A DNA stretch of 64,000 nucleotides. It comes from Catellatospora methionotrophica. GTDB lineage: Bacteria > Actinomycetota > Actinomycetes > Mycobacteriales > Micromonosporaceae. The notes under the pieces are model-generated. The model was given only the letters and a program-made list of their open reading frames with translations. It was not told the DNA's origin and made no database searches. Shown in pieces: positions 1 to 64,000 of this stretch (positions within the stretch are counted from its first letter, which is position 1; each line of letters begins with the position of its first letter). Position numbers and translations under genes: made by a program. The DNA lies in the NCBI RefSeq assembly GCF_011297335.1, contig NZ_JAAOTJ010000007.1:124001-188000 (forward strand), read 5' to 3'.

Positions 1-213
1 ATGTGGTTGCCACTGCCGGAGTACGCGGGTTTCATGTCCCGTGACGTCGCCGACGCGCTGGCCGCCGGACTGACGCCGCGCCCGCTTGCCGACACCGCCC
101 GCGACACCCTCGCCTGGCTCGCCACCGGCCCCACCCGCAAACGCTGGGCGGGCATCACCCGCGACGACGAGGCCACCCTCCTCGCCACCTGGAAGGCCGC
201 CCACCGCGGTTAG
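1..213 (+). CDS. 3' end of an NAD(P)-binding reductase/epimerase-like gene (cut by window edge)
   Basis: Only the last 70 residues are present and the gene must begin before the window; the ATG at position 1 is probably an internal methionine. The tail (WLP near the start, then GLTPRPLADTARDTLAWL and a final DDEATLLATWKAA) looks like the C-terminal end of short-chain NAD-dependent epimerase/reductases, where this part forms the substrate lid. The catalytic and nucleotide-binding part is not visible, so the substrate cannot be guessed. It ends 3 nt before the stop of the convergent deaminase gene, with no terminator hairpin between them. Confidence 0.55.
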   Translation: MWLPLPEYAGFMSRDVADALAAGLTPRPLADTARDTLAWLATGPTRKRWAGITRDDEATLLATWKAAHRG

Positions 214-216
214 AGG

Positions 217-702
217 TCACGGGCGGGCCTGGCGTTGGGGTTTGGTTCGTCGCCAGGCTTCGAAGGGGTCCTGGGCCTGGGCGATGCTGATCTTGCGGAC
301 GGGCACGCTCCACAGGTGCTGCGGGTCCTCGAAGAGGTCGTACAGTTCGACCTGGGGGAATCCGGCCGCAGCGGCCTCGTAGCGGTCGACGGCGTACACG
401 ATGCGGCCTACGTCGGCCCACAGCGCCGCGGTCAGGCACATGGGGCACAGCTCACACGTGGAGACGAGCACCGCCCCGGGCAAACGGAAATGAAGGGCCT
501 GGCGGCAGGCGGCGCGGATGGCCACGATCTCGGAGTGCGCGGTGGGGTCCAGGTCCCGGATGACCCGATTCACGCCCCGGCCGATGACCTCGCCGCCGCG
601 CACGATGATCGAGGCGAAGGGTCCGCCGCCGCCCGACTCCACGTTGGCGACAGCGAACTTCACCGCGAGGGCCAGCCACCTTTCGGCTTCCTCGTCCGAC
701 AT
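217..702 (-). CDS. Nucleoside/guanine deaminase (CDA fold, zinc-dependent)
   Basis: A 161-residue cytidine-deaminase-fold protein. The zinc site is complete: HSE (His56, Glu58 as proton shuttle) and CELCPMC, with Cys86 and Cys89 as ligands. The layout, and the C-terminal phenylalanine-rich segment after the zinc site, fit the guanine deaminase/tRNA-adenosine-deaminase-like branch acting on free purines. Substrate assignment (guanine versus another base) is inference. The start is uncertain: an ATG at 702 is used here, with a GTG two codons upstream and an in-frame TTG at 804 as alternatives; none has a strong ribosome binding site. It is convergent with the partial reductase gene and divergent from gltA. 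Confidence 0.8.
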   Translation of the reverse strand: MSDEEAERWLALAVKFAVANVESGGGGPFASIIVRGGEVIGRGVNRVIRDLDPTAHSEIVAIRAACRQALHFRLPGAVLVSTCELCPMCLTAALWADVGRIVYAVDRYEAAAAGFPQVELYDLFEDPQHLWSVPVRKISIAQAQDPFEAWRRTKPQRQARP

Positions 703-885
703 GTCCACGCTGGCCAGGGGCTCCGCCGCCACAGGTCCAGAGTAAAACGTGAGACCGCGCGGATCAGCCGCTCTGGACCACAACGCCTGATAATTCGGCG
801 ACAAAGAGGCTAAGTCCGCTTAAAGCGAGCCGGGGACCGTGATTCTCCCCTCAGCCCCGGATGGGGCGGATGCCGCCGTCGAGTG

Positions 886-913
886 CTTACCCTGAAACTT
901 AACTTTTGGTAAG
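886..913. promoter_or_regulatory. Inverted repeat upstream of gltA
   Basis: CTTACC at 886-891 pairs with GGTAAG at 908-913 across a 16-nt A/T-rich centre, 30 nt before the gltA start. The A/T content stands out against the surrounding sequence. It could be an operator or part of the promoter; I do not recognise it as a known regulator box. Confidence 0.35.
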
Positions 914-942
914 ACAAGCTCCCGGATAAAGCGAGGGAAGTC

Positions 943-2226
<1,284 letters not shown>

Positions 2227-2239
2227 CCGCACCTCACTG

Positions 2240-2271
2240 AAAGGCGCGCCCGCTCCGGCAGGCGCGCCTTT
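2240..2271 (+). terminator. gltA terminator hairpin
   Basis: Perfect 11-bp stem AAAGGCGCGCC (2240-2250) with its complement at 2261-2271 and a 10-nt loop, 13 nt after the gltA stop, followed by a short T-containing stretch. Confidence 0.8.
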
Positions 2272-2282
2272 CCTGTTGCGTC

Positions 2283-2338
2283 GATCATGAAGTCAGGGGT
2301 GCCGACACGCCGTCGAACACGTCCATAAGTTCATGATC
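2283..2338. repeat. Palindromic extragenic element (GATCATGAA...TTCATGATC)
   Basis: GATCATGAA at 2283-2291 is inverted at 2330-2338, with imperfect pairing continuing inward around a C/G-rich centre. It lies between gltA and the next gene. It resembles extragenic palindromes I recall from Micromonosporaceae, but only one copy occurs in this window. Confidence 0.5.
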
Positions 2339-2387
2339 AACGCGGGAAAGTGGCACGGGGGCGCGCGGCGCAGGGTACTTGTGGGGG

Positions 2388-2996
2388 ATGGGTGGGATCG
2401 TTTCGCCGGGGTTCCGGGGGCGGCGGGGAGCTGAGGGTGAGGCTGTTCGGCTGCCGCCGGGCCAGTATCTGACCGAGGACTTCCCCGTGCTGACCGCGGG
2501 GCCGACGCTGCGGGTGCCGACCGACACCTGGGAGTTCGTCATCGTCACCGAGGCGGGGCAGCGGCACCGGTGGGACTGGAAGCAGCTGATGGCGCTGCCC
2601 AGTGAGCGGCCCACGGTCGACCTGCACTGCGTGACCAAGTGGTCGAAGCTGCAGACGCGCTGGCAGGGCGTCAGCCTGGACGTGCTGTTCGAGGGCGTGG
2701 ACACGGCCGCCGACTACGCGATGGTCCACTCCTACGGCGGCTACACCACGAACCTGCCGTACGAGGATCTGCTCAACGGGCAGGCGTGGATCGTGCACCA
2801 GTTCGACGGGGAGGACCTGACGCCCGAACACGGGGGTCCGGCTCGGCTGCTGGTGCCGCACCTGTACCTGTGGAAGTCGGCGAAGTGGGTGCGCGGCATC
2901 ACGCTGATGGATGAGGACGAGCCGGGTTTCTGGGAGAGTGCCGGCTACCACGACTACGGTGACCCATGGCGCGAGCAGCGGTATCAGGGGGACTGA
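2388..2996 (+). CDS. Sulfite-oxidase-like molybdopterin oxidoreductase
   Basis: A 202-residue molybdopterin-binding domain of the sulfite oxidase/YedY (MsrP) fold. The molybdenum-ligating cysteine is Cys81 in VDLHCVTKW, and the SYGGYTTNL and LLVPHLYLWKSAKWVRGI segments are family hallmarks. There is no Tat signal and no dimerisation domain, so it looks like a cytoplasmic minimal enzyme. The start is taken at ATG 2388 (the family usually begins close to SPGFRGRR); a TTG at 2379 is also in frame. The 3' end overlaps the next gene, an FNR-type reductase, by 31 nt, which points to an electron-transfer pair. The substrate is unknown. Confidence 0.88.
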   Translation: MGGIVSPGFRGRRGAEGEAVRLPPGQYLTEDFPVLTAGPTLRVPTDTWEFVIVTEAGQRHRWDWKQLMALPSERPTVDLHCVTKWSKLQTRWQGVSLDVLFEGVDTAADYAMVHSYGGYTTNLPYEDLLNGQAWIVHQFDGEDLTPEHGGPARLLVPHLYLWKSAKWVRGITLMDEDEPGFWESAGYHDYGDPWREQRYQGD

Positions 2997-3730
2997 GCCC
3001 GCGGCTGGCCTGGCTGGCGGCCCGGCTGGTCGCGTTCCGGGACGAGACGCCCAGCGCGCGGACCCTGGTGTTCGACGTGCCGGACTGGCCGGGGCACCTG
3101 CCGGGCCAGCACGTGGACGTGCGGCTGACCGCCGAGGACGGGTACAGCACGGAACGCAGCTACTCCATCGCGGCACCGGCGGACGGCACGCGCGTGGAGC
3201 TGACCGTGCAGCTGGTGGCCGACGGTGAGGTGTCGCCGTACCTCACCGGGACGCTGTCGGTCGGTGACGTGATCGAGCTGCGCGGGCCGGTGGGCGGGTG
3301 GTTCGTCTGGCGTTCCGCGGACCAGTCGCCGGTGCTGCTGATCGGCGGCGGGTCGGGCATCGTGCCGCTGATGGCGATGATCCGCGCCCGGCGCGCGGCG
3401 GGCAGCAAGGCCCTGTTCCGGCTGCTCTACTCGGTGCGTACACCCGAGGACCGCTACTACGCCGACGAGCTGCGCGCCCGGGCGCGCGACGACTTCGGGC
3501 TGGACGTCGGATACGTGTACACCCGCGAGGCCCCGGAGGGGTGGCCGCTGCCGCCGCGACGGCTGGGCGTGGCCGACGTCAACAACAACGGCTGGCCGCC
3601 GGACTTCCAGCCCGCCTGCTTCGTGTGCGGGCCGACCGGCTTCGTCGAGGCGGTCGCCGACATCCTGATCGCCCTGGGCCACGACGCCCGCCGGGTCAAG
3701 ACCGAGCGTTTCGGGCCCAGTGGCACGTGA
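2966..3730 (+). CDS. FNR-type ferredoxin/flavin reductase, partner of the molybdoenzyme
   Basis: A 254-residue ferredoxin-NADP reductase-fold protein. The FAD-binding barrel carries RSYSIA, the NAD(P) domain carries GGGSGIVPLMAMIR, and the C-terminal CFVCGPTGFVEAV closes the fold. No 2Fe-2S domain is attached, so it can pass electrons from NAD(P)H through FAD only. The GTG or ATG start region lies inside the end of the molybdoenzyme gene; ATGGCGCGAG at 2966 is used. The overlap implies translational coupling and a complex in which this protein reduces or re-oxidises the molybdenum subunit. The direction of electron flow is not shown by the sequence. Confidence 0.85.
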   Translation: MARAAVSGGLSPRLAWLAARLVAFRDETPSARTLVFDVPDWPGHLPGQHVDVRLTAEDGYSTERSYSIAAPADGTRVELTVQLVADGEVSPYLTGTLSVGDVIELRGPVGGWFVWRSADQSPVLLIGGGSGIVPLMAMIRARRAAGSKALFRLLYSVRTPEDRYYADELRARARDDFGLDVGYVYTREAPEGWPLPPRRLGVADVNNNGWPPDFQPACFVCGPTGFVEAVADILIALGHDARRVKTERFGPSGT

Positions 3731-3791
3731 GCTCCGAAGATTCGACGGCCGGTCGCCGACGGGCCGGGGCACCTGACGGAGGGCATACGCG

Positions 3792-4070
3792 ATGGAATTC
3801 TTCTCCGACGACTTCACCGACGGCAACGCGCTGGCCGGGCCGCTGCGGGAGATCTTCGCGGTGGACATGACCGAGGCCACCGGGCGCTGCGTCAGCTGCG
3901 GCGACGAGGGGCCGGTGGCGGGCATGAAGGTGTACGCCCACGCGCCCGGCCTGGTGGCCCGCTGCCCGTCCTGCCAGCAGGTGCTGATGCGGTTGGTCCG
4001 CGGTCCGGGCAGCGCCTGGCTCGACCTGCGCGGCACCATGTCGCTGCGCATCCCGATGCCAGCGGAGTAA
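3792..4070 (+). CDS. Small zinc-ribbon protein (DUF6510-like)
   Basis: A 92-residue protein beginning with DDFTDGNALAGPLREIFAVD and containing two cysteine pairs, CVSC and CPSC, about 28 residues apart, which look like a zinc ribbon. I recognise it as DUF6510-like, a family of unknown function. It follows the molybdoenzyme and reductase genes by 61 nt, with a GGAGG motif before the ATG. Conserved placement with a molybdoenzyme would suggest a role in maturation or metal handling, but that is inference. Confidence 0.8.
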   Translation: MEFFSDDFTDGNALAGPLREIFAVDMTEATGRCVSCGDEGPVAGMKVYAHAPGLVARCPSCQQVLMRLVRGPGSAWLDLRGTMSLRIPMPAE

Positions 4071-4094
4071 GCGTTTGCGCCCGGAGGTACCGGG

Positions 4095-4100
4095 TAGATT
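4095..4100 (+). promoter_or_regulatory. -10 element of a leaderless promoter (TAGATT)
   Basis: TAGATT lies 7 nt before the ATG at 4108, so transcription would start at or next to the first codon. There is no properly spaced ribosome binding site. Confidence 0.65.
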
Positions 4101-4107
4101 GCGCGTT

Positions 4108-4500
4108 ATGACTATTTTGACCGCTGAAGACGTCGCGCTGCTCAACGAGCCGCAGCTGGCCCACATCAGCGTGGTGGACTTCGACGGCTCGCCGCACGTG
4201 ACCCCGGTCTGGGTCGACACCGACGGCGAGCACATCCTCTTCAACACCGCCAAGGGCCGGGTGAAGTACAACAGCATGGTCCGCGACCCGCGGGTCGGCA
4301 TCTCCATCGTGGACAAGGCCGACGACTACCGCACGCTGTGGGTCAAGGGCACCGTCGAGTTCGTCGAGGAGGGCGCGGACGCGCATATCGACAAGCTGGC
4401 GTTCAAGTACCTGGGCAAGGACAGCTACCCGTGGCGCAAGTCCGACGAGGTACGCGTGATCGTCAAGGTCACCCCGACCGTGAAGCTCGCCCAGGGCTGA
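4108..4500 (+). CDS. PPOX-class F420-dependent oxidoreductase
   Basis: A 130-residue split-barrel flavin/F420-binding protein of the PPOX class. The pattern is characteristic: LAHISVVDFDGSPHVTPVWV at the start, FNTAKGRVKYNSMVRDPRVG in the middle (cofactor phosphate contacts) and a C-terminal beta strand. Such proteins reduce substrates using deazaflavin F420H2 or bind flavins or biliverdin; the substrate here is unknown. The ATG at 4108 is supported by the leaderless -10 hexamer just upstream, so the longer GTG start at 4075 is unlikely. It is convergent with the ABC permease gene, with a long hairpin repeat between. Confidence 0.85.
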   Translation: MTILTAEDVALLNEPQLAHISVVDFDGSPHVTPVWVDTDGEHILFNTAKGRVKYNSMVRDPRVGISIVDKADDYRTLWVKGTVEFVEEGADAHIDKLAFKYLGKDSYPWRKSDEVRVIVKVTPTVKLAQG

Positions 4501-4529
4501 CCGACGCCCTGGCCACCTTCCGGGTTGAC

Positions 4530-4579
4530 GAAGGAAGGGCACCTTCACATCGCTACGGTGTGCAAGGTGCCCTTCCTTT
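4530..4579. terminator. Hairpin repeat family A, copy 1 (bidirectional terminator)
   Basis: AAGGAAGGGCACCTT (4531-4545) pairs with its complement at 4564-4578; CACA/TGTG extends the stem inward. It lies between two convergent genes, which fits a bidirectional terminator. Three other copies occur at about 24.7, 34.2 and 51.05 kb. Confidence 0.8.
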
Positions 4580-5760
4580 CACTCGGTGCGCAGGGCGTGG
4601 ACGGGGTCGAGGCGGGCGGCGCGCAGGGCGGGCAGGGTGCCGAACAGCAGGCCGACGGTCGCGGCGACGCCGAAGGACAGCGCGACGGACCAGGCCGTGA
4701 GCAGGGTCGGCAGCGGCGTGAGACGTTCGACGGCGAGCGTGGTGCCCGCGCCCAGGGCGATGCCGAGTACGCCGCCGACGCTGGTCAGCAGCACCGCCTC
4801 GGCCAGGAACTGGGCGCCGATGTCGGCCGGGCGCGCCCCCACGGCCTTGCGCAGGCCGATCTCGCGGGTGCGCTCGCGCACCGAGACCAGCATGATGTTG
4901 GCGACCCCGACCCCGCTGACCAGCAGCGAGATGCCCGCCGTCGCGCCGAGTACGCCGGTCAGCACGTCCAGGATGTCGCCGAGCACGCTGAGGATCTGAT
5001 CCTGGGTGACCACGCTGAAGGCGCTGTCGGGATGGCGTTCGGCCAGCTCGGCCACGATCCGGTCACCGAGGGCGGCCATGCCCGCCGGGTCGGCGGCGCG
5101 CACCGCGAGGCCGTCCACCCGGGTCGTGGCGAACAGCCGCTGCGCCGTGGTGAGCGGGATGTGCACCTCGTCGTCGCGGTCCACGCCCAGGCTCTGCCCG
5201 AGCGGCGCGAACACCCCGGCCACCCGGAACCGCACCCCGGCGACGGTGACCTGTCGGCCCACCGGGTCGGTGTCGCCGTAGAGCACCCGGGCCACGGTCG
5301 CCCCGAGCACCGCCACCCGCCGCGCGCTGTCCACATCGGCCCGGCTGAGGTAGGCGCCGCGCGCCAGCTGGCGTACCAGCACCGTGCGGTTGTTCTCCAG
5401 CACCCCGGCGACCGTGGTGAACGTCTTCGCCGTGCCCGCCTGCACCATCTCGCCGGAGGCGACCGTCGCTGCGACACGGTCGGGGTCCCCGACCACCCGG
5501 CCCACCGCCGCCACGTCGGACAGCTGCATCCGGGAGACCGTCGGCATGCCGATCTCCATCTTGCCGGGCACCACCAGCAGCAGGTTCGAGCCCAGCTCGT
5601 CGACCCGGCCCGCCACCTCCCGGCGGGTGCCGTCACCGATCGCGATCAGCACCATCACCGAGCTGACCCCGACCGTCACGCCGAGCACGGTCAGCGCCGT
5701 CCGCAGCCGCGCCGCCACCAGCGCACCGACCGCCACCCGCACCGCTTCGCCGATCCTCAT
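4579..5760 (-). CDS. MacB/FtsX-type ABC transporter permease
   Basis: A 393-residue permease with the MacB/FtsX topology: an N-terminal membrane helix (around LRTALTVLGVTVGVSSVMVL), a long extracytoplasmic MacB-type domain (about residues 45-260) and three C-terminal helices with the conserved VRERTREIGLRKAVGA coupling loop. Its start overlaps the ATPase gene by 4 nt (ATGA), so it is the last gene of a three-gene adaptor-ATPase-permease operon. Such tripartite systems export peptides, lipids or antibiotics; nothing here fixes the substrate. The gene ends at repeat family A copy 1. Confidence 0.92.
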   Translation of the reverse strand: MRIGEAVRVAVGALVAARLRTALTVLGVTVGVSSVMVLIAIGDGTRREVAGRVDELGSNLLLVVPGKMEIGMPTVSRMQLSDVAAVGRVVGDPDRVAATVASGEMVQAGTAKTFTTVAGVLENNRTVLVRQLARGAYLSRADVDSARRVAVLGATVARVLYGDTDPVGRQVTVAGVRFRVAGVFAPLGQSLGVDRDDEVHIPLTTAQRLFATTRVDGLAVRAADPAGMAALGDRIVAELAERHPDSAFSVVTQDQILSVLGDILDVLTGVLGATAGISLLVSGVGVANIMLVSVRERTREIGLRKAVGARPADIGAQFLAEAVLLTSVGGVLGIALGAGTTLAVERLTPLPTLLTAWSVALSFGVAATVGLLFGTLPALRAARLDPVHALRTE

Positions 5761-6512
5761 GCCCGTCCCGTCCGCCGCGCGGTGTCGCCGGCGATGCGAC
5801 CGTCGCCGGCGATGCGGCTGTCGCTGACGATGTGGCTGTCGCTGACGATGCGGCCGTCGCGCATCACGATCTGCCGCCGGGCGCGGGCCGCGACCTCGTG
5901 GTCGTGGGTCACGATCGCCAGGGCGACCCGGTGCTCGGCGTTGAGGCCAGCCAGCAGGTCGAGCAGGCGCTCGCCGGTGACCGAGTCGAGGTTGCCGGTC
6001 GGCTCGTCGGCCAGCAGCACCGTAGGTCCGGTGACCAGCGCGCGGGCGACGGCCACCCGCTGCTGCTCGCCGCCAGAGAGCTGGCCGGGCAGGTGCCGGG
6101 CACGGTCGGCCAGACCGACGCGGTCGAGCAGGTCGGCCGCGCGGCGGCGGCGCTCGGCGCGGCGTACGCCCTGGTAGACCAGTGGCAGTGCCACGTTGTC
6201 CAGCGCGCTCGCGCGTGGCTGCAGGTGGAAGCCCTGGAACACGAATCCGACGACCCGGTTGCGGATGCGGGCCAGCTCGGCCTGCGGCAGCTCCGCCGTG
6301 TCCTGCCCGTCGATGAGCACGCTGCCCGCGGTCGGCCGGTCGAGCCCGCCGAGCAGCTGGAGCAGCGTGGACTTGCCGGAGCCGGACGGCCCGACCACCG
6401 CGACGTGCTCGCCGCGGTGCAGGGTCAGGCTCACCCCGCGCAGCGCCACGACCGCCGTCTGGCCGACCCGGTGCTCCCGCGTGGCCTGGCGTACCTCGAT
6501 GGCGGGTGTCAC
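5757..6512 (-). CDS. MacB-type ABC transporter ATP-binding protein
   Basis: A 251-residue ATPase with Walker A (GPSGSGKST), Q-loop (VFQGFHLQ), signature LSGGEQQRV, Walker B (LLADEPTGNLD) and the H-loop in VTHDHEVA. It belongs to the LolD/MacB class that pairs with FtsX-type permeases. It overlaps the adaptor gene upstream and the permease gene downstream by 4 nt each. The extreme C-terminus carries four hexapeptide repeats (forms of RIVSDS and RIAGDG) encoded by an 18-bp tandem repeat, an unusual extension for this family. Confidence 0.95.
   Translation of the reverse strand: MTPAIEVRQATREHRVGQTAVVALRGVSLTLHRGEHVAVVGPSGSGKSTLLQLLGGLDRPTAGSVLIDGQDTAELPQAELARIRNRVVGFVFQGFHLQPRASALDNVALPLVYQGVRRAERRRRAADLLDRVGLADRARHLPGQLSGGEQQRVAVARALVTGPTVLLADEPTGNLDSVTGERLLDLLAGLNAEHRVALAIVTHDHEVAARARRQIVMRDGRIVSDSHIVSDSRIAGDGRIAGDTARRTGRA
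5787..5858. repeat. Four 18-bp tandem repeats inside the ABC ATPase gene
   Basis: Units at 5787, 5805, 5823 and 5841 share the core GATG(C/T)GGC(T/C)GTC with small differences. On the coding (minus) strand they encode four six-residue repeats near the C-terminus. The unit is a multiple of three, so copy-number change would keep the frame. Confidence 0.85.
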
Positions 6513-7867
6513 TCGACGGTCATTCCTTCGAGGACCTGCGCGAGCCCGCTGACGACGACGCGGTCGCCGTCGGCCAGGCCCTCCAGGATCTCGCGCCGGT
6601 CCGTGCCCGCCGAGCCCGCCTTGACCATCTGCTTGATCGCCTTACCCGCGCGGACCAGCCAGACGAAGTCCTGGCCCGCCTCCTGGAACAGTGCGGCCGC
6701 CGGCACCGACAGCGCGGCGCTCACATCGTCGAGCGGCAGGTGCGCGGTGCCCGTCATGCCGGGCAGCGGCGCGGGGTCCAGCGGCCCCTCCAGCCGGAAC
6801 GTGGTGCGGTAGGAGACCCCGCCGCGCGCCGCCGGGGTGGGCAGGATGTCGATCGCGGTCACCGTCGCGCTGTAGCTGGTGCCGGGCGTCGCCTCCAGCG
6901 ACACGTCGGCGGTGTCGCCGGTATGCACGGACAGCACGTCGGTCTCGTCGACCTGCCCGATGACGGACAGCTCACTCAGGTCGACGATGGTCACGATGGC
7001 CTTGCCCGGCGACACCGGGTCGCCCGGCTCGGACGCGGAGTTCACGCCGGGGTCGCCCGCCCCGCCCGCGCCGACGTCCAGGCCGGTCAGGCCGGGCAGC
7101 AGGGTGGCCAGCGGGCCCTGTGGCAGCCGGTCGGCCAGCAGCCCGGAAATGATCGAGTTGCTCTCCGGGCCGCCGAGCTGGATCGTTCCCGGGATCGGCG
7201 CGCGCAGCGTCAGCGCCTCGACGGTGGCCTGCGCGGCGTCCAGCGCCGACTGGGTCAGCAGCCGGGTCACGCCGTTGAGCCCCACCAGGATCTCGTCGAG
7301 CTTCTCCAGGTTGTCGTCGACGTCGTCGGCGAAGTCCTCCAGGTCGTCGATCGTGTCGTTGAAGGTGCTCTGCTGATCGTTGATCTGGTCGATCGTCTGC
7401 TGGCGCAGTTGCGGGAACGGGATCAGTTTCGCCTGGTCGCGGGCCGCGTTGTACTGCTCGTTGCCGGCGTCGCGGCGGTCGCAGATGAGGTCGTCGAGGC
7501 TGGCCGGGTCGATCTTCTTGATGTCCTTGACCCGCTTGGCCGCCTGGCTCGCGCGGGCCAGCCGCTGCTGCGCCACCGGCGAGTCGATCACGCCGATGAT
7601 GTCGCCGGCCTCGACGAGCTGACCCGGCTCGACGTTCAGCTGGGCCAGCACGCCGCGCGCCGGGGCCCGCAGCGTCGCCGAATTGCGCGCGTTGACCTGC
7701 GCGGGAACGTTGATCACATCGGACAGGCTGGCCCGCAGCACGTCGTCGACCACGATCGCGGGATCGGGCTCCTCCACTGCCGCGGCGGCCAGCGTCAACG
7801 GCAGCGTGACGACGGTCAGGCCGAGGACGACACGTCGGGCGGGGAAGGTTCGGCTCACGGCAAGCAT
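6509..7867 (-). CDS. HlyD/MacA-like efflux adaptor
   Basis: A 452-residue membrane-fusion/adaptor protein. It has an N-terminal signal-anchor (RRVVLGLTVVTLPLTLAAAA), a first half-lipoyl segment (ATLRAPARGVLAQLNVEPGQLV), a long charged coiled-coil-like region (about 100-215), the second lipoyl half, then beta-barrel and membrane-proximal domains ending in LADGDRVVVSGL. Adaptors in Gram-positive bacteria link an ABC permease to the cell wall side. The ATG at 7867 is chosen because it sits just before the signal-anchor; the frame stays open to about 8026. It overlaps the ATPase gene by 4 nt. A coiled coil this long in an actinobacterial MacA is normal. Confidence 0.88.
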   Translation of the reverse strand: MLAVSRTFPARRVVLGLTVVTLPLTLAAAAVEEPDPAIVVDDVLRASLSDVINVPAQVNARNSATLRAPARGVLAQLNVEPGQLVEAGDIIGVIDSPVAQQRLARASQAAKRVKDIKKIDPASLDDLICDRRDAGNEQYNAARDQAKLIPFPQLRQQTIDQINDQQSTFNDTIDDLEDFADDVDDNLEKLDEILVGLNGVTRLLTQSALDAAQATVEALTLRAPIPGTIQLGGPESNSIISGLLADRLPQGPLATLLPGLTGLDVGAGGAGDPGVNSASEPGDPVSPGKAIVTIVDLSELSVIGQVDETDVLSVHTGDTADVSLEATPGTSYSATVTAIDILPTPAARGGVSYRTTFRLEGPLDPAPLPGMTGTAHLPLDDVSAALSVPAAALFQEAGQDFVWLVRAGKAIKQMVKAGSAGTDRREILEGLADGDRVVVSGLAQVLEGMTVE

Positions 7868-8106
7868 CCTATGGCGAGCAATACCACATTCTGCCCCGTT
7901 AAGGCTGTGTCTGTCATATATGTGTAAGTTATCTGTTTCATGTCTTCGGGGTCGGGAGCCGAGAAGGTGCTTCGGCGCCGAGGCCGCCGCAGAGGGCTCG
8001 ATGACGGCAAGTGGACAGGCGGACATCTATGCCCGTACCGGGTCCGAGGCCGGGGTGACAGGCGCGATCGGCGCGGCTGTCACCCATCACCGGGGAGGAC
8101 CCGACC

Positions 8107-8383
8107 ATGAGACTCACCCTTCGTACGCGGGCCCGCCGCACCGGCGTCGCGGTCGCGCTGGCGCCCTGCGTGGCCGTGTCCGGCGGGCTGTACGCGCTCG
8201 GACCCGGCATGGCCGGGGCGTCCAGCCACCGCGAGGCGCCCCTGATCGCGCACGACCCGGCCGTCGACGTGATCGACCTGTACACCGCGTGCCTGCTTGC
8301 CTGCGCACCGGGCGTCCGGTCAGCAGCACCTGGCCGTCGACGTGATCGACCTGTACACCCGCGCCGCGACCCTGGACGTCTGA
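8107..8383 (+). pseudogene. Remnant of a DUF4331 secreted-protein gene
   Basis: A good ribosome binding site (GGGGAGG) and ATG at 8107 open a signal peptide (RRTGVAVALAPCVAVSGGLYALG) followed by ASSHREAPLIAHDP and VIDLY, the N-terminal signature of DUF4331 proteins, which are usually several hundred residues long. Similarity stops after about residue 58. A 28-nt stretch at 8259-8286 is repeated exactly at 8332-8359, offset by 73 nt, so the copies lie in different frames; the second copy runs to a TGA at 8381-8383. The frame of the first copy stays open to about 8601 but with no recognisable protein. I read this as a decayed gene that kept its expression signals. Confidence 0.65.
8259..8359. 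repeat. 28-bp direct repeat within the DUF4331 remnant
   Basis: Identical 28-nt copies at 8259-8286 and 8332-8359. Looser repetition continues downstream: a block around GCGACCCTGG..GTCTGATCGC occurs near 8366 and again near 8450. This points to tandem duplication during decay of the gene. Confidence 0.85.
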
Positions 8384-8619
8384 TCGCTCGCCGGTGGGAA
8401 TGCTGGTCGAGCGAAGGCGCGTCGGTGTCGGCCTGGCCGCCCGCGCTGCGACCCTGGTGGTCTGATCGCCGGGGGCACTTCGTCGAGCGTGGGCGCGCTC
8501 CGACGGCTTGCGCGCCGAGAGGGTGGTCGAGGACCCGGCTGGACGGCACGTTGAAGCGCCGTGCGAGCCGTGTGCCGCGCGGTGGGCTCGGCGGGAGGTG
8601 ATCGCTGCTCGGATACGGC

Positions 8620-9999
8620 CTAGGGTCGCAGGTGGTAGGTGTTGCGGCACGGGCGACGGGTGGCGTCCACGTAGCCGGGCGGGATGAACTCGGGCCGCCG
8701 GTCGTGGCCGAGCCGGACCTGCCAGTCCTCGTGGTGGACGACCCGGTGGTGGTGTCCGCACAGCAGGACGGCGTTGTCGAGGCTGGTCGGGCCGCCGTCG
8801 GCCCAGTGGCGGAGGTGGTGCCCCTGGCACCAGCGCGGCGGCCGTTCGCAGCCGGGGAAGGCGCAGCCGCGGTCGCGCAGGACGAGCGCCCGGCGCAGCG
8901 CCCCGGTGATGAGGCGGCGGGTCCGGCCGAGGTCGAGCAGTTGCCCGTCGCCGCCCAGCACGGCGGGAATGACCTGGGCATCGCAGGCGATCCGGCGGAC
9001 CGTGTCCGGCGTGAGCGTCGCGCCGTTGTCGAACAGCCCCGCGCCGGTGCGCCGGGCAAGGCCGTCGTAGTCGACGGTGACGACGAGCTGGGGCCGGTCG
9101 CCGCCGTTCTCCGGCAGTTCCGCGGAGGCGAGCACGCGACGGCAGATCTCGGTCAGCGCGTCGGCCCGGCGCTGCCCGGCCGTGCGCAGGTCGCGAACGC
9201 ATCCGGGGGCACGTGTGTCGGCGTGGGCACTGCCATCGGCGCTCAGGCCGCCCGCGTCGCCGCCACCGGTCAGGACCTGGGGATGTGCGTCGTCGCCGCT
9301 GGCGGACGGGGCAGGGCGTGCGGGCGCGAAGGCACCGGGACGGGTGAGTGGATCGAGAGCTGCGGCGATGACGGCGGCTGATTCGTTGTCGAGCCAGCCG
9401 GTCACGCGTACGCGTCCGGTCCGGTCGGGAGTCAGGGTGAAGGTGCGCGTGGTGTGAGCGCGGTCCTCCTGGGCGGCCAGCGTCTCGCGTTCGTGTTCCT
9501 CGGCGGCGTCGGGGGCGACGTGGGTGAGGATGCGCTCGCCGAAGCGGCGCAGGACCGACGGCTCGAACTGGGCGGCGAAGCCGATCAGCGCGGTCTCGGC
9601 CTTCGCCGCAGTCGCCAGCCCGGCCGTCGTGGGCAGGTCGGCGAGCGCCTGGGCGATGACGGCGGCCTGCTCGGTGTTGACGGCTCCGGCGGCCAGCGCC
9701 TCGGCGGTGCTGGGCAGGCGGTCCAGCGCGCGGGCGAGGTCGACGGTCTGCTTGGCGCCACGTATGCCGACGCGCCAGTGTTCGCGCAGCCAGGCCCCGG
9801 TGCTGGCGGCGCCGTGGGCGGCCGGGACGGCACGGGCGTCGAGTTCGCGGACCAGGGACAGTTCCACGGCGGCGAGGCGTTCCCGCAGACGGTGCGCCGT
9901 GTCGAGCACGGTGATCAGGTCCGCGTCCGTCAACGACCATACGGGCGCGTCGACGCAGGTGGCGACTGTCCGCTCGGCCTGCGTCAACGCTCGCTGCAT
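8620..9999 (-). CDS. DUF222 domain / HNH endonuclease protein (13E12 type)
   Basis: A 459-residue member of the actinobacterial DUF222-HNH family. The N-terminal DUF222 region is helical (about 1-230), followed by a low-complexity linker and a C-terminal HNH nuclease: CAFPGC, HHLRHWADGGPTSLDN and CGHHHRVVH hold the zinc and catalytic residues. Copies are common and variable in actinobacteria, sometimes linked with mobile DNA; their role is poorly known. The ATG at 9999 has a TAAAGT -10 hexamer 6 nt upstream, consistent with a leaderless transcript. The gene stops next to the decayed DUF4331 region. Confidence 0.88.
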   Translation of the reverse strand: MQRALTQAERTVATCVDAPVWSLTDADLITVLDTAHRLRERLAAVELSLVRELDARAVPAAHGAASTGAWLREHWRVGIRGAKQTVDLARALDRLPSTAEALAAGAVNTEQAAVIAQALADLPTTAGLATAAKAETALIGFAAQFEPSVLRRFGERILTHVAPDAAEEHERETLAAQEDRAHTTRTFTLTPDRTGRVRVTGWLDNESAAVIAAALDPLTRPGAFAPARPAPSASGDDAHPQVLTGGGDAGGLSADGSAHADTRAPGCVRDLRTAGQRRADALTEICRRVLASAELPENGGDRPQLVVTVDYDGLARRTGAGLFDNGATLTPDTVRRIACDAQVIPAVLGGDGQLLDLGRTRRLITGALRRALVLRDRGCAFPGCERPPRWCQGHHLRHWADGGPTSLDNAVLLCGHHHRVVHHEDWQVRLGHDRRPEFIPPGYVDATRRPCRNTYHLRP

Positions 10000-10005
10000 T
10001 ACTCC

Positions 10006-10011
10006 ACTTTA
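10006..10011 (-). promoter_or_regulatory. -10 element of a leaderless promoter (TAAAGT, minus strand)
   Basis: TAAAGT on the minus strand lies 6 nt before the ATG of the DUF222/HNH gene. A weak GGAG is also present between them. Confidence 0.5.
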
Positions 10012-10184
10012 GAACGTGCGTACGACACTCTTGCGTGAAGGTGATCTATGTCAGCCATGGCGCGGTTGGCGTGGCCAGGTGGGCTGACCGGGCGGTGTCG
10101 CACCGTCGGGTGATCGGATGATTCACGAAGATCGTCTGCGTCACTACCGTGGCGGCGACATACCGCGCGACGGGGAGATCGAAT

Positions 10185-10538
10185 ATGGCGAGACCCAAAG
10201 CCGCCGTGGTGGGCGGGGTCGTCGTGCTGGCCTTGCTGGGCGTCATCCTCAGCGTGGTCGCCGTGACCCTGTCCGGTGACGAGGTGTTCTGCGGTGACAA
10301 GACGATGCAGCCGGGACAGCGGTGCCTGCTGGTGACCGATACGGGCAGCGGTTGGCACTCCTATGAGCAGTTGCAGGCCGAGCAGAAGGGGCAGCTGCCC
10401 AAGCGCCGCGCCATCGGCGGCGGGCTCGGCGCGGTCTTCCTGGTGGGTGCGGTCGTCCTGCTGATCGCGGGCACCCGCCAAGACAAGAAGGAGCAGGCGC
10501 AGATCGCGGCTGCGCAGGCCTGGACTCGGGGAGACTGA
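10185..10538 (+). CDS. Two-helix membrane protein of unknown function
   Basis: A 117-residue protein with two membrane helices (VVGGVVVLALLGVILSVVAV near residues 7-26 and GLGAVFLVGAVVLLIAG near 84-100). Between them lies a short loop with two cysteines (FCGDKTMQPGQRCLLV) that could form a disulfide outside the membrane. The C-terminal tail is charged. The ATG at 10185 has a GGGGAGA ribosome binding site. It ends one base before the next gene starts, so the two are almost certainly co-translated and may act together. I do not recognise the family. Confidence 0.75.
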   Translation: MARPKAAVVGGVVVLALLGVILSVVAVTLSGDEVFCGDKTMQPGQRCLLVTDTGSGWHSYEQLQAEQKGQLPKRRAIGGGLGAVFLVGAVVLLIAGTRQDKKEQAQIAAAQAWTRGD

Positions 10539-10539
10539 C

Positions 10540-11370
10540 ATGACACTGAATCTCGACACCGCAGCCGCGGTGCCCGCCGATGTCGCCGCGGCGGCCGCCG
10601 CCCGCGACCTGGGCGCGCACCGGGAGAGCTACCCGGCCAAGACGGTCAAGGTGATCCTGTTCGCGCTCGGCACGCTCGCGGTGATCTTCGGCGGGCTCGC
10701 CGTCGTCATGACCCTGGTGGCGGCCGGTGCCGAGCCCGGGGAGGGCAAGGTCGGCGCGACCCCCGCGATCATCATGTGGGTGATCGCGGTGCCGCTGCTC
10801 GCCGGATTCGTGTTCGCGCTGGTACGCAGTCCCGCCGTGTCGAAGCAGGCGCGGCTGTTCCAGGTGCACGTGTTCGAGCGCGGCTTCGTGTGGGTGCGCC
10901 GCAGCGGCACCCAGGTGTACCGCTGGGACGAGGTGCAGACGCTGTTCGCGGCCACCACCAGGGTCAACAACAACGGCATCGTCACCACCACGTACGACTA
11001 CCGGATCGCCTGCGCCGACGGCCGCCAGACGCGTATCCGCGAGGTCCACACCGACATGAAGCGCTTCGGCCCGCTGCTGTCGGCCGAGGTCGCCCAGGCA
11101 CAGCTGCCCAAGGCGATGTCGTTCTTCGACAAGGGCAACCCGGTCGCGTTCGGCGACCTGACGGTGACCGAGGGCGGCGTGACCACCCGCAGGGGCAAGC
11201 TGGTGCCGTGGTCGGAGCTGGGTGGCGTCGAGGTGAACCAGGGCTTCCTGAACCTGGTCGACCGCAACGGCAAGAAGGCGTCGCCGCGGGTGGCCTTCGG
11301 CCGGATGCCGAACGCGCACGCCTTCCTGATGATGGTCGAGACGATCCTCACCAAGCTGCGCAGCGCGTGA
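10540..11370 (+). CDS. Membrane protein with PH-like domain (DUF6585-like)
   Basis: A 276-residue protein with two N-terminal membrane helices (about 36-60 and 75-95) followed by a cytoplasmic region of about 170 residues in which FERGFVWVRRSGTQVYRWDEVQ and a second similar block (VTEGGVTTRRGKLVPWSELG) suggest a repeated PH-like fold. This resembles the DUF6585 group, but that label is from memory. It follows the small membrane protein by one base, with GGGGA before the ATG. Function unknown; the pair looks like a small membrane complex. Confidence 0.75.
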   Translation: MTLNLDTAAAVPADVAAAAAARDLGAHRESYPAKTVKVILFALGTLAVIFGGLAVVMTLVAAGAEPGEGKVGATPAIIMWVIAVPLLAGFVFALVRSPAVSKQARLFQVHVFERGFVWVRRSGTQVYRWDEVQTLFAATTRVNNNGIVTTTYDYRIACADGRQTRIREVHTDMKRFGPLLSAEVAQAQLPKAMSFFDKGNPVAFGDLTVTEGGVTTRRGKLVPWSELGGVEVNQGFLNLVDRNGKKASPRVAFGRMPNAHAFLMMVETILTKLRSA

Positions 11371-11381
11371 CCGCTGCTCGG

Positions 11382-11408
11382 GGCTCCGCCCCCACGCGGG
11401 GCGGAGCC
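11382..11408. terminator. Terminator hairpin between convergent genes
   Basis: Perfect 11-bp stem GGCTCCGCCCC (11382-11392) with complement at 11398-11408 and a 5-nt loop, between the membrane-protein pair and the GNAT gene. No T-run, as is common in high-G+C terminators. Confidence 0.75.
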
Positions 11409-11418
11409 ACGACGCGGC

Positions 11419-12339
11419 TCAGTCGGCGAGCTGCTTGAGATAGGCGTACTCGCTGGCGAAGGGCTGGTAGCCGAGCCAGTCGTTGACCGCGATCATCGGC
11501 GCGTTGGTGTAGTCGTTGCAGGTGATCGCCGTGTGGATACCGGCCTGCGCGGCCTTGTGCAGGGCGACCACCTTGGCGATCTTCGCCAGGCCGCGGCCGC
11601 GGTACTCGCGCAGCGTGCAGGTGCCGGTGGAGATGCCCTTGCCCAGCTCGCGGTTGGCCTCCAGGAACGTGGCGCTGGCGGCGACCCCGTCGACGAGGAC
11701 CACGGTGCCGACGTCGAGCTGCTGGTCGGGGCTGTTCCAGTAGCGGGCCAGCCAGGTGTCGTACGGGATGCCGTCGAAGGACATGTCGCCCGGCTCGTCG
11801 ACGGAGGCGGCCTGGTCCAGGTCGTACACCGTCTGCGGCCCGGCCTCGCGCAGGCTCAGCGTGGTGACGCCGGGCGGCAGCGGCAGCGGGGGCGGCAGCT
11901 GGGCGGTGTCGAGCCGGGCGTACCGGTCGTGCGCGCCCTGCGTGTAGCCGCGTGCCTCAGCCCAGTGCTGGTCGGCCGGGTTCTCCGTGGCGAAGGTCCG
12001 CACCCGGCGGACCCCGATGGCGCGCAGGTGCTCCTCGATCTGCTCGTACAGGGCCGAGCCGACGCCCCGGCGGCGCTCGTCGGGATGCACCTCGACCTGT
12101 ACGTAGCCCGCGCCCGGCTCCGTGGTCGTGACGTTGAACCCGCCGGCAGCGCCGCCGACGACCCGGCCGTCACGCAGGGCCAGCAGGCGCCGCACGCGGC
12201 CCTCGGGCAGGGCGGTGCGCCACCACACCTGTTGCTGCGCCACGCTGGAGATGAACCAGCCGAACGAGGCGTAGCGCACGCGGGCCAGCTCCGGCACGTC
12301 TTCGATGGTCATCTCGCGGATCAGGAGTTCACTGCTCAT
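11419..12339 (-). CDS. Double-domain GNAT acetyltransferase
   Basis: A 306-residue protein made of two GNAT folds. The first is complete, with the acetyl-CoA loop in VHPDERRRGVGSALYEQIEEHL. The second has a matching loop (LREYRGRGLAKIAKVVAL) followed by ITCNDYTNAPMIAVNDWLGYQP, typical of the GNAT beta-bulge and C-terminal strand. Tandem GNATs in actinobacteria include mycothiol synthase and several antibiotic or small-molecule acetylases; this protein is not mycothiol synthase by its motifs and its substrate is unknown. It is flanked by terminator hairpins on both sides and is a single-gene unit. Confidence 0.88.
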   Translation of the reverse strand: MSSELLIREMTIEDVPELARVRYASFGWFISSVAQQQVWWRTALPEGRVRRLLALRDGRVVGGAAGGFNVTTTEPGAGYVQVEVHPDERRRGVGSALYEQIEEHLRAIGVRRVRTFATENPADQHWAEARGYTQGAHDRYARLDTAQLPPPLPLPPGVTTLSLREAGPQTVYDLDQAASVDEPGDMSFDGIPYDTWLARYWNSPDQQLDVGTVVLVDGVAASATFLEANRELGKGISTGTCTLREYRGRGLAKIAKVVALHKAAQAGIHTAITCNDYTNAPMIAVNDWLGYQPFASEYAYLKQLAD

Positions 12340-12371
12340 CCTGCCTGTCTAACAGCGACGGCAAGCGATTT

Positions 12372-12407
12372 ACCGGTGGCGCCCGCGCCGTTGCGGACGC
12401 CACCGGT
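12372..12407 (-). terminator. Terminator hairpin after the carboxypeptidase gene
   Basis: ACCGGTGGCG (12372-12381) pairs with CGCCACCGGT (12398-12407), just past the minus-strand carboxypeptidase stop. Confidence 0.7.
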
Positions 12408-12413
12408 GGTCCA

Positions 12414-14366
12414 TTAGAGGGTCAGCGTCCAGCTGTTGACGTATCCGACGTCACCCGAGGCGGCGTCCTGCACCCGCAGCCGCCAGGTGCCGTTGGCGGC
12501 CTCGCTGGACAGGTTCACGGTGTAGGTCGTGTCGATGTTGTCGGTGCTGCCACCGGACCGGTTGTGCAGCGTGTACGCGGAGCCGTCCGGCGCCAGCAGG
12601 GACACCACCAGGTCGCCCTTGTACGTGTGCACGATGTGCACCTCCGCCGTCGACGTCGACGAGGCGTTGCGGTTGCAGCCCGCGATGGTGATGTCGCTGT
12701 AGACCGTGGCCACGTCGGCGATCGTCACGTCGGTCGGGTTGGTGCCGGTGCAGCCCGGTGCGCCGTTCACGGTCAGCGTGTAGGTGACCGTACGGGTCGC
12801 CCCGGTGCCGGTGCCGGTCACGGTGACCGGGTAGCTGCCCGCCGGGGTCGACGCGCTGGTGGAGATCGTCAGCGTCGACGACCCGCCCGCGGTGACCGAC
12901 GACGGGCTGAACGACGCGGTCGCGCCGGTGGGCAGGCCGCTCGCGGTCAGGTTCACCGTCTGCGCGCTGCCCGCGGTGACGGCGGTGCTGATGGTCGAGG
13001 TCAGCGAGCTGCCCGGGTTGACAGAGCCGGACGCGGGTGCGGCCGCGATCGAGAAGTCGTTCGCGGCGGTGCAGTACTGCGCCTGCTTGCTGATGGCCCG
13101 GTACGGGCAGTCGGCGTACTCGGACAGCAGCAGCACGGCGCTCTTGTTGCGTGACGTCTGCGCCGCGATGACCTCGTCCGGCGGGTAGAAGCCGGGGCTG
13201 GACGACTTCGGATACATCTCGAAGGTGTACGTCCACACCCGCTGGTCGCCCCACAGCCAGTCGGTGATGTCGCCGTCGGTGACGTACAGGTCGCTGCCCT
13301 GTTCGGGGGTGTAGGAGTTGGTCGCCGCCATCTGCTGGCCGATCGTGGCGAACGTGTTGCGCTCGTCGGTGGTCATGCCGGGGTTCACGGTGTCGGCCGT
13401 GGTGTACCCGAACGGCCACAGGATCAGTTCGCCGTACGTGTGGAAGTCGATGTTGGCCTTGATCTGCTGCACCCCGCCGACCCGCCGGGACAGCACGAAG
13501 TCGCGCAGCACCGACGCCTCCGGGGTGGAGAACGCCGACGGGCCGCGGTAGGTCTCCGAGGACGTGCTGCCCGAGGAGCCGCCGCAGCAGCCCCACTTGT
13601 AGCCGAAGTTGCGGTTGATGTCGGTGCCGACCGACGAGCTGCCCGAGTTCGGCTGGCGGTTCTTGCGCCAGGAGCGGTAGGAGCCGGTCGCGATGTCGTA
13701 CTCGCCGCCGTCGGGGTTGAGGTCCGGCACGATCCAGATCTCGCGCGAGTCGACCACGGCCTTGACCCGGCTGTCGGTGGTGTACGCGTCGGTGAACAGG
13801 TTCGCCAGGTAGAGCGCCATCTCGACGGTGAGGTGCTCGCGGGCGTGCAGGTGCGCGTTGAACAGGACCTCGGGCTCGTTCTCGTCGGTGGCGACGTTGT
13901 CGGAGATCTTCAGCGCGACGATCTGGCGGCCCTCGTACGAGGTGCCGATGACCGACTTGCGCACCAGCGTCGGGTGGTCGGCGACGATCTGGTTCAGCTC
14001 GGCGTTCATCTCGGCGTAGTTGTGGTAGCCGGCGTCGGCCGACGGGAAGTCCAGCGGCACCGCGTTCGGGCCGGTGATCCGCGAGGACGGCGGGGGAAGC
14101 TGCTCCAGGCCGAAGCCGAGGCGGCGGATGCGGTCGGCCTCGGCGGAGTTCGCGGTGATGTAGATGATGCCGTGCTCGATGAGGTCGATCGCCGCGCCGG
14201 TGCGGGCGACGGCGTTGCGGTCGTCGAACGTCTTCGGGCCGGTGACCTTGTACTGCTGGGACCCGGCGAGGGTCAGGTCGTCGGCGGGCGCGCCGCCGGC
14301 CGGGCCGGGCACCACCAGGGCGGCACCGGTCGCCAGCGCGGTGAGGATGAGCGCGAGTCTGCGCAC
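12414..14366 (-). CDS. Secreted M14 zinc carboxypeptidase with C-terminal P-domain
   Basis: A 650-residue secreted enzyme. A signal peptide (about 1-27) is followed by a propeptide-like segment and an M14 domain. Zinc ligands are in NAHLHAREH (His and Glu) and IDFHTYG (His); the catalytic Glu is in YTFEMYP. After about residue 430 come an Ig-like repeat rich in Ser/Thr/Gly and a proprotein-convertase-type P-domain (last 110 residues). It removes C-terminal residues from peptides outside the cell. GTG at 14366 follows a GGAGG site. The P-domain is about three quarters identical to that of the neighbouring S1 protease, so the pair probably act together on external protein. Confidence 0.94.
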
Positions 14367-14412
14367 GGGATTACCTCCGAGGGGGTAGGTGGAGGCGGGC
14401 GTTTGCGGGGGA

Positions 14413-14445
14413 GGGCCCGGCGCCGCTGGTCGCGGAGCCGGGCCC
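14413..14445 (-). terminator. Hairpin between the two secreted peptidase genes
   Basis: GGGCCCGGC (14413-14421) pairs with GCCGGGCCC (14437-14445), in the 96-nt gap between protease stop and carboxypeptidase start. It may terminate or attenuate transcription from the protease gene. Confidence 0.65.
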
Positions 14446-14462
14446 GGAGTGGTGCGACGGAC

Positions 14463-17572
<3,110 letters not shown>

Positions 17573-17617
17573 CCGGAGCCGGCGACCCGGAATCGCGGTG
17601 CGCCCGCCGGGCCGGAA

Positions 17618-18151
17618 TCAGGGCCGGGTCGGCGTGGCGGACGGCGCGCGTTCGAAGTCTTGCGCCGGAGCGCCGCGGCGGTACATGACGAGCAGGATGA
17701 TGGCGAGCAGGGGCATCAGGATGTCCGACGGGAGCGCCCAGACGTTGGCCGGGGCGGTGTTGTCGTGGAACACCCACTGGTTGAAGTGGCCCCAGGCGTC
17801 GCCCCAGAACGAGATGGCCAGCGCGGTGACCGCGGCCGTCAGCCAGGTGCCGCGCAGCCGCCGCCAGGCGCAGCCGATCGCCAGCACGGCCACCGCGATG
17901 TCGCCCCAGCCGACCTCCCACTGGAACATCGACGGGGCGTAGCCGATCTGCTCGGCGGTGTCGCCGGAGGTCGGGCCGATGTGGCTGAATCCGCCGAGCA
18001 GGCCCCAGATCCCCGCGCCGACCACCATGATCCAGAGCAGGGCGAGTTCGACCACGCGGTGCTTGCTGCGCCGGTCGGGGTGCTTGTCCACGGCGACGTG
18101 GATCAGCCAGCCGACGACGACGGTGAACCAGATGGCAGCGAAGAACGGCAT
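17618..18151 (-). CDS. Four-helix membrane protein (DUF6790-like)
   Basis: A 177-residue integral membrane protein with about four helices: at the N-terminus, around VELALLWIMVVGAGIWGLLGG, around VGWGDIAVAVLAIGCAW, and near the C-terminus (PLLAIILLVMY). Conserved polar residues sit at helix ends (GFSHIG, FQWEVGWGD, GHFNQW). The pattern fits the DUF6790 family as I remember it; function unknown. ATG at 18151 has GGAGG six bases upstream and is preferred over the GTG directly before it. The C-terminal tail after the last helix is basic and probably cytoplasmic. It is convergent with cobB. Confidence 0.75.
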   Translation of the reverse strand: MPFFAAIWFTVVVGWLIHVAVDKHPDRRSKHRVVELALLWIMVVGAGIWGLLGGFSHIGPTSGDTAEQIGYAPSMFQWEVGWGDIAVAVLAIGCAWRRLRGTWLTAAVTALAISFWGDAWGHFNQWVFHDNTAPANVWALPSDILMPLLAIILLVMYRRGAPAQDFERAPSATPTRP

Positions 18152-18229
18152 CACACACCTCCGGACGGCTCCGACGCTACGCCGGGGCCGTCCGGGAGGG
18201 GCCGTGTCCTGGTATTTCGTCCTGCCGGG

Positions 18230-19201
18230 TCAGGACACTCCGTAGAATCGCCGCGCGCCGGGGTGCAGCTCCAACGGCGACACCAGCGGGGCGATGTCCC
18301 GGCTGAAGTTGCCGCCCTCGGGGTGCACCGCGGCCAGCTCCGACTGGTGGTCGAACAGCAACTGGGTGAGCCGGTACGCGACCTCGTCGGGCATGTCCGC
18401 CGACACCACCACGAGGTTGGGCACAGCGATGGTGTCCACGTCGGCGGTCAGGCCGTACATGCCCTTCGGGATGGTGCCGGGGGCGTAGATGTCGGGGTAC
18501 GCCTTGCTGACGGCCTGGCCCAGCTCGTCGAGCGGGACCAGGGTGAACACGCCCGGCGACTGGTCGAACAGTCCCTGGATGCCCGTGGTCGGCAGGCCGG
18601 CCGAGTAGAACATGGCGTCGAGGGCGCCGGAGCGCATCGACGACGTCGTCTGCGACAGCGACGCCGACATCTGGGTGATGTCGCGCTTGAGGTTCAGTCC
18701 CGCGACGGTCAGCAGCCGGACGGCGACCTCCTCGCTGCCGGAGTTCTGCGGGCCGGTGCCGACCTTCTTACCCTTCAGGTCTTTGATCGACTTGATGCCC
18801 GAGTCGCGGCGCACCACCAGGTGGGTCTGGCCGTTGAAGACCCGGGCCAGCGCCCGGAACAGCACCGGCTTGCCCTCGAACAGGCCCTTGCCCGCGGCGG
18901 CGTCGGCGGCCACGTCGGCGAAGGTGAACGCGATCTGCACGTCGTCGATGGCCAGCCGCTGCAGGTTCTCACCCGCGCCGTTGGTCGGCGGGGCGAGTGC
19001 CTCGTAGCCGGGCAGGTGGCGGTTGATCAGATCGGCGTAGCCGCCACCCACCTGGTTGAACACCCCGTTGGTGGGGCCGGTGCCGATGGTCAGGGTGCCG
19101 CCGTGCCAGGCCGGTGGGGCTGCTTCGGCCTCCGCGGTGCAGGCGCCGAGCGCCGGGGCGAGCAGCGCGCAGAGCAGCAGGGCCAGCCGGCGGCGCCTCA
19201 C
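18230..19201 (-). CDS. TAXI-family TRAP-type solute-binding lipoprotein
   Basis: A 323-residue substrate-binding protein of the TAXI group (TRAP transporter, periplasmic-type). A lipobox (LAPALGAC) predicts a membrane-anchored lipoprotein. Family signatures include LTIGTGPTNGVFNQVGGGYAD, VQIAFTFADVA, KKVGTGPQNSGSEEVAVRLL and a C-terminal helix pair. No TRAP membrane subunits are nearby. The GTG start overlaps the stop of the roadblock gene (GTGA), making this the third gene of a histidine kinase-roadblock-TAXI operon. In that setting it may be a ligand sensor for the kinase, not a transporter component; that is inference. Confidence 0.88.
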   Translation of the reverse strand: MRRRRLALLLCALLAPALGACTAEAEAAPPAWHGGTLTIGTGPTNGVFNQVGGGYADLINRHLPGYEALAPPTNGAGENLQRLAIDDVQIAFTFADVAADAAAGKGLFEGKPVLFRALARVFNGQTHLVVRRDSGIKSIKDLKGKKVGTGPQNSGSEEVAVRLLTVAGLNLKRDITQMSASLSQTTSSMRSGALDAMFYSAGLPTTGIQGLFDQSPGVFTLVPLDELGQAVSKAYPDIYAPGTIPKGMYGLTADVDTIAVPNLVVVSADMPDEVAYRLTQLLFDHQSELAAVHPEGGNFSRDIAPLVSPLELHPGARRFYGVS

Positions 19202-19626
19202 CACTGGCCGTCCACCCGCGCCTCCGGTTCCAGCGCGTACGCCACCCGGTGCGCCAGCAGCGCCGTCTCGTAGCCGATCTGGCCGAGGTCGCAGCCGGGC
19301 GCGGCCACCACGGCGAGGAACGCGCGGTCGCGAACCGCCATGATCAGCAGTACGCCCTCGTCCATGTCCACCACGGTCTGGCGCACCTGGCCGCTGCTCA
19401 GGCAGCGCGCCGCGCCGATGGTGAGGCTGGCCATCCCGCTCGTGATGGCGGAGAGCTGGTCGGACAGATCCTGACGCAGCCCGTCGGAGTGGGCGATCGT
19501 CAGGCCGTCCACAGAGACGGCCAGCACGTAGGTGACGTCGGCGATCCGTTGGGCGAACGAGGTCAGCAGCCAGTCGAGGCCGCCGACCTCGTCGGCGCCG
19601 GCGAGCTGCGCGGGGTTCTGAGTCAT
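19198..19626 (-). CDS. Roadblock/LC7 domain protein
   Basis: A 142-residue roadblock/LC7 protein. It has the alternating strand-helix pattern of the MglB/roadblock fold: GLDWLLTSFAQRIADVTYVLAVSVDGLTIAHS, then QLSAITSGMASLT and VVDMDEGVLLIMAVRDRAFLAVVAA. In actinobacterial conservons such proteins (CvnB type) sit directly after a CvnA histidine kinase and help control a small GTPase. Here it overlaps the kinase gene by 4 nt, but the DUF742 and GTPase genes that normally follow are absent and a TAXI lipoprotein gene takes their place. Confidence 0.92.
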   Translation of the reverse strand: MTQNPAQLAGADEVGGLDWLLTSFAQRIADVTYVLAVSVDGLTIAHSDGLRQDLSDQLSAITSGMASLTIGAARCLSSGQVRQTVVDMDEGVLLIMAVRDRAFLAVVAAPGCDLGQIGYETALLAHRVAYALEPEARVDGQW

Positions 19627-22115
19627 CGGGTGCTTTCCTTCGTTGCTGGCGGGGCTGACAAGCGCTGCTCACGAGCCAGTTCGCGGTGAGCGGCCGCGAT
19701 ACCGCCGGCCAGACCGGACAGCCGGGCCCGGACCGCTTCAGGGTCCAGCAGACCGGAGCTGTCGGTCCGGGAGGAGGTGGTGGCTGCGCGACCGGGCGGG
19801 GAGAGGTCGCCAGGTCGGCGCTGGGGCAGGCCGGAGGGCAGGAGGGTGGGTTGTTCGGCGGCCGCCTGCCGAACCGCAGGGATCACCTGGGTCGGAGCAT
19901 CGCCGGCCGCCGCGAAGGTGGCCGGGGCCGCGGCGGACGTGGACGGGGTGGGCTGGGGCAGGGACACCGGTGGGGTGGACACGGGACGGACGGAGGGAGT
20001 GGACGGTGGTGCGGGGGTGGCGGGCGAGCGGGCGCCGGTCCGCCGGGTGCGCAGTGTCTCACCGTCGGGCAGGTTCGCGTTGCCCGACGTGACGGTCAGT
20101 CTGCTCACAGCGCTGTGAGGCGGAGCAAGTAGTGCCGTCGGCAGCAGCACCAGCGCCACGGTACCTCCACCGGGGCTGCTGCGCAGCTGCACCGTGATCC
20201 CGCGGCGGGCGGCGATCCGGGCCACCACCAGCAGACCCATGGTCCGGGCCAGCTCGCTGGTCAGCATCGCCGGGCGGATCAGGCGCTCGTTGATCTCCTG
20301 GAGCTGCCCGGGCGGCATGCCGATACCGGCGTCGAAGACGTTGATGGTGAGGCCGTCCACGCCGCGCCGGGTGGTGACCAGCACGCGGCTGTTCGGCGGG
20401 GAGAAGTCGGTGGCGTTCTCCAGCAGCTCGGCCAGCAGGTGCACGACGTCACCCACGGCGTGCGCGACGACGCACAGGTCCGCGATGGAGTTGGTCTCCA
20501 CTCGCGGGTACTGGTCGATCTCGGCGGCGGCCGCGTGGACCACGTCGACCAGCAGCTCCGCGTTGACGAACCGGCGGCCCGGCTCGCCACCGGCGAGCAC
20601 CAGCAGGTTCTCCTCGTTACGGCGCATGCGGGCGGCGAGGTGGTCCAGGGCGAACAGTTTGGCCAGCGACGCCGGGTCGGTCTCGCCGCGCTCGAACTCG
20701 TCGATCAGGTGCAGCTGGCGCTGGACCAGGGTCTGCCCGCGCCGGGACAGGTTCACGAACATCTGCGAGACGTCGTGGCGCAGCATGGCCTGGTCGGCGG
20801 CCAGACGCAGCGCCTGCTGGTGCAGGTTGGCCAGTGCCGCGCCGACCTCGCCGATCTCGTCGTTGGGTCCGGCCAGCGCCTTCTCGGCCTGCTCGTTGGA
20901 GGCGCGGACCAGCCTGCGTACGGTGTCGACCCCGGGCGCGGAGGAGACCTCGGCGATCGCGGCGGGCAGTTCCCCGCTGGCGATGTCCATCGCGGACCGG
21001 CTCAGCCGCCGCAGCCCGCGGCTGGTGCGTACGGCCAGCAGCACCGCGACGCCGAGCGAGACGATGATGATCAGGGCGGACGAGCCACCGCTGGTCAGCG
21101 CGTCACGTTCGGCGGCGGCGTGCTGCCGGGCCGCCTCGGCCTCCAGCGAGCCGATGACCTCCAGCTCGTACAGGTAGAGCCGGCGCAGCGCGTTGGACTT
21201 GGCGATGAACCAGGCGTCCGGGTCGACGCGCAGCCCGGCGGGGGCGCTGTCGGCGGTGAGCGCCCCTTCGAGCAGGGTGCGGGCCCGGTCGACGTCCGCG
21301 CCGCGGACGACCTCGCGGTAGCGCGCGGTGGCCTGGGGACCGGCGACCCGCTCGAACTGCGCCACACGTTCGGCCTCGGCGCCGTACAGCTCGCCGAGTT
21401 CGGCCAGCTCACCGTGCTCGAACCGGCCTCGGGCGAACACGGTGCGCAGCAGCCCGCGCTGCTCGGCGGCATGGTGCTCGACCGCGTTCAGCGCGGCCAC
21501 CGTCTCGGTCAGCGCGCTGAGCCGGGCGTCGGTGGGCACCCCGGCCAGCGCCTCGCCGACGGCGAACATGGCATGCGTCAGCGGGTCGTAGACGGTCTCC
21601 GGCGAGGTCTTCGTGGCGGGCTGGCCCGCCGGGGGGAACTGGGCCGCCTCCCGCATCCGGGGCAGTTCGGCCAGGGCCGCGTCGGCGTCGTCGACCAGCC
21701 CGCGCACCTCCGGGGCGACCTTCACCGCGACCGGCACCGTGGCCCGGTAGCGGGCCAGCGCCTCGTCGGTGCGCCGCCGCTGCGCGGTCAGCAGCAGCTC
21801 GCCCGCCTTGCCGCCGCGCTGCAGCAGTGCCTCGGTCTCCGACAGCTCCTGTTCGAGCTGGTGGTTCAGCTTGACCGTGGCGGTCAGCGCCTGCGCGACC
21901 GAGCCGGACGACGCGGCCTCGCGGGCCTCGTCCATGGCCGACGACGTCTGCACGCCGCCCAGCACACCCACGCCGATGGTGGCCACCGCGATGGGCAGCA
22001 GCAGGCGGAAGCCGATGGAGCGATGGGGGCGGCGACGCGCCGTGGCCATCGGAACATCGGCTTCCTGGACGTATTGGGGTGCCCACGGCGGTGCTCCGCC
22101 GCCGGTGACTGCCAT
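19623..22115 (-). CDS. Nitrate-sensor-type (CvnA-like) membrane histidine kinase
   Basis: An 830-residue sensor kinase. Two membrane helices (about 31-52 and 345-368) flank a large extracytoplasmic helical domain of the nitrate/nitrite-sensing type. A HAMP-like region, a dimerisation segment (RRGQTLVQRQL, LDHLAARMRRNEENLLVL) and an ATPase domain (N-box LLENATDFSPP, G-box DAGIGMPPGQL) follow, then a 170-residue Pro/Thr-rich tail. This is the conservon kinase architecture, which lacks a standard response regulator partner. ATG at 22115 has GAGAGG upstream; ATG at 22151 and TTG at 22169 are also in frame. It leads the operon with the roadblock and TAXI genes. Confidence 0.9.
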   Translation of the reverse strand: MAVTGGGAPPWAPQYVQEADVPMATARRRPHRSIGFRLLLPIAVATIGVGVLGGVQTSSAMDEAREAASSGSVAQALTATVKLNHQLEQELSETEALLQRGGKAGELLLTAQRRRTDEALARYRATVPVAVKVAPEVRGLVDDADAALAELPRMREAAQFPPAGQPATKTSPETVYDPLTHAMFAVGEALAGVPTDARLSALTETVAALNAVEHHAAEQRGLLRTVFARGRFEHGELAELGELYGAEAERVAQFERVAGPQATARYREVVRGADVDRARTLLEGALTADSAPAGLRVDPDAWFIAKSNALRRLYLYELEVIGSLEAEAARQHAAAERDALTSGGSSALIIIVSLGVAVLLAVRTSRGLRRLSRSAMDIASGELPAAIAEVSSAPGVDTVRRLVRASNEQAEKALAGPNDEIGEVGAALANLHQQALRLAADQAMLRHDVSQMFVNLSRRGQTLVQRQLHLIDEFERGETDPASLAKLFALDHLAARMRRNEENLLVLAGGEPGRRFVNAELLVDVVHAAAAEIDQYPRVETNSIADLCVVAHAVGDVVHLLAELLENATDFSPPNSRVLVTTRRGVDGLTINVFDAGIGMPPGQLQEINERLIRPAMLTSELARTMGLLVVARIAARRGITVQLRSSPGGGTVALVLLPTALLAPPHSAVSRLTVTSGNANLPDGETLRTRRTGARSPATPAPPSTPSVRPVSTPPVSLPQPTPSTSAAAPATFAAAGDAPTQVIPAVRQAAAEQPTLLPSGLPQRRPGDLSPPGRAATTSSRTDSSGLLDPEAVRARLSGLAGGIAAAHRELAREQRLSAPPATKESTR

Positions 22116-22399
22116 CGCCTGTGCCTCTCGACTGTTCGGTGGGACTCCCATGAGAGTTACGGGCAACAACCTTCACCACAACCCCCGAAACGTCCACCGG
22201 ATGGACACATCGGTGTCACATAACGACACGTTCAGCCCTCGACAGCGTTGTCGGGCGTGGTTGCGGGTTCAACTTAGTTACATCCGAATTGGATTCATAT
22301 CCTCCGGATGGGCGTGTTCTGGCGCGTTTCACCGGTGGAAAGTCTGCTGGTCATTACGCTTTGTGCCAACATGTCTGATCCGCCGACAGGGTGGCACCA

Positions 22400-22888
22400 A
22401 TGTTCGTACGCCGATTCGCTCTGCTCGCCGCCGTGACCACCGCAGGAGCCCTCGGGGCCTGCGCCGAGAGCACCACCACCCCGCCCGCCGGAGCGGGAGG
22501 CGCGGGCGTGTCCGCCGTCGCGGTCGCCGCCTCGCCGTCGGCGGCCCGCGCCGCCGTGCACATCGCCAATGTGGGCGGTCGCAAGGCGCTGGTCGACCAG
22601 CAGGGCCGCACGCTCTACGTCTTCCTGCGCGACGCCAAGGGCAAGAGCGCCTGCCTGGACAAGTGCGCGGTGACCTGGCCGCCGATGGTCGGCGACGCGA
22701 TCAACGGGGAGGGCGTGGACGGCTTCCTGCTGTCCACGTACACCCGGCCCGACGGGACCGTGCAGACCACCTACCGCAACCTGCCGCTCTACCGGTTCGG
22801 CACGGACCGGCCGGGCGACGCGCACGGGCAGGGCATGGACGGGGCCTGGTTCATGCTCGACGAGAACGGTGAGATGTATCAGTGGTGA
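22400..22888 (+). CDS. Secreted-repeat lipoprotein (COG4315 type)
   Basis: A 162-residue lipoprotein with signal peptide and lipobox (TTAGALGAC). The mature part carries the COG4315/Lipoprotein_15 motifs: ALVDQQGRTLYVFLRDAKGKSACLDKCAVTWPP, and later LPLYRFGTDRPGDAHGQGMDGAWFML. Two conserved cysteines lie in CLDKC. The family is widespread in actinobacteria and is of unknown function, often near redox or membrane genes. The ATG at 22400 has AGGGTGG upstream; an in-frame GTG lies at 22391. It is divergent from the histidine kinase gene across an A/T-rich 284-nt gap. Confidence 0.85.
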   Translation: MFVRRFALLAAVTTAGALGACAESTTTPPAGAGGAGVSAVAVAASPSAARAAVHIANVGGRKALVDQQGRTLYVFLRDAKGKSACLDKCAVTWPPMVGDAINGEGVDGFLLSTYTRPDGTVQTTYRNLPLYRFGTDRPGDAHGQGMDGAWFMLDENGEMYQW

Positions 22889-23013
22889 TCGGCGGCCCGC
22901 CGCTGTGAGATCCCTGCCAACCGGCGCGACGCCGGGCGTGTAACACCTGCCGCCCGCCGTCGCGCCGGTAACCTTGCCCGAATTCGCCGACATGTCTGCG
23001 ATGTGGGGAAGAT

Positions 23014-24684
23014 ATGAAGAACAGACGTTTTCTGATCACGGCGACCCTGGTGGCCGTCGTACTGGCCGGGATCGGTTACCTCTCCTTCCGGCAGGCGTAC
23101 AGCAGCGGAGCAGCCCCGCAGCCGCCCGCCCGGCCGGTGCGCACCCTCGGCCCGGCACTGCCCGGCTCGCCTGCCGTCACCGAGCCGCGCGCCGACGGTC
23201 ACCTGGTCAGCGGGGCCGACGTACACATGGAGAGCGCTCCGATGCCGACCGTCAAGGGCGGCAAGAAGGTCAAACACGTCTGCACCGAGTGGGAGATCTG
23301 GTCCGTCGAGCCCGCCGAGCGGGTCTGGCACTCGCCCTGCGTCGGCGGCCCGCAGCTGGTCCACGCCCACCTGGGCGACGGCGTGTTCGAGAACTCCTTC
23401 GCCGCGCGCCGCGACCTGACCGCCGACCGCGAGTACGACCTGCGCGTGCGCTACCGCGACGACACCAAGGACAAGGCCAAGCGGTGGAGCCCCTGGGGCT
23501 ACCGGGCGTTTCGCACCCTGCCGCAGCGCGCCCCGCTGGCCGGGGCCGGCACCTGGCACGTACGACAGGACGGCTACCGGGTCGAGGAGGTGGCCGGCGG
23601 CTTCCAGCTGCCCGTACACCTGGCCATGGCCCCGGGCCACACCGGCGACCCGGCCACGCCGATGTTCTACGTGACCGAGCTGTACGGCCAGATCAAGGTC
23701 GTCAAGGGCGACCTGAGCACCGCCGTGTACGCCAAGAACCTGCTGAACTTCGACCCGCGCGGCACCTTCCCCGGCACCGGCGAGAAGGGCGTCACCGGCA
23801 TCGTCGTCGACCCGGCCAACGGCGACGTGCTCGCCTCGGTGCTCTACGAGCGCGGCGGCGTGCACTACCCGAAGGTGGTGCGCTTCTCCAGCTCCGACGG
23901 CGGGCTCACCGCGTCGAAGCAGACGACGCTGCTGGACATGCCCGCCGAGGCGCAGTCGGCCGCGCACCAGATCTCGCAGCTGACCATCGGCCCGGACGGC
24001 AAGCTCTACGTGCACATGGGCGACGCCATGCTGGCGCACACGGCCAAGGACCTGAACTCGTTCCGGGGCAAGATCCTGCGGGTCAACCTGGACGGCAGCG
24101 CCCCGGTCGACAACCCGTTCTACGACGCCGAGGACGGCATCAACGCCCGCGACTACGTGTACGCCTCGGGGTTCCGCAACCCGTTCGGCGGGGCGTGGCG
24201 TGCCGACGGCAGCTACTACCAGGTCGAGAACGGGACCGCGATCGACCGGCTGTCCCGGGTGGACAAGGGCGTCGACTACGGCTGGGACGGCACCCGCGAC
24301 AGCATGCTCAAGCCGAAGCTGTACATCTGGTCCCCGTCGACCGCGCCGACCGCGATCGCGTTCGTCGACCCGGACACCCACCACGGCTCGGGCTTCCCGA
24401 AGAGCAAGCACGGGCACATGTACGTGGCCGAGAGCGGCCCGACCTTCGCCACCGGCCCGCAGGACAACGGCAAGCGGATCGTCGAGTTCACCTTCGACGG
24501 AGGCAAGGTCGGCAAGCCGAAGACGCTGCTCGAATACAACGGCACCGGCAAGGCCACCGTGGTCGGCCTGGCCGCGGGCCCGGACGGCCTCTACTTCACG
24601 GCCCTGTACCCCGACGCCGACACCGCCGCTCCCGACACCCCCGCCGCCAAGATCTACCGGGTCCGCTACACCGGCGCCGAGTAG
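23014..24684 (+). CDS. Secreted PQQ-type sugar dehydrogenase-like beta-propeller
   Basis: A 556-residue protein with an N-terminal signal-anchor (FLITATLVAVVLAGIGYLSF), a beta-sandwich-like region (about 60-185) and a glucose/sorbosone dehydrogenase (GSDH) six-bladed propeller (190-556). Family marks are PVHLAMAPG, KGVTGIVVDPANGDV, ASGFRNPFGGAW, DYGWDG and the closing KIYRVRYTG. Members oxidise sugars using PQQ outside the membrane, though many actinobacterial versions have unknown substrates. ATG at 23014 follows GGGGAAG. A family A hairpin lies immediately downstream, before the convergent OmpA-family gene. Confidence 0.85.
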   Translation: MKNRRFLITATLVAVVLAGIGYLSFRQAYSSGAAPQPPARPVRTLGPALPGSPAVTEPRADGHLVSGADVHMESAPMPTVKGGKKVKHVCTEWEIWSVEPAERVWHSPCVGGPQLVHAHLGDGVFENSFAARRDLTADREYDLRVRYRDDTKDKAKRWSPWGYRAFRTLPQRAPLAGAGTWHVRQDGYRVEEVAGGFQLPVHLAMAPGHTGDPATPMFYVTELYGQIKVVKGDLSTAVYAKNLLNFDPRGTFPGTGEKGVTGIVVDPANGDVLASVLYERGGVHYPKVVRFSSSDGGLTASKQTTLLDMPAEAQSAAHQISQLTIGPDGKLYVHMGDAMLAHTAKDLNSFRGKILRVNLDGSAPVDNPFYDAEDGINARDYVYASGFRNPFGGAWRADGSYYQVENGTAIDRLSRVDKGVDYGWDGTRDSMLKPKLYIWSPSTAPTAIAFVDPDTHHGSGFPKSKHGHMYVAESGPTFATGPQDNGKRIVEFTFDGGKVGKPKTLLEYNGTGKATVVGLAAGPDGLYFTALYPDADTAAPDTPAAKIYRVRYTGAE

Positions 24685-24689
24685 GAAAC

Positions 24690-24741
24690 GAAGGAGGGGC
24701 ACCTTCCCAACGCTCTGCGTTGTGGAAGGTGCCCCTCCTTC
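24690..24741. terminator. Hairpin repeat family A, copy 2
   Basis: Perfect 17-bp stem GAAGGAGGGGCACCTTC (24690-24706) with complement at 24725-24741; inside it CAACGC/GCGTTG forms a second stem around a TCT loop. Located between convergent genes. Confidence 0.85.
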
Positions 24742-24750
24742 ATGTGCTGC

Positions 24751-25794
24751 TCAGGGCAGGACGATGAACTCCACGCGCCGGTTGACGGCCTGGTTGGCCT
24801 CGGTGGTGTTGGGGCGGGCGGGACGGCTCTCGCCGTAGCCCTGGGAGGTCAGCCGGTCGGCGGCGACACCCTGCTTCACCAGGAAGTCCAGCACCGTCTT
24901 GGCGCGGGCCCGGCTCAGTGCCAGGTTGTCGGCCGTCGAGCCGTTGCTGTCCGTGTGGCCCTCGATCCGCACCTTGACCTGCGGGTTGGCGGTGAGGATG
25001 CGGGCCGCCTGGGCCAGCGCGGCCCGGCCCGCCGCGGTCAGCGTGGTGCTGTTGTCCAGGAAGGTCACCGCGGGCAGCTTGACCAGCTCCTGCTGGACCT
25101 TCGCCACCTCGGTGCGGTCGGACACGGTCGCGCCGGTCTGCGCCGCGGCGGCCGCCACGGCGTCCTTGGCGGCCTGCGAGGCGACGGTGCCCGCCAGCGA
25201 CAGGTTGCCGTCGCGCAGCTCCACCGACACGTCCTTGGCGCCCTGGCCGTACGCGGAGACCACGTTCGCCAGCGCGTCCAGCCCCGCGTCGGTCACGCTC
25301 GGGTCGACCTTCAGCTGGTCGTCGACCGGCCCGGTCCCGGCCAGGAACGCGGCTGCCGCGGCGAGCCGCTTGCGCGCGTCCTCGGTCGGCACCGTGCCGG
25401 TGAGCGTGGCCCGCCCGCCGGACAGGGTGAGCCCGACCGTCGGCGGGACGGCCGTGGCGGTGGGCGACGGCGACGCCGCCGGTGCCGGTGCGGCCACCGT
25501 GGGCACGTCGGCGACGGCGACGCGTACGCCCTCCAGCCCGCGCACGATCGCCAGCGCCCGGTCGGCCTCGGCGGCCGAGGCGGCCTTCAGGGTGCCGTCG
25601 CGCCCGATGAAGCCGACCTGCACCGACGACAGCCCCGCGGCCCGCAGGGCCTGCTCGGAGCGGGTCGTCAGATCGTCCTGGACGGTCTGCCGGATGGGCA
25701 GGTGCTGCGCGGTGACGATGCCGGCCAGGCCGAGCACCGCGACCGCCACCCCGACCACCGGGTGGAACCTGCGAGCGTTGTCCGCCATGCTCAT
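24751..25794 (-). CDS. OmpA-family protein with BON-like domains (ArfA/OmpATb type)
   Basis: A 347-residue protein. One membrane helix (VVGVAVAVLGLAGIVTA, about 13-29) is followed by two BON-like segments (about 35-90 and 120-220) and a C-terminal OmpA/MotB domain that binds peptidoglycan; its diaminopimelate contacts are in EGHTDSNGSTADNLALSRARA and the final NRRVEF. This is the domain plan of mycobacterial ArfA (OmpATb). The ATG at 25794 overlaps the stop of the upstream gene by 4 nt. It probably tethers a membrane complex to the wall. Confidence 0.9.
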   Translation of the reverse strand: MSMADNARRFHPVVGVAVAVLGLAGIVTAQHLPIRQTVQDDLTTRSEQALRAAGLSSVQVGFIGRDGTLKAASAAEADRALAIVRGLEGVRVAVADVPTVAAPAPAASPSPTATAVPPTVGLTLSGGRATLTGTVPTEDARKRLAAAAAFLAGTGPVDDQLKVDPSVTDAGLDALANVVSAYGQGAKDVSVELRDGNLSLAGTVASQAAKDAVAAAAAQTGATVSDRTEVAKVQQELVKLPAVTFLDNSTTLTAAGRAALAQAARILTANPQVKVRIEGHTDSNGSTADNLALSRARAKTVLDFLVKQGVAADRLTSQGYGESRPARPNTTEANQAVNRRVEFIVLP

Positions 25795-26549
25795 GCCCGT
25801 CCCGTGTCGCGGCCGGCGACCAGGCGGCGCTGCAGGTCGGCCAGCGCCTCCTCGTCACCGTCGGCGAGCAGCTGGGCCTGCTGCGCCCAGGTCAGCAGCG
25901 CGGGGGCGAACTTGAGCCCGCCGTCCTCGATGGCCTTGCGCAGGGAGGCGTTGTCGGCGGCGGCGACCGCGGCGTACGTGCCCATGCCGGCGGCCGTCAG
26001 CGCGGCCTCCATCTTGGGCCCGATGCCCTCGATGCGCTGCAGGTCGTCACCGGCGGCGACGAGCATGTTCTCGATCGGGGTGAGGGTCGACGCCTCGACC
26101 TTGAACGCCTTGTCCTGCGCGGCCTCGGCAGCGGCCTCGACCGCGTCGTCGGGCTCGTCGGCCGCGACGGCGACCGGGACGGCCACCGGCTCGGCCGCGA
26201 CCGGCGCGGGCTCGGCCACCGGCTCGGTGGCCGGTTCCGGCTTGGCGATCGGGGCGACCAGTGACACCGGCCGCTGCTGCACCTCGATCTCGTCGTCGGC
26301 GGGTGCGGCGGGGGCGGGCACGGTCTTCTTCGACGGCTTCTTGGCCGCCTTGGGCTTGTCGGCCACGGCGACCGCGGCGACCGGCGCGGCGGCCTCCGCC
26401 ACGACCGGGGTGGACGGGGCGGCGGCAGCGACCGGCTGCTCCGCGGGAGTGGACTTGCCGCGCCTGCTGAACAGCAGCCAGCCCACGAGCAGGCCGAGCA
26501 GGAACGCTGTCAGGATCATGAGGAGCGACTGGCCGATGAACCAGGCCAC
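25791..26549 (-). CDS. Membrane-anchored Ala/Pro-rich protein with helix-hairpin-helix end
   Basis: A 252-residue protein with an N-terminal helix (SLLMILTAFLLGLLVGWLLF), a long Ala/Pro/Val-rich, low-complexity middle (about 35-150) and a C-terminal helix-hairpin-helix-like domain (LQRIEGIGPKMEAALTAAGM) of the kind found at the ends of some L21 proteins and other actinobacterial envelope proteins. The start is GTG at 26549, with GGAGG six bases upstream. It overlaps the OmpA/BON gene by 4 nt, so the two are made together. The setting suggests an envelope role, but the helix-hairpin-helix could also bind DNA. Confidence 0.8.
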   Translation of the reverse strand: MAWFIGQSLLMILTAFLLGLLVGWLLFSRRGKSTPAEQPVAAAAPSTPVVAEAAAPVAAVAVADKPKAAKKPSKKTVPAPAAPADDEIEVQQRPVSLVAPIAKPEPATEPVAEPAPVAAEPVAVPVAVAADEPDDAVEAAAEAAQDKAFKVEASTLTPIENMLVAAGDDLQRIEGIGPKMEAALTAAGMGTYAAVAAADNASLRKAIEDGGLKFAPALLTWAQQAQLLADGDEEALADLQRRLVAGRDTGRA

Positions 26550-26722
26550 GAAGACCTCCAAAGTGAACGCGCGATACGAACGCGCTGTCGGTAGGATTGC
26601 TGCTCGTCTCTCTGATGCGAGCCGACGAACCCGAGGCAGCTTCGCACACACCGGGAAGATCCGACTCAGCGCATCGGCCGGTTGTGGCACCTGCACCGGT
26701 CACAAAACCGGGGATGTCCGCA

Positions 26723-26728
26723 TAGGAT
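26723..26728 (+). promoter_or_regulatory. -10 element of a leaderless promoter (TAGGAT)
   Basis: TAGGAT lies 7 nt before the GTG at 26736, the same geometry as several other genes in the window. Confidence 0.6.
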
Positions 26729-26735
26729 CACGGCT

Positions 26736-27218
26736 GTGCCGCAGACCGTGACGCATGTGCGCGACCTCGCCGACGTGGTCGGCAGCTTCCTCGGCCACAG
26801 CGCCTGGCACGAGATCACCCAGCGCCAGGTGGACCTGTTCGCCGAGGCCACCTGGGACGACCAGTGGATCCACACCGACCCCGAGCGCGCCGCGACCGGG
26901 CCGTACGGCCAGACCATCGCGCACGGCTTCCTCACCATGTCGCTGACGCCGACCCTGCTGGCCGAGATCTGGCGGGTCGAGGGCGTGGACATGACCGTCA
27001 ACCAGGGCCTGGACAACCTGCGGCTGCGCGCCCCGGTGCCGGTCGGCGCGCAGGTGCGGATGGGCGCGGACCTGCTGTCCACGCGCACCCGCCCGAAGGG
27101 CTTCGCCGAGGTCGTGGTGCGGCTGACCTTCGAGCTGGAGCACGGCGGGCGGCGGCAGCGCGCGGCCACCGCCGACCTGACCATCCTGCTCCGCGAGGCG
27201 GCGACCGTCCCGCGCTGA
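26736..27218 (+). CDS. MaoC-like hotdog dehydratase
   Basis: A 160-residue MaoC-family (R)-hydratase-like protein. The hydratase motif is intact: DLFAEATWDDQWIHTDPERA followed by GPYGQTIAHGFLTMSL, which carries the catalytic Asp/His pair. Such proteins hydrate enoyl-CoA or act in polyketide or fatty acid metabolism. The GTG start at 26736 is favoured by the leaderless -10 hexamer and by the absence of a ribosome binding site upstream. It is divergent from the OmpA/HhH operon and convergent with a small unknown gene 8 nt away. Confidence 0.88.
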   Translation: MPQTVTHVRDLADVVGSFLGHSAWHEITQRQVDLFAEATWDDQWIHTDPERAATGPYGQTIAHGFLTMSLTPTLLAEIWRVEGVDMTVNQGLDNLRLRAPVPVGAQVRMGADLLSTRTRPKGFAEVVVRLTFELEHGGRRQRAATADLTILLREAATVPR

Positions 27219-27226
27219 TCAGTGGT

Positions 27227-27430
27227 TCACGAGGGGTCGCCCTGCCAGCGGGCGTCCGCCTCCTCCCACTGCTCGTTGCGCTCCTTGACCTTGCTCAGCG
27301 CCTGCTCGGCGTCGGCGGGGGACGGGTACGGGCCCAGCAGGAACTTCGACGGGCACCTGTCGTCGCCGTGCTCGACCCGGTTGTGCTTGATGCACCAGAA
27401 GTACTGGGGCGGATCTCCGACGTTCGTCAT
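27227..27430 (-). CDS. Small conserved-type protein of unknown function
   Basis: A 67-residue protein, PPQYFWCIKHNRVEHGDDRC then KFLLGPYPSPADAEQALSKVKERN. The second half resembles a SPOR-like motif (LGPYPSPADAEQAL), and the first part has Cys-His-Cys residues that could bind a metal. No domain name can be given with confidence. The coding pattern and the start (GTGATGGC before ATG at 27430) look real. It stops 8 nt from the MaoC-like gene stop, with which it is convergent. Confidence 0.65.
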   Translation of the reverse strand: MTNVGDPPQYFWCIKHNRVEHGDDRCPSKFLLGPYPSPADAEQALSKVKERNEQWEEADARWQGDPS

Positions 27431-27495
27431 GCCATCACTGTGCCCGTTCGCGGGCCCGCTACGCCACCGATCCGCGACAAGCCGCCGGACATGCG

Positions 27496-27529
27496 ACAGG
27501 GGCGCCTCCCCGGTGGGAGGCGCCCCTGT
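27496..27529 (-). terminator. Strong terminator hairpin
   Basis: Perfect 15-bp stem (27496-27510 with 27515-27529) and a CGGT tetraloop, directly after the stop of the coiled-coil wall protein gene on the minus strand. Confidence 0.85.
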
Positions 27530-27538
27530 GCGAGCAGG

Positions 27539-28582
27539 TCAGAGCATGGACAGGTGAACGTGGTTCGTATGGTCCCCGGCGGGATTGTCACCGCAGTTGG
27601 AACCGGCCGAGTCGTACGTCTTCCAGGCCCCGTTGATCCAGATCTTGCAGTACCAGATGACGTACATGACACCGAGCCGGCTGGCGTTCTTGATGAAGAA
27701 AGAGGCCAGGTTGTTGCCGTAGGTGCGGTCGCCGCCGCTGGCGGAGTAGTTGGTGAAGCCGCCGGTGGCCGAGGCGAAGTCGCAGGCCCGGCCCTTGGGG
27801 TGCTCGCCGCCGCCGCCCGAGCGGTGGCACGAGACGTAGCGCTTGAAGCCGTTGGCCTTGGCCTGGTTCATCGCCCACAGGGTGCGCGGGGTGATGCAGC
27901 CGCTGGTGGTCGGGTCCTTGATCGAGCAGCCCTCGCTGGGCCAGGATCCGTTGGCGTTGCGCGGGGCGGGCTTGGCCAGCGGGGAGTTCGGGTTGATGTA
28001 GCCGCTCGAACTGCGCCCGTCGACCGCGCGCAGGGCCTGGTCGGCGGCCTTCTTGCGCTTCTCGATCTCCTTGAACGCGTCCTGCTGCAGCTTCAGCTGG
28101 ATCTCGATCGCCGCCTTCTTCGCGGTGACCTCCTGCTTGCGCGCGCGGTAGTCGTTCATCCGGGCCTCGTCGCGCTGGGTCATCCGGTCCATGGCGCTGG
28201 CCTTGGACAGCAGCGAGCCCGGCTCGGTGCCGTTGATCATCAGGCTGACCATGCCGATCTTGCCGGTCTTGTAGGCCTCGGCCGCGTACTGCGCCACGAA
28301 CGAGCGCAGCCGCTCCGTGTCCGCCTCGGCCGCGAGCAGCTCGGCGTTCAGCGCCTTCTGCGAAGCCTGGGACGCCTCCAGCGCCGCCTGCGCCTCCAGG
28401 TAGCCCTTGGCCGCCACCTCCAGGTTCTCGCGCAGCTGGGCGAGCGTCTTGGAACTGCCCTCGTTGGGCTCGGCGAACGCCGGGGCCGCCGGCGACAGCC
28501 CGCTCACCACCGTGAACACGGCAGCCAGCAGCAGCGCGAGGTGGGCGGCGCGTCGTCGGGTCCGGCGCACGGTGGGGGTCAC
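27539..28582 (-). CDS. Secreted coiled-coil protein with peptidase-like C-terminal domain
   Basis: A 347-residue secreted protein. After a signal peptide (about 1-37) comes a long coiled coil (about 40-185) like those before NlpC/P60 hydrolases. The C-terminal 130 residues have the ARB_07466/VldE-type fold marks: GCITPRTLWAMNQAK, CHRSGGGGEHPKGRACDFA, YVIWYCKIW and HTNHVHLS. The conserved His/Asp residues resemble metal-dependent D-Ala-D-Ala carboxypeptidases, so cell-wall cleavage is likely but not proven. Coiled coils of this kind often regulate the linked enzyme. The start is GTG at 28582 with GGAAGGAAG upstream. Confidence 0.85.
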   Translation of the reverse strand: MTPTVRRTRRRAAHLALLLAAVFTVVSGLSPAAPAFAEPNEGSSKTLAQLRENLEVAAKGYLEAQAALEASQASQKALNAELLAAEADTERLRSFVAQYAAEAYKTGKIGMVSLMINGTEPGSLLSKASAMDRMTQRDEARMNDYRARKQEVTAKKAAIEIQLKLQQDAFKEIEKRKKAADQALRAVDGRSSSGYINPNSPLAKPAPRNANGSWPSEGCSIKDPTTSGCITPRTLWAMNQAKANGFKRYVSCHRSGGGGEHPKGRACDFASATGGFTNYSASGGDRTYGNNLASFFIKNASRLGVMYVIWYCKIWINGAWKTYDSAGSNCGDNPAGDHTNHVHLSML

Positions 28583-28870
28583 GGAGGTGCTTCCTTCCGT
28601 CGTTCGCCGCGCGGACGGACCGGTGTGCCGCGGTGCTGCTGGGAGCAGCGGCCGGGCTTCCGTGCCGTCGTCGGGGATTGCGCGACGGTGGCTTCGGCAG
28701 ATCTTTATGTGAGACAGCCTCGGTGCCGTGGGGGCAGGCGGACAGAGTACCCGGTCCCGTCGGGGGTGCTCAAAACGATCGACGAACGTGCACCGCTTTG
28801 CCCGAATCGTTGGTTTTCGCGTTGCCCCGTCAGGGAACCGGCCCCGTAATAGTGTTATCCGGAGGGGATT

Positions 28871-31800
28871 GTGTCGTCTCGCGCCGTTTCAGTGCTCTTC
28901 ACGGCCTGGATGGTGCTGCTTGGCGTGCTGTACTACGTCATCAGGCCGTGGCAGGTGGGTTTGTGGGCCGCGCTCGGGCTGAGCGGCGCGGCCGCCGTCG
29001 TCTACGGCGTACGCCGCAACCGGCCGCGAAAACCCCGACCGTGGCACCTGCTCGCCGGTGCGCTGGTGCTGTTCGCCGTCGGGGACTTCTTCTCCGCCGT
29101 GCTCAACAGCGACTACCTCGCGCCCTACGACGTGCCCTTCCTGGTCGACATGGTCTTCCTGGCCATGTTCGTCGTCATGAGCGCGGGGCTGATGGGCCTG
29201 GCCCGCTCCGGCTGGGCGATGCGCGACCGGGCCGGCGTGCTCGACGCGGTCACCCTGATCCTGGGCCTGGGCCTGCTCGCCTGGATGTTCATCATCGAGC
29301 CGCGCTTTCGTACGCCCGGACTGACCGCCGTCGACCAGATAGCCGCCGTCGCCTATCCGCTGGCCGACCTGCTGCTGCTCGCGATGGTGGTGCGGATCGT
29401 GCTGGTCGCCCGCTGGAGCGCGCCGGTGGCCCTGCTGGCCGCGGGCGGCATCGGCATGTTCGTCAGCGACAACCTGCACCTGTTCGCGCGGCTGGACGGG
29501 TTCTGGCACATCGGCGGCTCCCTCGACATCGGCTGGATGCTGCTCTACTGGGGCTGGGGGCTGGCCGCGCTGCTGCCGTCCATGGTGTGGCTGACCGAGC
29601 CGCGCCCCGCCCCGACCGCCGAGCTCAGCGGCCGCCGGGTGGTGGTGCTGGGGCTGTCGTCGTTCATCCCGCCGATGGTGCTGCTGTTCCAGGCGCTGCG
29701 GGGCCCGGTGCGCAACGCCGAGGGCATCGCCCTGCTCTGCATCGCCATGTTCGTGCTGGTGCTGATCCGGCTGCTGGACGCGATGCGCATCCACCGCCAG
29801 GCGCTGACCCGCGAGCGCATGCTGCGCGAGGCGGGCGTCGGCATGGTCGCGGCCACCGACATCGACCAGATCTCCGACGTCGTACGCGACACCGCGACCG
29901 GGCTGATGCCCAGCCACGCCGAGCACCGGGTGATCCTGGCCATCGAGGAGAACGAGCGGACCGCGGTCGAGCCGCAGGCCAAGCCCGGCCCGGCCGTGCT
30001 GTGCCGCACCGGTGAACTGCCCCCCGAACACGCCCAGGAGCTGGCCGGGTTCGACACCGTGCTGAGCTGCCCGCTCGCCCCGGCGGACGGGACCTCGGGC
30101 GGGCACAGCGTCGGCACGCTGCTGGTCGCGGCCGAGGAGGACGTGCTGCAGACGCTGCAGGGCGCGCTGGAGGTGCTGGCCCTGCAGGCCGCCCTGGCGC
30201 TGTCCCGGATCATGCTCAACGACGAGGTCAACCGGCGCGACAGCGAGGCGTACTTCCGCGCGCTGGTACACAACACCGCCGACGTGATCATGATCGTCGG
30301 GGGTGACGACGAGATCCGCTACTGCAGCCCGTCCGCGGCGGCGATGTTCGGCCGGGAGGCCCTGGAGGGCAACCACCTGCTCGATCTCGTCGTGCCCGAG
30401 GAGCGCGAGCGCAGCGGCGGATACCTGCTGCGGGCACGCCAGGAGCGGCGCGGCGAGACCACCGACTGGACCGTGTGGGGCTTCGGCGACCGGCGGCTGC
30501 AGGTCGAGGTCTCCAGCCGCGACCTGCGCGAGGACCCGGCCGTCGCCGGTCTGGTCATCACCCTGCGCGACGTGACGCAGCGGCGGCGGCTGGAACGGGA
30601 GCTGACCCACCGCGCGTTCCACGACTCGCTGACCGGGCTGGCCAACCGCGCACTGTTCATCGACCGGGTGACGCTCGCGGTGGACCGGGCCCGCCGCAAC
30701 GGCTCCATCGCCGGGGTCCTGTTCATCGACCTCGACGACTTCAAGGACGTCAACGACACCATGGGCCACCCCGTCGGCGACGAGCTGCTGACCGCCGTCG
30801 CCGAACGGCTCAAGGGCGTGCTGCGCCCGCACGACACCGCCGCCCGGCTCGGCGGCGACGAGTTCGCGGCGCTGATCGAGGACTCCACCGGCACCGGCGC
30901 GATCGAGGCCGTGGCCGAACGGGTGGTCCGCGTGCTGTCGGTGCCCGTACCGGTCGGCGACCAGCCGGTGCCCGCCGGGGCCAGCGTCGGCGTGGCCACC
31001 ACCCGGCACGCCCACGACGGCGACGAGCTGCTGCGCCACGCCGACCTCGCGCTGTACTCGGCCAAGGGCGAGGGCAAGGGCCAGTGGCGGCGCTACCAGC
31101 CCGCGCTGCACGAGGCGCTGGTCGAACGGCTCCAGCTCAAGGCGGACCTGGACCGGGCCGTCGCCGAGGAGGAGTTCAGCCTGCGCTTCCAGCCGGTGGT
31201 CGGGCTGACCGGCGCCGGCACGGTGGGCTTCGAGGCGCTGGTGCGCTGGGAACACCCCAGCCGGGGCACCCTCGCGCCCGGTGAGTTCATCGGCCTGGCC
31301 GAGGAGTCCGGCCTGATCGTGCCGATCGGCACCCAGGTGGTCCGCCAGGCGCTGGCCACCGCGGCGCGCTGGCCGACGCGGGCGGGGCTGAGCCCGTACG
31401 TCAGCATCAACATCTCCGCGCGCCAGTTCCGCACCCCCGGCGTGGTCGCCGACCTGCTGCGCGAGCTGGACGAGGCCGGGCTGCCCGCGCACCGGATGAT
31501 GCTGGAGATCGTCGAGACGCTGCTGCTGCACGAGGACGAGGAGGTCTGGGCCGACCTGGCCGAACTGCGCGAGGCGGGCGTACGCGTCGCGATCGACGAC
31601 TTCGGCACCGGTTACTCGTCGCTGAGCTACCTGCGTCAGATGTCGCTGGACGTGGTGAAACTCGACAAGTCGTTCGTCGGCGAGATCGCGGTCTCCGCCC
31701 AGCAGCGGGCCCTGGTCGAGGGCATCGTGCGGCTGGCCAACACGCTCGGGCTGGAGGTCATCGCCGAAGGGATCGAGACCCAGGAGCAGCGCGACATCCT

Positions 31801-31912
31801 CGCCGACATCGGCTGCCCGTTCGGCCAGGGCTACCTGTTCAGCAAACCCCTGCCGGGCGGGGAGACGTTCCCCTGGCTCGTCGACGACCTCGACGATCCG
31901 GCCGCGCACTGA
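28871..31912 (+). CDS. Membrane c-di-GMP cyclase/phosphodiesterase (PAS-GGDEF-EAL)
   Basis: A 1013-residue protein. About eight membrane helices (1-300) lead to a GAF-like region, a PAS domain (about 455-565), a GGDEF cyclase (GGDEF at 661-665) and an EAL phosphodiesterase (EAL at 788-790). The GGDEF motif is intact and RPHD five residues upstream is a product-inhibition I-site; the EAL loop DDFGTGYSSLSYL is also intact, so both activities are possible. GTG at 28871 has GGAGGGG upstream. Its TGA falls inside a 16-bp tandem repeat array, and the next gene is in the same reading frame with no other stop between. Confidence 0.95.
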   Translation: MSSRAVSVLFTAWMVLLGVLYYVIRPWQVGLWAALGLSGAAAVVYGVRRNRPRKPRPWHLLAGALVLFAVGDFFSAVLNSDYLAPYDVPFLVDMVFLAMFVVMSAGLMGLARSGWAMRDRAGVLDAVTLILGLGLLAWMFIIEPRFRTPGLTAVDQIAAVAYPLADLLLLAMVVRIVLVARWSAPVALLAAGGIGMFVSDNLHLFARLDGFWHIGGSLDIGWMLLYWGWGLAALLPSMVWLTEPRPAPTAELSGRRVVVLGLSSFIPPMVLLFQALRGPVRNAEGIALLCIAMFVLVLIRLLDAMRIHRQALTRERMLREAGVGMVAATDIDQISDVVRDTATGLMPSHAEHRVILAIEENERTAVEPQAKPGPAVLCRTGELPPEHAQELAGFDTVLSCPLAPADGTSGGHSVGTLLVAAEEDVLQTLQGALEVLALQAALALSRIMLNDEVNRRDSEAYFRALVHNTADVIMIVGGDDEIRYCSPSAAAMFGREALEGNHLLDLVVPEERERSGGYLLRARQERRGETTDWTVWGFGDRRLQVEVSSRDLREDPAVAGLVITLRDVTQRRRLERELTHRAFHDSLTGLANRALFIDRVTLAVDRARRNGSIAGVLFIDLDDFKDVNDTMGHPVGDELLTAVAERLKGVLRPHDTAARLGGDEFAALIEDSTGTGAIEAVAERVVRVLSVPVPVGDQPVPAGASVGVATTRHAHDGDELLRHADLALYSAKGEGKGQWRRYQPALHEALVERLQLKADLDRAVAEEEFSLRFQPVVGLTGAGTVGFEALVRWEHPSRGTLAPGEFIGLAEESGLIVPIGTQVVRQALATAARWPTRAGLSPYVSINISARQFRTPGVVADLLRELDEAGLPAHRMMLEIVETLLLHEDEEVWADLAELREAGVRVAIDDFGTGYSSLSYLRQMSLDVVKLDKSFVGEIAVSAQQRALVEGIVRLANTLGLEVIAEGIETQEQRDILADIGCPFGQGYLFSKPLPGGETFPWLVDDLDDPAAH

Positions 31913-32006
31913 TCCGGCCGCGCACTGGTCCGGCCTCGCACTGGTCCGGCCTCGCACTGGTCCGGCCTCGCACTGGTCCGGCCTCGCACTGGTCCGGTTT
32001 CGCACT
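31895..32006. repeat. Seven 16-bp tandem repeats at a gene junction
   Basis: Seven head-to-tail units of GGTCCGGCCTCGCACT type run from 31895 to 32006. The first two begin GATCC; the last has GGTTT. The array spans the end of the GGDEF-EAL gene and the gap before the next one. The TGA stop forms from the last base of unit 1 and the GA of unit 2; later units begin GG and would give TGG. Confidence 0.95.
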
Positions 32007-32011
32007 ATGGT
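32006..32011 (+). promoter_or_regulatory. -10 element of a leaderless promoter (TATGGT)
   Basis: TATGGT lies 6 nt before the ATG at 32018; its first base is the last base of the 16-bp repeat array. Confidence 0.6.
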
Positions 32012-32017
32012 CGGCGG

Positions 32018-32737
32018 ATGCGGATCGTCTCCCTCGTCCCGTCGCTGACCGAGGCCGTCGCGGCGACGCTGCCCGGAGCGCTGGTCGGGATCACCGACTG
32101 GTGCACCCACCCGGCCGGGCTGACGGCGGAGCGGATCGGCGGCAGCAAGTATCCCGACCTCGACCGGGTGCTCGCCCTGCGGCCCGACGTCGTGCTGGTC
32201 AACGTCGAGGAGAACCGCGAGCAGGACGCCGACGCGCTGCGGGCGGCCGGGATCGAGCTGTACGTCACCTACCCGCGCACCGTCGACCAGGCCCTCGACG
32301 AGCTGGCCCGCATGCTGACCGCCCTCGGCGCACCCGCCGAACCCGACTGGCTCACCGAAGCCCGGACCGCCTGGTCGGACCTGCGGCCCCCGTCCCCTCG
32401 GCGCGCGATCGTCCCGGTCTGGCGGCGCCCCTGGATCGTGCTCGGCGGCGACACCTTCGCCGGAGACGTCCTGCGCCGCCTCGGCATCACCAACGTCTAC
32501 GAGGCCGCGGACGAGCGCTACCCCCGCCCGTCCCTGGACGACCTCCAGGCGTGTGCCGCCGACCTGATCGTCCTCCCCGACGAGCCCTACCCCTTCACCG
32601 CCGCCGACGGCCCCGAAGCCTTCCCCGGCACGCCCTGCGCCCTGGTCTCCGGCCGCCACCTCACCTGGTACGGCCCCTCCCTCGCCGAAGCCCCCACCCT
32701 CCTGACAAGCCGACTCACCCCACCCCACCACCCCTGA
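32018..32737 (+). CDS. BtuF/FepB-like helical-backbone metal receptor without export signal
   Basis: A 239-residue protein of the helical-backbone metal receptor class (BtuF/FepB-like, COG0614): RIVSLVPSLTEAVAATLPG, VGITDWCTHPAG, PDVVLVNVEENREQDADALRAAGI and LGGDTFAGDVLRRLGITNVYE are typical. These proteins normally bind cobalamin or siderophores outside the cell, but this one begins at the first strand and has no signal peptide or lipobox. The ATG at 32018 is supported by a -10 hexamer 6 nt upstream, so the short form seems real. It may work inside the cell or bind another ligand. The C-terminus is shorter than in BtuF. Confidence 0.85.
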   Translation: MRIVSLVPSLTEAVAATLPGALVGITDWCTHPAGLTAERIGGSKYPDLDRVLALRPDVVLVNVEENREQDADALRAAGIELYVTYPRTVDQALDELARMLTALGAPAEPDWLTEARTAWSDLRPPSPRRAIVPVWRRPWIVLGGDTFAGDVLRRLGITNVYEAADERYPRPSLDDLQACAADLIVLPDEPYPFTAADGPEAFPGTPCALVSGRHLTWYGPSLAEAPTLLTSRLTPPHHP

Positions 32738-32761
32738 CCCGCAGGCGGGGTGCGGCTGACG

Positions 32762-34201
32762 TCAGGTCCAGGATTGGAGTTCAGGGTCGTTGGGGGCGTG
32801 GGTGAGGAGGGGAGCCGGGGTGTCGAAGCGCATGACGGGGCGGGTGTCGTTCCAGCGGGGCCAGCCGGGGTCGCCGGTGGTGGCGAAGTCGACCCAGGCC
32901 CGGTGCATGGCGTCGGCCAGCTCCTGGGGCGGGTTCGGGCCCGCCAGCGGCAGCCCGTCGGGGGTGCCCAGAGTGTCGAAGACGAAGCCGATCTCCAGGG
33001 CGTGGCACGCGCCCAGCCGGTCCACCGGGGACGGCCAGGCGAACTCGTACAGCCAGGTGTCGCCGGCGCGGGCGTCGGCCAGCATGTTCAGCGGCCGCCG
33101 CAGCAGCCGGTCGGTGGCGATCACGCCGAGCAGCTCGCCGGGGGTGGCCTCCGGCCGGGCCGCCCGGTAGGCGCGCGCGGTGCGGGCCCGGACCCGGAAC
33201 TTCGCCAGGGCCAGCCGCAGCGTGATCCGGTTGATCCTGTCGACCAGCCCGGTCGGCACGAACCACAGCCGGTACTCCTCGGCGTTGTAGCCCAGTAGCA
33301 GCCCGACGTCGGCGGCCGCGCCGTCGTGCAGCGCCACCATCGGGTCGCGGGGCAGCACGTCACCGTCGACGGCCAGGGTGAACCCATTGCCGTTGCCCAT
33401 CGGCGGCCCGCCACGGGTGATCGCCACCTGCGCGGCCAGCAGCCGGTCCCGGTCCACTGCCGCGAACGCCCCGGCCGTCGCCGGGATCTTCAGCCGCTTC
33501 GCGATGAGCTTCGTGGAGCGGCCCGCGGCCTCGGGCGTCTGCGCGCTCGGGGCCCCGCTCTGCAGCACCGCACGCTGAAACAGCCCCTGGGCGTACGGGC
33601 TGGTCAGTAGCGCCCCGATGGAGATCGACCCGGCGGACTCGCCGAACACGGTCACCCTGCCCGGGTCGCCGCCGAACGCCGCGATGTTGTCGCGCACCCA
33701 GGTCAGCGCCGCGATCTGGTCACGCAGGCCGAGGTTGGCCGGGGCGTCGGGAAACACGCCGAAGCCCTCGATGCCCAGCCGGTAGTTGATCGACACCAGC
33801 ACCACGCCGTCGCGCGCGAACCGGTCCCCGGCATACGCGGGCAGGCTGTTCGACCCGTTGCGCAGCGAGCCGCCGTGGATCCACACCATCACCGGGCGGT
33901 CCACCGCCCCGGCGGGCGCCCAGACGTTCAGGTTCAGGCACTCGTCCCCGGGGATCGAAGGGTCGGCCAGCAGCCGGTCCATCGGCGGCGGGAACGGCGC
34001 CTTGGGCGCGGTCGGCCCGTACGCCAGCGCGTCGCGTACGCCCGTCCACGCTGTCACCGGCGCGGGTGCGGCGAACCGGTGCTCGCCGAAGGGCGCCGCC
34101 GCGTAGGGGATGCCGAGGAACACGGCGATCCCGTCGTCGATCCGGCCCCGGACGCGCCCGTCGCGCGTCGCGATCACGACCTCAACAGCCGTCTCCGTCA
34201 T
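32762..34201 (-). CDS. Type-B carboxylesterase/lipase
   Basis: A 479-residue carboxylesterase. The nucleophile serine is in VFGESAGSIS, the oxyanion hole in VWIHGGSLRNGS, and the Glu and His of the triad are expected near LLGYNAEEYRLWF and GACHALEIGFVF. The EDCLNL motif reads DECLNLNVWAP. Members hydrolyse esters of many kinds; substrate unknown. ATG at 34201 is preceded by GGGAGA; the frame remains open a little further upstream. No signal peptide, so it is probably intracellular. A family A hairpin separates it from the FAD dehydrogenase gene upstream in the same orientation. Confidence 0.92.
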   Translation of the reverse strand: MTETAVEVVIATRDGRVRGRIDDGIAVFLGIPYAAAPFGEHRFAAPAPVTAWTGVRDALAYGPTAPKAPFPPPMDRLLADPSIPGDECLNLNVWAPAGAVDRPVMVWIHGGSLRNGSNSLPAYAGDRFARDGVVLVSINYRLGIEGFGVFPDAPANLGLRDQIAALTWVRDNIAAFGGDPGRVTVFGESAGSISIGALLTSPYAQGLFQRAVLQSGAPSAQTPEAAGRSTKLIAKRLKIPATAGAFAAVDRDRLLAAQVAITRGGPPMGNGNGFTLAVDGDVLPRDPMVALHDGAAADVGLLLGYNAEEYRLWFVPTGLVDRINRITLRLALAKFRVRARTARAYRAARPEATPGELLGVIATDRLLRRPLNMLADARAGDTWLYEFAWPSPVDRLGACHALEIGFVFDTLGTPDGLPLAGPNPPQELADAMHRAWVDFATTGDPGWPRWNDTRPVMRFDTPAPLLTHAPNDPELQSWT

Positions 34202-34225
34202 CCCCGCATTCTCCCGCCCCGACCC

Positions 34226-34274
34226 GAAGGAAGGGCACCTTCTCATCGCTTTGCGTATAAGAAGGTGCCCTTCC
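34226..34274. terminator. Hairpin repeat family A, copy 3
   Basis: GGAAGGGCACCTTCT (34229-34243) pairs with its complement at 34260-34274. It lies between two minus-strand genes, after the stop of the FAD dehydrogenase gene. Confidence 0.8.
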
Positions 34275-34291
34275 CGTCCGGCCCGGTCCGG

Positions 34292-35938
34292 TCAGACGGC
34301 CGCGGCGGCGGCGCGGCCCGCCTGGCGTCCGGAGAAGATGCAGCCGCCGAGGAACGTGCCCTCCAGCGACCGGTAGCCGTGCACGCCGCCACCGCCGAAC
34401 CCGGCGACCTCGCCGGCCGCGTACACCCCGGGCAGTGGCGTCCCGTCGGCCCGCAGCACCCGGCCCGCCAGGTCCGTCTCCAGCCCGCCCAGGGTCTTGC
34501 GGGTCAGGATGTTGAGCCGGACCGCGATCAGCGGCCCCGCCTTCGGGTCCAGCAGCCGGTGCGGCGTCGCCACCCGGATCAGCTTGTCGCCGCGGTAGTT
34601 GCGCGCCCCCCGGATCGCCGTGACCTGGAGATCCTTGGTGAACGTGTTGGTCAGCTCGCGGTCGCGCGCCTCGATCTGCCGCCGCACGTCGGCCAGGTCC
34701 AGCAGCCCCTCGCCGGTCAGCTTGTTCATGCCCGCGACCAGCTCGTCCAGGGTGTCCGCGACGACGAAGTCGGCCCCGTGGCGCTTGAACGCCTCGACCG
34801 GGCCCGGCGCGCCCGGCAGCGCCCGCTTGAGCACCTGCCGCACGCTCTTGCCGGTCAGGTCGGGGTTCTGCTCGGAGCCCGACAGCGCGAACTCCTTCTC
34901 GATGATCTTCTGGGTGAGCACGAACCACGTGTACTCGTGCCCGGTGCCCATGATGTGCTCCAGCGTGCCGAGCGTGTCGAAGCCCGGGAACAGCGGCACC
35001 GGCAGCCGCTTGCCGGTCGCGTCCAGCCACATCGACGACGGGCCGGGCAGGATCCGGATGCCGTGCCGGTCCCAGATCGGGGCCCAGTTCTCGATGCCCT
35101 CGGTGTAGTGCCACATCCGGTCACGGTTGATCAGGTTGCCGCCCGCGTCCTCGGTGATGCCCAGCATCCGCCCGTCCACGTGCGCGGGCACGCCCGACAG
35201 CAGGCGCTGCGGCGGGGTGCCCAGCCGCTCCGGCCAGTTGCGCCGGACCAGGTCGTGGTTGCCGCCGATGCCGCCGGAGGTCACGATGACCGCCTGCGCG
35301 CGGTAGGAGAAGTCACCGACCTCGGTACGCGAGCTGGCCTCCCCGCGTGCCGCCGGGCTCGGCTCCAGCACGGCTCCGCGTACGCCGTCGACGGCCCCGG
35401 CGGTCACCGTCAGCTCGTCGACCCGGTGCCGGAACGCGAGCGTGACCAGGCCCTTGCCGACCGCATCGCGGACCCGGCGGATGAACGGGGCCAGCACGCC
35501 CGGCCCGGTGCCCCAGGTGATGTGGAAGCGCGGCACCGAGTTGCCGTGCCCGTCGGCCAGGTAACCGCCGCGCTCGGCCCAGCCGACCACGGGGAAGAAC
35601 CGCACCCCCTGCGCGTGCAGCCAGGAGCGCTTCTCCCCGGCGGCGAAGTCCACGTACGCCTGCGCCCAGCGGCGCGGCCACGCGTCACACTCGCGGTCGA
35701 ACCCGGCGCTGCCGAGCCAGTCCTGCATCGCCAACTCGGGAGAGTCCTTGATGCCCATCCGCCGCTGCTCGGGGGTGTCGACCAGGAACAGGCCGCCGAA
35801 CGACCAGAAGGCCTGGCCGCCGAGCGAGGCCTCGGGCTCCTGGTCGAGCAGGATGACGCGCTTGCCCGCGTCGGCCAGCTCGGCGGTGGCGACGAGCCCG
35901 GCCAGCCCGGCTCCGATCACGATGACGTCTGCGTCCAC
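34292..35938 (-). CDS. FAD-binding dehydrogenase (KstD/COG3573-like)
   Basis: A 548-residue flavoprotein. The N-terminal dinucleotide fold is VDADVIVIGAGLAGLVATAEL, and the C-terminal FAD closure is PLPGVYAAGEVAGFGGGGVHG. The FAD_binding_2 arrangement and long substrate domain match COG3573 dehydrogenases, related to 3-ketosteroid delta-1-dehydrogenase and fumarate reductase. Steroid activity is not implied, as the steroid catalytic residues cannot be checked here. GTG at 35938 is chosen because AGGGAG lies 7 bases upstream; another GTG is at 35959. It stands alone between the esterase and the sigma factor array. Confidence 0.88.
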   Translation of the reverse strand: MDADVIVIGAGLAGLVATAELADAGKRVILLDQEPEASLGGQAFWSFGGLFLVDTPEQRRMGIKDSPELAMQDWLGSAGFDRECDAWPRRWAQAYVDFAAGEKRSWLHAQGVRFFPVVGWAERGGYLADGHGNSVPRFHITWGTGPGVLAPFIRRVRDAVGKGLVTLAFRHRVDELTVTAGAVDGVRGAVLEPSPAARGEASSRTEVGDFSYRAQAVIVTSGGIGGNHDLVRRNWPERLGTPPQRLLSGVPAHVDGRMLGITEDAGGNLINRDRMWHYTEGIENWAPIWDRHGIRILPGPSSMWLDATGKRLPVPLFPGFDTLGTLEHIMGTGHEYTWFVLTQKIIEKEFALSGSEQNPDLTGKSVRQVLKRALPGAPGPVEAFKRHGADFVVADTLDELVAGMNKLTGEGLLDLADVRRQIEARDRELTNTFTKDLQVTAIRGARNYRGDKLIRVATPHRLLDPKAGPLIAVRLNILTRKTLGGLETDLAGRVLRADGTPLPGVYAAGEVAGFGGGGVHGYRSLEGTFLGGCIFSGRQAGRAAAAAV

Positions 35939-36045
35939 GCTGCCACTCCCTGGATACACGGCGATGTGACCGGCAGCATAGCGAACGCGAAACTCTTTCG
36001 TTTAGCTCGCCACCCGCCCGCGCCGCACTGCCGGAAGATGACCCT

Positions 36046-36070
36046 CAACCCGAGCGAGCCTCCCCGCGTA
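36046..36070 (+). promoter_or_regulatory. ECF-type promoter before sigma-fusion gene 1
   Basis: CAACC (36046-36050), a 16-nt spacer and CGTA (36067-36070) form an ECF-sigma promoter, 20 nt before the ATG. The same -35/-10 words with exactly the same 16-nt spacing occur before the other two copies. Confidence 0.65.
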
Positions 36071-36090
36071 TTGAGGAACGGAGGTGGCGG

Positions 36091-37665
36091 ATGAACAGGT
36101 ACGACGGCTTCCACGAGTTCGTGGTCGCGCGAGGCGGGGCGCTGTCGCGTACGGCGTTCCTGCTGACCGGGGAGCACCACGCGGCCGAGGACCTGGTGCA
36201 GTCGGCACTGGCCAAGGCGGCCGCCCGGTGGCGGCAGATCGTGGAGTACGGGCAACCCGAGGCATACGTGCGGCGCACCATGATCAACGAGCAGATCTCG
36301 TGGTGGCGGCGACGCCCGGCCCGGCCGATGGCCGAGCTGCCCGACCGGCCCGGCCCCGACGAGCCGCACCGCATCGTGGACCGGCTCGCCCTCGGCGAGG
36401 CGCTGGACACGCTCTCGCCCCGGCAGCGGGCCGTGCTGGTGCTGCGCTACTACGAGGACCTGTCCGAGGCCGACACCGCCGCCGTCATGGGCTGCTCCGT
36501 CGGCACCGTGAAAAGCCACACCCACCATGCGCTCAACCGGCTGCGCCAAACCCTTCCGCTGTACGCCGAGCAGGCCGGCCAGTACGCGGACGGCCCCGCG
36601 GCCCTGGTCGCCGCGCGGCGACGGCGGGCCCGCCGGGCGGCCGTGGCGGCACTGGCGATCCTGCCCCTGCTGCTCACCGCCATCTGGTTCGGCGTGCGCA
36701 CTCCCGCCGACGTGCCGCCGCCGGTCACGGTGCCGCCCTCGGTGGGCCCGCTGCCGCCGCTGCTCCCGCGTCCGGAGCGCCCGACCAGTGTCGGCAATCT
36801 GCCCGCGGACCGCGGCATCGGCGGCGCGTCGCTGCTGCTGGAGGGGTCCAGTCCGGGTCTGGTGCAGCTGGTCGGCGGCGACGGCGGTCTCTATCACCAC
36901 TTCGTGCCCGCCGACCAGCTCCTCAACGCCCCGACCCTGTCGCCGGACGGCCGGTGGCTCACCTGGACGACCGCGCGGGCGACGATGGTGCGCGACCTGA
37001 TCACGACCACCCTGCGCGAACTGCCGCCCTCGTCCGGCGCACCGTTCTGGTCGCCGTCGGGCGGCTGGTTTCTCATTCCGGCTACTCCGACCAGGGGAGA
37101 TCTGCTCTACCGGATGCCGGACTGGACGGCCCATCCCCTCGCCCAGGCCGCGCCGGAACGGATGACCTGGGCCGTGCTGGACAGCGGTGAGTTGCTGCGC
37201 TCCTCCCTGGCGGTGAGCGCAAGCGCCGCCGAGCTGGTGCTGGTAGACCCGTTCACCGAGACGGACCGCAAGATCATGGTGGAGGTGGCCGGGCTGCTCG
37301 GCGAGGGTGAGTCCATCAAAGACCCCGGCACCGGCGACGGTCCGGCAGTGCGGATCGACATCCTGATGGGGGCGGGAGTGGCCGCGCTCAGGGTCATACC
37401 CCGGGAGCCGGTCACCACGGCGTCGGCCGACGTGTCGATGATCGAGTTCTCGACTGTGGACGGGCATGTGCTGCGCCGCCTGGACCTGGTACACGACCTG
37501 GTCGCCTGGACGCTCTGCTACCGGGGTCAGGATCTGTTGTGGAGTGATGGAAGGAAGCTGCGGATCAGGCGCGCGGGCGCGGTCACCGACGGTGTGGTGA
37601 TGCCGCTGGATCGGTCCGATGCCATCAAACCGTCCGGATGCCGCAGCACCGCGAGCCAGGTTTAG
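36091..37665 (+). CDS. SigE-family ECF sigma factor fused to membrane helix and outer domain (copy 1)
   Basis: A 524-residue fusion. Residues 1-165 are a SigE-family ECF sigma factor: region 2 (TAFLLTGEHHAAEDLVQSAL, EAYVRRTMINEQISWWRRR) and region 4 (LSPRQRAVLVLRYYEDL, AAVMGCSVGTVKSHTHHAL). A single membrane helix follows at about 183-202, then a Pro/Val-rich linker and a domain of about 290 residues with SPDGRWLTWTT and LDSGELL motifs like TolB/WD40 blades. Orientation predicts sigma inside and the propeller outside. No anti-sigma gene is linked, so the fused outer domain probably controls sigma release, perhaps by proteolysis; this is inference. ATG follows GGAGGTGGCGG. It is the first of three tandem copies. 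Confidence 0.88.
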   Translation: MNRYDGFHEFVVARGGALSRTAFLLTGEHHAAEDLVQSALAKAAARWRQIVEYGQPEAYVRRTMINEQISWWRRRPARPMAELPDRPGPDEPHRIVDRLALGEALDTLSPRQRAVLVLRYYEDLSEADTAAVMGCSVGTVKSHTHHALNRLRQTLPLYAEQAGQYADGPAALVAARRRRARRAAVAALAILPLLLTAIWFGVRTPADVPPPVTVPPSVGPLPPLLPRPERPTSVGNLPADRGIGGASLLLEGSSPGLVQLVGGDGGLYHHFVPADQLLNAPTLSPDGRWLTWTTARATMVRDLITTTLRELPPSSGAPFWSPSGGWFLIPATPTRGDLLYRMPDWTAHPLAQAAPERMTWAVLDSGELLRSSLAVSASAAELVLVDPFTETDRKIMVEVAGLLGEGESIKDPGTGDGPAVRIDILMGAGVAALRVIPREPVTTASADVSMIEFSTVDGHVLRRLDLVHDLVAWTLCYRGQDLLWSDGRKLRIRRAGAVTDGVVMPLDRSDAIKPSGCRSTASQV

Positions 37666-37688
37666 CGGCTGCCATCGCCTCCGGCCCT

Positions 37689-37727
37689 GACGCGGCGATG
37701 ATGACATTGTCGAAGGTCCGCCGCGTC
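37689..37727 (+). terminator. Hairpin after sigma-fusion gene 1
   Basis: GACGCGGCG (37689-37697) pairs with CGCCGCGTC (37719-37727) with a 21-nt loop, between gene 1 and the promoter of gene 2. Confidence 0.5.
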
Positions 37728-37743
37728 GCTGGAAGACGACCTC

Positions 37744-37768
37744 CAACCCCGGAGGGCTCCGTCGCGTC
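37744..37768 (+). promoter_or_regulatory. ECF-type promoter before sigma-fusion gene 2
   Basis: CAACC (37744-37748), a 16-nt spacer and CGTC (37765-37768), 19 nt before the ATG. Confidence 0.65.
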
Positions 37769-37787
37769 ATGGGGGCGGAGGTGGCGG

Positions 37788-39350
37788 ATGGACAGGTATG
37801 ACGGGTTCCACGAGTTCGTGGTGGCGCGGGGCGGGGCGCTGTCGCGTACGGCGTTCCTGCTGACGGGCGAGCACTACGCGGCCGAGGATCTGGTGCAGTC
37901 GGCGCTGGCCAAGGCGGCGATGCGGTGGCGCTGGCTGGTGGAGCACACGCAGCCGGAGGCCTACATTCGGCGCATCATGATCAACGAGCAGATCTCGTGG
38001 TGGCGCAGAAGACCGGCCCGGCCCGTGGCACAGGTGCCCGAGCGGCCCGGCCCCGACGAGTCCGGCCAAGTGGTGGATCGGATCGCGCTCGGGCACGCGC
38101 TGAACACGCTCACCCCGCGCCAGCGCGCCGTGGTGGTGCTGCGCTTCTACGAGGACCTGTCCGAGGCGGACACCGCCGCGCTGATGGGCTGCTCGGTCGG
38201 CACCGTCAAGAGCCAGACCCACCTGGCGCTGGGCCACCTGCGGCGCGCGCTGCCGCGCTACGCGGAGCAGGCGGGGGAGTACGCCGACGGCACTGCCGCC
38301 CTGGCCCTGGCGCGACGCCGCCGGACCGGCCGCACGGTCGTCGCCGCCCTGGTGGCCGGGCCCCTGCTGGCCGGGCTGCTCTGGTTCACGGTGCGCGGCG
38401 TCGACACGGTCCCGCCGCCCGTGGCCACCACGCCTTCCGCCATCCCGGTGCCGGTCAGGCCGGTCCCGGCACTGCCGTCCCGGCTCGACGTGAACGCCGT
38501 GGTCGAGGAGCTGCCCGGGGATCGGGCGCCCGGACCGGCGGTGCTGCAGGTGCACGACGACAGGGTGTTCCCCGGTCCGCGGACGGTGCTGGTCATGGCC
38601 GACGGGCACTACTACTCGGGCTTCACGGGCCCGTCCACGCTGTCGCCGGACGGCCGCCGGGTCACCTGGTCGACGGCCACGGCGACCATGGTCCGCGACC
38701 TCACCGGCACCGACGTGCGCGAGTTGCCCGCTACGCTTGGCAGCCCGCTCTGGTCGCCCGGCGGTGACTGGTTCCTGCTGCCCGCCCGCGCGGGGACCGG
38801 CGAGACGCTCTACCACCTGCCCGACTGGACGGCCCGTGAGCTTCCGCCGGTGCTGCCCGCGCAGGCGACCGCGGTCGTGCTGGACAGCGGTGAGCTGCTG
38901 CGCCCGGCGGGCAGCCCGACCAGGACCACCGTGCCGCTGGAGGTGGTCGACCCGGTCTCGGGGACCGTGCGGCCGGTCACCGTCGACGTCGCCGACCGCA
39001 TCGCACCGGGCGAGTCGGTGCGGAGCTGGTCGATCCTCGCCGCCCCCGGCGACTCCGCCGGGCTGGCCGTCTTCGGCGCGGGCCAGAAAGGGTCCACCGA
39101 GGTGATCGATGTGATCCAGTTCTCCACGGCCGACGGCCGGGTGCTGCGGCGGATCTCGCTGCCGGCGGACCGGCTGGCGTTCCCGCTCTGCTTCCGGGGA
39201 GCCGACCTGCTGTGGACGGACCTCGCGACCATTCGCCGGGCACCCGCTCCGCAGGGCATCGGGCTGCTGATGGAGCTCGACACTCCGTGGCACGTCGTGC
39301 AGCCGGCGGGCTGTACGCGCTCCACCGGCCTGGGCTCCTTCCCGGGTTGA
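37788..39350 (+). CDS. SigE-family ECF sigma factor fused to membrane helix and outer domain (copy 2)
   Basis: A 520-residue paralogue of copy 1. The sigma part aligns without gaps through residue 180 (EAYIRRIMINEQISWWRRR; LTPRQRAVVVLRFYEDL). One membrane helix spans about 184-202 and a Pro-rich linker joins the outer domain, where STLSPDGRRVTWSTATATMVRDLTGTDVRELP and LDSGELLRPAG match the copy 1 blades. The outer domain diverges more than the sigma part, as expected if the copies respond to different signals. ATG at 37788 has the same GGAGGTGGCGG leader as copy 1; the frame stays open upstream but the leader fixes the start. It has its own ECF promoter, so it can be expressed alone. Confidence 0.88.
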   Translation: MDRYDGFHEFVVARGGALSRTAFLLTGEHYAAEDLVQSALAKAAMRWRWLVEHTQPEAYIRRIMINEQISWWRRRPARPVAQVPERPGPDESGQVVDRIALGHALNTLTPRQRAVVVLRFYEDLSEADTAALMGCSVGTVKSQTHLALGHLRRALPRYAEQAGEYADGTAALALARRRRTGRTVVAALVAGPLLAGLLWFTVRGVDTVPPPVATTPSAIPVPVRPVPALPSRLDVNAVVEELPGDRAPGPAVLQVHDDRVFPGPRTVLVMADGHYYSGFTGPSTLSPDGRRVTWSTATATMVRDLTGTDVRELPATLGSPLWSPGGDWFLLPARAGTGETLYHLPDWTARELPPVLPAQATAVVLDSGELLRPAGSPTRTTVPLEVVDPVSGTVRPVTVDVADRIAPGESVRSWSILAAPGDSAGLAVFGAGQKGSTEVIDVIQFSTADGRVLRRISLPADRLAFPLCFRGADLLWTDLATIRRAPAPQGIGLLMELDTPWHVVQPAGCTRSTGLGSFPG

Positions 39351-39363
39351 CGGCAGAACGGGT

Positions 39364-39389
39364 CGCCCGCCACGCCGTCGCGGCGGGCG
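39364..39389 (+). terminator. Hairpin after sigma-fusion gene 2
   Basis: CGCCCGCC (39364-39371) pairs with GGCGGGCG (39382-39389), 13 nt after the stop of gene 2. Confidence 0.6.
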
Positions 39390-39415
39390 GCCCGGCGCGT
39401 GTTGCCGGATGATCC

Positions 39416-39440
39416 CAACTTCCGGGCACTCTGCCGCGTA
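39416..39440 (+). promoter_or_regulatory. ECF-type promoter before sigma-fusion gene 3
   Basis: CAACT (39416-39420), a 16-nt spacer and CGTA (39437-39440), 19 nt before the ATG. Confidence 0.6.
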
Positions 39441-39459
39441 GGGGGAGTGGAGGTGGCGG

Positions 39460-41073
39460 ATGAGCCGATACGACGGCTTCCACGAGTTCGTGGTCGCGCG
39501 GGGCGGGGCGCTGTCGCGCACGGCGTTCCTGCTGACGGGTGAGCATTACGCGGCCGAGGACCTGGTGCAGTCGGCGCTGGCCAAGGCGGCGGTCCGGTGG
39601 CGGCAGATCAGGGAGTACGGCCAGCCGGAGGCGTACGTCCGGCGCATCATGGTCAACGAGCAGATCTCCTGGTGGCGGCGTCGCCCGGCGCGGCCGACGG
39701 CCGACCTGCCGGACCTGCCCGGCCCGGACGAGCCGCACCGGGTGGTGGAGCGGGTCGCCCTCACCCGGGCGCTGGCCACCCTCGCCCCGCGCCAGCGGGC
39801 CGTGCTGGTGCTCCGCTTCTACGAGGACCTGTCCGAGGCGGACACCGCCGCCGCCATGGGCTGCTCGGTGGGCACGGTGAAAAGCCAGACCAACCTCGCC
39901 CTGACCAACCTGCGGCGCTCGCTGCCGCTGGTCGCCGAGCATGCCGGGCAGTACGCCGACGCGCAGGCCGCCCTAGCGACAGCGCACCGCCGCCGGACCC
40001 GGCTGGCCGGTGCCGCGGTGGCCCTCGCCGCGCTGCCGCTGCTGGGCCTGATCTGGTATGCGCTGGCCGGAGCCGCCGCGGCCCCGGCCCCGGTGACCAA
40101 TTCGCCGAGCCCGTCCGCGAGGGCCCTGCCGCCGTCACCGATGACGCCGCCCGCGCTGCCCGCTCACGTGCCCGCCGGTGACGTCCTGCCGGACCTGCCC
40201 GCGGACCACGGCGTCCGGGGCGGCACGCTGCTGCTGGCGAAGAAGGCCGGGGACGGCCGCGACTACGAACTCGTGGCCGGAGACGGCCGCCGTCACCGCC
40301 TGCCGTCCGCGCCGACCGGCGGTTTCACGGTCGATCCGGTCCTGTCGCCGGACGGCCGCTGGCTGCTCTGGTCGTCGCCCCAGGGGACCGAGGTACGCGA
40401 GCTGACCACGGCGACCGTGCACCTGCTGCCTTATCCGGTCAGCGAGGCCCGCTGGTCGCCGTCGGCCGTCTGGCTGTATGTGCGGCACTACACCGACGGC
40501 GGCGAGACGCTGGTCAGGGTTGGCGACTGGGCGGTGCGCGAGCTCGACGTCGCCGATCCGGTCCAGCCCGTCGCGGCACTGCTGGACAGTGGCGAGCTGC
40601 TGCGGCTCGGCAGTCCGATCACCGATACCGCCGTCACGCTCGACCGGATCGATCCGCTGACCGGAGCCGCGCGGCGGATCACCGTGGACCTGCGCGGGAT
40701 GCTCCGAGCCGGCGAGAGCGCCGTCGCCGTCACCGTGACCGACCTGGACAGCGGCAAGCGCGACCGGATCGCCCTCGTCCTGCCCGTCGCCGACGGCACC
40801 GCGGGCGTGGAGATAGTGCGATCGGGTCCGGGCAGCACCGACACGGTGAGCGCCGTGGTCAGGTTCAGCCTCGTCGACGGCCGGGCGATGCAACGGATCG
40901 ACCTGTCTCGGGATGGCTTTTCGATGCCGTTGTGCTTCCACGGCCCGCAACTGCTGTGGACCGACGGCAGGGCCGTCATCGGTTCCGGGGGCGACTACCG
41001 CCTGCCGCTCGATCCGGGGTACGGCGTCAAGCCGCCCGGCTGCCTCCGGGTCGCCGAACAGCGGCAGGACTGA
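39460..41073 (+). CDS. SigE-family ECF sigma factor fused to membrane helix and outer domain (copy 3)
   Basis: A 537-residue third paralogue. Sigma regions 2 and 4 are conserved (TAFLLTGEHYAAEDLVQSAL, APRQRAVLVLRFYEDL, GCSVGTVKSQTNLAL). A membrane helix at about 182-200 (LAALPLLGLIWYALA) is followed by an Ala/Pro-rich linker and the outer domain (TVDPVLSPDGRWLLWSS; ARWSPSAVWLYV; LLDSGELLRLGS). The leader GGAGGTGGCGG and ECF promoter match the other copies. Unlike copies 1 and 2, no hairpin precedes the next gene. The three genes arose by tandem duplication; their sequence drift lies mainly in the outer domain. Confidence 0.88.
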   Translation: MSRYDGFHEFVVARGGALSRTAFLLTGEHYAAEDLVQSALAKAAVRWRQIREYGQPEAYVRRIMVNEQISWWRRRPARPTADLPDLPGPDEPHRVVERVALTRALATLAPRQRAVLVLRFYEDLSEADTAAAMGCSVGTVKSQTNLALTNLRRSLPLVAEHAGQYADAQAALATAHRRRTRLAGAAVALAALPLLGLIWYALAGAAAAPAPVTNSPSPSARALPPSPMTPPALPAHVPAGDVLPDLPADHGVRGGTLLLAKKAGDGRDYELVAGDGRRHRLPSAPTGGFTVDPVLSPDGRWLLWSSPQGTEVRELTTATVHLLPYPVSEARWSPSAVWLYVRHYTDGGETLVRVGDWAVRELDVADPVQPVAALLDSGELLRLGSPITDTAVTLDRIDPLTGAARRITVDLRGMLRAGESAVAVTVTDLDSGKRDRIALVLPVADGTAGVEIVRSGPGSTDTVSAVVRFSLVDGRAMQRIDLSRDGFSMPLCFHGPQLLWTDGRAVIGSGGDYRLPLDPGYGVKPPGCLRVAEQRQD

Positions 41074-41134
41074 GCGCGGACCGGGCTGAGCGGGACCGGG
41101 CTGAGCGGCGGCGGCACGGAGCGCGGTGGGCTGC

Positions 41135-41140
41135 CAGAAT
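41135..41140 (+). promoter_or_regulatory. Possible -10 of a leaderless promoter (CAGAAT)
   Basis: CAGAAT, one change from TAGAAT, lies 6 nt before the ATG at 41147, where no ribosome binding site is seen. Confidence 0.35.
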
Positions 41141-41146
41141 GACGGC

Positions 41147-42112
41147 ATGAGTGGATCTCTGCCGATCATCGACCTGTCCGCCGACCGTGCCGCCGTGGCG
41201 GCGGGGGTCCGGGCGGCCTGCCGGGACAGCGGGTTCTTCTACCTGACCGGGCACGGCGTGCCGGACGAGCTGCTGGGGCGGCTCGACGCGGCGTCGCGCG
41301 AGTTCTTCGCGCTGCCCGAGGCGGAGAAGCTGGAGATCGCGATGTCCCGCGGCGGCCGGGCCTGGCGCGGGTTCTTCCCCGTCGGCGGTGAGCTGACCTC
41401 CGGGCGGCCGGACCTCAAGGAGGGCCTGTACTTCGGCGCCGAGCTGCCCGCCGACGATCCCCGGGTGCTGGCCGGGCTGCCGCTGCACGGGTCCAACCTG
41501 TACCCGGCACGGGTGCCCGCGCTGGCCGCGGTGGTGCCCGCGTACCTGGCGGCACTGACCGGGGTGGCACAGGAGGTGATGCGCGGTGTGGCGGTGAGCC
41601 TCGACCTGCCCGAGGACTACTTCGCCGCCGGGTACACGGCCGACCCGACGATCCTGTTCCGGGTCTTCCACTACCCGCCGTCGCCGGCCGGGGACGACGG
41701 CTGGGGCGTCGGCGAGCACACCGACTACGGGCTGCTCACCCTGCTGGCCCAGGACGGCAACGGCGGCCTGCAGGTGCGTACGCCCACCGGCTGGATCGAC
41801 GCGCCGCCGGTGCCCGGCACGTTCGTCTGCAACATCGGCGACATGCTGGACCGGCTGACCGGCGGGTACTACCGCTCGACGCCGCACCGGGTCCGCAACG
41901 TCAGCGGCAACGAGCGGCTGTCCTTCCCGTTCTTCTTCGATCCGGACTTCTCCGCCGAGGTGCCGCCGCTGCCCGGCCGCGCCCGCGAGGGTGCGGACGG
42001 CCACCCCCGCTGGGATGGCCAGGACCTGCGGGTCTTCACCGGAACGTACGGCGACTACCTGCTCGGCAAGGTCGGCAAGGTGTTCCCCGAACTGCGCGGC
42101 GAGGTTCTGTGA
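41147..42112 (+). CDS. 2-oxoglutarate/Fe(II) dioxygenase (isopenicillin-N-synthase family)
   Basis: A 321-residue member of the IPNS-like Fe(II)/2-oxoglutarate oxygenases. The iron ligands are the HxD in [15 protein letters not shown] and the distal His in RSTPHRVRN; the 2-oxoglutarate arginine-serine pair is [10 protein letters not shown]. The N-terminal DIOX_N segment ([33 protein letters not shown]) is intact. It could act in oxidative tailoring or primary metabolism; substrate unknown. ATG at 41147 has a CAGAAT hexamer 6 nt upstream, so it may be leaderless. It lies just after the sigma array but with its own promoter signal. Confidence 0.9.
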
Positions 42113-42213
42113 CCGTCTCTTCGCCCAACGGTGGACATTCTGTTCACCATCAGGACAGCAGCTGTCCATCTCCACGGGAAAGGGTCGTCTGATCGGCTCA
42201 CCGACCGCTGGAG

Positions 42214-42567
42214 ATGACGTTGACCGCTCGGTTCGAGTTCTACGAGCGGGCGTGTGCCGGCGTCACCTGGCGGCTGCTGTCCAGTAACAACCGTGACCTC
42301 GGACGGTCGGGCGTGGGTTTCGCCGACGTCGACGCCTGCCTGCGCGCGGTGGACGAGGTCCGCGCCGCGGCGGGCGAGGCCGAACCGGTCATCCACCGGG
42401 TGAGCAGGCTGGCCTGGGCGTGGCGGCTGGAGGCCGGGCCTGGGGCGGTCGCCGTCGCCAGCCGCGCCTACCAGCGTCGCGTACAGGCTCAGACGGCCTG
42501 CGATCTCTTCCTCCGCCTGGCCGTCGAAGCCCCTGTCAACACCGACGTCCGTCAGGCCCGCGCGTAG
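42214..42567 (+). CDS. YegP/DUF1508-like small protein (two repeats)
   Basis: A 117-residue protein made of two similar halves. The first (RFEFYERACAGVTWRLLSSN...AVDEVRAA) and second (HRVSRLAWAWRLEAG...CDLFLRLAVEAPV) both show the WRL..S/G..A.S..Y/F...C......V pattern of the YegP/DUF1508 beta-alpha fold. The similarity is weak and the family call is tentative. YegP-type proteins are small and of unknown function. ATG at 42214 follows TGGAG closely. It ends 5 nt from the convergent arfB stop. Confidence 0.6.
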   Translation: MTLTARFEFYERACAGVTWRLLSSNNRDLGRSGVGFADVDACLRAVDEVRAAAGEAEPVIHRVSRLAWAWRLEAGPGAVAVASRAYQRRVQAQTACDLFLRLAVEAPVNTDVRQARA

Positions 42568-42572
42568 CGGTC

Positions 42573-42998
42573 TCAGTCGTGGGCGCCGCGGCGGAGTTGT
42601 TTGATGGCGGAGCGGTGCTTCTTGGACTGGAGGCGGCGCTGTTTGGCGCCCTTGCTCATCTTGGTGGGGCGGCGGGGCGGGGGCGGCGGGGCCAGGGCTT
42701 CGCGCAGTAGGGCGGCGAGGCGGTCGCGGGCTGCTTCGCGGTTGGACAGTTGGGCGCGGTGCTCGCTGGCGGCCACCGTCAGCACGCCGCCGGTGAGCCG
42801 GTGGGCGAGCCGTTCGAGGAGGCGCTGCCGGTGTTCGTCGGACAGGCTGTGGGAGCGCTCCACGTCGAAGGACAGCTCGACCCGGCTGTCGGTCGTGTTC
42901 ACGCCCTGCCCACCCGGACCGGAGCTGCGGGAGAAGCGTTCGCGCAGCTCACTGTCCGGTACCACGAGCTGATCATTGATTTTCAGGTCCTCGGCCAT
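42573..42998 (-). CDS. arfB: Peptidyl-tRNA hydrolase ArfB (ribosome rescue)
   Basis: A 141-residue release-factor-like hydrolase that frees stalled ribosomes. The catalytic GGQ is in RSSGPGGQGVNTTDSRVEL, and the basic C-terminal tail (KMSKGAKQRRLQSKKHRS) is the part that enters the empty mRNA channel. Length and layout match E. coli ArfB (YaeJ). ATG at 42998 is used, with GGAAGGGG upstream; a GTG at 43010 is also possible. It is transcribed away from the mannan-use locus. Confidence 0.93.
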   Translation of the reverse strand: MAEDLKINDQLVVPDSELRERFSRSSGPGGQGVNTTDSRVELSFDVERSHSLSDEHRQRLLERLAHRLTGGVLTVAASEHRAQLSNREAARDRLAALLREALAPPPPPRRPTKMSKGAKQRRLQSKKHRSAIKQLRRGAHD

Positions 42999-43171
42999 GC
43001 CGCTGCGCACCCCCTTCCGGCGTCGTCTCGCGCCCGCTGATCATGCCGTACGGAGAGCGCGTTCACCGCGTATTTTTCCTCACGAACCAGTGTATCCATC
43101 GACCGTGAACGAAGTTGCTTAAGCGGTTTTCATGGTCCACGTCACAGGATCGTCACGAGGATGACGCCCTA

Positions 43172-43200
43172 TTGACACGTTGGGAGCGCGCCCATACCGT
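43172..43200 (+). promoter_or_regulatory. Sigma-70-type promoter of the mannan ABC operon
   Basis: TTGACA (43172-43177), a 17-nt spacer and TACCGT (43195-43200). A 14-bp operator fills the spacer, so repressor and RNA polymerase would compete. Confidence 0.85.
43181..43194. promoter_or_regulatory. LacI-family (CebR/CelR-like) operator 1
   Basis: TGGGAGCGCGCCCA matches the known CebR/CelR box TGGGAGCGCTCCCA at 13 of 14 positions and lies between the -35 and -10 elements. Confidence 0.8.
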
Positions 43201-43239
43201 GTGGGCACTTATCCGGTTCAGTAGACGCTTCGCTATCGC

Positions 43240-43253
43240 TGGAAGCGCTCCAA
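43240..43253. promoter_or_regulatory. LacI-family (CebR/CelR-like) operator 2
   Basis: TGGAAGCGCTCCAA matches the CebR/CelR box at 12 of 14 positions, 59 nt downstream of operator 1 and just before the first gene. Confidence 0.7.
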
Positions 43254-43272
43254 GTTGTTTCGGAGGACGTAC

Positions 43273-44553
43273 ATGCGACTGCACAGGTCCGGCTGGGTGG
43301 TGGCGACCGCACTCATCGCGGTCGGCGCGCTCACGCTCGCCGGTTGCAAGGGCGGCGGCAGCGACGAGCCGTCGAAGCCCGGCAGCCCGGTCGAGCTGAA
43401 GATCGCCTTCTGGGGCGACTTCGGCCTCGACGAGCTCAAGGCCAAGTACGAGGCCGCCAACCCGAACGTCAAGATCGTCCTCAACTCGGGCGAGTACAAC
43501 GCCCAGCACGAGGACCTGCAGAAGAAGCTCATCGCGGGCTCCGGCGCCCCTGACATCGCCGCGATCGACGAGGGCTTCATCGTCAGCTTCCGCAGCCAGG
43601 CCGACAAGTTCGTGAACCTGCTGGACCAGGGCGCGAGCAAGTACCAGGACAAGTACCTGGGCTGGAAGTGGAAGCAGTCGCTGTCGGCCGACGGCAAGAC
43701 GCAGATCGGCCTCGGCACCGACGTCGGCGGCCTGGCCATGTGCTACCGCACGGACCTGTTCAAGGCGGCGGGCCTGCCCACCGCGCGCGACGAGGTCTCC
43801 AAGCTGTGGGCGACCTGGGACGACTTCATCAAGACCGGCCAGGACTACACGGCCAAGTCGAAGAAGAAGTTCGTCGACAACGGCACCAACCTGTTCAACC
43901 CGATCCTGGGCCAGCAGCCGGTCGGCTTCTACGACGAGTCCGAGACGCTGAAGATGGACGGCGGCCCGAAGGCCGCGTTCGACCTGACGGTCAAGGCGAT
44001 CGGCGCGGGCCTGTCGGCGAACCTGCCGGCCTTCTCGCCGGAGTGGAACGCGGGCTTCGTCAAGGGCGACTTCGCCGTGCTGGCCTGCCCGGCGTGGATG
44101 CAGGGCCACATCAAGAACACCGCGCCGGACACCGCCGGCAAGTGGGACGTCGCGGCGATCCCGGGCGGCGGCGGCAACTGGGGCGGCTCGTTCCTGACGG
44201 TGCCCAAGCAGGGCAAGCACACTGCTGAGGCGTACAAGCTGCTGGAGTGGCTGATCCAGCCCGAGCAGCAGATCGAGATCTTCAAGAAGGTCGGCAACCT
44301 GCCCTCGCAGCCCGCCCTCTACAAGGATCCCGCCATCCTCGACTTCAAGAACCCGTTCTTCAGCGACGCGCCGGTCGGCCAGATCTTCAGCAAGACGGCC
44401 GAGGGCCTCACCCCCCAGTACCTGGGCAAGAAGAACGGCCCGACCCGGGTCGCGGTCGAGAACGTCATCAACTCCGTCCAGGCCGGGACCACCAAGCCCG
44501 CCGACGCCTGGGCCCAGGCGCTGAAGGAAGCCGACAAGGCGTCCAAGGCCTGA
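43273..44553 (+). CDS. Sugar ABC transporter solute-binding lipoprotein (probable manno-oligosaccharides)
   Basis: A 426-residue family 1 solute-binding protein with signal peptide and lipobox (ALTLAGC). The mature protein has LKIAFWGDFGLDELKAKYEA, IAAIDEGFIV and a closed C-terminal lobe (FLTVPKQGKHTAEAYKLLEWL). Two permease genes and a beta-mannosidase follow in one operon, so imported manno-oligosaccharides are the likely ligand. ATG at 43273 has GGAGG eight bases upstream; a TTG at 43255 is in frame but unlikely. An upstream promoter with two LacI-type operators predicts induction by the sugar. No ATPase gene is in the operon; MsiK-type ATPases shared between importers are usual in actinobacteria. 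Confidence 0.92.
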   Translation: MRLHRSGWVVATALIAVGALTLAGCKGGGSDEPSKPGSPVELKIAFWGDFGLDELKAKYEAANPNVKIVLNSGEYNAQHEDLQKKLIAGSGAPDIAAIDEGFIVSFRSQADKFVNLLDQGASKYQDKYLGWKWKQSLSADGKTQIGLGTDVGGLAMCYRTDLFKAAGLPTARDEVSKLWATWDDFIKTGQDYTAKSKKKFVDNGTNLFNPILGQQPVGFYDESETLKMDGGPKAAFDLTVKAIGAGLSANLPAFSPEWNAGFVKGDFAVLACPAWMQGHIKNTAPDTAGKWDVAAIPGGGGNWGGSFLTVPKQGKHTAEAYKLLEWLIQPEQQIEIFKKVGNLPSQPALYKDPAILDFKNPFFSDAPVGQIFSKTAEGLTPQYLGKKNGPTRVAVENVINSVQAGTTKPADAWAQALKEADKASKA

Positions 44554-44577
44554 CCTAGTCCCGATGCGTGGGGATCA

Positions 44578-44614
44578 GAAGGGGTGGGCGTCTCCCTACG
44601 GCGTCCACCCCTTC
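44578..44614 (+). terminator. Intra-operon hairpin between binding protein and permease genes
   Basis: GAAGGGGTGG (44578-44587) pairs perfectly with CCACCCCTTC (44605-44614). It probably limits read-through so that more binding protein than permease is made. Confidence 0.7.
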
Positions 44615-44697
44615 GCCCGCCGCGACGGGGCGTGGCCCGCCATGGCGCTCGCCACGTTCCGCATCATATCGACCATCCTCGGTAAACGGAGGTAATC

Positions 44698-45621
44698 GTG
44701 CGCGGGCTGTCGCACCGGCTGCACCGATTCGACGTGAAGCAGATGCCTTACGTCCTGATCGCACCGTTCTTCATCCTCTTCACGATCTTCGGGTTGTTCC
44801 CGCTGATCTTCAACGGCGTGGTGGCCCTGCGCACCTGGCGGCTGGACGACCCGGCCCAGGACGGCTGGGCGGGCCTGGCCAACTTCGAGCGCCTGCTGAC
44901 CGACGAGGACTTCTGGAACGCGCTCTACAACACCTTCGGCATCTTCGTACTGTCCACGGTGCCGCAGCTGTTCCTCGCCCTGTGCGTGGCGTTCCTGCTC
45001 AACCGCAGGCTGCGCGGGCAGACCTGGTTCCGGGTCAGCATGCTGCTGCCGTACATCACCCCGCTGACCGCCTCCACGCTGGTCTTCCTGGTGGTGTTCG
45101 GGCGCGACACCGGCGTGGCCAACTGGGTGCTGTCCCTGTTCGGCATGGACAGCCCGATCGACTGGCGCGCGGGCAAGCTCCAGTCCTGGGTCGCCATCGC
45201 CACGATGGTCAACTGGAAGTGGATCGGCTACAACGCGCTGCTCTACCTGTCGGCGATGCAGACCATCCCGCGCGACATCTACGAGGCGTCCGCGCTGGAC
45301 GGCGCGAGCTCGTGGAAGCAGCTGTGGCGGATCACCGTGCCGATGATCCTGCCCGTCGTGATCTTCACCGTGGTGCTGTCCACCATCGGCGGCCTGCAGC
45401 TGTTCACCGAGCCGATGCTGCTGGACTCGAACCCGGCCTCGGCCAGCGGCGGCTCCAACGGCGAATGGCAGACCATCGCCCAGCTCATCTACAAGGTCGG
45501 CTGGAAGAACCTCAACCTCGGCTACGCCGCCGCGATGTCCTGGGCCCTGTTCCTGATCATCGTGATCGTCGCCGTCGTCAACACCCTGGTGACCAACCGG
45601 CTCGGAGGAGGAAAGCGGTGA
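44698..45621 (+). CDS. Sugar ABC transporter permease (MalF-like)
   Basis: A 307-residue permease with six membrane helices. The N-terminus (YVLIAPFFILFTIFGLFPLIF) is typical of MalF/UgpA-type proteins, and the EAA loop is EASALDGASSWKQLWRITVPMILP, which contacts the ATPase. GTG at 44698 follows GGAGG eight bases upstream. Its stop overlaps the start of the next permease by 4 nt (GTGA). Together they form the membrane channel for the sugar taken up by the linked binding protein. Confidence 0.92.
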   Translation: MRGLSHRLHRFDVKQMPYVLIAPFFILFTIFGLFPLIFNGVVALRTWRLDDPAQDGWAGLANFERLLTDEDFWNALYNTFGIFVLSTVPQLFLALCVAFLLNRRLRGQTWFRVSMLLPYITPLTASTLVFLVVFGRDTGVANWVLSLFGMDSPIDWRAGKLQSWVAIATMVNWKWIGYNALLYLSAMQTIPRDIYEASALDGASSWKQLWRITVPMILPVVIFTVVLSTIGGLQLFTEPMLLDSNPASASGGSNGEWQTIAQLIYKVGWKNLNLGYAAAMSWALFLIIVIVAVVNTLVTNRLGGGKR

Positions 45622-46550
45622 GCACGACCACCGAGGACCGCATCGCGCACGAGCCCGCTCCGGCGGCCCGCCGCAACCGGATCAAGCCGTCGATGAGCGG
45701 CCGCGCCCCGCAGGACACCCCGGCCGGCAAGTGGACCTACCTCCTGCTCGGGCTGACCTTCCTACTGTCGATCTACCCGATCTACTGGATGTTCGTCATC
45801 GCGACGAGCACCGACGCGGCGCTGGCCGAGATCCCGCCGAAGTTCCTGCCCGGCGGCGAGTTCATGAAGAACCTCGACGAGGTCTTCTCGCTGCAGGACG
45901 TGTACTTCGCCGAGTCCCTGGTGAACAGCGTCATCGTGTCCACGGTGATCACCGTCTCGGTGCTGTTCTTCTGCTCGGTTGCCGGGTACGCGTTCGCCAA
46001 GCTGCGCTTCCGGGGCAGCAGGATCCTGATGGTGATGGTCATCCTCACCCTCACCGTGCCCAACCAGCTCGGCATCGTGGCGCTGTACATCCTGATGGGC
46101 TACATGCCCGGCGAGGGCGGCTGGAACGGCAGCCTGCTCGCGGTCATCGTGCCCGGCCTGGTCAGCGCGTTCGGCGTGTTCTACATGAGGCAGTTCATCC
46201 TCGGCGCGGTGCCCGACGAGCTGATCGAGTCGGGGCGCGTCGACGGGGCCACCACGATGCGCATCTACTGGAGCATCGTGCTGCCCGCGGTCCGGCCCGC
46301 GCTGGCCGTGCTCGGCCTGCTCACCTTCGTCGGCAGCTGGAACGACTTCCAGTGGCCGCTGATCACGCTGGGCGGCACGGACTACCCGACCTCGATGGTC
46401 GCGCTGTTCGACCTGGCCAGCGGTAATTATGTGCTGTACCGGCGGGTGCTAGCCGGCGCGTTCGTGGCCACCGTGCCACTGATCATCTTGTTGTTCGTCG
46501 GGGGCAGGCAGATCGTCCGCGGCATCATGGAGGGTGCGGTCAAATCGTGA
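45618..46550 (+). CDS. Sugar ABC transporter permease (MalG-like)
   Basis: A 310-residue permease, MalG/UgpE type, with six helices. The EAA loop reads ESGRVDGATTMRIYWSIVLPAVRP. The first about 45 residues are a hydrophilic, Arg/Pro-rich extension, longer than usual. The GTG start overlaps the previous stop (GTGA) and the gene ends on the start of the beta-mannosidase gene, again by overlap, so all three are translated together. Confidence 0.92.
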   Translation: MSTTTEDRIAHEPAPAARRNRIKPSMSGRAPQDTPAGKWTYLLLGLTFLLSIYPIYWMFVIATSTDAALAEIPPKFLPGGEFMKNLDEVFSLQDVYFAESLVNSVIVSTVITVSVLFFCSVAGYAFAKLRFRGSRILMVMVILTLTVPNQLGIVALYILMGYMPGEGGWNGSLLAVIVPGLVSAFGVFYMRQFILGAVPDELIESGRVDGATTMRIYWSIVLPAVRPALAVLGLLTFVGSWNDFQWPLITLGGTDYPTSMVALFDLASGNYVLYRRVLAGAFVATVPLIILLFVGGRQIVRGIMEGAVKS

Positions 46551-49003
46551 TGATGGCGTCTCGGTCCCGGAGCATGGTCCAGCTCCACCACGGCTGGCAG
46601 GTGTCGGCGCGTGACACGCCGGTGCCGGTCAGCCGGGTGCCGGCGGCCGTGCCCGGGTGTGTGCACACCGATCTGCTGGCGGCCGGCCTCATTCCCGATC
46701 CGTTCCTGGACGCGAACGAGAACGAGCTGAGCTGGATCGGGCGCACCCGCTGGACGTACGAGACCAGCTTTCAGTGGTCCGGCCCGGTCGACGACCGGAT
46801 CGACCTCGTGTGCGCGGGCCTGGACACGGTCGCCACCATCTCGCTCAACGGCACCGAGGTCGGGCGCACCGCGAACATGCACCGCGGCTACCGCTTCGAC
46901 CTGCGCTCGGCGCTCACCCCGGGCCGCAACGACCTGCGCATCGACTTCGACTCGGCGTACGAGTACACGGCGGCGATGGCGCGGCAGGTCGGCTCGCGGC
47001 CGGGGGCCTACGACGAGCCGTACAACCTGATCCGCAAGATGGCCTGCAACTTCGGCTGGGACTGGGGCCCGACCGTGGTCACCGCGGGCATCTGGCAGCC
47101 GACCGCGCTGCACAGCTGGTCGACGGCGCGGCTGGCCCAGGTGCGCCCGCAGGTCACCGTGGACGGCACGACCGGGGTGGTCGACGTGCACGTCGACGTC
47201 GAGCGGGCGTCCACGGAATCGCTGCACGTCACCGTCGAGGTCGGCGGCGTGGTCGGGGTCGCCTCGATCGGCGCCGGCAGCATCGGTGCGACGCTGCGGC
47301 TGAGCGTGCCGGACGTGGCGCGCTGGTGGCCGCGCGGCCATGGTGAGCAGCCGCTCTACCGGCTGCGGGTGGTGCTGGCCACCGAGGGCGGGCGCGAGCT
47401 GGACCGCTGGGAACGGCGCGTCGGCTTCCGCACGGTGCGCGTCGACACGACCCCCGACGAGCACGGCACGCCGTACACGGTGATCGTCAACGACAAGCCG
47501 GTGTTCGTGAAGGGGGTCAACTGGATCCCCGACGACGCCTTCGTCACCCGGATCACCCGCGAGCGCCTGGCCGAGCGCTTCCGCCAGGCCTGCGCCGCCA
47601 ACATCAACTACCTGCGGGTATGGGGCGGCGGCCGCTACGAGTCGGAGGACTTCTACGAGCTCGCCGACGAGCTGGGCCTGATGGTCGGGCAGGACTTCCT
47701 GTTCGCCTGCGCGGCGTACCCGGAGGAGGAGCCGTTCGCGGCCGAGGTGGCGGCCGAGGCCCGCGAGCACGTGGTGCGCCTGGCGTCCCACCCGAGCCTG
47801 GTGACCTGGACCGGCAACAACGAGAACATCTGGGGGTACGCGGACTGGGGTTGGCCGGAGCAGCTCGCCGGGCGCAGCTGGGGTGCGGGTTTCTACCACG
47901 GGCTGCTGCCGTCGATCGTGGCCGAGCTGGACCCGACCCGCCCGTACTGGCCGGGCAGCCCCTGGTCGGGCACCCCGGACATCCACCCGAACGACCCGGC
48001 GCACGGCACCATGCACATCTGGGACGTGTGGAACCAGGTCGACTACACGCACTACCGGGACTACATCCCCCGGTTCTGCGCCGAGTTCGGCTTCCAGGCC
48101 CCTCCGGTGTACGCCACGCTGCGCCGCGCCCTGAGCGACGAACCGCTGGCCAGCGACTCACCCGGGATGCGCGACCACCAGAAGGCGGCCGACGGCGACC
48201 TCAAGCTGCGGCGGGGGCTGGACGCGCACCTGCCCGAGCCGCAGGGCTTCGACGACTGGCACTACCTCACGCAGGTCAACCAGGCCCGCGCGATCCAGCT
48301 GGCCGTCGAGCACTTCCGCTCCCACCAGCCCGTCTGCATGGGCGCGATCGTCTGGCAGCTCAACGACTGCTGGCCGGTGACCTCCTGGGCGGCGATCGAC
48401 GGCGACGGGCGGCGCAAACCGCTGTGGCACGCGCTGCGCGCCGCGTACGCCGACCGGCTGCTCACCATCCAGCCGCGCGACGGCGGCCTGGCCCTGGTCG
48501 CGTCCAACGACACCGACCGGCCGTGGCGGGCCGAGGCGTCCGTGACCAGTCACGATCTCAGCGGCAAGGCCCTGGCCGCGATCACGATCCCGTTCGACGT
48601 CGCGCCCCGCTCGGTGGTCGTGACGCCGATCCCGGACGGCGTCGCGCTGCCCTCCGAACCCCGCTCCGAGCTGCTCCGCGCCGTCGCGGGGGAGCAACGG
48701 GCCTGGTGGTTCCACGCCGAGGACCGCGAGATCGACTACCCGGCCGCGCGGTACGAGACGCACGTCGAGCGCACCGCCACCGGCTACGACGTCACCGTCA
48801 CCGCCGCAACGATCCTGCGCGACCTGTCCCTGTTCCCCGACCGCCTCGACCCGGCCGCCACCGTCGACCAGGCCCTGGTCACGCTGCTGCCCGGCGAGTC
48901 CGCCACCTTCACCGTCCACACCACCGCGGCCCTCAACACCGCAGCGCTGGCCGCCCAGCCGGTCCTGCGCTGCGTCAACGACATCACCCCACGGAGCGTT
49001 TGA
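46547..49003 (+). CDS. Beta-mannosidase (GH2)
   Basis: An 818-residue glycoside hydrolase family 2 enzyme that releases mannose from the non-reducing end of manno-oligosaccharides. The acid/base Glu is in TWTGNNENIWG (Glu426) and the nucleophile in RFCAEFGFQAPP (Glu513); both positions fit GH2 mannosidases. A beta-sandwich precedes the barrel. No signal peptide, so it acts inside on imported oligomers. The start is uncertain: GTG 46547 overlaps the permease stop, and ATG at 46550, 46553 or 46574 is possible. It forms one unit with the ABC importer; a secreted mannanase lies downstream. Confidence 0.92.
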   Translation: MMMASRSRSMVQLHHGWQVSARDTPVPVSRVPAAVPGCVHTDLLAAGLIPDPFLDANENELSWIGRTRWTYETSFQWSGPVDDRIDLVCAGLDTVATISLNGTEVGRTANMHRGYRFDLRSALTPGRNDLRIDFDSAYEYTAAMARQVGSRPGAYDEPYNLIRKMACNFGWDWGPTVVTAGIWQPTALHSWSTARLAQVRPQVTVDGTTGVVDVHVDVERASTESLHVTVEVGGVVGVASIGAGSIGATLRLSVPDVARWWPRGHGEQPLYRLRVVLATEGGRELDRWERRVGFRTVRVDTTPDEHGTPYTVIVNDKPVFVKGVNWIPDDAFVTRITRERLAERFRQACAANINYLRVWGGGRYESEDFYELADELGLMVGQDFLFACAAYPEEEPFAAEVAAEAREHVVRLASHPSLVTWTGNNENIWGYADWGWPEQLAGRSWGAGFYHGLLPSIVAELDPTRPYWPGSPWSGTPDIHPNDPAHGTMHIWDVWNQVDYTHYRDYIPRFCAEFGFQAPPVYATLRRALSDEPLASDSPGMRDHQKAADGDLKLRRGLDAHLPEPQGFDDWHYLTQVNQARAIQLAVEHFRSHQPVCMGAIVWQLNDCWPVTSWAAIDGDGRRKPLWHALRAAYADRLLTIQPRDGGLALVASNDTDRPWRAEASVTSHDLSGKALAAITIPFDVAPRSVVVTPIPDGVALPSEPRSELLRAVAGEQRAWWFHAEDREIDYPAARYETHVERTATGYDVTVTAATILRDLSLFPDRLDPAATVDQALVTLLPGESATFTVHTTAALNTAALAAQPVLRCVNDITPRSV

Positions 49004-49032
49004 CACCCCACCCCTCCCCAAGGAGCACGCTC

Positions 49033-51012
49033 ATGAACAGACGGATCCTGGCGGTCGCCGCCGGGGCGCTGATCCTGCTGCTCGGCACCGGCAGCGGCAC
49101 CGCCGCCGCGGCCGGTGGCCACCCCGACGCGGGATTCGTGACCCGGCAGGGCAGTGACCTGAAACTGAACGGCAAGCCGTTCCGGTTCGCCGGGACGAAC
49201 AACTACTACCTGATCTACTCGTCGCAGCTGATGGTCGACGACGTGTTCGCCCGCGCCAAGGGTGCGGGCCTGTCCGTGCTGCGTAGCTGGGGCTGGCTCG
49301 ACATCGGGAACCAGGACGACTCCGGTTCGGTGTCGGGCAAGAAGAACGGCGTCTACCTGCAGTACTGGGACGGCACGCGGCCCGCGTACAACGACGGGCC
49401 GGACGGGCTGCAGCGGCTGGACTACGTGCTGTGGAAGGCCGGGCAGACCGGGATCAAGCTCGTCATCCCGTTCACCAACAACTGGTCCGACTTCGGCGGC
49501 ATGGACCAGTACGTCCGCTGGGCCGGAGCCGACAACCACGACGACTTCTACACCGACCCGGTCATCAGGGGCTGGTACAAGGACTGGATCAGCCACCTGC
49601 TGAACCGGGTGAACCCGCTGACCGGGCTGGCGTACAAGGACGACCCGGCGGTGATGCTGTGGGAGCTGGGCAACGAGCCGCGCTGCAAGGGTTCCGGCCT
49701 GTATCCGCCGTCCGCGTCGTGCACCCCGGCCACGCTCACCGCCTGGGCCGACGAGATGACCCGCCACGTCAAGAGCGTCGACCGCAGGCACCTGGTCGGC
49801 GTCGGCGACGAGGGCTTCTACTGCGACGACCCGGCCTCGGCGGACTGGACCACCAACTGCGGCGAGGGCGTCGACTCGGTCGCCCTCGGCAGGCTGCCCG
49901 CGGTGGACGTGGTCTCGTTCCACCTGTACCCGGACGGCTGGGGCGACAAGAGCGCCCGGTGGGGCGCCGACTGGATCCGACGCCATAACCGTGACGCCAC
50001 GCGGGCGACGAAGCCGTCGATGCTCGGCGAGTTCGGCTGGCGGGACAAGGCCACCCGCAACCCCGTCTACCAGCAGTGGACCGAAGCCGCCGCGAGCGAC
50101 GGCGGCGACGGCTTCCTCTACTGGATGCTCAACGGCGTCCAGGACGACGGCACCATGTATCCGGACTACGACGGCTTCACCGTGGCCTGCCCGACGCCGG
50201 TGTGCCAGAACATCACCAACGCCGGGACGATCATCAGCAGCGGCAGGCGCACCTTCCCGCCGGTCGCCGACCACGACACCGCGGTGGTGCCGTTCGGGAC
50301 CACGGCCGTGCTCAGCCCGGCGGCCAACGACATCGCCTACCAGACGCACGTCCGGGCCGACAAGCTCGACCTGGACCCGGCGGCGGACGGCCGCCAGACC
50401 ACCGCGACCGTGCCCGGCGGCACGTTCACCCTCGCCACCTCGGGTCAGCTCACGTTCACCCCGAACGCGGGCTTCACCGGCAAGGCGTCGGTGAACTACA
50501 CGATCCGCGACACGGCGGCCAGACTTTCCAACGTGGCCACGGTGACCGTGACCGTGCTGCCCGACCCGACCGCCGCCATCAGCCTGGCCTCCTGGGAGAA
50601 CGGCGTCGACGGCTGGGCTCCCGGCAACTGGCAGACCAACGCGGGCACCCTCAGCCCGCAGTCGGACTTCCACACCGACGGCACCGCCGGGCTGCACGCC
50701 GACGCCGCCGACGGCGGCTGGTTCGGCGTCAGCTTCCCCGCGCCCGTCGACCTGTCCGGCAAGTCCTCCGTCACGTTCGACCTGCGTACGGCCGCTGCGG
50801 GCACCTCGACCAGCATCGTCCTGCAGACCGGCCCGTCCTGGACCTGGTGCCAGGGCCCCTTCAACTGGTTCAACCAGGACACCGTCGCGACGGTCGAAGT
50901 CGACCTGAACACGGGCCTGTCCTGCGACCCGTCCTCCCTCAACGAAGTCCACGCCGTCTACCTCTGGCTCAGCCCCGGCTCGTTCGACCTCGACAACCTC
51001 CGCGCCGAATAA
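49033..51012 (+). CDS. Secreted GH5 beta-mannanase with C-terminal binding domain
   Basis: A 659-residue secreted endo-mannanase. After the signal peptide (about 1-27), the GH5 barrel carries the acid/base in VMLWELGNEPR (Glu215) and the nucleophile in PSMLGEFGWRD (Glu333). A cadherin/Ig-like module (about 410-505) and a C-terminal beta-sandwich with ENGVDGWAPGNWQTNAG and LWLSPGSFDLDNLRAE (about 510-659) follow; the last looks like a carbohydrate-binding module, perhaps for mannan. Cleavage outside yields oligomers for the linked importer. ATG at 49033 has AAGGAG upstream, 30 nt after the beta-mannosidase stop. Confidence 0.93.
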   Translation: MNRRILAVAAGALILLLGTGSGTAAAAGGHPDAGFVTRQGSDLKLNGKPFRFAGTNNYYLIYSSQLMVDDVFARAKGAGLSVLRSWGWLDIGNQDDSGSVSGKKNGVYLQYWDGTRPAYNDGPDGLQRLDYVLWKAGQTGIKLVIPFTNNWSDFGGMDQYVRWAGADNHDDFYTDPVIRGWYKDWISHLLNRVNPLTGLAYKDDPAVMLWELGNEPRCKGSGLYPPSASCTPATLTAWADEMTRHVKSVDRRHLVGVGDEGFYCDDPASADWTTNCGEGVDSVALGRLPAVDVVSFHLYPDGWGDKSARWGADWIRRHNRDATRATKPSMLGEFGWRDKATRNPVYQQWTEAAASDGGDGFLYWMLNGVQDDGTMYPDYDGFTVACPTPVCQNITNAGTIISSGRRTFPPVADHDTAVVPFGTTAVLSPAANDIAYQTHVRADKLDLDPAADGRQTTATVPGGTFTLATSGQLTFTPNAGFTGKASVNYTIRDTAARLSNVATVTVTVLPDPTAAISLASWENGVDGWAPGNWQTNAGTLSPQSDFHTDGTAGLHADAADGGWFGVSFPAPVDLSGKSSVTFDLRTAAAGTSTSIVLQTGPSWTWCQGPFNWFNQDTVATVEVDLNTGLSCDPSSLNEVHAVYLWLSPGSFDLDNLRAE

Positions 51013-51042
51013 GCCAAGCTCCCGAGCGCCCGAGCGCCCCGG

Positions 51043-51092
51043 GCGAAGGAAGGGCACCTTCACATCGTCATCCGATGTGGAAGGTGCCCTTC
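51043..51092. terminator. Hairpin repeat family A, copy 4
   Basis: AGGAAGGGCACCTTC (51045-51059) pairs with its complement at 51078-51092; inner ACATCG/CGATGT extends it. Between the convergent mannanase and ribA genes. Confidence 0.85.
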
Positions 51093-51108
51093 CTGGCGAT
51101 CGACCAGC

Positions 51109-51173
51109 GCATGATCGCTGTTTCGGGTCAGAAGGTCGGGTGAGACCGCAGTTGTTGGCACGAAATAGCGATC
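51109..51173. repeat. Hairpin repeat family C, copy 1
   Basis: ATGATCGCTGTTTCG (51109-51123) pairs with CGAAATAGCGATCAT (51159-51173), one G-T wobble. The core GTTTCGGGTCAGAA is shared with copy 2 at 54.9 kb. Confidence 0.75.
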
Positions 51174-51261
51174 ATCGCGGCGAGGCCGCGTACCCGCGAG
51201 TTGTACCAGCGCCGGGTACCCGCGCCGTGCGCTCACGGGCAAGGGCGCGCCCGAGGCGTGG

Positions 51262-51882
51262 TCAGGCGGCTGTGGGAAGGGCGATGGTGTGGCCGGTGTG
51301 GGTGACCTTGGCGCGCAGGTAGCGGAGGTTGTCCGGCTTGGCGTGGACGGCGGTGGGGACCACGTCGGTCACCTCGATGCCGTGGTCGCGGAGCTGGCTG
51401 GGCTTGTCGGGGTTGTTGGTGAGCAGGTCGATGCGGCCGACGCCGAGGGCGGACAGCATCTGTGCTGCGGCGGTGTAGTCGCGTTCGTCGTCGGCGAAGC
51501 CGAGGGCCCGGTTCGCGGCGTAGGTGTCCAGGCCCGCGTCCTGCAGGGCGTACGCGTCGAGCTTGGCGTACAGGCCGATGCCCCGGCCCTCCTGGCGCAG
51601 GTAGAGCAGGTAGCCGCCGTGCTCGGTGATGCGCTGGGCTGCCTCGCGCAGTTGCGGGCCGCAGTCGCAGCGGGCGGAGCCGAACACGTCGCCGGTCATG
51701 CACTCGGAGTGGGCCCGGACCAGCGGCGTGGACGCGTTCTGGAAGTCGCCGAGGCCGAGCGCGAGGTGCTCCAGGCCGTCGGACAGGCCGGTGAAGGTGA
51801 AGACCTCGGCGGTGGTGGCGTATCCGTCGGGGAAGCGCAGCGGAACGGTCACCCTCGTGCGTACACCCAGCTGCTCGGTCAT
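51262..51882 (-). CDS. ribA: GTP cyclohydrolase II
   Basis: A 206-residue stand-alone GTP cyclohydrolase II, which opens the GTP ring to start riboflavin synthesis. The zinc and catalytic motif is HSECMTGDVFGSARCDCG, with Cys/Cys/Cys ligands, followed by RQEGRGIGL. It is not fused to RibB and no other rib genes are next to it, so it may be a second copy or used in another pathway (several actinobacteria carry extra GCH II genes for secondary metabolism). ATG at 51882 has GGTGA upstream. It is convergent with the mannanase gene. Confidence 0.92.
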   Translation of the reverse strand: MTEQLGVRTRVTVPLRFPDGYATTAEVFTFTGLSDGLEHLALGLGDFQNASTPLVRAHSECMTGDVFGSARCDCGPQLREAAQRITEHGGYLLYLRQEGRGIGLYAKLDAYALQDAGLDTYAANRALGFADDERDYTAAAQMLSALGVGRIDLLTNNPDKPSQLRDHGIEVTDVVPTAVHAKPDNLRYLRAKVTHTGHTIALPTAA

Positions 51883-52011
51883 GGTTCACCAGTCTCGTCG
51901 TCGGAACGTGCCCGGTATCAGTTGACGCGCACGTTGCTACTCGATTGTTGAAGCATCAAGAACTGTGTGAAATTCCCTCACCTCCCTCTGTGCGCTGCGC
52001 CACACGCCGCG

Positions 52012-52017
52012 TAGCAT
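52012..52017 (+). promoter_or_regulatory. -10 element of a leaderless promoter (TAGCAT)
   Basis: TAGCAT lies 8 nt before the ATG at 52026; no ribosome binding site is present. Confidence 0.6.
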
Positions 52018-52025
52018 CCGCAGCC

Positions 52026-53435
52026 ATGACCGTGTCGCCCCCCACATCCTCCGAGGTCACCGCCCCTGACCAGGACCAGCCGCTGACCGGTGGCGTACGC
52101 GCCGGATACGCGCTGGGCTCGCTGGCCACCGGGGCCTTCGGTACCGTTCCCGGCCTGCTGCTGCTGCCGTACCTGACCGACAACCTCGGGGTCGCCGCCG
52201 GCCTGGCCGGGCTGCTGGTGCTCGTGCCGAAGGCCTGGGACGTGCTGATCAACCCGGTCGCGGGCCGGATCTCCGACCGCACCGTGTCCCGCTGGGGCGC
52301 GCGGCGGCCGTACCTGCTGTTCGGCGGCCTCGCCGTGGCGGTGCTGTTCGCGGCGATGTTCGCCGGTCCGTTCGGCAACGGGTCGGGGGCGGCGATCTAC
52401 GTCGCGGTGGCGTTCCTGGCCACGGCGACGGCGTACGCGTTCTTCCAGGTGCCGTATGTGGCGATGCCCGCCGAGATGACCGACGACTACAGCGAGCGCA
52501 CCAGGCTGATGACCTGGCGGGTGGCCGTGCTCGCGGTCGCGATCCTGGTGTCGGGCGCGGTCGCTCCGATCGTGGTGCAGGCCGGGGGCGGAGGCGTGCC
52601 CGGGCACCGCTGGATGGGTGTGTTCGTCGCCGCGCTGATCGTGGTCGGTGCGCTCGGCTCGTTCTTCGGCACCCGGCGCGCGCCGGTCGGCCGGGTCACC
52701 GAGAGCGAGCCGACGCTGCGTGCACAGCTCGCCGTCGTACGCCGGAACAGGCCGTTCACGGTGCTGCTGACCGTGTTCGTGGTGCAGTCGATCGGCGTAG
52801 CGACGATGCTGGCCGGGGTCAAGTACGTGGCCGACCATGTGCTGGAGCGCCCCGAGGACGGGCCCACGCTGCTGTTCGCCTGCTTCGTCGGCCCGGCGCT
52901 GCTGGTGATGCCGCTGTGGAGCCGGGTCGGCGCGCGGGTCGGCAAGACGAAGGCGCTGGTGCTGGCCTCGGTGCTGCTGTCGGGCGGCGCGCTGGCGCTG
53001 GTCGTGGCGGGCTCCGTGCCGCCGGTGGTGGCGTACGTCGTCACGGGTCTGATCGGGGTCGGTTACGCGGGCCAGCAGGTGTTCGCGATGGCGATGCTGC
53101 CCGACTGCGTGGCGTACGACGCCGCCCGCACCGGCCGCCGCCAGGCGGGCGTGTTCACGGGTCTGTGGACGGCGGGGGAGACGTTCGGGCTCGCGCTCGG
53201 TCCCGGCCTGTACGCGCTGGTGCTGCAGCTGTCCGGTTACACGTCCTCGGCCGGGGGCGCGGTGGCGCAGTCCGACGGGGCGAAGCTCGGCGTGCTGCTC
53301 GGCTTCAGCCTCGTGCCCGCGCTGCTGGTCGGCCCGGTGACGCTGCTGCTGCGCCGCTACGACCTGACCCCGGAGCGCCTGGCATCGGTGCAGGTGGAGA
53401 CAGGTAGAGCCGCCAAAGATAGTGTGACCCGATGA
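52026..53435 (+). CDS. MFS transporter, GPH (sugar:cation symporter) type
   Basis: A 469-residue transporter with twelve membrane helices. GPH-family marks include KAWDVLINPVAGRISDRT and WGARRPYLLFGG in the first half and FFQVPYVAMPAEMTDDYSERTRLMTWR in the middle. The family moves sugars or other small solutes with H+ or Na+; the substrate is unknown. ATG at 52026 is supported by a -10 hexamer 8 nt upstream. Its end overlaps the start of the PLP-dependent lyase gene by 4 nt, and that gene also has its own promoter inside this one. Confidence 0.88.
   Translation: MTVSPPTSSEVTAPDQDQPLTGGVRAGYALGSLATGAFGTVPGLLLLPYLTDNLGVAAGLAGLLVLVPKAWDVLINPVAGRISDRTVSRWGARRPYLLFGGLAVAVLFAAMFAGPFGNGSGAAIYVAVAFLATATAYAFFQVPYVAMPAEMTDDYSERTRLMTWRVAVLAVAILVSGAVAPIVVQAGGGGVPGHRWMGVFVAALIVVGALGSFFGTRRAPVGRVTESEPTLRAQLAVVRRNRPFTVLLTVFVVQSIGVATMLAGVKYVADHVLERPEDGPTLLFACFVGPALLVMPLWSRVGARVGKTKALVLASVLLSGGALALVVAGSVPPVVAYVVTGLIGVGYAGQQVFAMAMLPDCVAYDAARTGRRQAGVFTGLWTAGETFGLALGPGLYALVLQLSGYTSSAGGAVAQSDGAKLGVLLGFSLVPALLVGPVTLLLRRYDLTPERLASVQVETGRAAKDSVTR
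53420..53425 (+). promoter_or_regulatory. -10 element of a leaderless promoter inside the MFS gene (TAGTGT)
   Basis: TAGTGT lies 6 nt before the ATG at 53432, within the last codons of the transporter gene, so the lyase can be transcribed alone. Confidence 0.55.
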
Positions 53436-54898
53436 TCGACGCACTCCCGCCTCAGGGCGTCCCCGCTGACCAGGTGCTCGCCGAGCTGCGCGGCATGCGC
53501 GACGCCGACCTGCCCACCCACGGCGGGCGGCTGTTCGCCTACGTGTACGACCCGGCCAAGGCAGGACTCGACGAGCTGGCGATGTCGGCGTACGCGCTGT
53601 CCGCGCACGTGAACGGGCTGGACCCGACGGCGTTCCCGTCCCTGCTGGCGACCGAGAACGCGCTGGTCGCCGCCGCGGCGCGGGTGCTCGGCGCGGGCCC
53701 CGGCACGGACGCGCCGGACGTGGTCGGCTCGGTCACCAGCGGTGGCACCGAGTCGCTGATCCTGGCCGTGAAGACGGCCCGCGACGCGCACCCGGAGATC
53801 ACTTCGCCGCGCCTGGTCGCCCCGTCGACCGCGCACGCGGCGTTCGCCAAGGCCGCGCACTACCTCGGTGTGGCGCTGGACCTGGTGCCCGTGGACCCGG
53901 AGACGTTCACGCCGGACCCGGCCGCGGTCGCCGCCGCGATCACCGCCGACACGGTGCTGGTCGCGTGCTCCGCGCCGTCGTACGCCCAGGGGGTCGTCGA
54001 TCCGGTCGAGCAGATCGCGGCGATCGCCGCCGAGCGGGGCGTGCGCTGCCACGTGGACGCGTGTTTCGGCGGCTGGGCGCTGCCGTTCCTGCGCCGGGTC
54101 GGGGTCGCGGTGCCCGCGTTCGACTTCAGCCTGCCGGGTGTGACGAGCATGTCGGTGGACCTGCACAAGTACGCGTACACCCCCAAGGGGGTGTCGGTGC
54201 TGCTGCACCGCGACGCGGGGCTGCGCCGCCCGCAGTACTTCGCCTTCGCCGACTGGCCGGGCTACACGATGGTCAACCCGGTGATCTCGTCGACGCGCTC
54301 CGGCGGGCCGATCGCGGCGGCGTTCGCGACGCTGCGTCACGTCGGCGACGAGGGCTACCTCGAACTGGCCCGGCAGACCCGCGACGCGGTGACCGGGCTG
54401 GCCAAGGCGGTGTCCGAGGTGGACGGGCTGCGGCTGCTCGCCCCGGCCGACTTCACGGTCGTGTGCCTGACCTCGGACGACCCGGGGCTGGACCTGTTCG
54501 TGCTCGCCGACGAGCTGGCCGCGCGGGGCTGGCACACCCAGCCGCAGCTGCCGTACGAGGGCATCCCGGCCAGCATCCACCTGACCGTGACCGCGTCCGT
54601 GCTGCCGCAGGTGCCCCAGTTCGGCCCGGCGCTGGCCGAGTCGGCCGCCGCCGCCCGTGCCCACGGCCCGGTCGAGCTGCCCGCCGAACTCCTGGCGATG
54701 GCCGCCCATCTGCCGCCGGACCAGCTCACCGCCGACATGGTCGCGGGCCTGGCCGACATGTTCGGCCTCACCGGCGGCGAGCCCGGCGCGGCCCCCCGGA
54801 TGGCCGTCGTCAACGCGGTGCTCGCGGCGGCGCCGCCCCGCCTGCGGGAGCGGCTGCTGGTCGAGTTCGTCAGCCTCCTTCAGCGTCCGTCGTGGTAA
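53432..54898 (+). CDS. PLP-dependent decarboxylase/lyase (sphingosine-1-phosphate lyase-like)
   Basis: A 488-residue group II PLP enzyme. SVTSGGTESLILAVKTARD and AHAAFAKAAHYLGV are typical of sphingosine-1-phosphate lyase and related decarboxylases, the HVDACFGGWALPF aspartate contacts the pyridine nitrogen, and the Schiff-base lysine is in SVDLHKYAYTPKG. In bacteria such proteins act as lyases or amino acid decarboxylases; the substrate is unknown. The start ATG overlaps the MFS gene stop. Partner transport by the MFS protein is possible but unproven. A family C hairpin separates it from the convergent thioesterase gene. Confidence 0.88.
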   Translation: MIDALPPQGVPADQVLAELRGMRDADLPTHGGRLFAYVYDPAKAGLDELAMSAYALSAHVNGLDPTAFPSLLATENALVAAAARVLGAGPGTDAPDVVGSVTSGGTESLILAVKTARDAHPEITSPRLVAPSTAHAAFAKAAHYLGVALDLVPVDPETFTPDPAAVAAAITADTVLVACSAPSYAQGVVDPVEQIAAIAAERGVRCHVDACFGGWALPFLRRVGVAVPAFDFSLPGVTSMSVDLHKYAYTPKGVSVLLHRDAGLRRPQYFAFADWPGYTMVNPVISSTRSGGPIAAAFATLRHVGDEGYLELARQTRDAVTGLAKAVSEVDGLRLLAPADFTVVCLTSDDPGLDLFVLADELAARGWHTQPQLPYEGIPASIHLTVTASVLPQVPQFGPALAESAAAARAHGPVELPAELLAMAAHLPPDQLTADMVAGLADMFGLTGGEPGAAPRMAVVNAVLAAAPPRLRERLLVEFVSLLQRPSW

Positions 54899-54911
54899 CT
54901 GTGGAAGGCAT

Positions 54912-54972
54912 GGTCGCCGTTTCGGGTCAGAAACTCTGGTCAGACCCGAGTTCCTGACCCGAAACGGCGATC
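54912..54972. terminator. Hairpin repeat family C, copy 2 (bidirectional terminator)
   Basis: A 19-bp stem (54912-54930 with 54954-54972, one mismatch) plus inner AACTC/GAGTT. It lies between convergent genes and shares GTTTCGGGTCAGAA with copy 1. Confidence 0.8.
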
Positions 54973-54991
54973 TTGGAGTGGCGCCGCGAGG

Positions 54992-55381
54992 CTACTTGCG
55001 CAGGAGGCAGGTGAGGCGGGCGGTGCAGATGCGCTGGTCCTCGTCGTCGGTGATGACGATCTCGTAGGTGGCGATGCTGCCGCCGCGGTGCAGGGGGGTC
55101 GCCACGCCGGTGACCAGGCCGGAGCGGGCCGCGCGGTGGTGCGTGGCGCTGATGTCGACGCCCACGGCGTACGGGCGGCCGATCGTCGAGCCGTGCAGGG
55201 TCGCCCCGATCGAGCCCAGGGTCTCGGCCAGCACGCAGGACGCGCCGCCGTGCAGCAGGCCGAACGGCTGGGTGTTGCCGTCCACCGGCATCGTCGCGAC
55301 CAGCCGCTCCGGCGTCGCCTCCAGCAGCTTGATGCCCATGCGCTCGGCCAGCGCGCCCTGCATGGTCGTGTCGTAAGTCAT
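54992..55381 (-). CDS. Hotdog-fold thioesterase (PaaI/YbdB-like)
   Basis: A 129-residue hotdog thioesterase. The catalytic segment NTQPFGLLHGGASCVLAETLGS is that of PaaI/YbdB (EntH) and menaquinone-pathway DHNA-CoA thioesterases, with the HGG loop and the active-site Glu. VDISATHHRAARSGLVTGVA follows as in the family. It hydrolyses an acyl-CoA or aryl-CoA, likely DHNA-CoA or a mischarged carrier; which one is not shown. ATG at 55381 is used; GTG 55396 is also open. A minus-strand TAACGT hexamer lies upstream and would give a very short leader. Confidence 0.9.
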   Translation of the reverse strand: MTYDTTMQGALAERMGIKLLEATPERLVATMPVDGNTQPFGLLHGGASCVLAETLGSIGATLHGSTIGRPYAVGVDISATHHRAARSGLVTGVATPLHRGGSIATYEIVITDDEDQRICTARLTCLLRK

Positions 55382-55442
55382 CTCCACCCGCCGCACGTTA
55401 CCCGCCGGTCACCCCGGCGGGCAGTGGCCCGGAGACGGTTGT

Positions 55443-55486
55443 GGGGAACCCGCGGCCTCCGGGGGAGCGGAGGGGGCGGGTTCCCC
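55443..55486 (-). terminator. Terminator hairpin of the membrane protein gene at 55.5 kb
   Basis: GGGGAACCCGC (55443-55453) pairs with GCGGGTTCCCC (55476-55486), after the minus-strand membrane gene. Confidence 0.75.
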
Positions 55487-55515
55487 AGGTACGGGAGGGG
55501 TGCGGCGAACCGCGG

Positions 55516-56013
55516 TCAGGGGGTGTTGCCGCGGTAGTGGCCCAGCGTGGCGATGCCGACGATCCAGCCCACGAACAGGCCGTAGATCGCGCCGGAACCG
55601 GCCGCCTGGAACGCGCCCAGCAGCGAGGCGTCCGAGCGGATGAACGCGGTCAGCAGACCCGCGACCGCACCCGCGAAGATGTACCCGGACCAGCCGGCCA
55701 GCAGCTGGCTGAAGCTGCCGCGGGCGCGTCCGAGCTGAGCATTGGTCGTCAGGGCCAGGAAGACGGCCGTCAGGACGATCAGCAGGATCGCCTTGAGGTC
55801 GGCCGCGAGCACGTCCTGCACCGAGCTGTCGGCGTCGAAGCTCCAGGCAGGCCACGTCAGCAGCTTGAGGAACCAGCCACCGGCAGTGTTGGTGTTGGCG
55901 TTGTCGTTCGCCCAGTCGACGTAGACGGGGCTGCCGAACACCAGCACGAGGATGAGTGCGGCGAGAACGCCCGCACCGGTAGTGGTGCGGTATCGCGATG
56001 CGGCAAGTACCAT
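55516..56013 (-). CDS. Four-helix membrane protein, paralogue 1
   Basis: A 165-residue membrane protein with four helices. A paralogue lies at 61.3 kb: both start with a TGAG(V/I)(L/I)A helix, have WGWFL/GGWFL(R/K)(V/L)LTWP, a long second helix (KAILLIVLTAVFLALTT here), QLLAGWSGYIFAGAVAGLLTAFI and GAFQAAGSGAIYGLFVGWIVG. The shared ends GLFVGWIVG and AGW are the best marks. No known domain. ATG at 56013 is used; an in-frame upstream codon at 56037 is also open. A terminator hairpin follows. Confidence 0.78.
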   Translation of the reverse strand: MVLAASRYRTTTGAGVLAALILVLVFGSPVYVDWANDNANTNTAGGWFLKLLTWPAWSFDADSSVQDVLAADLKAILLIVLTAVFLALTTNAQLGRARGSFSQLLAGWSGYIFAGAVAGLLTAFIRSDASLLGAFQAAGSGAIYGLFVGWIVGIATLGHYRGNTP

Positions 56014-56123
56014 GGCGCCTCGATTGCCGGGCGCCACGGTCAGTAAACATGCATGTCCAGTGTGTACTGAATAATCCTGCGTTACCCGGGCGCACAGCGG
56101 ACGTGCGCCCGGCTCTCAGGAGA

Positions 56124-56420
56124 TCACGGGGCGCGTCGGGGCTGGACCGCCGTCTGCTGGTGGCGTTTGGCCGACATCCGCGCGGCCAGCCATACGAAGA
56201 ACACGGCCAGTGCCAGCTGGATGATGTGCCTGATCCAGTCGATGCCCCGGGTCTCGCCGACGCCGAGCCAGGTGGCGATGATGCCGCCCAGCGTCGCGGC
56301 CAGGATGCCCGCGATCACCGTCGTCAGCGCGGAGATGTTCTGCCTGCCCGGCAGCAGCAGCCGGCCCAGGTAACCGACGATCGCGCCGCCGATGATGCCC
56401 CAGAGGATCGCCCCGACCAT
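56124..56420 (-). CDS. GlsB/YeaQ-type small membrane protein
   Basis: A 98-residue protein of the GlsB/YeaQ/YmgE (transglycosylase-associated) family. AILWGIIGGAIVGYLGRLLLPG and ALTTVIAGILAATLGGIIATWLG are the two glycine-rich helix pairs; a third helix and a basic tail (AKRHQQTAVQPRRAP) follow. The family is linked with stress and envelope function in other bacteria, but its exact role is unknown. ATG at 56420 has GGGAGG six bases upstream. Confidence 0.85.
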   Translation of the reverse strand: MVGAILWGIIGGAIVGYLGRLLLPGRQNISALTTVIAGILAATLGGIIATWLGVGETRGIDWIRHIIQLALAVFFVWLAARMSAKRHQQTAVQPRRAP

Positions 56421-56576
56421 GTGTACGCCTCCCGTGATCATGACTGCTATGTGGCCAGTATCGGCCGGTCACGGGAGGGTTTGGCGTTATTTGGGGATAT
56501 TCGCCGTTCCCCGAGCCGACAGGAGGACCCTCCACCCGCCGACGCGGCCCGAGGGCGCTCTCCCGCACCCCGTTTT

Positions 56577-56645
56577 CCATAGACGCTGGCCTATCACATC
56601 GATTATTCGTAGATCATTCTCGATGTAATAGGCCAGCGTCTATGG
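56577..56645. repeat. Hairpin repeat family B, copy 1
   Basis: CCATAGACGCTGGCCTAT (56577-56594) pairs perfectly with its complement at 56628-56645; inner ACATCG/CGATGT forms a second stem. Together with the rest of 56421-56720 this gap holds no gene. Confidence 0.85.
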
Positions 56646-56720
56646 CAAGCCGAGCCGGTGCGGGGCGGGACGCGCTGCGTCGGGCGGGACGCGCCGTGGT
56701 GGGGCGGGGCGGGTGATCGG

Positions 56721-57767
56721 TCAGGTGCGGGGCGGGGCGGCCAGTACGCAGGACGGGTTCGGCACCTGGACCGCCTCGCCGGTGGGCTCGGGCAGGCCGG
56801 TGGCCGGGTCGCGGCGGAACACGGTCACCGAGTCGCCGTCCTGGTTGGCCACGTAGACGAACTCGCCGACGAGCGCGAAGTGCCGCGGCCACCGTCCACC
56901 GGTCGGCACATCCGCGACCGGCCACAACGTGACTTCCGCCCCCGCCTCCTCGACCGCGAACACGGTCAGGCAGTCCGCGCCCCGGTTGGCCACGTACAGG
57001 AAGCGGCCGTCGGGCGAGCACTCCAGGTGGCTCGGGTAGTTGCGCTCGGCGGGCTCGCCGACGGTCGCCGCCACGGCTGACACCGGCCGCAGCACACCGT
57101 CGGCGACCGCGCAGACCACCACGGTGGAGTCCAGCTCACCGGCGGCGAACACCGCGCCGGACGGGTGGACGGCCAGGTGACGCGGGCCCATCCCGGCGAT
57201 CAGCGGGGACGTCGACACGTGCCGCAGGCCCTCGGGCCCGGCGGCGTAGCCGCGTACCTCGTCGGTGCCCAGGTCGGTGACGTAGAGCAGCCCGTCCGGG
57301 GCGAGCAGTGCCATGTGCGCGTGCGGCGACTCCTGGCGCTCCGGGTCCGGGCCGGTGCCCTCGTGCGCCACCAGGTCGTGGTACGGCAGCAGCGCCCCGT
57401 CGGCGCCGATCGCGAACACGCTCACCGAGCCGCCGCTGTAGTTGGCCGCCACCACGAACCGGCCCTGCGGGTCGACGGCCAGGTGGCAGGGGTCCGCGCC
57501 GCCGGTGGGCTGTGCACCGAGCAGCTTGAGGCCGTCACCGGTCACCGCGTACGACAGGACCTGTGCGGCGGATTCGGAGGCCGCGTAGAGGTGGGTGCCC
57601 TCGGGGTGCCAGGCGAGCCAGGACGGGTCGACCGCCTCGACCGGGGCGTGCGCCGGTTCCAGCCGCCCGGTGCGCGGGTCCTGTCGCCAGGCGGTGATCG
57701 CCCGCCCGGTGCCGGCCGTCGCCGTGTAGGAGCCGATGAGGACCGCGTCAGGGGGAACCGAAGGCAT
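56721..57767 (-). CDS. Lactonase-type seven-bladed beta-propeller
   Basis: A 348-residue protein of the lactonase/6-phosphogluconolactonase-like family (PF10282). Each blade has the HPEGTHLYAASE, DPQGRFVVAANYSGGSVSVF or SPDGRFLYVANRG type of motif; the NYSGGSVSV and PHAHMALL segments are highly typical. Members cleave lactones, though many are unproven. No signal peptide, so it is probably cytoplasmic. ATG at 57767 has a minus-strand TAAGCT 7 nt upstream, supporting leaderless transcription and this start over the longer frame. Confidence 0.88.
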   Translation of the reverse strand: MPSVPPDAVLIGSYTATAGTGRAITAWRQDPRTGRLEPAHAPVEAVDPSWLAWHPEGTHLYAASESAAQVLSYAVTGDGLKLLGAQPTGGADPCHLAVDPQGRFVVAANYSGGSVSVFAIGADGALLPYHDLVAHEGTGPDPERQESPHAHMALLAPDGLLYVTDLGTDEVRGYAAGPEGLRHVSTSPLIAGMGPRHLAVHPSGAVFAAGELDSTVVVCAVADGVLRPVSAVAATVGEPAERNYPSHLECSPDGRFLYVANRGADCLTVFAVEEAGAEVTLWPVADVPTGGRWPRHFALVGEFVYVANQDGDSVTVFRRDPATGLPEPTGEAVQVPNPSCVLAAPPRT

Positions 57768-57774
57768 GGCACGC

Positions 57775-57780
57775 AGCTTA
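57775..57780 (-). promoter_or_regulatory. -10 element of a leaderless promoter (TAAGCT, minus strand)
   Basis: TAAGCT on the minus strand lies 7 nt before the lactonase ATG at 57767. Confidence 0.55.
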
Positions 57781-57832
57781 GTGCGGGCTGATCGGCGGCA
57801 GTCGGCCTGTCTGTGGGCCGCCCGGGTGGCCG

Positions 57833-58846
57833 TCAGGCGGTCGCGCTCGGCAGGTGGACTTCGAAGCGGCACCCGGCGGCGGTGTTGGCCACGCCGACCC
57901 GGCCGCCGTGCGCCTCGACCAGTCCGGCCACGATGGCCAGGCCCAGGCCGCCCCCGCCGCCGTCGGCCTCCGGGGTACGCGCTTTCGCGCCCCGGAACGC
58001 GACGTCGAAGACGTGTGGCAGGTCGGTTTCGGCGATGCCGCCGCAGGTGTCGGTGACGGCGAGCCAGCCGCCGTCGGCGTCGCGTCCGCCGGTGACCGTG
58101 ACGGTGCCGTCGGCGGGGGTGTAGCGCACGGCGTTGAGCAGCAGGTTCGCCACGATCCGGGACAGCTCGCGCTCACCGGCCCGCACCACCGGCCAGTCGC
58201 CGTCGGCGACCACGCTGATGCCCCGCGCGGCGGCGACCGGGGCGGTCGCGGCGACGGCGTCGGAGACGACCTCGCCCAGCGGCACGTCGACCGGCGACAG
58301 CTGCAGCGCCCCGGCGTTGATCCGGGACAGCTCGAACAGGTCGTCGACCAGCGAGGCCATCCGGTCGGTGCCGGTGCGGATGCGGCGGTGGTACTCGGCC
58401 ACCGTGGCCGGGTCGCTGACCACGCCGTCCTCCAGTGCTTCGGCCATGGCCCGCATACCGGCCAGCGGAGTGCGCAGGTCGTGCGACACCCAGGCGACCA
58501 GGTCGCGGCGGCTCGCCTCGACCTGCCGCTCGCGTTCGCGGGCGTCGGCCGCCCACATCGCCGTGCGGGCCAGCCGCCACGCCACCCAGCCGCCGATCAG
58601 CAGGCTGACCAGGCCCGACAGTGGTACGACGACGAGCAGCACGTGCAGGTCGTGGGCGGAGATGAACATGCCCTCGGCGACGGCCAGCACCCCGGCGAGC
58701 ATCGCCAGCACCGTGGCGACCAGCAGCACGCACACGTTCAGGGTGATCGAGCGGCGGTGCAGCAGGCGCAGCAGCAGGGCGGCGGGCAGCCAGACGGCGG
58801 CGGCCCCGAGCAGCGCGGCGAGCAGGATCAGCAGCACGTCACGCAC
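57833..58846 (-). CDS. Two-component sensor histidine kinase
   Basis: A 337-residue kinase with two membrane helix groups (1-29 and about 35-95), a short extracytoplasmic loop, HAMP-like linker, HisKA (VSHDLRTPLAG) and HATPase domains (N-box LLNAVRYTPADG, G-box DTCGGIAETDLPHVFD, GGGGGLGLAIVAGLVEAHGG). The sensor loop is too short to bind a large ligand, suggesting membrane or internal sensing. The GTG start overlaps the response-regulator stop by 8 nt, so the pair is co-translated. Confidence 0.93.
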   Translation of the reverse strand: MRDVLLILLAALLGAAAVWLPAALLLRLLHRRSITLNVCVLLVATVLAMLAGVLAVAEGMFISAHDLHVLLVVVPLSGLVSLLIGGWVAWRLARTAMWAADARERERQVEASRRDLVAWVSHDLRTPLAGMRAMAEALEDGVVSDPATVAEYHRRIRTGTDRMASLVDDLFELSRINAGALQLSPVDVPLGEVVSDAVAATAPVAAARGISVVADGDWPVVRAGERELSRIVANLLLNAVRYTPADGTVTVTGGRDADGGWLAVTDTCGGIAETDLPHVFDVAFRGAKARTPEADGGGGGLGLAIVAGLVEAHGGRVGVANTAAGCRFEVHLPSATA

Positions 58847-59543
58847 CGTCGGCCGCCCGCACCGGCTCGTACCGGTAGCCGACGCCCCACACGGTGTGGA
58901 TGCGCTGCGGCATGGCGGGGTCGGGTTCGATCTTCTCGCGCAGCCGTCGCACGTGGACGGTGACGGTGGACTGGTCGCCGAAGGTCCAGCCCCACACCGA
59001 CTCCAGCAGTTGCGCGCGGCGCAGGGCCTCGTTCGGGTGCGTCATCAGGAAGGCGAGCAGGTCGAATTCGCGTACGGTCAGCGCGAGCTCGCGGCCGCCG
59101 AGCTGGGCGGTGCGGCGCACCGGGTCGACGACGAGGTCGCCGTCGGCCAGCACGGCGGCGGGGACCTGCTGCGGCGCGCTGCGGCGCAGCACGGACTGGG
59201 CGCGCAGCACCAGTTCCCGTGGCGAGAACGGCTTGGTCACGTAGTCGTCCGCGCCGACCTGCAGGCCCACGATGCGGTCGACCTCCTCGCCGAGCGCGGT
59301 CAGCATGATGATCGGCACGCCGGGGCCGCGTTCGGCGCGCAGCCGCCGGGCGACCTCCAGCCCGTCGATGCCGGGCAGCATCAGGTCCAGGATGATCAGA
59401 TCGGGCCGTTCCCGGGCGTACGCGTCCAGCGCCGCCTGCCCGTCGGCGGCCAGCACCACCCGGTGCCCGGCGTGCTCCAGGTAGCGGCGTACGACGTCGC
59501 TGACGGTCGGGTCGTCGTCGACGACGAGCACGCTGGTGGCCAT
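58839..59543 (-). CDS. OmpR-family response regulator
   Basis: A 234-residue response regulator. The receiver has the acidic pocket (VVDDD), phospho-acceptor Asp in LIILDLMLPG, Thr in MLTAL and Lys in VTKPFSP. The C-terminal winged helix (LTVREFDLLAFLMTHPNEALRRAQL, TVTVHVRRLREKIEPDP, HTVWGVGYRYEP) is OmpR/PhoB type. It is transcribed before its kinase with an 8-nt overlap. ATG at 59543 is supported by a minus-strand TACGCT 6 nt upstream. Its target genes are not evident here. Confidence 0.94.
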   Translation of the reverse strand: MATSVLVVDDDPTVSDVVRRYLEHAGHRVVLAADGQAALDAYARERPDLIILDLMLPGIDGLEVARRLRAERGPGVPIIMLTALGEEVDRIVGLQVGADDYVTKPFSPRELVLRAQSVLRRSAPQQVPAAVLADGDLVVDPVRRTAQLGGRELALTVREFDLLAFLMTHPNEALRRAQLLESVWGWTFGDQSTVTVHVRRLREKIEPDPAMPQRIHTVWGVGYRYEPVRAADGA

Positions 59544-59549
59544 ATCGCG

Positions 59550-59555
59550 AGCGTA
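59550..59555 (-). promoter_or_regulatory. -10 element of a leaderless promoter (TACGCT, minus strand)
   Basis: TACGCT on the minus strand lies 6 nt before the response-regulator ATG at 59543. Confidence 0.55.
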
Positions 59556-59643
59556 CGTCGTGATCATCCGCGTAGCCGGGCGGCGGCGTGATCGCCTCCT
59601 TACGATCCGCGAACGTGGGGTCCCGCGCGGGCGGCGCGGGCCT

Positions 59644-59649
59644 TAGCGT
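59644..59649 (+). promoter_or_regulatory. -10 element of a leaderless promoter (TAGCGT)
   Basis: TAGCGT lies 6 nt before the ATG at 59656. Confidence 0.6.
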
Positions 59650-59655
59650 CGGGGC

Positions 59656-60213
59656 ATGACGAGGTTGTCCCGCAAGCCCGCCTTCTGGGCGGTGGCCACG
59701 GTGCTGGTGGTGGGCCTGGTGTTCGGCCTGTACTGGTTCCAGCCCTGGAAGCTGTTGACCTCGAAGACCGTCAACGACGCCGCCCCGGCGGTGGTGTCCG
59801 CGCCCGCGTCGCCGGTGCCGACCCCGTCGCCGGTCGCGGGCAGCGCGTCACCTTCGGCCGTCGCGGTGCTGGTCGCCGAGGGCAGGCTGGTCACCCACGA
59901 GCACGACAGCTCCGGCACCGCGCAGCTGGTACGGCTGCCCGACGGCCGATACCAGGTCATCCTGCGCGACCTGGCCACCTCGGACGGACCCGACCTGCGG
60001 GTATGGCTCACCGACCAGCCCGTGCTGCCCGGCCGCGCCGGCTGGCACGTCTTCGACGACGGCAAGCACGTGGAACTGGGCCGCCTCAAGGGCACCCACG
60101 GCACCCAGGTCTACGCCGTGCCCAGCGGCGTCGACCCGGCCACCCTGCGCAGCGTCACCATCTGGTGCGCCCGCTTCAAGGTCTCCTTCGCCGCCGCGCC
60201 GCTGGCGGCGTGA
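59656..60213 (+). CDS. Membrane-anchored DM13-domain protein
   Basis: A 185-residue protein. One N-terminal helix (FWAVATVLVVGLVFGLYWF) and a Pro/Ser/Val linker lead to a DM13 domain (about 75-183): LVTHEHDSSGTAQLVRLPDGRYQVILRDLATSDGPDLRVWL, then HVELGRLKGTHGTQVYAVP and SVTIWCARFKVSF with the conserved Cys. DM13 domains may take part in redox processes at membranes. The start is leaderless (TAGCGT 6 nt upstream). It is convergent with the DUF1835 gene, 4 nt apart. Confidence 0.88.
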   Translation: MTRLSRKPAFWAVATVLVVGLVFGLYWFQPWKLLTSKTVNDAAPAVVSAPASPVPTPSPVAGSASPSAVAVLVAEGRLVTHEHDSSGTAQLVRLPDGRYQVILRDLATSDGPDLRVWLTDQPVLPGRAGWHVFDDGKHVELGRLKGTHGTQVYAVPSGVDPATLRSVTIWCARFKVSFAAAPLAA

Positions 60214-60217
60214 CGGT

Positions 60218-61141
60218 TCAGTCCGGAACGGGCCGGGACGCGGCCGGGTCCCAGCGCCAGCCGGGCAGCAGCACGCCGCCGACCCACCGGGGGAACGTCT
60301 GCCAGGTCGCGTCACCGTGCAGGATCCGCTGGCCGTACGCGGTGAGCTGGTACTGCCCGCCGCGCGACGCCAGCGCCGGGCGCTCGGCCTCGTGCAGCCG
60401 CCGCAGCACCGGCAGCAGCATGACGTCACCGAGGTACGGCAGCGGATCGCCGTCCTGGTGGGCCTGGAACACGGCCGGGAACGGCAGCGGCCCGGCACTG
60501 ACCGCACGCAGGCACAGCCGCTCCGACAGGGACAGCCCGTCGGTCGTCCACGGCAGCTCGGCCAGGTGCCGGGCCACCGCCCGGCGCAGGTAGGGCAGCG
60601 CGTCGCCGTCGATCCCGGCCAGCGCGACCGGGTCGGGCGCGGACAGTGCGGCCCACGCCCGCTCCGCCGTGGCGAACTGGTCCGGGGCGACCGGCCGCTC
60701 CCGCCCGGCCAGCGTCGCGAGCTGCGATGCCGACAGCTGCCCGAATCCGATGAACGGGTCCTCTCCCGGGAACGCGCCGATGGACAGCAGGCGCAACCGT
60801 TCGTGCAGGGCCGGGCGGCGGGCGAGCACGGTCAGCAGCCGGATCAGGATCGCCTGGTCGAACCAGTCGTGCTCGAACCACAGCACCACCCGGTCGTACG
60901 CGTCGAGAGCGTCCAGCCCGGCGCGCTCGCGCGACAGGCGCTCGAACACGGGCGCGCGGTCGAGGTCGTACGCCGACGCGAGCCAGTCGGCGCGTACGGC
61001 GTCGAACTCGGCCGGGTCAGCCGTGCGGGGGACCGGACCCTGGCTCACCGGGTCCGTGAACGGCACGAAGTCACCGGGGAAACCGGCCGCCACGAGGGTT
61101 TCCCGGAGGTCGTCGCCGCAGCGTACGTGGGCGGTGCGCAT
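60218..61141 (-). CDS. DUF1835-domain protein
   Basis: A 307-residue protein. The N-terminal DUF1835 motif is HVRCGDDLRETLVAAGFPGDFVPFTDPVSQGPVP; the middle has ALDAYDRVVLWFEHDWFDQAILIRLLTVLA and the C-terminus GQYQLTAYGQRILHGD, resembling a winged helix. The family is of unknown function and is found mainly in actinobacteria and firmicutes. ATG at 61141 has a minus-strand TAGACT 7 nt upstream. It shares a short divergent region with the membrane protein at 61258. Confidence 0.85.
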   Translation of the reverse strand: MRTAHVRCGDDLRETLVAAGFPGDFVPFTDPVSQGPVPRTADPAEFDAVRADWLASAYDLDRAPVFERLSRERAGLDALDAYDRVVLWFEHDWFDQAILIRLLTVLARRPALHERLRLLSIGAFPGEDPFIGFGQLSASQLATLAGRERPVAPDQFATAERAWAALSAPDPVALAGIDGDALPYLRRAVARHLAELPWTTDGLSLSERLCLRAVSAGPLPFPAVFQAHQDGDPLPYLGDVMLLPVLRRLHEAERPALASRGGQYQLTAYGQRILHGDATWQTFPRWVGGVLLPGWRWDPAASRPVPD

Positions 61142-61148
61142 GGGCGTC

Positions 61149-61154
61149 AGTCTA
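61149..61154 (-). promoter_or_regulatory. -10 element of a leaderless promoter (TAGACT, minus strand)
   Basis: TAGACT on the minus strand lies 7 nt before the DUF1835 gene ATG at 61141. Confidence 0.6.
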
Positions 61155-61221
61155 GGTGGGACGGCCGCCGCCGGACCGGCCGACGGGCTGGACGGGCAGG
61201 TGTTACCGGCGGTATGACCCA

Positions 61222-61251
61222 TCGACATATGCGCGCTTGGCAAACTATCAT
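61222..61251 (+). promoter_or_regulatory. Promoter with -35 TCGACA and -10 TATCAT
   Basis: TCGACA (61222-61227), 18-nt spacer and TATCAT (61246-61251), which is 6 nt before the ATG at 61258: a leaderless promoter. Confidence 0.6.
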
Positions 61252-61257
61252 TTCGTC

Positions 61258-61740
61258 ATGGCGCGGACTCGTACGGTGACAGGTGCCGGGATCATCGCAA
61301 CCGTGGCGCTCGTCCTTCTGTTCGGTAATCAGCCCTTCGTGGAGTGGGTGTCCAGGCACACCAGCTCCGACAGTGCGTGGGGCTGGTTCCTGCGCGTGCT
61401 GACCTGGCCCCGCTGGGCCTTCGGTCCCGTCGACGGATCCAGCGGCGCGATGCGCCGGCTGCTCGCCGACGACCTGCGCGCGCTGCTGCTGATCCTCTTC
61501 GTGGCCCTCATCCTCGGCGTGGTCAGCAAGGCGGTCACCGGTGGCGCCGGCGGCTTCCTGCTCGGCTGGTCGGCGTTGATCTTCGGATCGGCGCTGGCGG
61601 CCTTCATCACCGCCTTCATCATCAGTGACCCGACCTTCGTCGGCGCGCTCCAGGCCGCGGCCAGCGGCTCGGCGTACGGGCTGTTCGTGGGCTGGATCGT
61701 CGGCGCGCTGACCGGCACCGCCAAGGGTGCGGGTTCCTGA
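61258..61740 (+). CDS. Four-helix membrane protein, paralogue 2
   Basis: A 160-residue paralogue of the membrane protein at 55.5 kb. It shares TGAGIIATVALVLLFG, WGWFLRVLTWPRWAF, DDLRALLLILFVALILG, GGFLLGWSALIFGSALAAFITAFI and AASGSAYGLFVGWIVGAL, with similar length and helix spacing. Function unknown. The ATG at 61258 is leaderless (TATCAT 6 nt upstream). A family B hairpin lies 50 nt after its stop; the other family B copy is about 560 nt from paralogue 1. Confidence 0.8.
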   Translation: MARTRTVTGAGIIATVALVLLFGNQPFVEWVSRHTSSDSAWGWFLRVLTWPRWAFGPVDGSSGAMRRLLADDLRALLLILFVALILGVVSKAVTGGAGGFLLGWSALIFGSALAAFITAFIISDPTFVGALQAAASGSAYGLFVGWIVGALTGTAKGAGS

Positions 61741-61790
61741 CTCCCGGGTGCCCGCGGCCGTGGCGGGCACCGTCCCCTGCTCCGTCTTTC

Positions 61791-61857
61791 AATAGACGCT
61801 GGCCTATCTGGATGAGTCCGATCTACAAAAACTCATCTAGATAGGCCAACGTCTATT
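61791..61857. terminator. Hairpin repeat family B, copy 2
   Basis: A 27-bp stem (61791-61817 with 61831-61857, two wobble or mismatched pairs) starting AATAGACGCTGGCCTATCT, followed by TTTA. It is the probable terminator of the upstream membrane protein gene. Confidence 0.85.
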
Positions 61858-61894
61858 TTAAAGTGGGGGACGGGTGTGCGGGCTGTTCAGAAGG

Positions 61895-61922
61895 TTGTGA
61901 AGGCTCGTAAGCTTGTTATGAT
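61895..61922 (+). promoter_or_regulatory. Promoter of the GbsR/MarR gene (TTGTGA-N16-TATGAT)
   Basis: TTGTGA (61895-61900), 16-nt spacer, TATGAT (61917-61922), 8 nt before the ATG at 61931: a leaderless promoter. Confidence 0.7.
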
Positions 61923-61930
61923 CAGGGCCG

Positions 61931-62428
61931 ATGAGCGACAAGGTTGACGCGGTGACGCCGCGTGATGAGGACGGTGTGCGCCGGTCGGTGGAGCACATGG
62001 CGATGATGCTCGCTGACATGGGATTTCCCCGGATGCCGTCGCGGGTGCTGATGACCATGATGAGCGCCGAGGACACCTCGCTCACTGCCGGTGACCTCGC
62101 GGAGCGGCTGGGAGTCAGCGCGGCCGCGATCTCCGGCGCGGTCCGCTACCTGATGCAGATGGGCTTCGTCGTACGCGAGCCCGCCCCCGGCTCGCGCCGC
62201 GACCGCTACCGCCTCCCCGACCAGCCCTGGTACGGCGTGACCACGGCCAAACGCGGCTTCTACGGGCAGTTCTCCGACGAGGCCGACGTGGTGATCGAAG
62301 CCGCGGGCGGCGCGGCGACGCTGGCCGGCGAGCGCATGGTCGACATGCGCGACTTCTTCCGCTTCGTGGAGGAGCGGGTCGGCGGCGCGATGCAGCGCTG
62401 GCAGGAACAGCGTCCACCGCGTTCCTGA
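61931..62428 (+). CDS. GbsR/MarR-type transcriptional regulator
   Basis: A 165-residue winged-helix regulator. The helix-turn-helix is LTAGDLAERLGVSAAAISGAVRYLMQMGFVVREPAPGSRRDRYRL; the flanking helices fit GbsR/MarR-type dimers. The ligand is unknown. The start is leaderless. A hairpin of repeat family B stands 73 nt upstream. The next gene, a ROK regulator, lies 675 nt downstream, so this protein may act on it or on itself. Confidence 0.9.
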   Translation: MSDKVDAVTPRDEDGVRRSVEHMAMMLADMGFPRMPSRVLMTMMSAEDTSLTAGDLAERLGVSAAAISGAVRYLMQMGFVVREPAPGSRRDRYRLPDQPWYGVTTAKRGFYGQFSDEADVVIEAAGGAATLAGERMVDMRDFFRFVEERVGGAMQRWQEQRPPRS

Positions 62429-62616
62429 CGTATCCGTTCTCCGGCCGCACCCGCCCCGGCGTGCCGGTCCACGATCGTTTGCCTTGGCCGAGCCGTGGCG
62501 ACCGCGCGCCCACGATACGCGCGGATTCCGGGCAGATCCGACGACCTTGGTGCTGTGGCGGAGGGTTTCGTCGGGGAGGGGCCGACTTTCGGTCGCGCCC
62601 GGCATGAATCGGGGGT

Positions 62617-62632
62617 GTTCACCCGTGTGAAC
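62617..62632. promoter_or_regulatory. 16-bp palindrome GTTCACCCGTGTGAAC
   Basis: GTTCAC and GTGAAC with a CCGT centre form a near-perfect dyad 189 nt after the GbsR/MarR gene stop. It is a candidate operator, perhaps for the GbsR/MarR protein, but no regulator match is known to me. Confidence 0.35.
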
Positions 62633-63024
62633 GAGCGGGCTCGGCGCGGGTGGCGAGCCGTTCCCGGGCGGGCTCGTGCGGTCCGTTTCGGCGGCGGCTG
62701 AGCCGCCGTTCAGTGTCGTCCAGCGCCCCTCCGGCACCCGGTGCCGACGATCCGGCCCGCAGTGGCGGCCCCGGACGATCTCGCACGGGTACACCGGCCC
62801 GCCGCTCCCGCCGTCGTGATCAGACCCCACCTGACCTGCGGCGATCCGCCGACAGGCGGCCACGCGGCGCGTGCCGGGCGCAACTCTGACGCAGTGGCCG
62901 TGTCGAGACCGTTATGAGACCGCGACTTTTTAAGACTTGCGCGGTAGAGGAGGGGGTGTTCTGGAGGGTAATGGCTAACTTCTGCTAGATCAAACAAAAG
63001 TTTCGCGGATTCTGCGAGAAGCTA

Positions 63025-63053
63025 TGGACACGATTGTCGAAAGCTCGTAACCT
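63025..63053 (+). promoter_or_regulatory. Promoter of the ROK gene (TGGACA-N17-TAACCT)
   Basis: TGGACA (63025-63030), 17-nt spacer, TAACCT (63048-63053), 51 nt before the ATG at 63104. Confidence 0.7.
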
Positions 63054-63103
63054 GTGCGACACACCACATCGGTGGAGTCCTATCAGGTCGGAGGAACGAG
63101 CGG

Positions 63104-64000
63104 ATGAGCCTTGCGCGGACGCTCTGGGATCCGCTGCACGTCAGAGTGCTGCGGCTGCTGCGAGACGAGGGTGCGCTGTCACGCGCGGAACTCGCCGACC
63201 GGCTCGACATCCCGCGTCCCCGGCTGCTCGGCGAGCTCGACCGGCTGGTCGCCGGCGGTCACGTCGCCGAGGCGGGTCCGGCGGAGTCGCGCGGCGGTCG
63301 CCGCTCGACGCTGGTGGAGCTGAACCCGAGCATGCGCTTCGCCGGCGTCGACCTCGGCGCGACGTCCATCGACGTGGAGGTCACCAACGGGCGGCTGGAG
63401 CCGGTGGCGCACTACAGCGAGCCGGCCGACATCCGCAGCGGGCCGAAGGTCACCCTGCAGCGGGTCAACGAGCTGCTCGCCAAGGCCAAGGTGGAGGGCG
63501 CGTTCGCGCACCTCGACGGCATCGGCATCGGCGTGCCCGGCCCGGTCAGCTTCCGCGACGGCGTGCCCGTCTCCCCGCCGATAATGCCCGGCTGGGACCG
63601 CTTCCCGGTGCGCGAGCTGCTCACGCGGGAACATGGCTGCCCGGCGGTGGTGGACAACGACGTGAACATCATGGCGGTGGGCGAGCGCAACGCGGGCGTG
63701 GCGCACTCCGTCGACAACTTCCTCTTCGTGAAGATCGGCACCGGCATCGGCTGCGGCGTCTTCCTCGGCGGCGAGGTCTACCGGGGCACGGACGGCTGCG
63801 CGGGCGACATCGGCCACATCCAGGTCGACAGCCACGGGCCGGTCTGCACCTGCGGCAACGTCGGCTGCCTGGAGGCCGTGTTCAGCGGCGCCGCGCTGGC
63901 CCGCGAGGCCACCGCCGCGGCCCGCTCGGGCACCTCGCCCGCGCTGGCCGACCGGCTGGCGACCAACGGTGTGGTCACCGCGCTGGACGTCGCCGTCGCC
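63104..64000 (+). CDS. ROK-family transcriptional regulator (3' end beyond window)
   Basis: The first 299 residues of a ROK protein. An N-terminal winged helix (VRVLRLLRDEGALSRAELADRLDIPRPRLLGELDRLVAGGHV) is joined to a sugar-kinase-fold domain: GVDLGATSI (phosphate 1), GIGIGVPGPVS (ROK loop), VVDNDVNIMAVGERNAG (sugar-binding Asp/Asn) and KIGTGIGCGVF (phosphate 2). The zinc motif GHIQVD...CTCGNVGCLE is intact. Such proteins (NagC/Mlc/XylR class) repress sugar genes. ATG at 63104 follows GGAGGA eight bases upstream. The end lies outside the window. Confidence 0.93.
   Translation, partial: MSLARTLWDPLHVRVLRLLRDEGALSRAELADRLDIPRPRLLGELDRLVAGGHVAEAGPAESRGGRRSTLVELNPSMRFAGVDLGATSIDVEVTNGRLEPVAHYSEPADIRSGPKVTLQRVNELLAKAKVEGAFAHLDGIGIGVPGPVSFRDGVPVSPPIMPGWDRFPVRELLTREHGCPAVVDNDVNIMAVGERNAGVAHSVDNFLFVKIGTGIGCGVFLGGEVYRGTDGCAGDIGHIQVDSHGPVCTCGNVGCLEAVFSGAALAREATAAARSGTSPALADRLATNGVVTALDVAVA

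Follow-up and report, generated by a model that had tools for sequence, protein, structure and literature searches.

Tandem fusions of SigE-family sigma factors to a predicted single-pass membrane domain with a propeller-like outer part in Catellatospora

Results and discussion

Three adjacent fusion genes

How is a sigma factor held in check when it is encoded in one frame with a membrane helix and a large outer domain, and no anti-sigma gene seems to accompany it? This question is raised by three adjacent genes, here called A, B and C, in the window (the whole 64,000-nucleotide stretch of Catellatospora methionotrophica DNA that was analysed). Each combines a sigma domain, a juxtamembrane segment, one predicted transmembrane (TM) helix and an outer domain:

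36046..36070, + strand: predicted ECF promoter of gene A, CAAC-N17-CGTA (motif kept in 28/28 copies)
36080..36087, + strand: ribosome-binding site (RBS) of gene A, GGAGGTGG (sequence)
36091..37665, + strand: gene A, fusion, 524 aa (open frame, sigma and PD40 profile matches, hydropathy)
36091..36558, + strand: SigE-family ECF sigma domain of gene A, residues 1-156 (TIGR02983, 182 bits; Sigma70_r2, r4_2)
36559..36639, + strand: juxtamembrane cytosolic segment of gene A, residues 157-183 (similar to the N-terminus of separate partners)
36640..36696, + strand: predicted TM helix of gene A, residues 184-202 (hydropathy 2.35, arginine block before it)
36754..37662, + strand: outer domain of gene A, predicted TolB-like beta-propeller (structure models, profile comparison)
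37744..37768, + strand: predicted ECF promoter of gene B, CAAC-N17-CGTC (motif search)
37777..37784, + strand: RBS of gene B, GGAGGTGG (sequence)
37788..39350, + strand: gene B, layout as gene A, 520 aa (TIGR02983 match, hydropathy)
37788-38255, ~38337-38393 and from ~38460, + strand: sigma, TM helix and outer domain of gene B
39416..39440, + strand: predicted ECF promoter of gene C, CAAC-N17-CGTA (motif search)
39449..39456, + strand: RBS of gene C, GGAGGTGG (sequence)
39460..41073, + strand: gene C, layout as gene A, 537 aa (sigma and PD40 profile matches, hydropathy)
39460-39927, ~40012-40068 and from ~40147, + strand: sigma, TM helix and outer domain of gene C

The mechanical open reading frame of gene B starts at 37638; we set the start at 37788 because homology, RBS and promoter agree there. 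TIGR02983 ('SigE-fam_strep') matches residues 5-156 of all three products, and the scores (A 182, B 171 and C 177.6 bits) all exceed the curated cut-off of 141.55; the sigma parts are 81-84% identical among A, B and C. Each protein also contains a single standout hydrophobic 19-mer (Kyte-Doolittle 2.35, 2.20 and 2.10 at residues 184, 184 and 185 in A, B and C, respectively) with an arginine block immediately N-terminal to it; hydropathy is the sole basis for the TM helix and the membrane topology. The three tandem in-frame fusions of sigma, membrane helix and propeller-like domain that the first-pass annotation described are real, as judged from the open frames, TIGR02983 and hydropathy, and the helix it placed after residue 180 is predicted by hydropathy.

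The outer domain comprises roughly 290 residues and is predicted to be a TolB-like beta-propeller. PD40 repeats were detected by Pfam in A (23.1 bits, cut-off 20.9) and, below the cut-off, in C (17.7 bits), and were absent from the gene B product; above the cut-off they also occur in L103 and L005, two of the separate partners treated below. The outer part of gene A was modelled as an all-beta fold with beta-propellers as the best PDB matches (E about 1e-7, TM-scores <=0.47, rmsd about 8-12 A), and a sequence profile of the domain matched TolB at E 9e-4. With 35-43% identity among A, B and C, the outer domains are divergent in degree when set against the sigma parts, as had been claimed, and yet homologous to each other.

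Distribution of the fusions in Catellatospora

Fusion matches are present in all 11 Catellatospora genomes searched, none with internal stops, and 10 of these genomes have a full-length fusion frame; in the eleventh (G005), the copies are all broken by contig ends or an inserted element. The copy number ranges from at least one to at least six matches per genome, and an integrated element interrupts copies in two genomes. Genus-wide there are at least 34 matches, 30 of them with loci. Among these, 28 were kept for the promoter count (including the interrupted copies L030 and L038, and leaving out L039, which lacks the gene start, and L045, a contig-end fragment), and 26 are full-length. A search of 50 genomes outside the genus gave no fusion match at E<=1e-60. 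Chance, sequencing error and wrongly merged frames are ruled out by these genus-wide copies, which lack stops and are full-length in 10 of 11 genomes; the related copies in the 11 genomes searched retain the sigma part, unsplit.

The sigma parts of the 26 fusions have a mean identity of 81.5% and form a single clade in the sigma tree (support 99/99). Two split sigmas, L117 and L118, appear as sister to the fused clade with moderate support only (91/81); L019 and L020 were excluded from both the sigma profile and the tree.

Separate sigma and partner genes in other genera

Homologues of the outer domain were found in 20 of the 189 genomes outside Catellatospora (31/200 minus 11), from which 19 loci were taken, one per genome (G132 was left out). 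An outer-domain profile built from the 26 fusions finds all 19 (E<=2.3e-18; best reversed sequence 6.2 on the same scale), including L111, L117 and L118, which a three-row profile missed at E 0.1. None of the 19 loci has a sigma in the same open frame as the outer domain. At 10 of them, the outer-domain gene is directly preceded by a whole SigE-type sigma gene, which in nine cases overlaps the start of the partner (by -4 to -50 nt, mechanical starts) and at L111 does not. One locus (L110) has a sigma fragment upstream, and no upstream sigma was found at the other eight. At L113, a different ECF-like sigma gene is located directly downstream of the outer-domain gene.

A similar arrangement occurs in the genome of C. 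methionotrophica itself, where 17 other sigma genes were examined out of 35 other matches: for 15 of the 17, the next gene has a TM helix near residue 40 (14 overlap), and the remaining two are further fusions. The split pairs of Micromonosporaceae (e.g. L103-L106, L108, L109 and L117-L119) resemble the fusions in having a related sigma, a TM helix and a homologous outer domain, and they also share the juxtamembrane motif (six partners tested). They differ in being two genes instead of one, and the fused joint is shorter than the sigma tail plus the partner N-terminus.

As the outer half is homologous to a gene found overlapping SigE-family sigma genes in other Micromonosporaceae, the C-terminal half of the fusions is probably the anti-sigma candidate that seemed to be missing. 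The earlier statement that no anti-sigma gene is present survives for the five flanking proteins that were tested (a carboxylesterase, an FAD oxidoreductase, a 2OG-Fe(II) oxygenase, an RF-1 domain protein and a solute-binding protein), among which there was no anti-sigma, but probably not for this half. Nor is the outer half of unknown origin; its homologue is a separate single-pass membrane gene that often overlaps a SigE-family sigma gene. Since in relatives each half has its own gene and the two genes overlap, it looks as if a sensor pair was fused once, in one genus, and then multiplied.

The juxtamembrane segment

The link between sigma and membrane measures ~27 residues in the fusions, and the separate partners have a short cytosolic N-terminus of about 35-45 residues. 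The fused segment (AEQAxxYADxxAAxxxARRRR) and the N-terminus of the partners (AEQAKVYDVTGRAxxxARRRR) align in register (score 18.2 vs -10.6, sd 7.1; 0/1500 column shuffles as good; six partners tested), a significance that is optimistic because the test was anchored on a motif seen beforehand. Conservation is higher in the juxtamembrane segment (64%) than in the TM helix (42%) and the outer domain (37%).

A class I anti-sigma domain is far longer than the cytosolic segment of the fusions. HxxxCxxC is a form of the zinc-finger anti-sigma motif, and a search of residues 141-230 found it in 0/26 fusions. No anti-sigma family was matched by the three fusions in Pfam or among the best 25 NCBIfam rows, or by three separate partners in Pfam or NCBIfam. 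The full-length model of A is poor across the sigma and membrane parts, with pLDDT <50 at residues 163-220, too low to show a contact between segment and sigma.

Promoters of the fusion genes

The motif CAAC-N17-CGT is located 19-23 nt upstream of the start in all 28 fusion copies examined. Its strict form has 38 matches in the 11 genomes of the genus vs 8 in the reversed control, and 27 of the 38 lie just upstream of fusion genes (paired by hand), which is expected since the strict pattern was derived from these genes. On the basis of these two counts, the fusion genes are predicted to be autoregulated. The non-fused sigma gene L006 has the same promoter, so the promoter is not exclusive to fusions.

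Comparison with described sigma fusions

Membrane-anchored sigma/anti-sigma fusions are already known (IutY) or proposed (ECF52), and the sigma/propeller-like version is a further variant. The reading of the locus as a family of one-component switches is partly borne out: the tandem fusions are real, while its general idea, a sigma joined to a membrane regulator and freed by proteolysis, was already in print. In the literature searched, which has little coverage of subscription journals, this particular fusion was not found described.

As described in PMC8999054, IutY (ECF243) of Pseudomonas putida is an ECF sigma with a membrane anti-sigma fused C-terminally, which serves in iron-starvation cell-surface signalling, responds to aerobactin and undergoes proteolysis. 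Proteolytic release of a membrane-joined sigma is shown there for IutY and expected for ECF48, ECF52 and ECF53 (PMC8999054; PMC5826349). By that account, the Catellatospora proteins are like IutY in uniting sigma, membrane anchor and extracytoplasmic part, with the fused half comparable to a membrane anti-sigma. A sigma and a single-pass membrane domain occur in one frame (helix by hydropathy), and the fused half exists elsewhere as a separate sigma-partner gene (10/19 loci; a sigma fragment at L110). Unlike IutY, they have a SigE-family sigma and a propeller-like outer part, and are known here from sequence.

The groups ECF52 (SCO4117 of Streptomyces coelicolor), ECF48 and ECF53 are described with a C-terminal extension, a TM helix and a Pro-rich stretch, and proteolytic activation and positive autoregulation have been proposed (PMC5826349; PMC8999054). 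Like the Catellatospora proteins, these are ECF sigmas of actinobacteria that are extended C-terminally and have a TM helix, and ECF52 adds an outer module; its module is carbohydrate-binding, whereas that of Catellatospora is propeller-like. The three groups are described with a zinc-finger domain, and membership by this feature is ruled out by the lack of HxxxCxxC in all 26 fusions. ECF57 sigmas carry WD40-like C-terminal repeats, with regulation by protein interaction suggested and a Singulisphaera member tabulated (PMC8999054). They share the joining of sigma to propeller-type repeats, but no TM helix appears in the group's description there, and the Catellatospora fusions are actinobacterial with one predicted TM helix. 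Class II anti-sigmas of the CnrY type are short and cytosolic, with two helices binding sigma4 and sigma2 (PMC7406223). The separate partners likewise have a short cytosolic N-terminus, and the fused segment is even shorter.

Proposed mechanism and alternatives

We suggest, with a probability of roughly 0.65, that each sigma is fused to its own membrane partner (a candidate anti-sigma), is held at the membrane and is set free by proteolysis when a signal arrives from outside; inhibition by the partner and release of the sigma are what we infer by analogy. The cytosolic segment of 20-25 residues and the membrane tether would keep the sigma off RNA polymerase, the outer domain would sense the signal and elicit proteolysis close to the membrane, and the freed sigma would switch on its own gene and probably those of its paralogues.

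Cleavage would be dispensable in a membrane-tethered one-component activator, a logic that can be likened to ToxR/CadC, in which the signal shifts the conformation and the attached sigma recruits RNA polymerase. The intact and strongly conserved sigma domain (81.5% mean, 26 fusions), the short link of about 27 residues and the position of 27/38 strict promoter matches before the fusion genes themselves are consistent with such an activator. It nevertheless seems unlikely, given that sigma-linked homologues of the outer half exist as separate genes, as expected of a sigma/anti-sigma pair, and that the studied sigma-membrane fusion, IutY, acts through proteolysis according to PMC8999054. We consider it less probable still that the C-terminal half is an ordinary membrane-anchored sensor, inhibiting the sigma purely by tethering it away from the nucleoid and with the juxtamembrane segment as a linker. 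A cytosolic part of merely 20-25 residues and the lack of an anti-sigma family in the three fusions (for NCBIfam, among the best 25 rows) and three partners would fit a mere linker, but conservation is higher in the segment than in the TM helix and outer domain, with a pattern that recurs in the separate partners, which must bind the sigma in order to tether it. Variable copy number (at least one to at least six matches) and the integrated element interrupting copies in two genomes could also point to paralogues that are decaying or out of use and play no part in regulation; with the promoter kept in 28/28 copies, 26 of them full-length, and a sigma identity of 81.5%, this is very improbable.

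A broader scenario can be put forward tentatively, as a possibility that we would not favour over its negation. The ~20-25-residue segment (AEQAxxYxDxxxRAxxxARRRR and variants) together with the TM helix might be a minimal module silencing SigE-family sigmas that was shuffled among outer sensors; in Catellatospora it may have been fused once and then duplicated into genus-specific self-activating switches with different cues, one promoter code and possible cross-activation.

Split pairs in other genera, fusions in one genus and conserved promoters form a natural 'before and after' series. Silencing of an ECF sigma by a very short cytosolic segment plus an anchor can be tested in one gene family, as can the need for cutting before a fused sigma acts. 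Moreover, where a SigE-family sigma seems to have no anti-sigma, there may be an overlapping gene for a single-pass partner that current family models leave unnamed (three partners tested).

Promoter matches beyond the fusion genes

A wide regulon with the CAAC promoter is unsupported. In the genome of C. methionotrophica, YCAACY-N14-YGCGT has 36 matches vs 15 in the reversed control, and a script scan of 30 of them (L058-L087) found no frame with an RBS-like stretch within 150 nt downstream at 20. Such a frame is present at the other 10, five of them with at least 250 codons (L064, L070, L072, L073 and L085). Outside those 30, three matches are located before genes A, B and C, and another before the split sigma gene L006. 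Spacing one base longer (N15) misses the window genes and gives 10 matches vs 6 in the reversed control. Among the strict matches of the genus, 11/38 lie away from fusion genes; one of these, L125, which is identical or nearly so in four genomes, is located inside long open frames, one of which is likely coding.

Domain architecture of the fusion genes

Three adjacent genes of Catellatospora methionotrophica each combine a sigma factor, a juxtamembrane segment, a predicted transmembrane helix (TM) and an outer domain:

36091-37665, + strand: gene A, 524 residues
37788-39350, + strand: gene B, 520 residues
39460-41073, + strand: gene C, 537 residues

Each product begins with a SigE-family ECF sigma factor: residues 5-156 score above the curated cut-off of TIGR02983, and Pfam recognises sigma regions 2 and 4. 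Next come a short, predicted cytosolic segment with an arginine block, one strongly hydrophobic stretch (at residue 184 or 185) and a linker rich in proline. Among A, B and C the sigma parts are 81-84% identical and the outer domains only 35-43%; across 26 fusions, mean identity is 81.5% for the sigma, 63.6% for the juxtamembrane segment, 42.3% for the TM and 37.3% for the outer domain.

For the outer part of A, modelling predicts an all-beta fold; pLDDT by block is mostly 70-90 when the whole protein is modelled, and the domain alone reaches a mean pLDDT of 73.2 and a pTM of 0.75. The best PDB matches of the outer-domain model are beta-propellers, among them TolB, NirN, methylamine dehydrogenase and WD40 domains (E ~1e-7 to 1e-6), and a sequence profile also matches TolB (9e-4). 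The TM-scores to PDB propellers are modest (<=0.47 for the outer domain alone), and hence we assign the outer domain of A by prediction to the propeller class, without a claim on blade count. In the outer domain, the cysteines numbered 476 and 517 in A are conserved in 25 and 26 of the 26 fusions, respectively; together they could form a disulphide on the outer side of the membrane.

Distribution of fused and separate forms

Our search of the same genome and 60 relatives (E<=1e-60, at most 24 candidates scored per genome) recovered fusions in all 11 Catellatospora genomes, with at least 1-6 per genome and no internal stops, and in none of the 50 genomes searched outside the genus. A full-length frame is present in 10 of the 11, while the eleventh (G005) holds only contig-end pieces and one interrupted copy. 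The A/B/C-type fusion is real and, among the genomes searched, restricted to Catellatospora.

A profile of the C-terminal half matched 31 of 200 family genomes, comprising the 11 Catellatospora and 20 of the 189 others. At the 19 non-Catellatospora loci fetched, the outer domain never shares an open frame with a sigma, and all 19 are hit by a profile built from the outer domains of the 26 fusions (E<=2.3e-18; best reversed-sequence score 6.2 on the same scale). Ten of the loci have a complete SigE-type sigma gene immediately before a single-pass membrane gene, here called the partner and a candidate anti-sigma. By mechanical starts, nine of these pairs overlap (by 4 nt in four, 29 nt in four and 50 nt in one) and one, L111, does not. 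At L110 a sigma fragment precedes the outer-domain gene. The remaining eight homologues (L107, L112-L116, L120 and L121) have no sigma directly upstream and are possibly orphan or rewired partners; a different ECF-like sigma gene lies just downstream of L113.

Within the genome carrying A, B and C, we examined 17 (L004-L020) of the 35 other sigma matches. Behind fifteen of them stands a gene whose product has a TM near residue 40; the two genes overlap by 4 nt in 11 cases, by 8 or 14 nt in three and not at all in one. These partners, 14 of them overlapping, appear as membrane proteins with a short arginine-rich cytosolic N-terminus. The two tested, L004 and L005, matched no anti-sigma family in Pfam or NCBIfam, and among 14 partners compared only that of L005 has an outer domain similar to the fused one (E 5e-6). 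The other two loci, L011 and L012, also join a sigma to a TM, and the sigma tree places their sigmas apart from the clade of the A/B/C sigmas; these fusions apparently arose independently.

Origin of the fusion

In the alignment, the fused juxtamembrane segment (e.g. LPLYAEQAGQYADGPAALVAARRRR) is in register with the N-terminus of separate partners (e.g. LGEVAEQAKVYDVTGRAVRVARRRR). When 26 fusions are scored against six partners on the 17 columns that precede the arginine block, the mean is 18.2 (shuffles -10.6, sd 7.1; 0 of 1500 as high), a value that is optimistic because the alignment anchor was picked after the pattern had been seen; other registers from -8 to +8 never exceed 5.4. Of the partner's cytosolic segment, the fusion seems to retain the second part and to lack the first residues; the sigma tail also seems to be missing. 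The HxxxCxxC zinc motif occurs in none of the 26 fusions between residues 141 and 230.

In the sigma tree, the 26 fused sigmas form one clade (99/99), which the split sigmas L117 and L118 adjoin with moderate support (91/81), all within a supported group of 39 sigmas (98/95). At the sequence level, comparison of fused and separate forms shows that a sigma factor and its membrane partner became one protein. Given the single fused clade and the separate overlapping pairs elsewhere, the most likely origin is a single fusion event in an overlapping sigma/partner pair, followed by multiplication of the fused gene.

Promoter and proposed mode of action

All 28 fusion copies examined carry CAAC-N17-CGT, ending 19-23 nt before the start codon (consensus ~CCAACC-N14-YGCGT; spacers vary). 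CAAC-N17-CGTM occurs 10 times in the window against 4.2 expected, three of these being the A, B and C promoters. A stricter pattern, built on the fusion genes themselves, has 38 matches in the 11 Catellatospora genomes and its reversed form 8; by coordinates, 27 of the 38 directly precede fusion genes, which leaves 11, a number close to the control. Genes without a fusion can carry the promoter too: the split sigma gene L006 has it, as do the split neighbours L117 and L118. In G004 (C15:21130-24475), two fusion genes stand back to back, with the same promoter in divergent copies. As the fusion copies share this promoter, they are predicted to auto-activate and perhaps to cross-activate.

In the most likely mode of action, the partner half would act as anti-sigma and sensor, with the short segment and membrane anchor denying the sigma access to RNA polymerase. 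When the outer domain perceives a signal, the protein would be cut near the membrane, and the released sigma would switch on the fusion gene itself and perhaps further genes. The main rival to such release is that the sigma is active while still tethered to the membrane. For release, IutY is the studied precedent of a sigma fused to a membrane regulator (PMC8999054), and the same mode of action and autoregulation are proposed for SCO4117 of ECF52 (PMC8999054; PMC5826349). Since ECF sigmas with fused membrane regulators are already in print, the Catellatospora fusions are not categorically new. They differ from the published ones in their SigE-family sigma, their very short, zinc-free cytosolic segment and their predicted propeller-like outer domain; moreover, they have separate homologues, which reveal the partner origin, and are expanded genus-wide with a strict common promoter.

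Interrupted copies

In G005 (L030 with L091) and G007 (L038 with L100), a fusion-sigma gene is broken after GCSIGTV in the sigma4 helix-turn-helix, the codon being identical in both genomes. Behind the 5' part stands a recombinase gene, with Resolvase and Recombinase domains at L038 and read by eye at L030; a 3' part lies ~39-42 kb off on that contig. In these two genomes a mobile element seems to use the sigma gene as its integration site.
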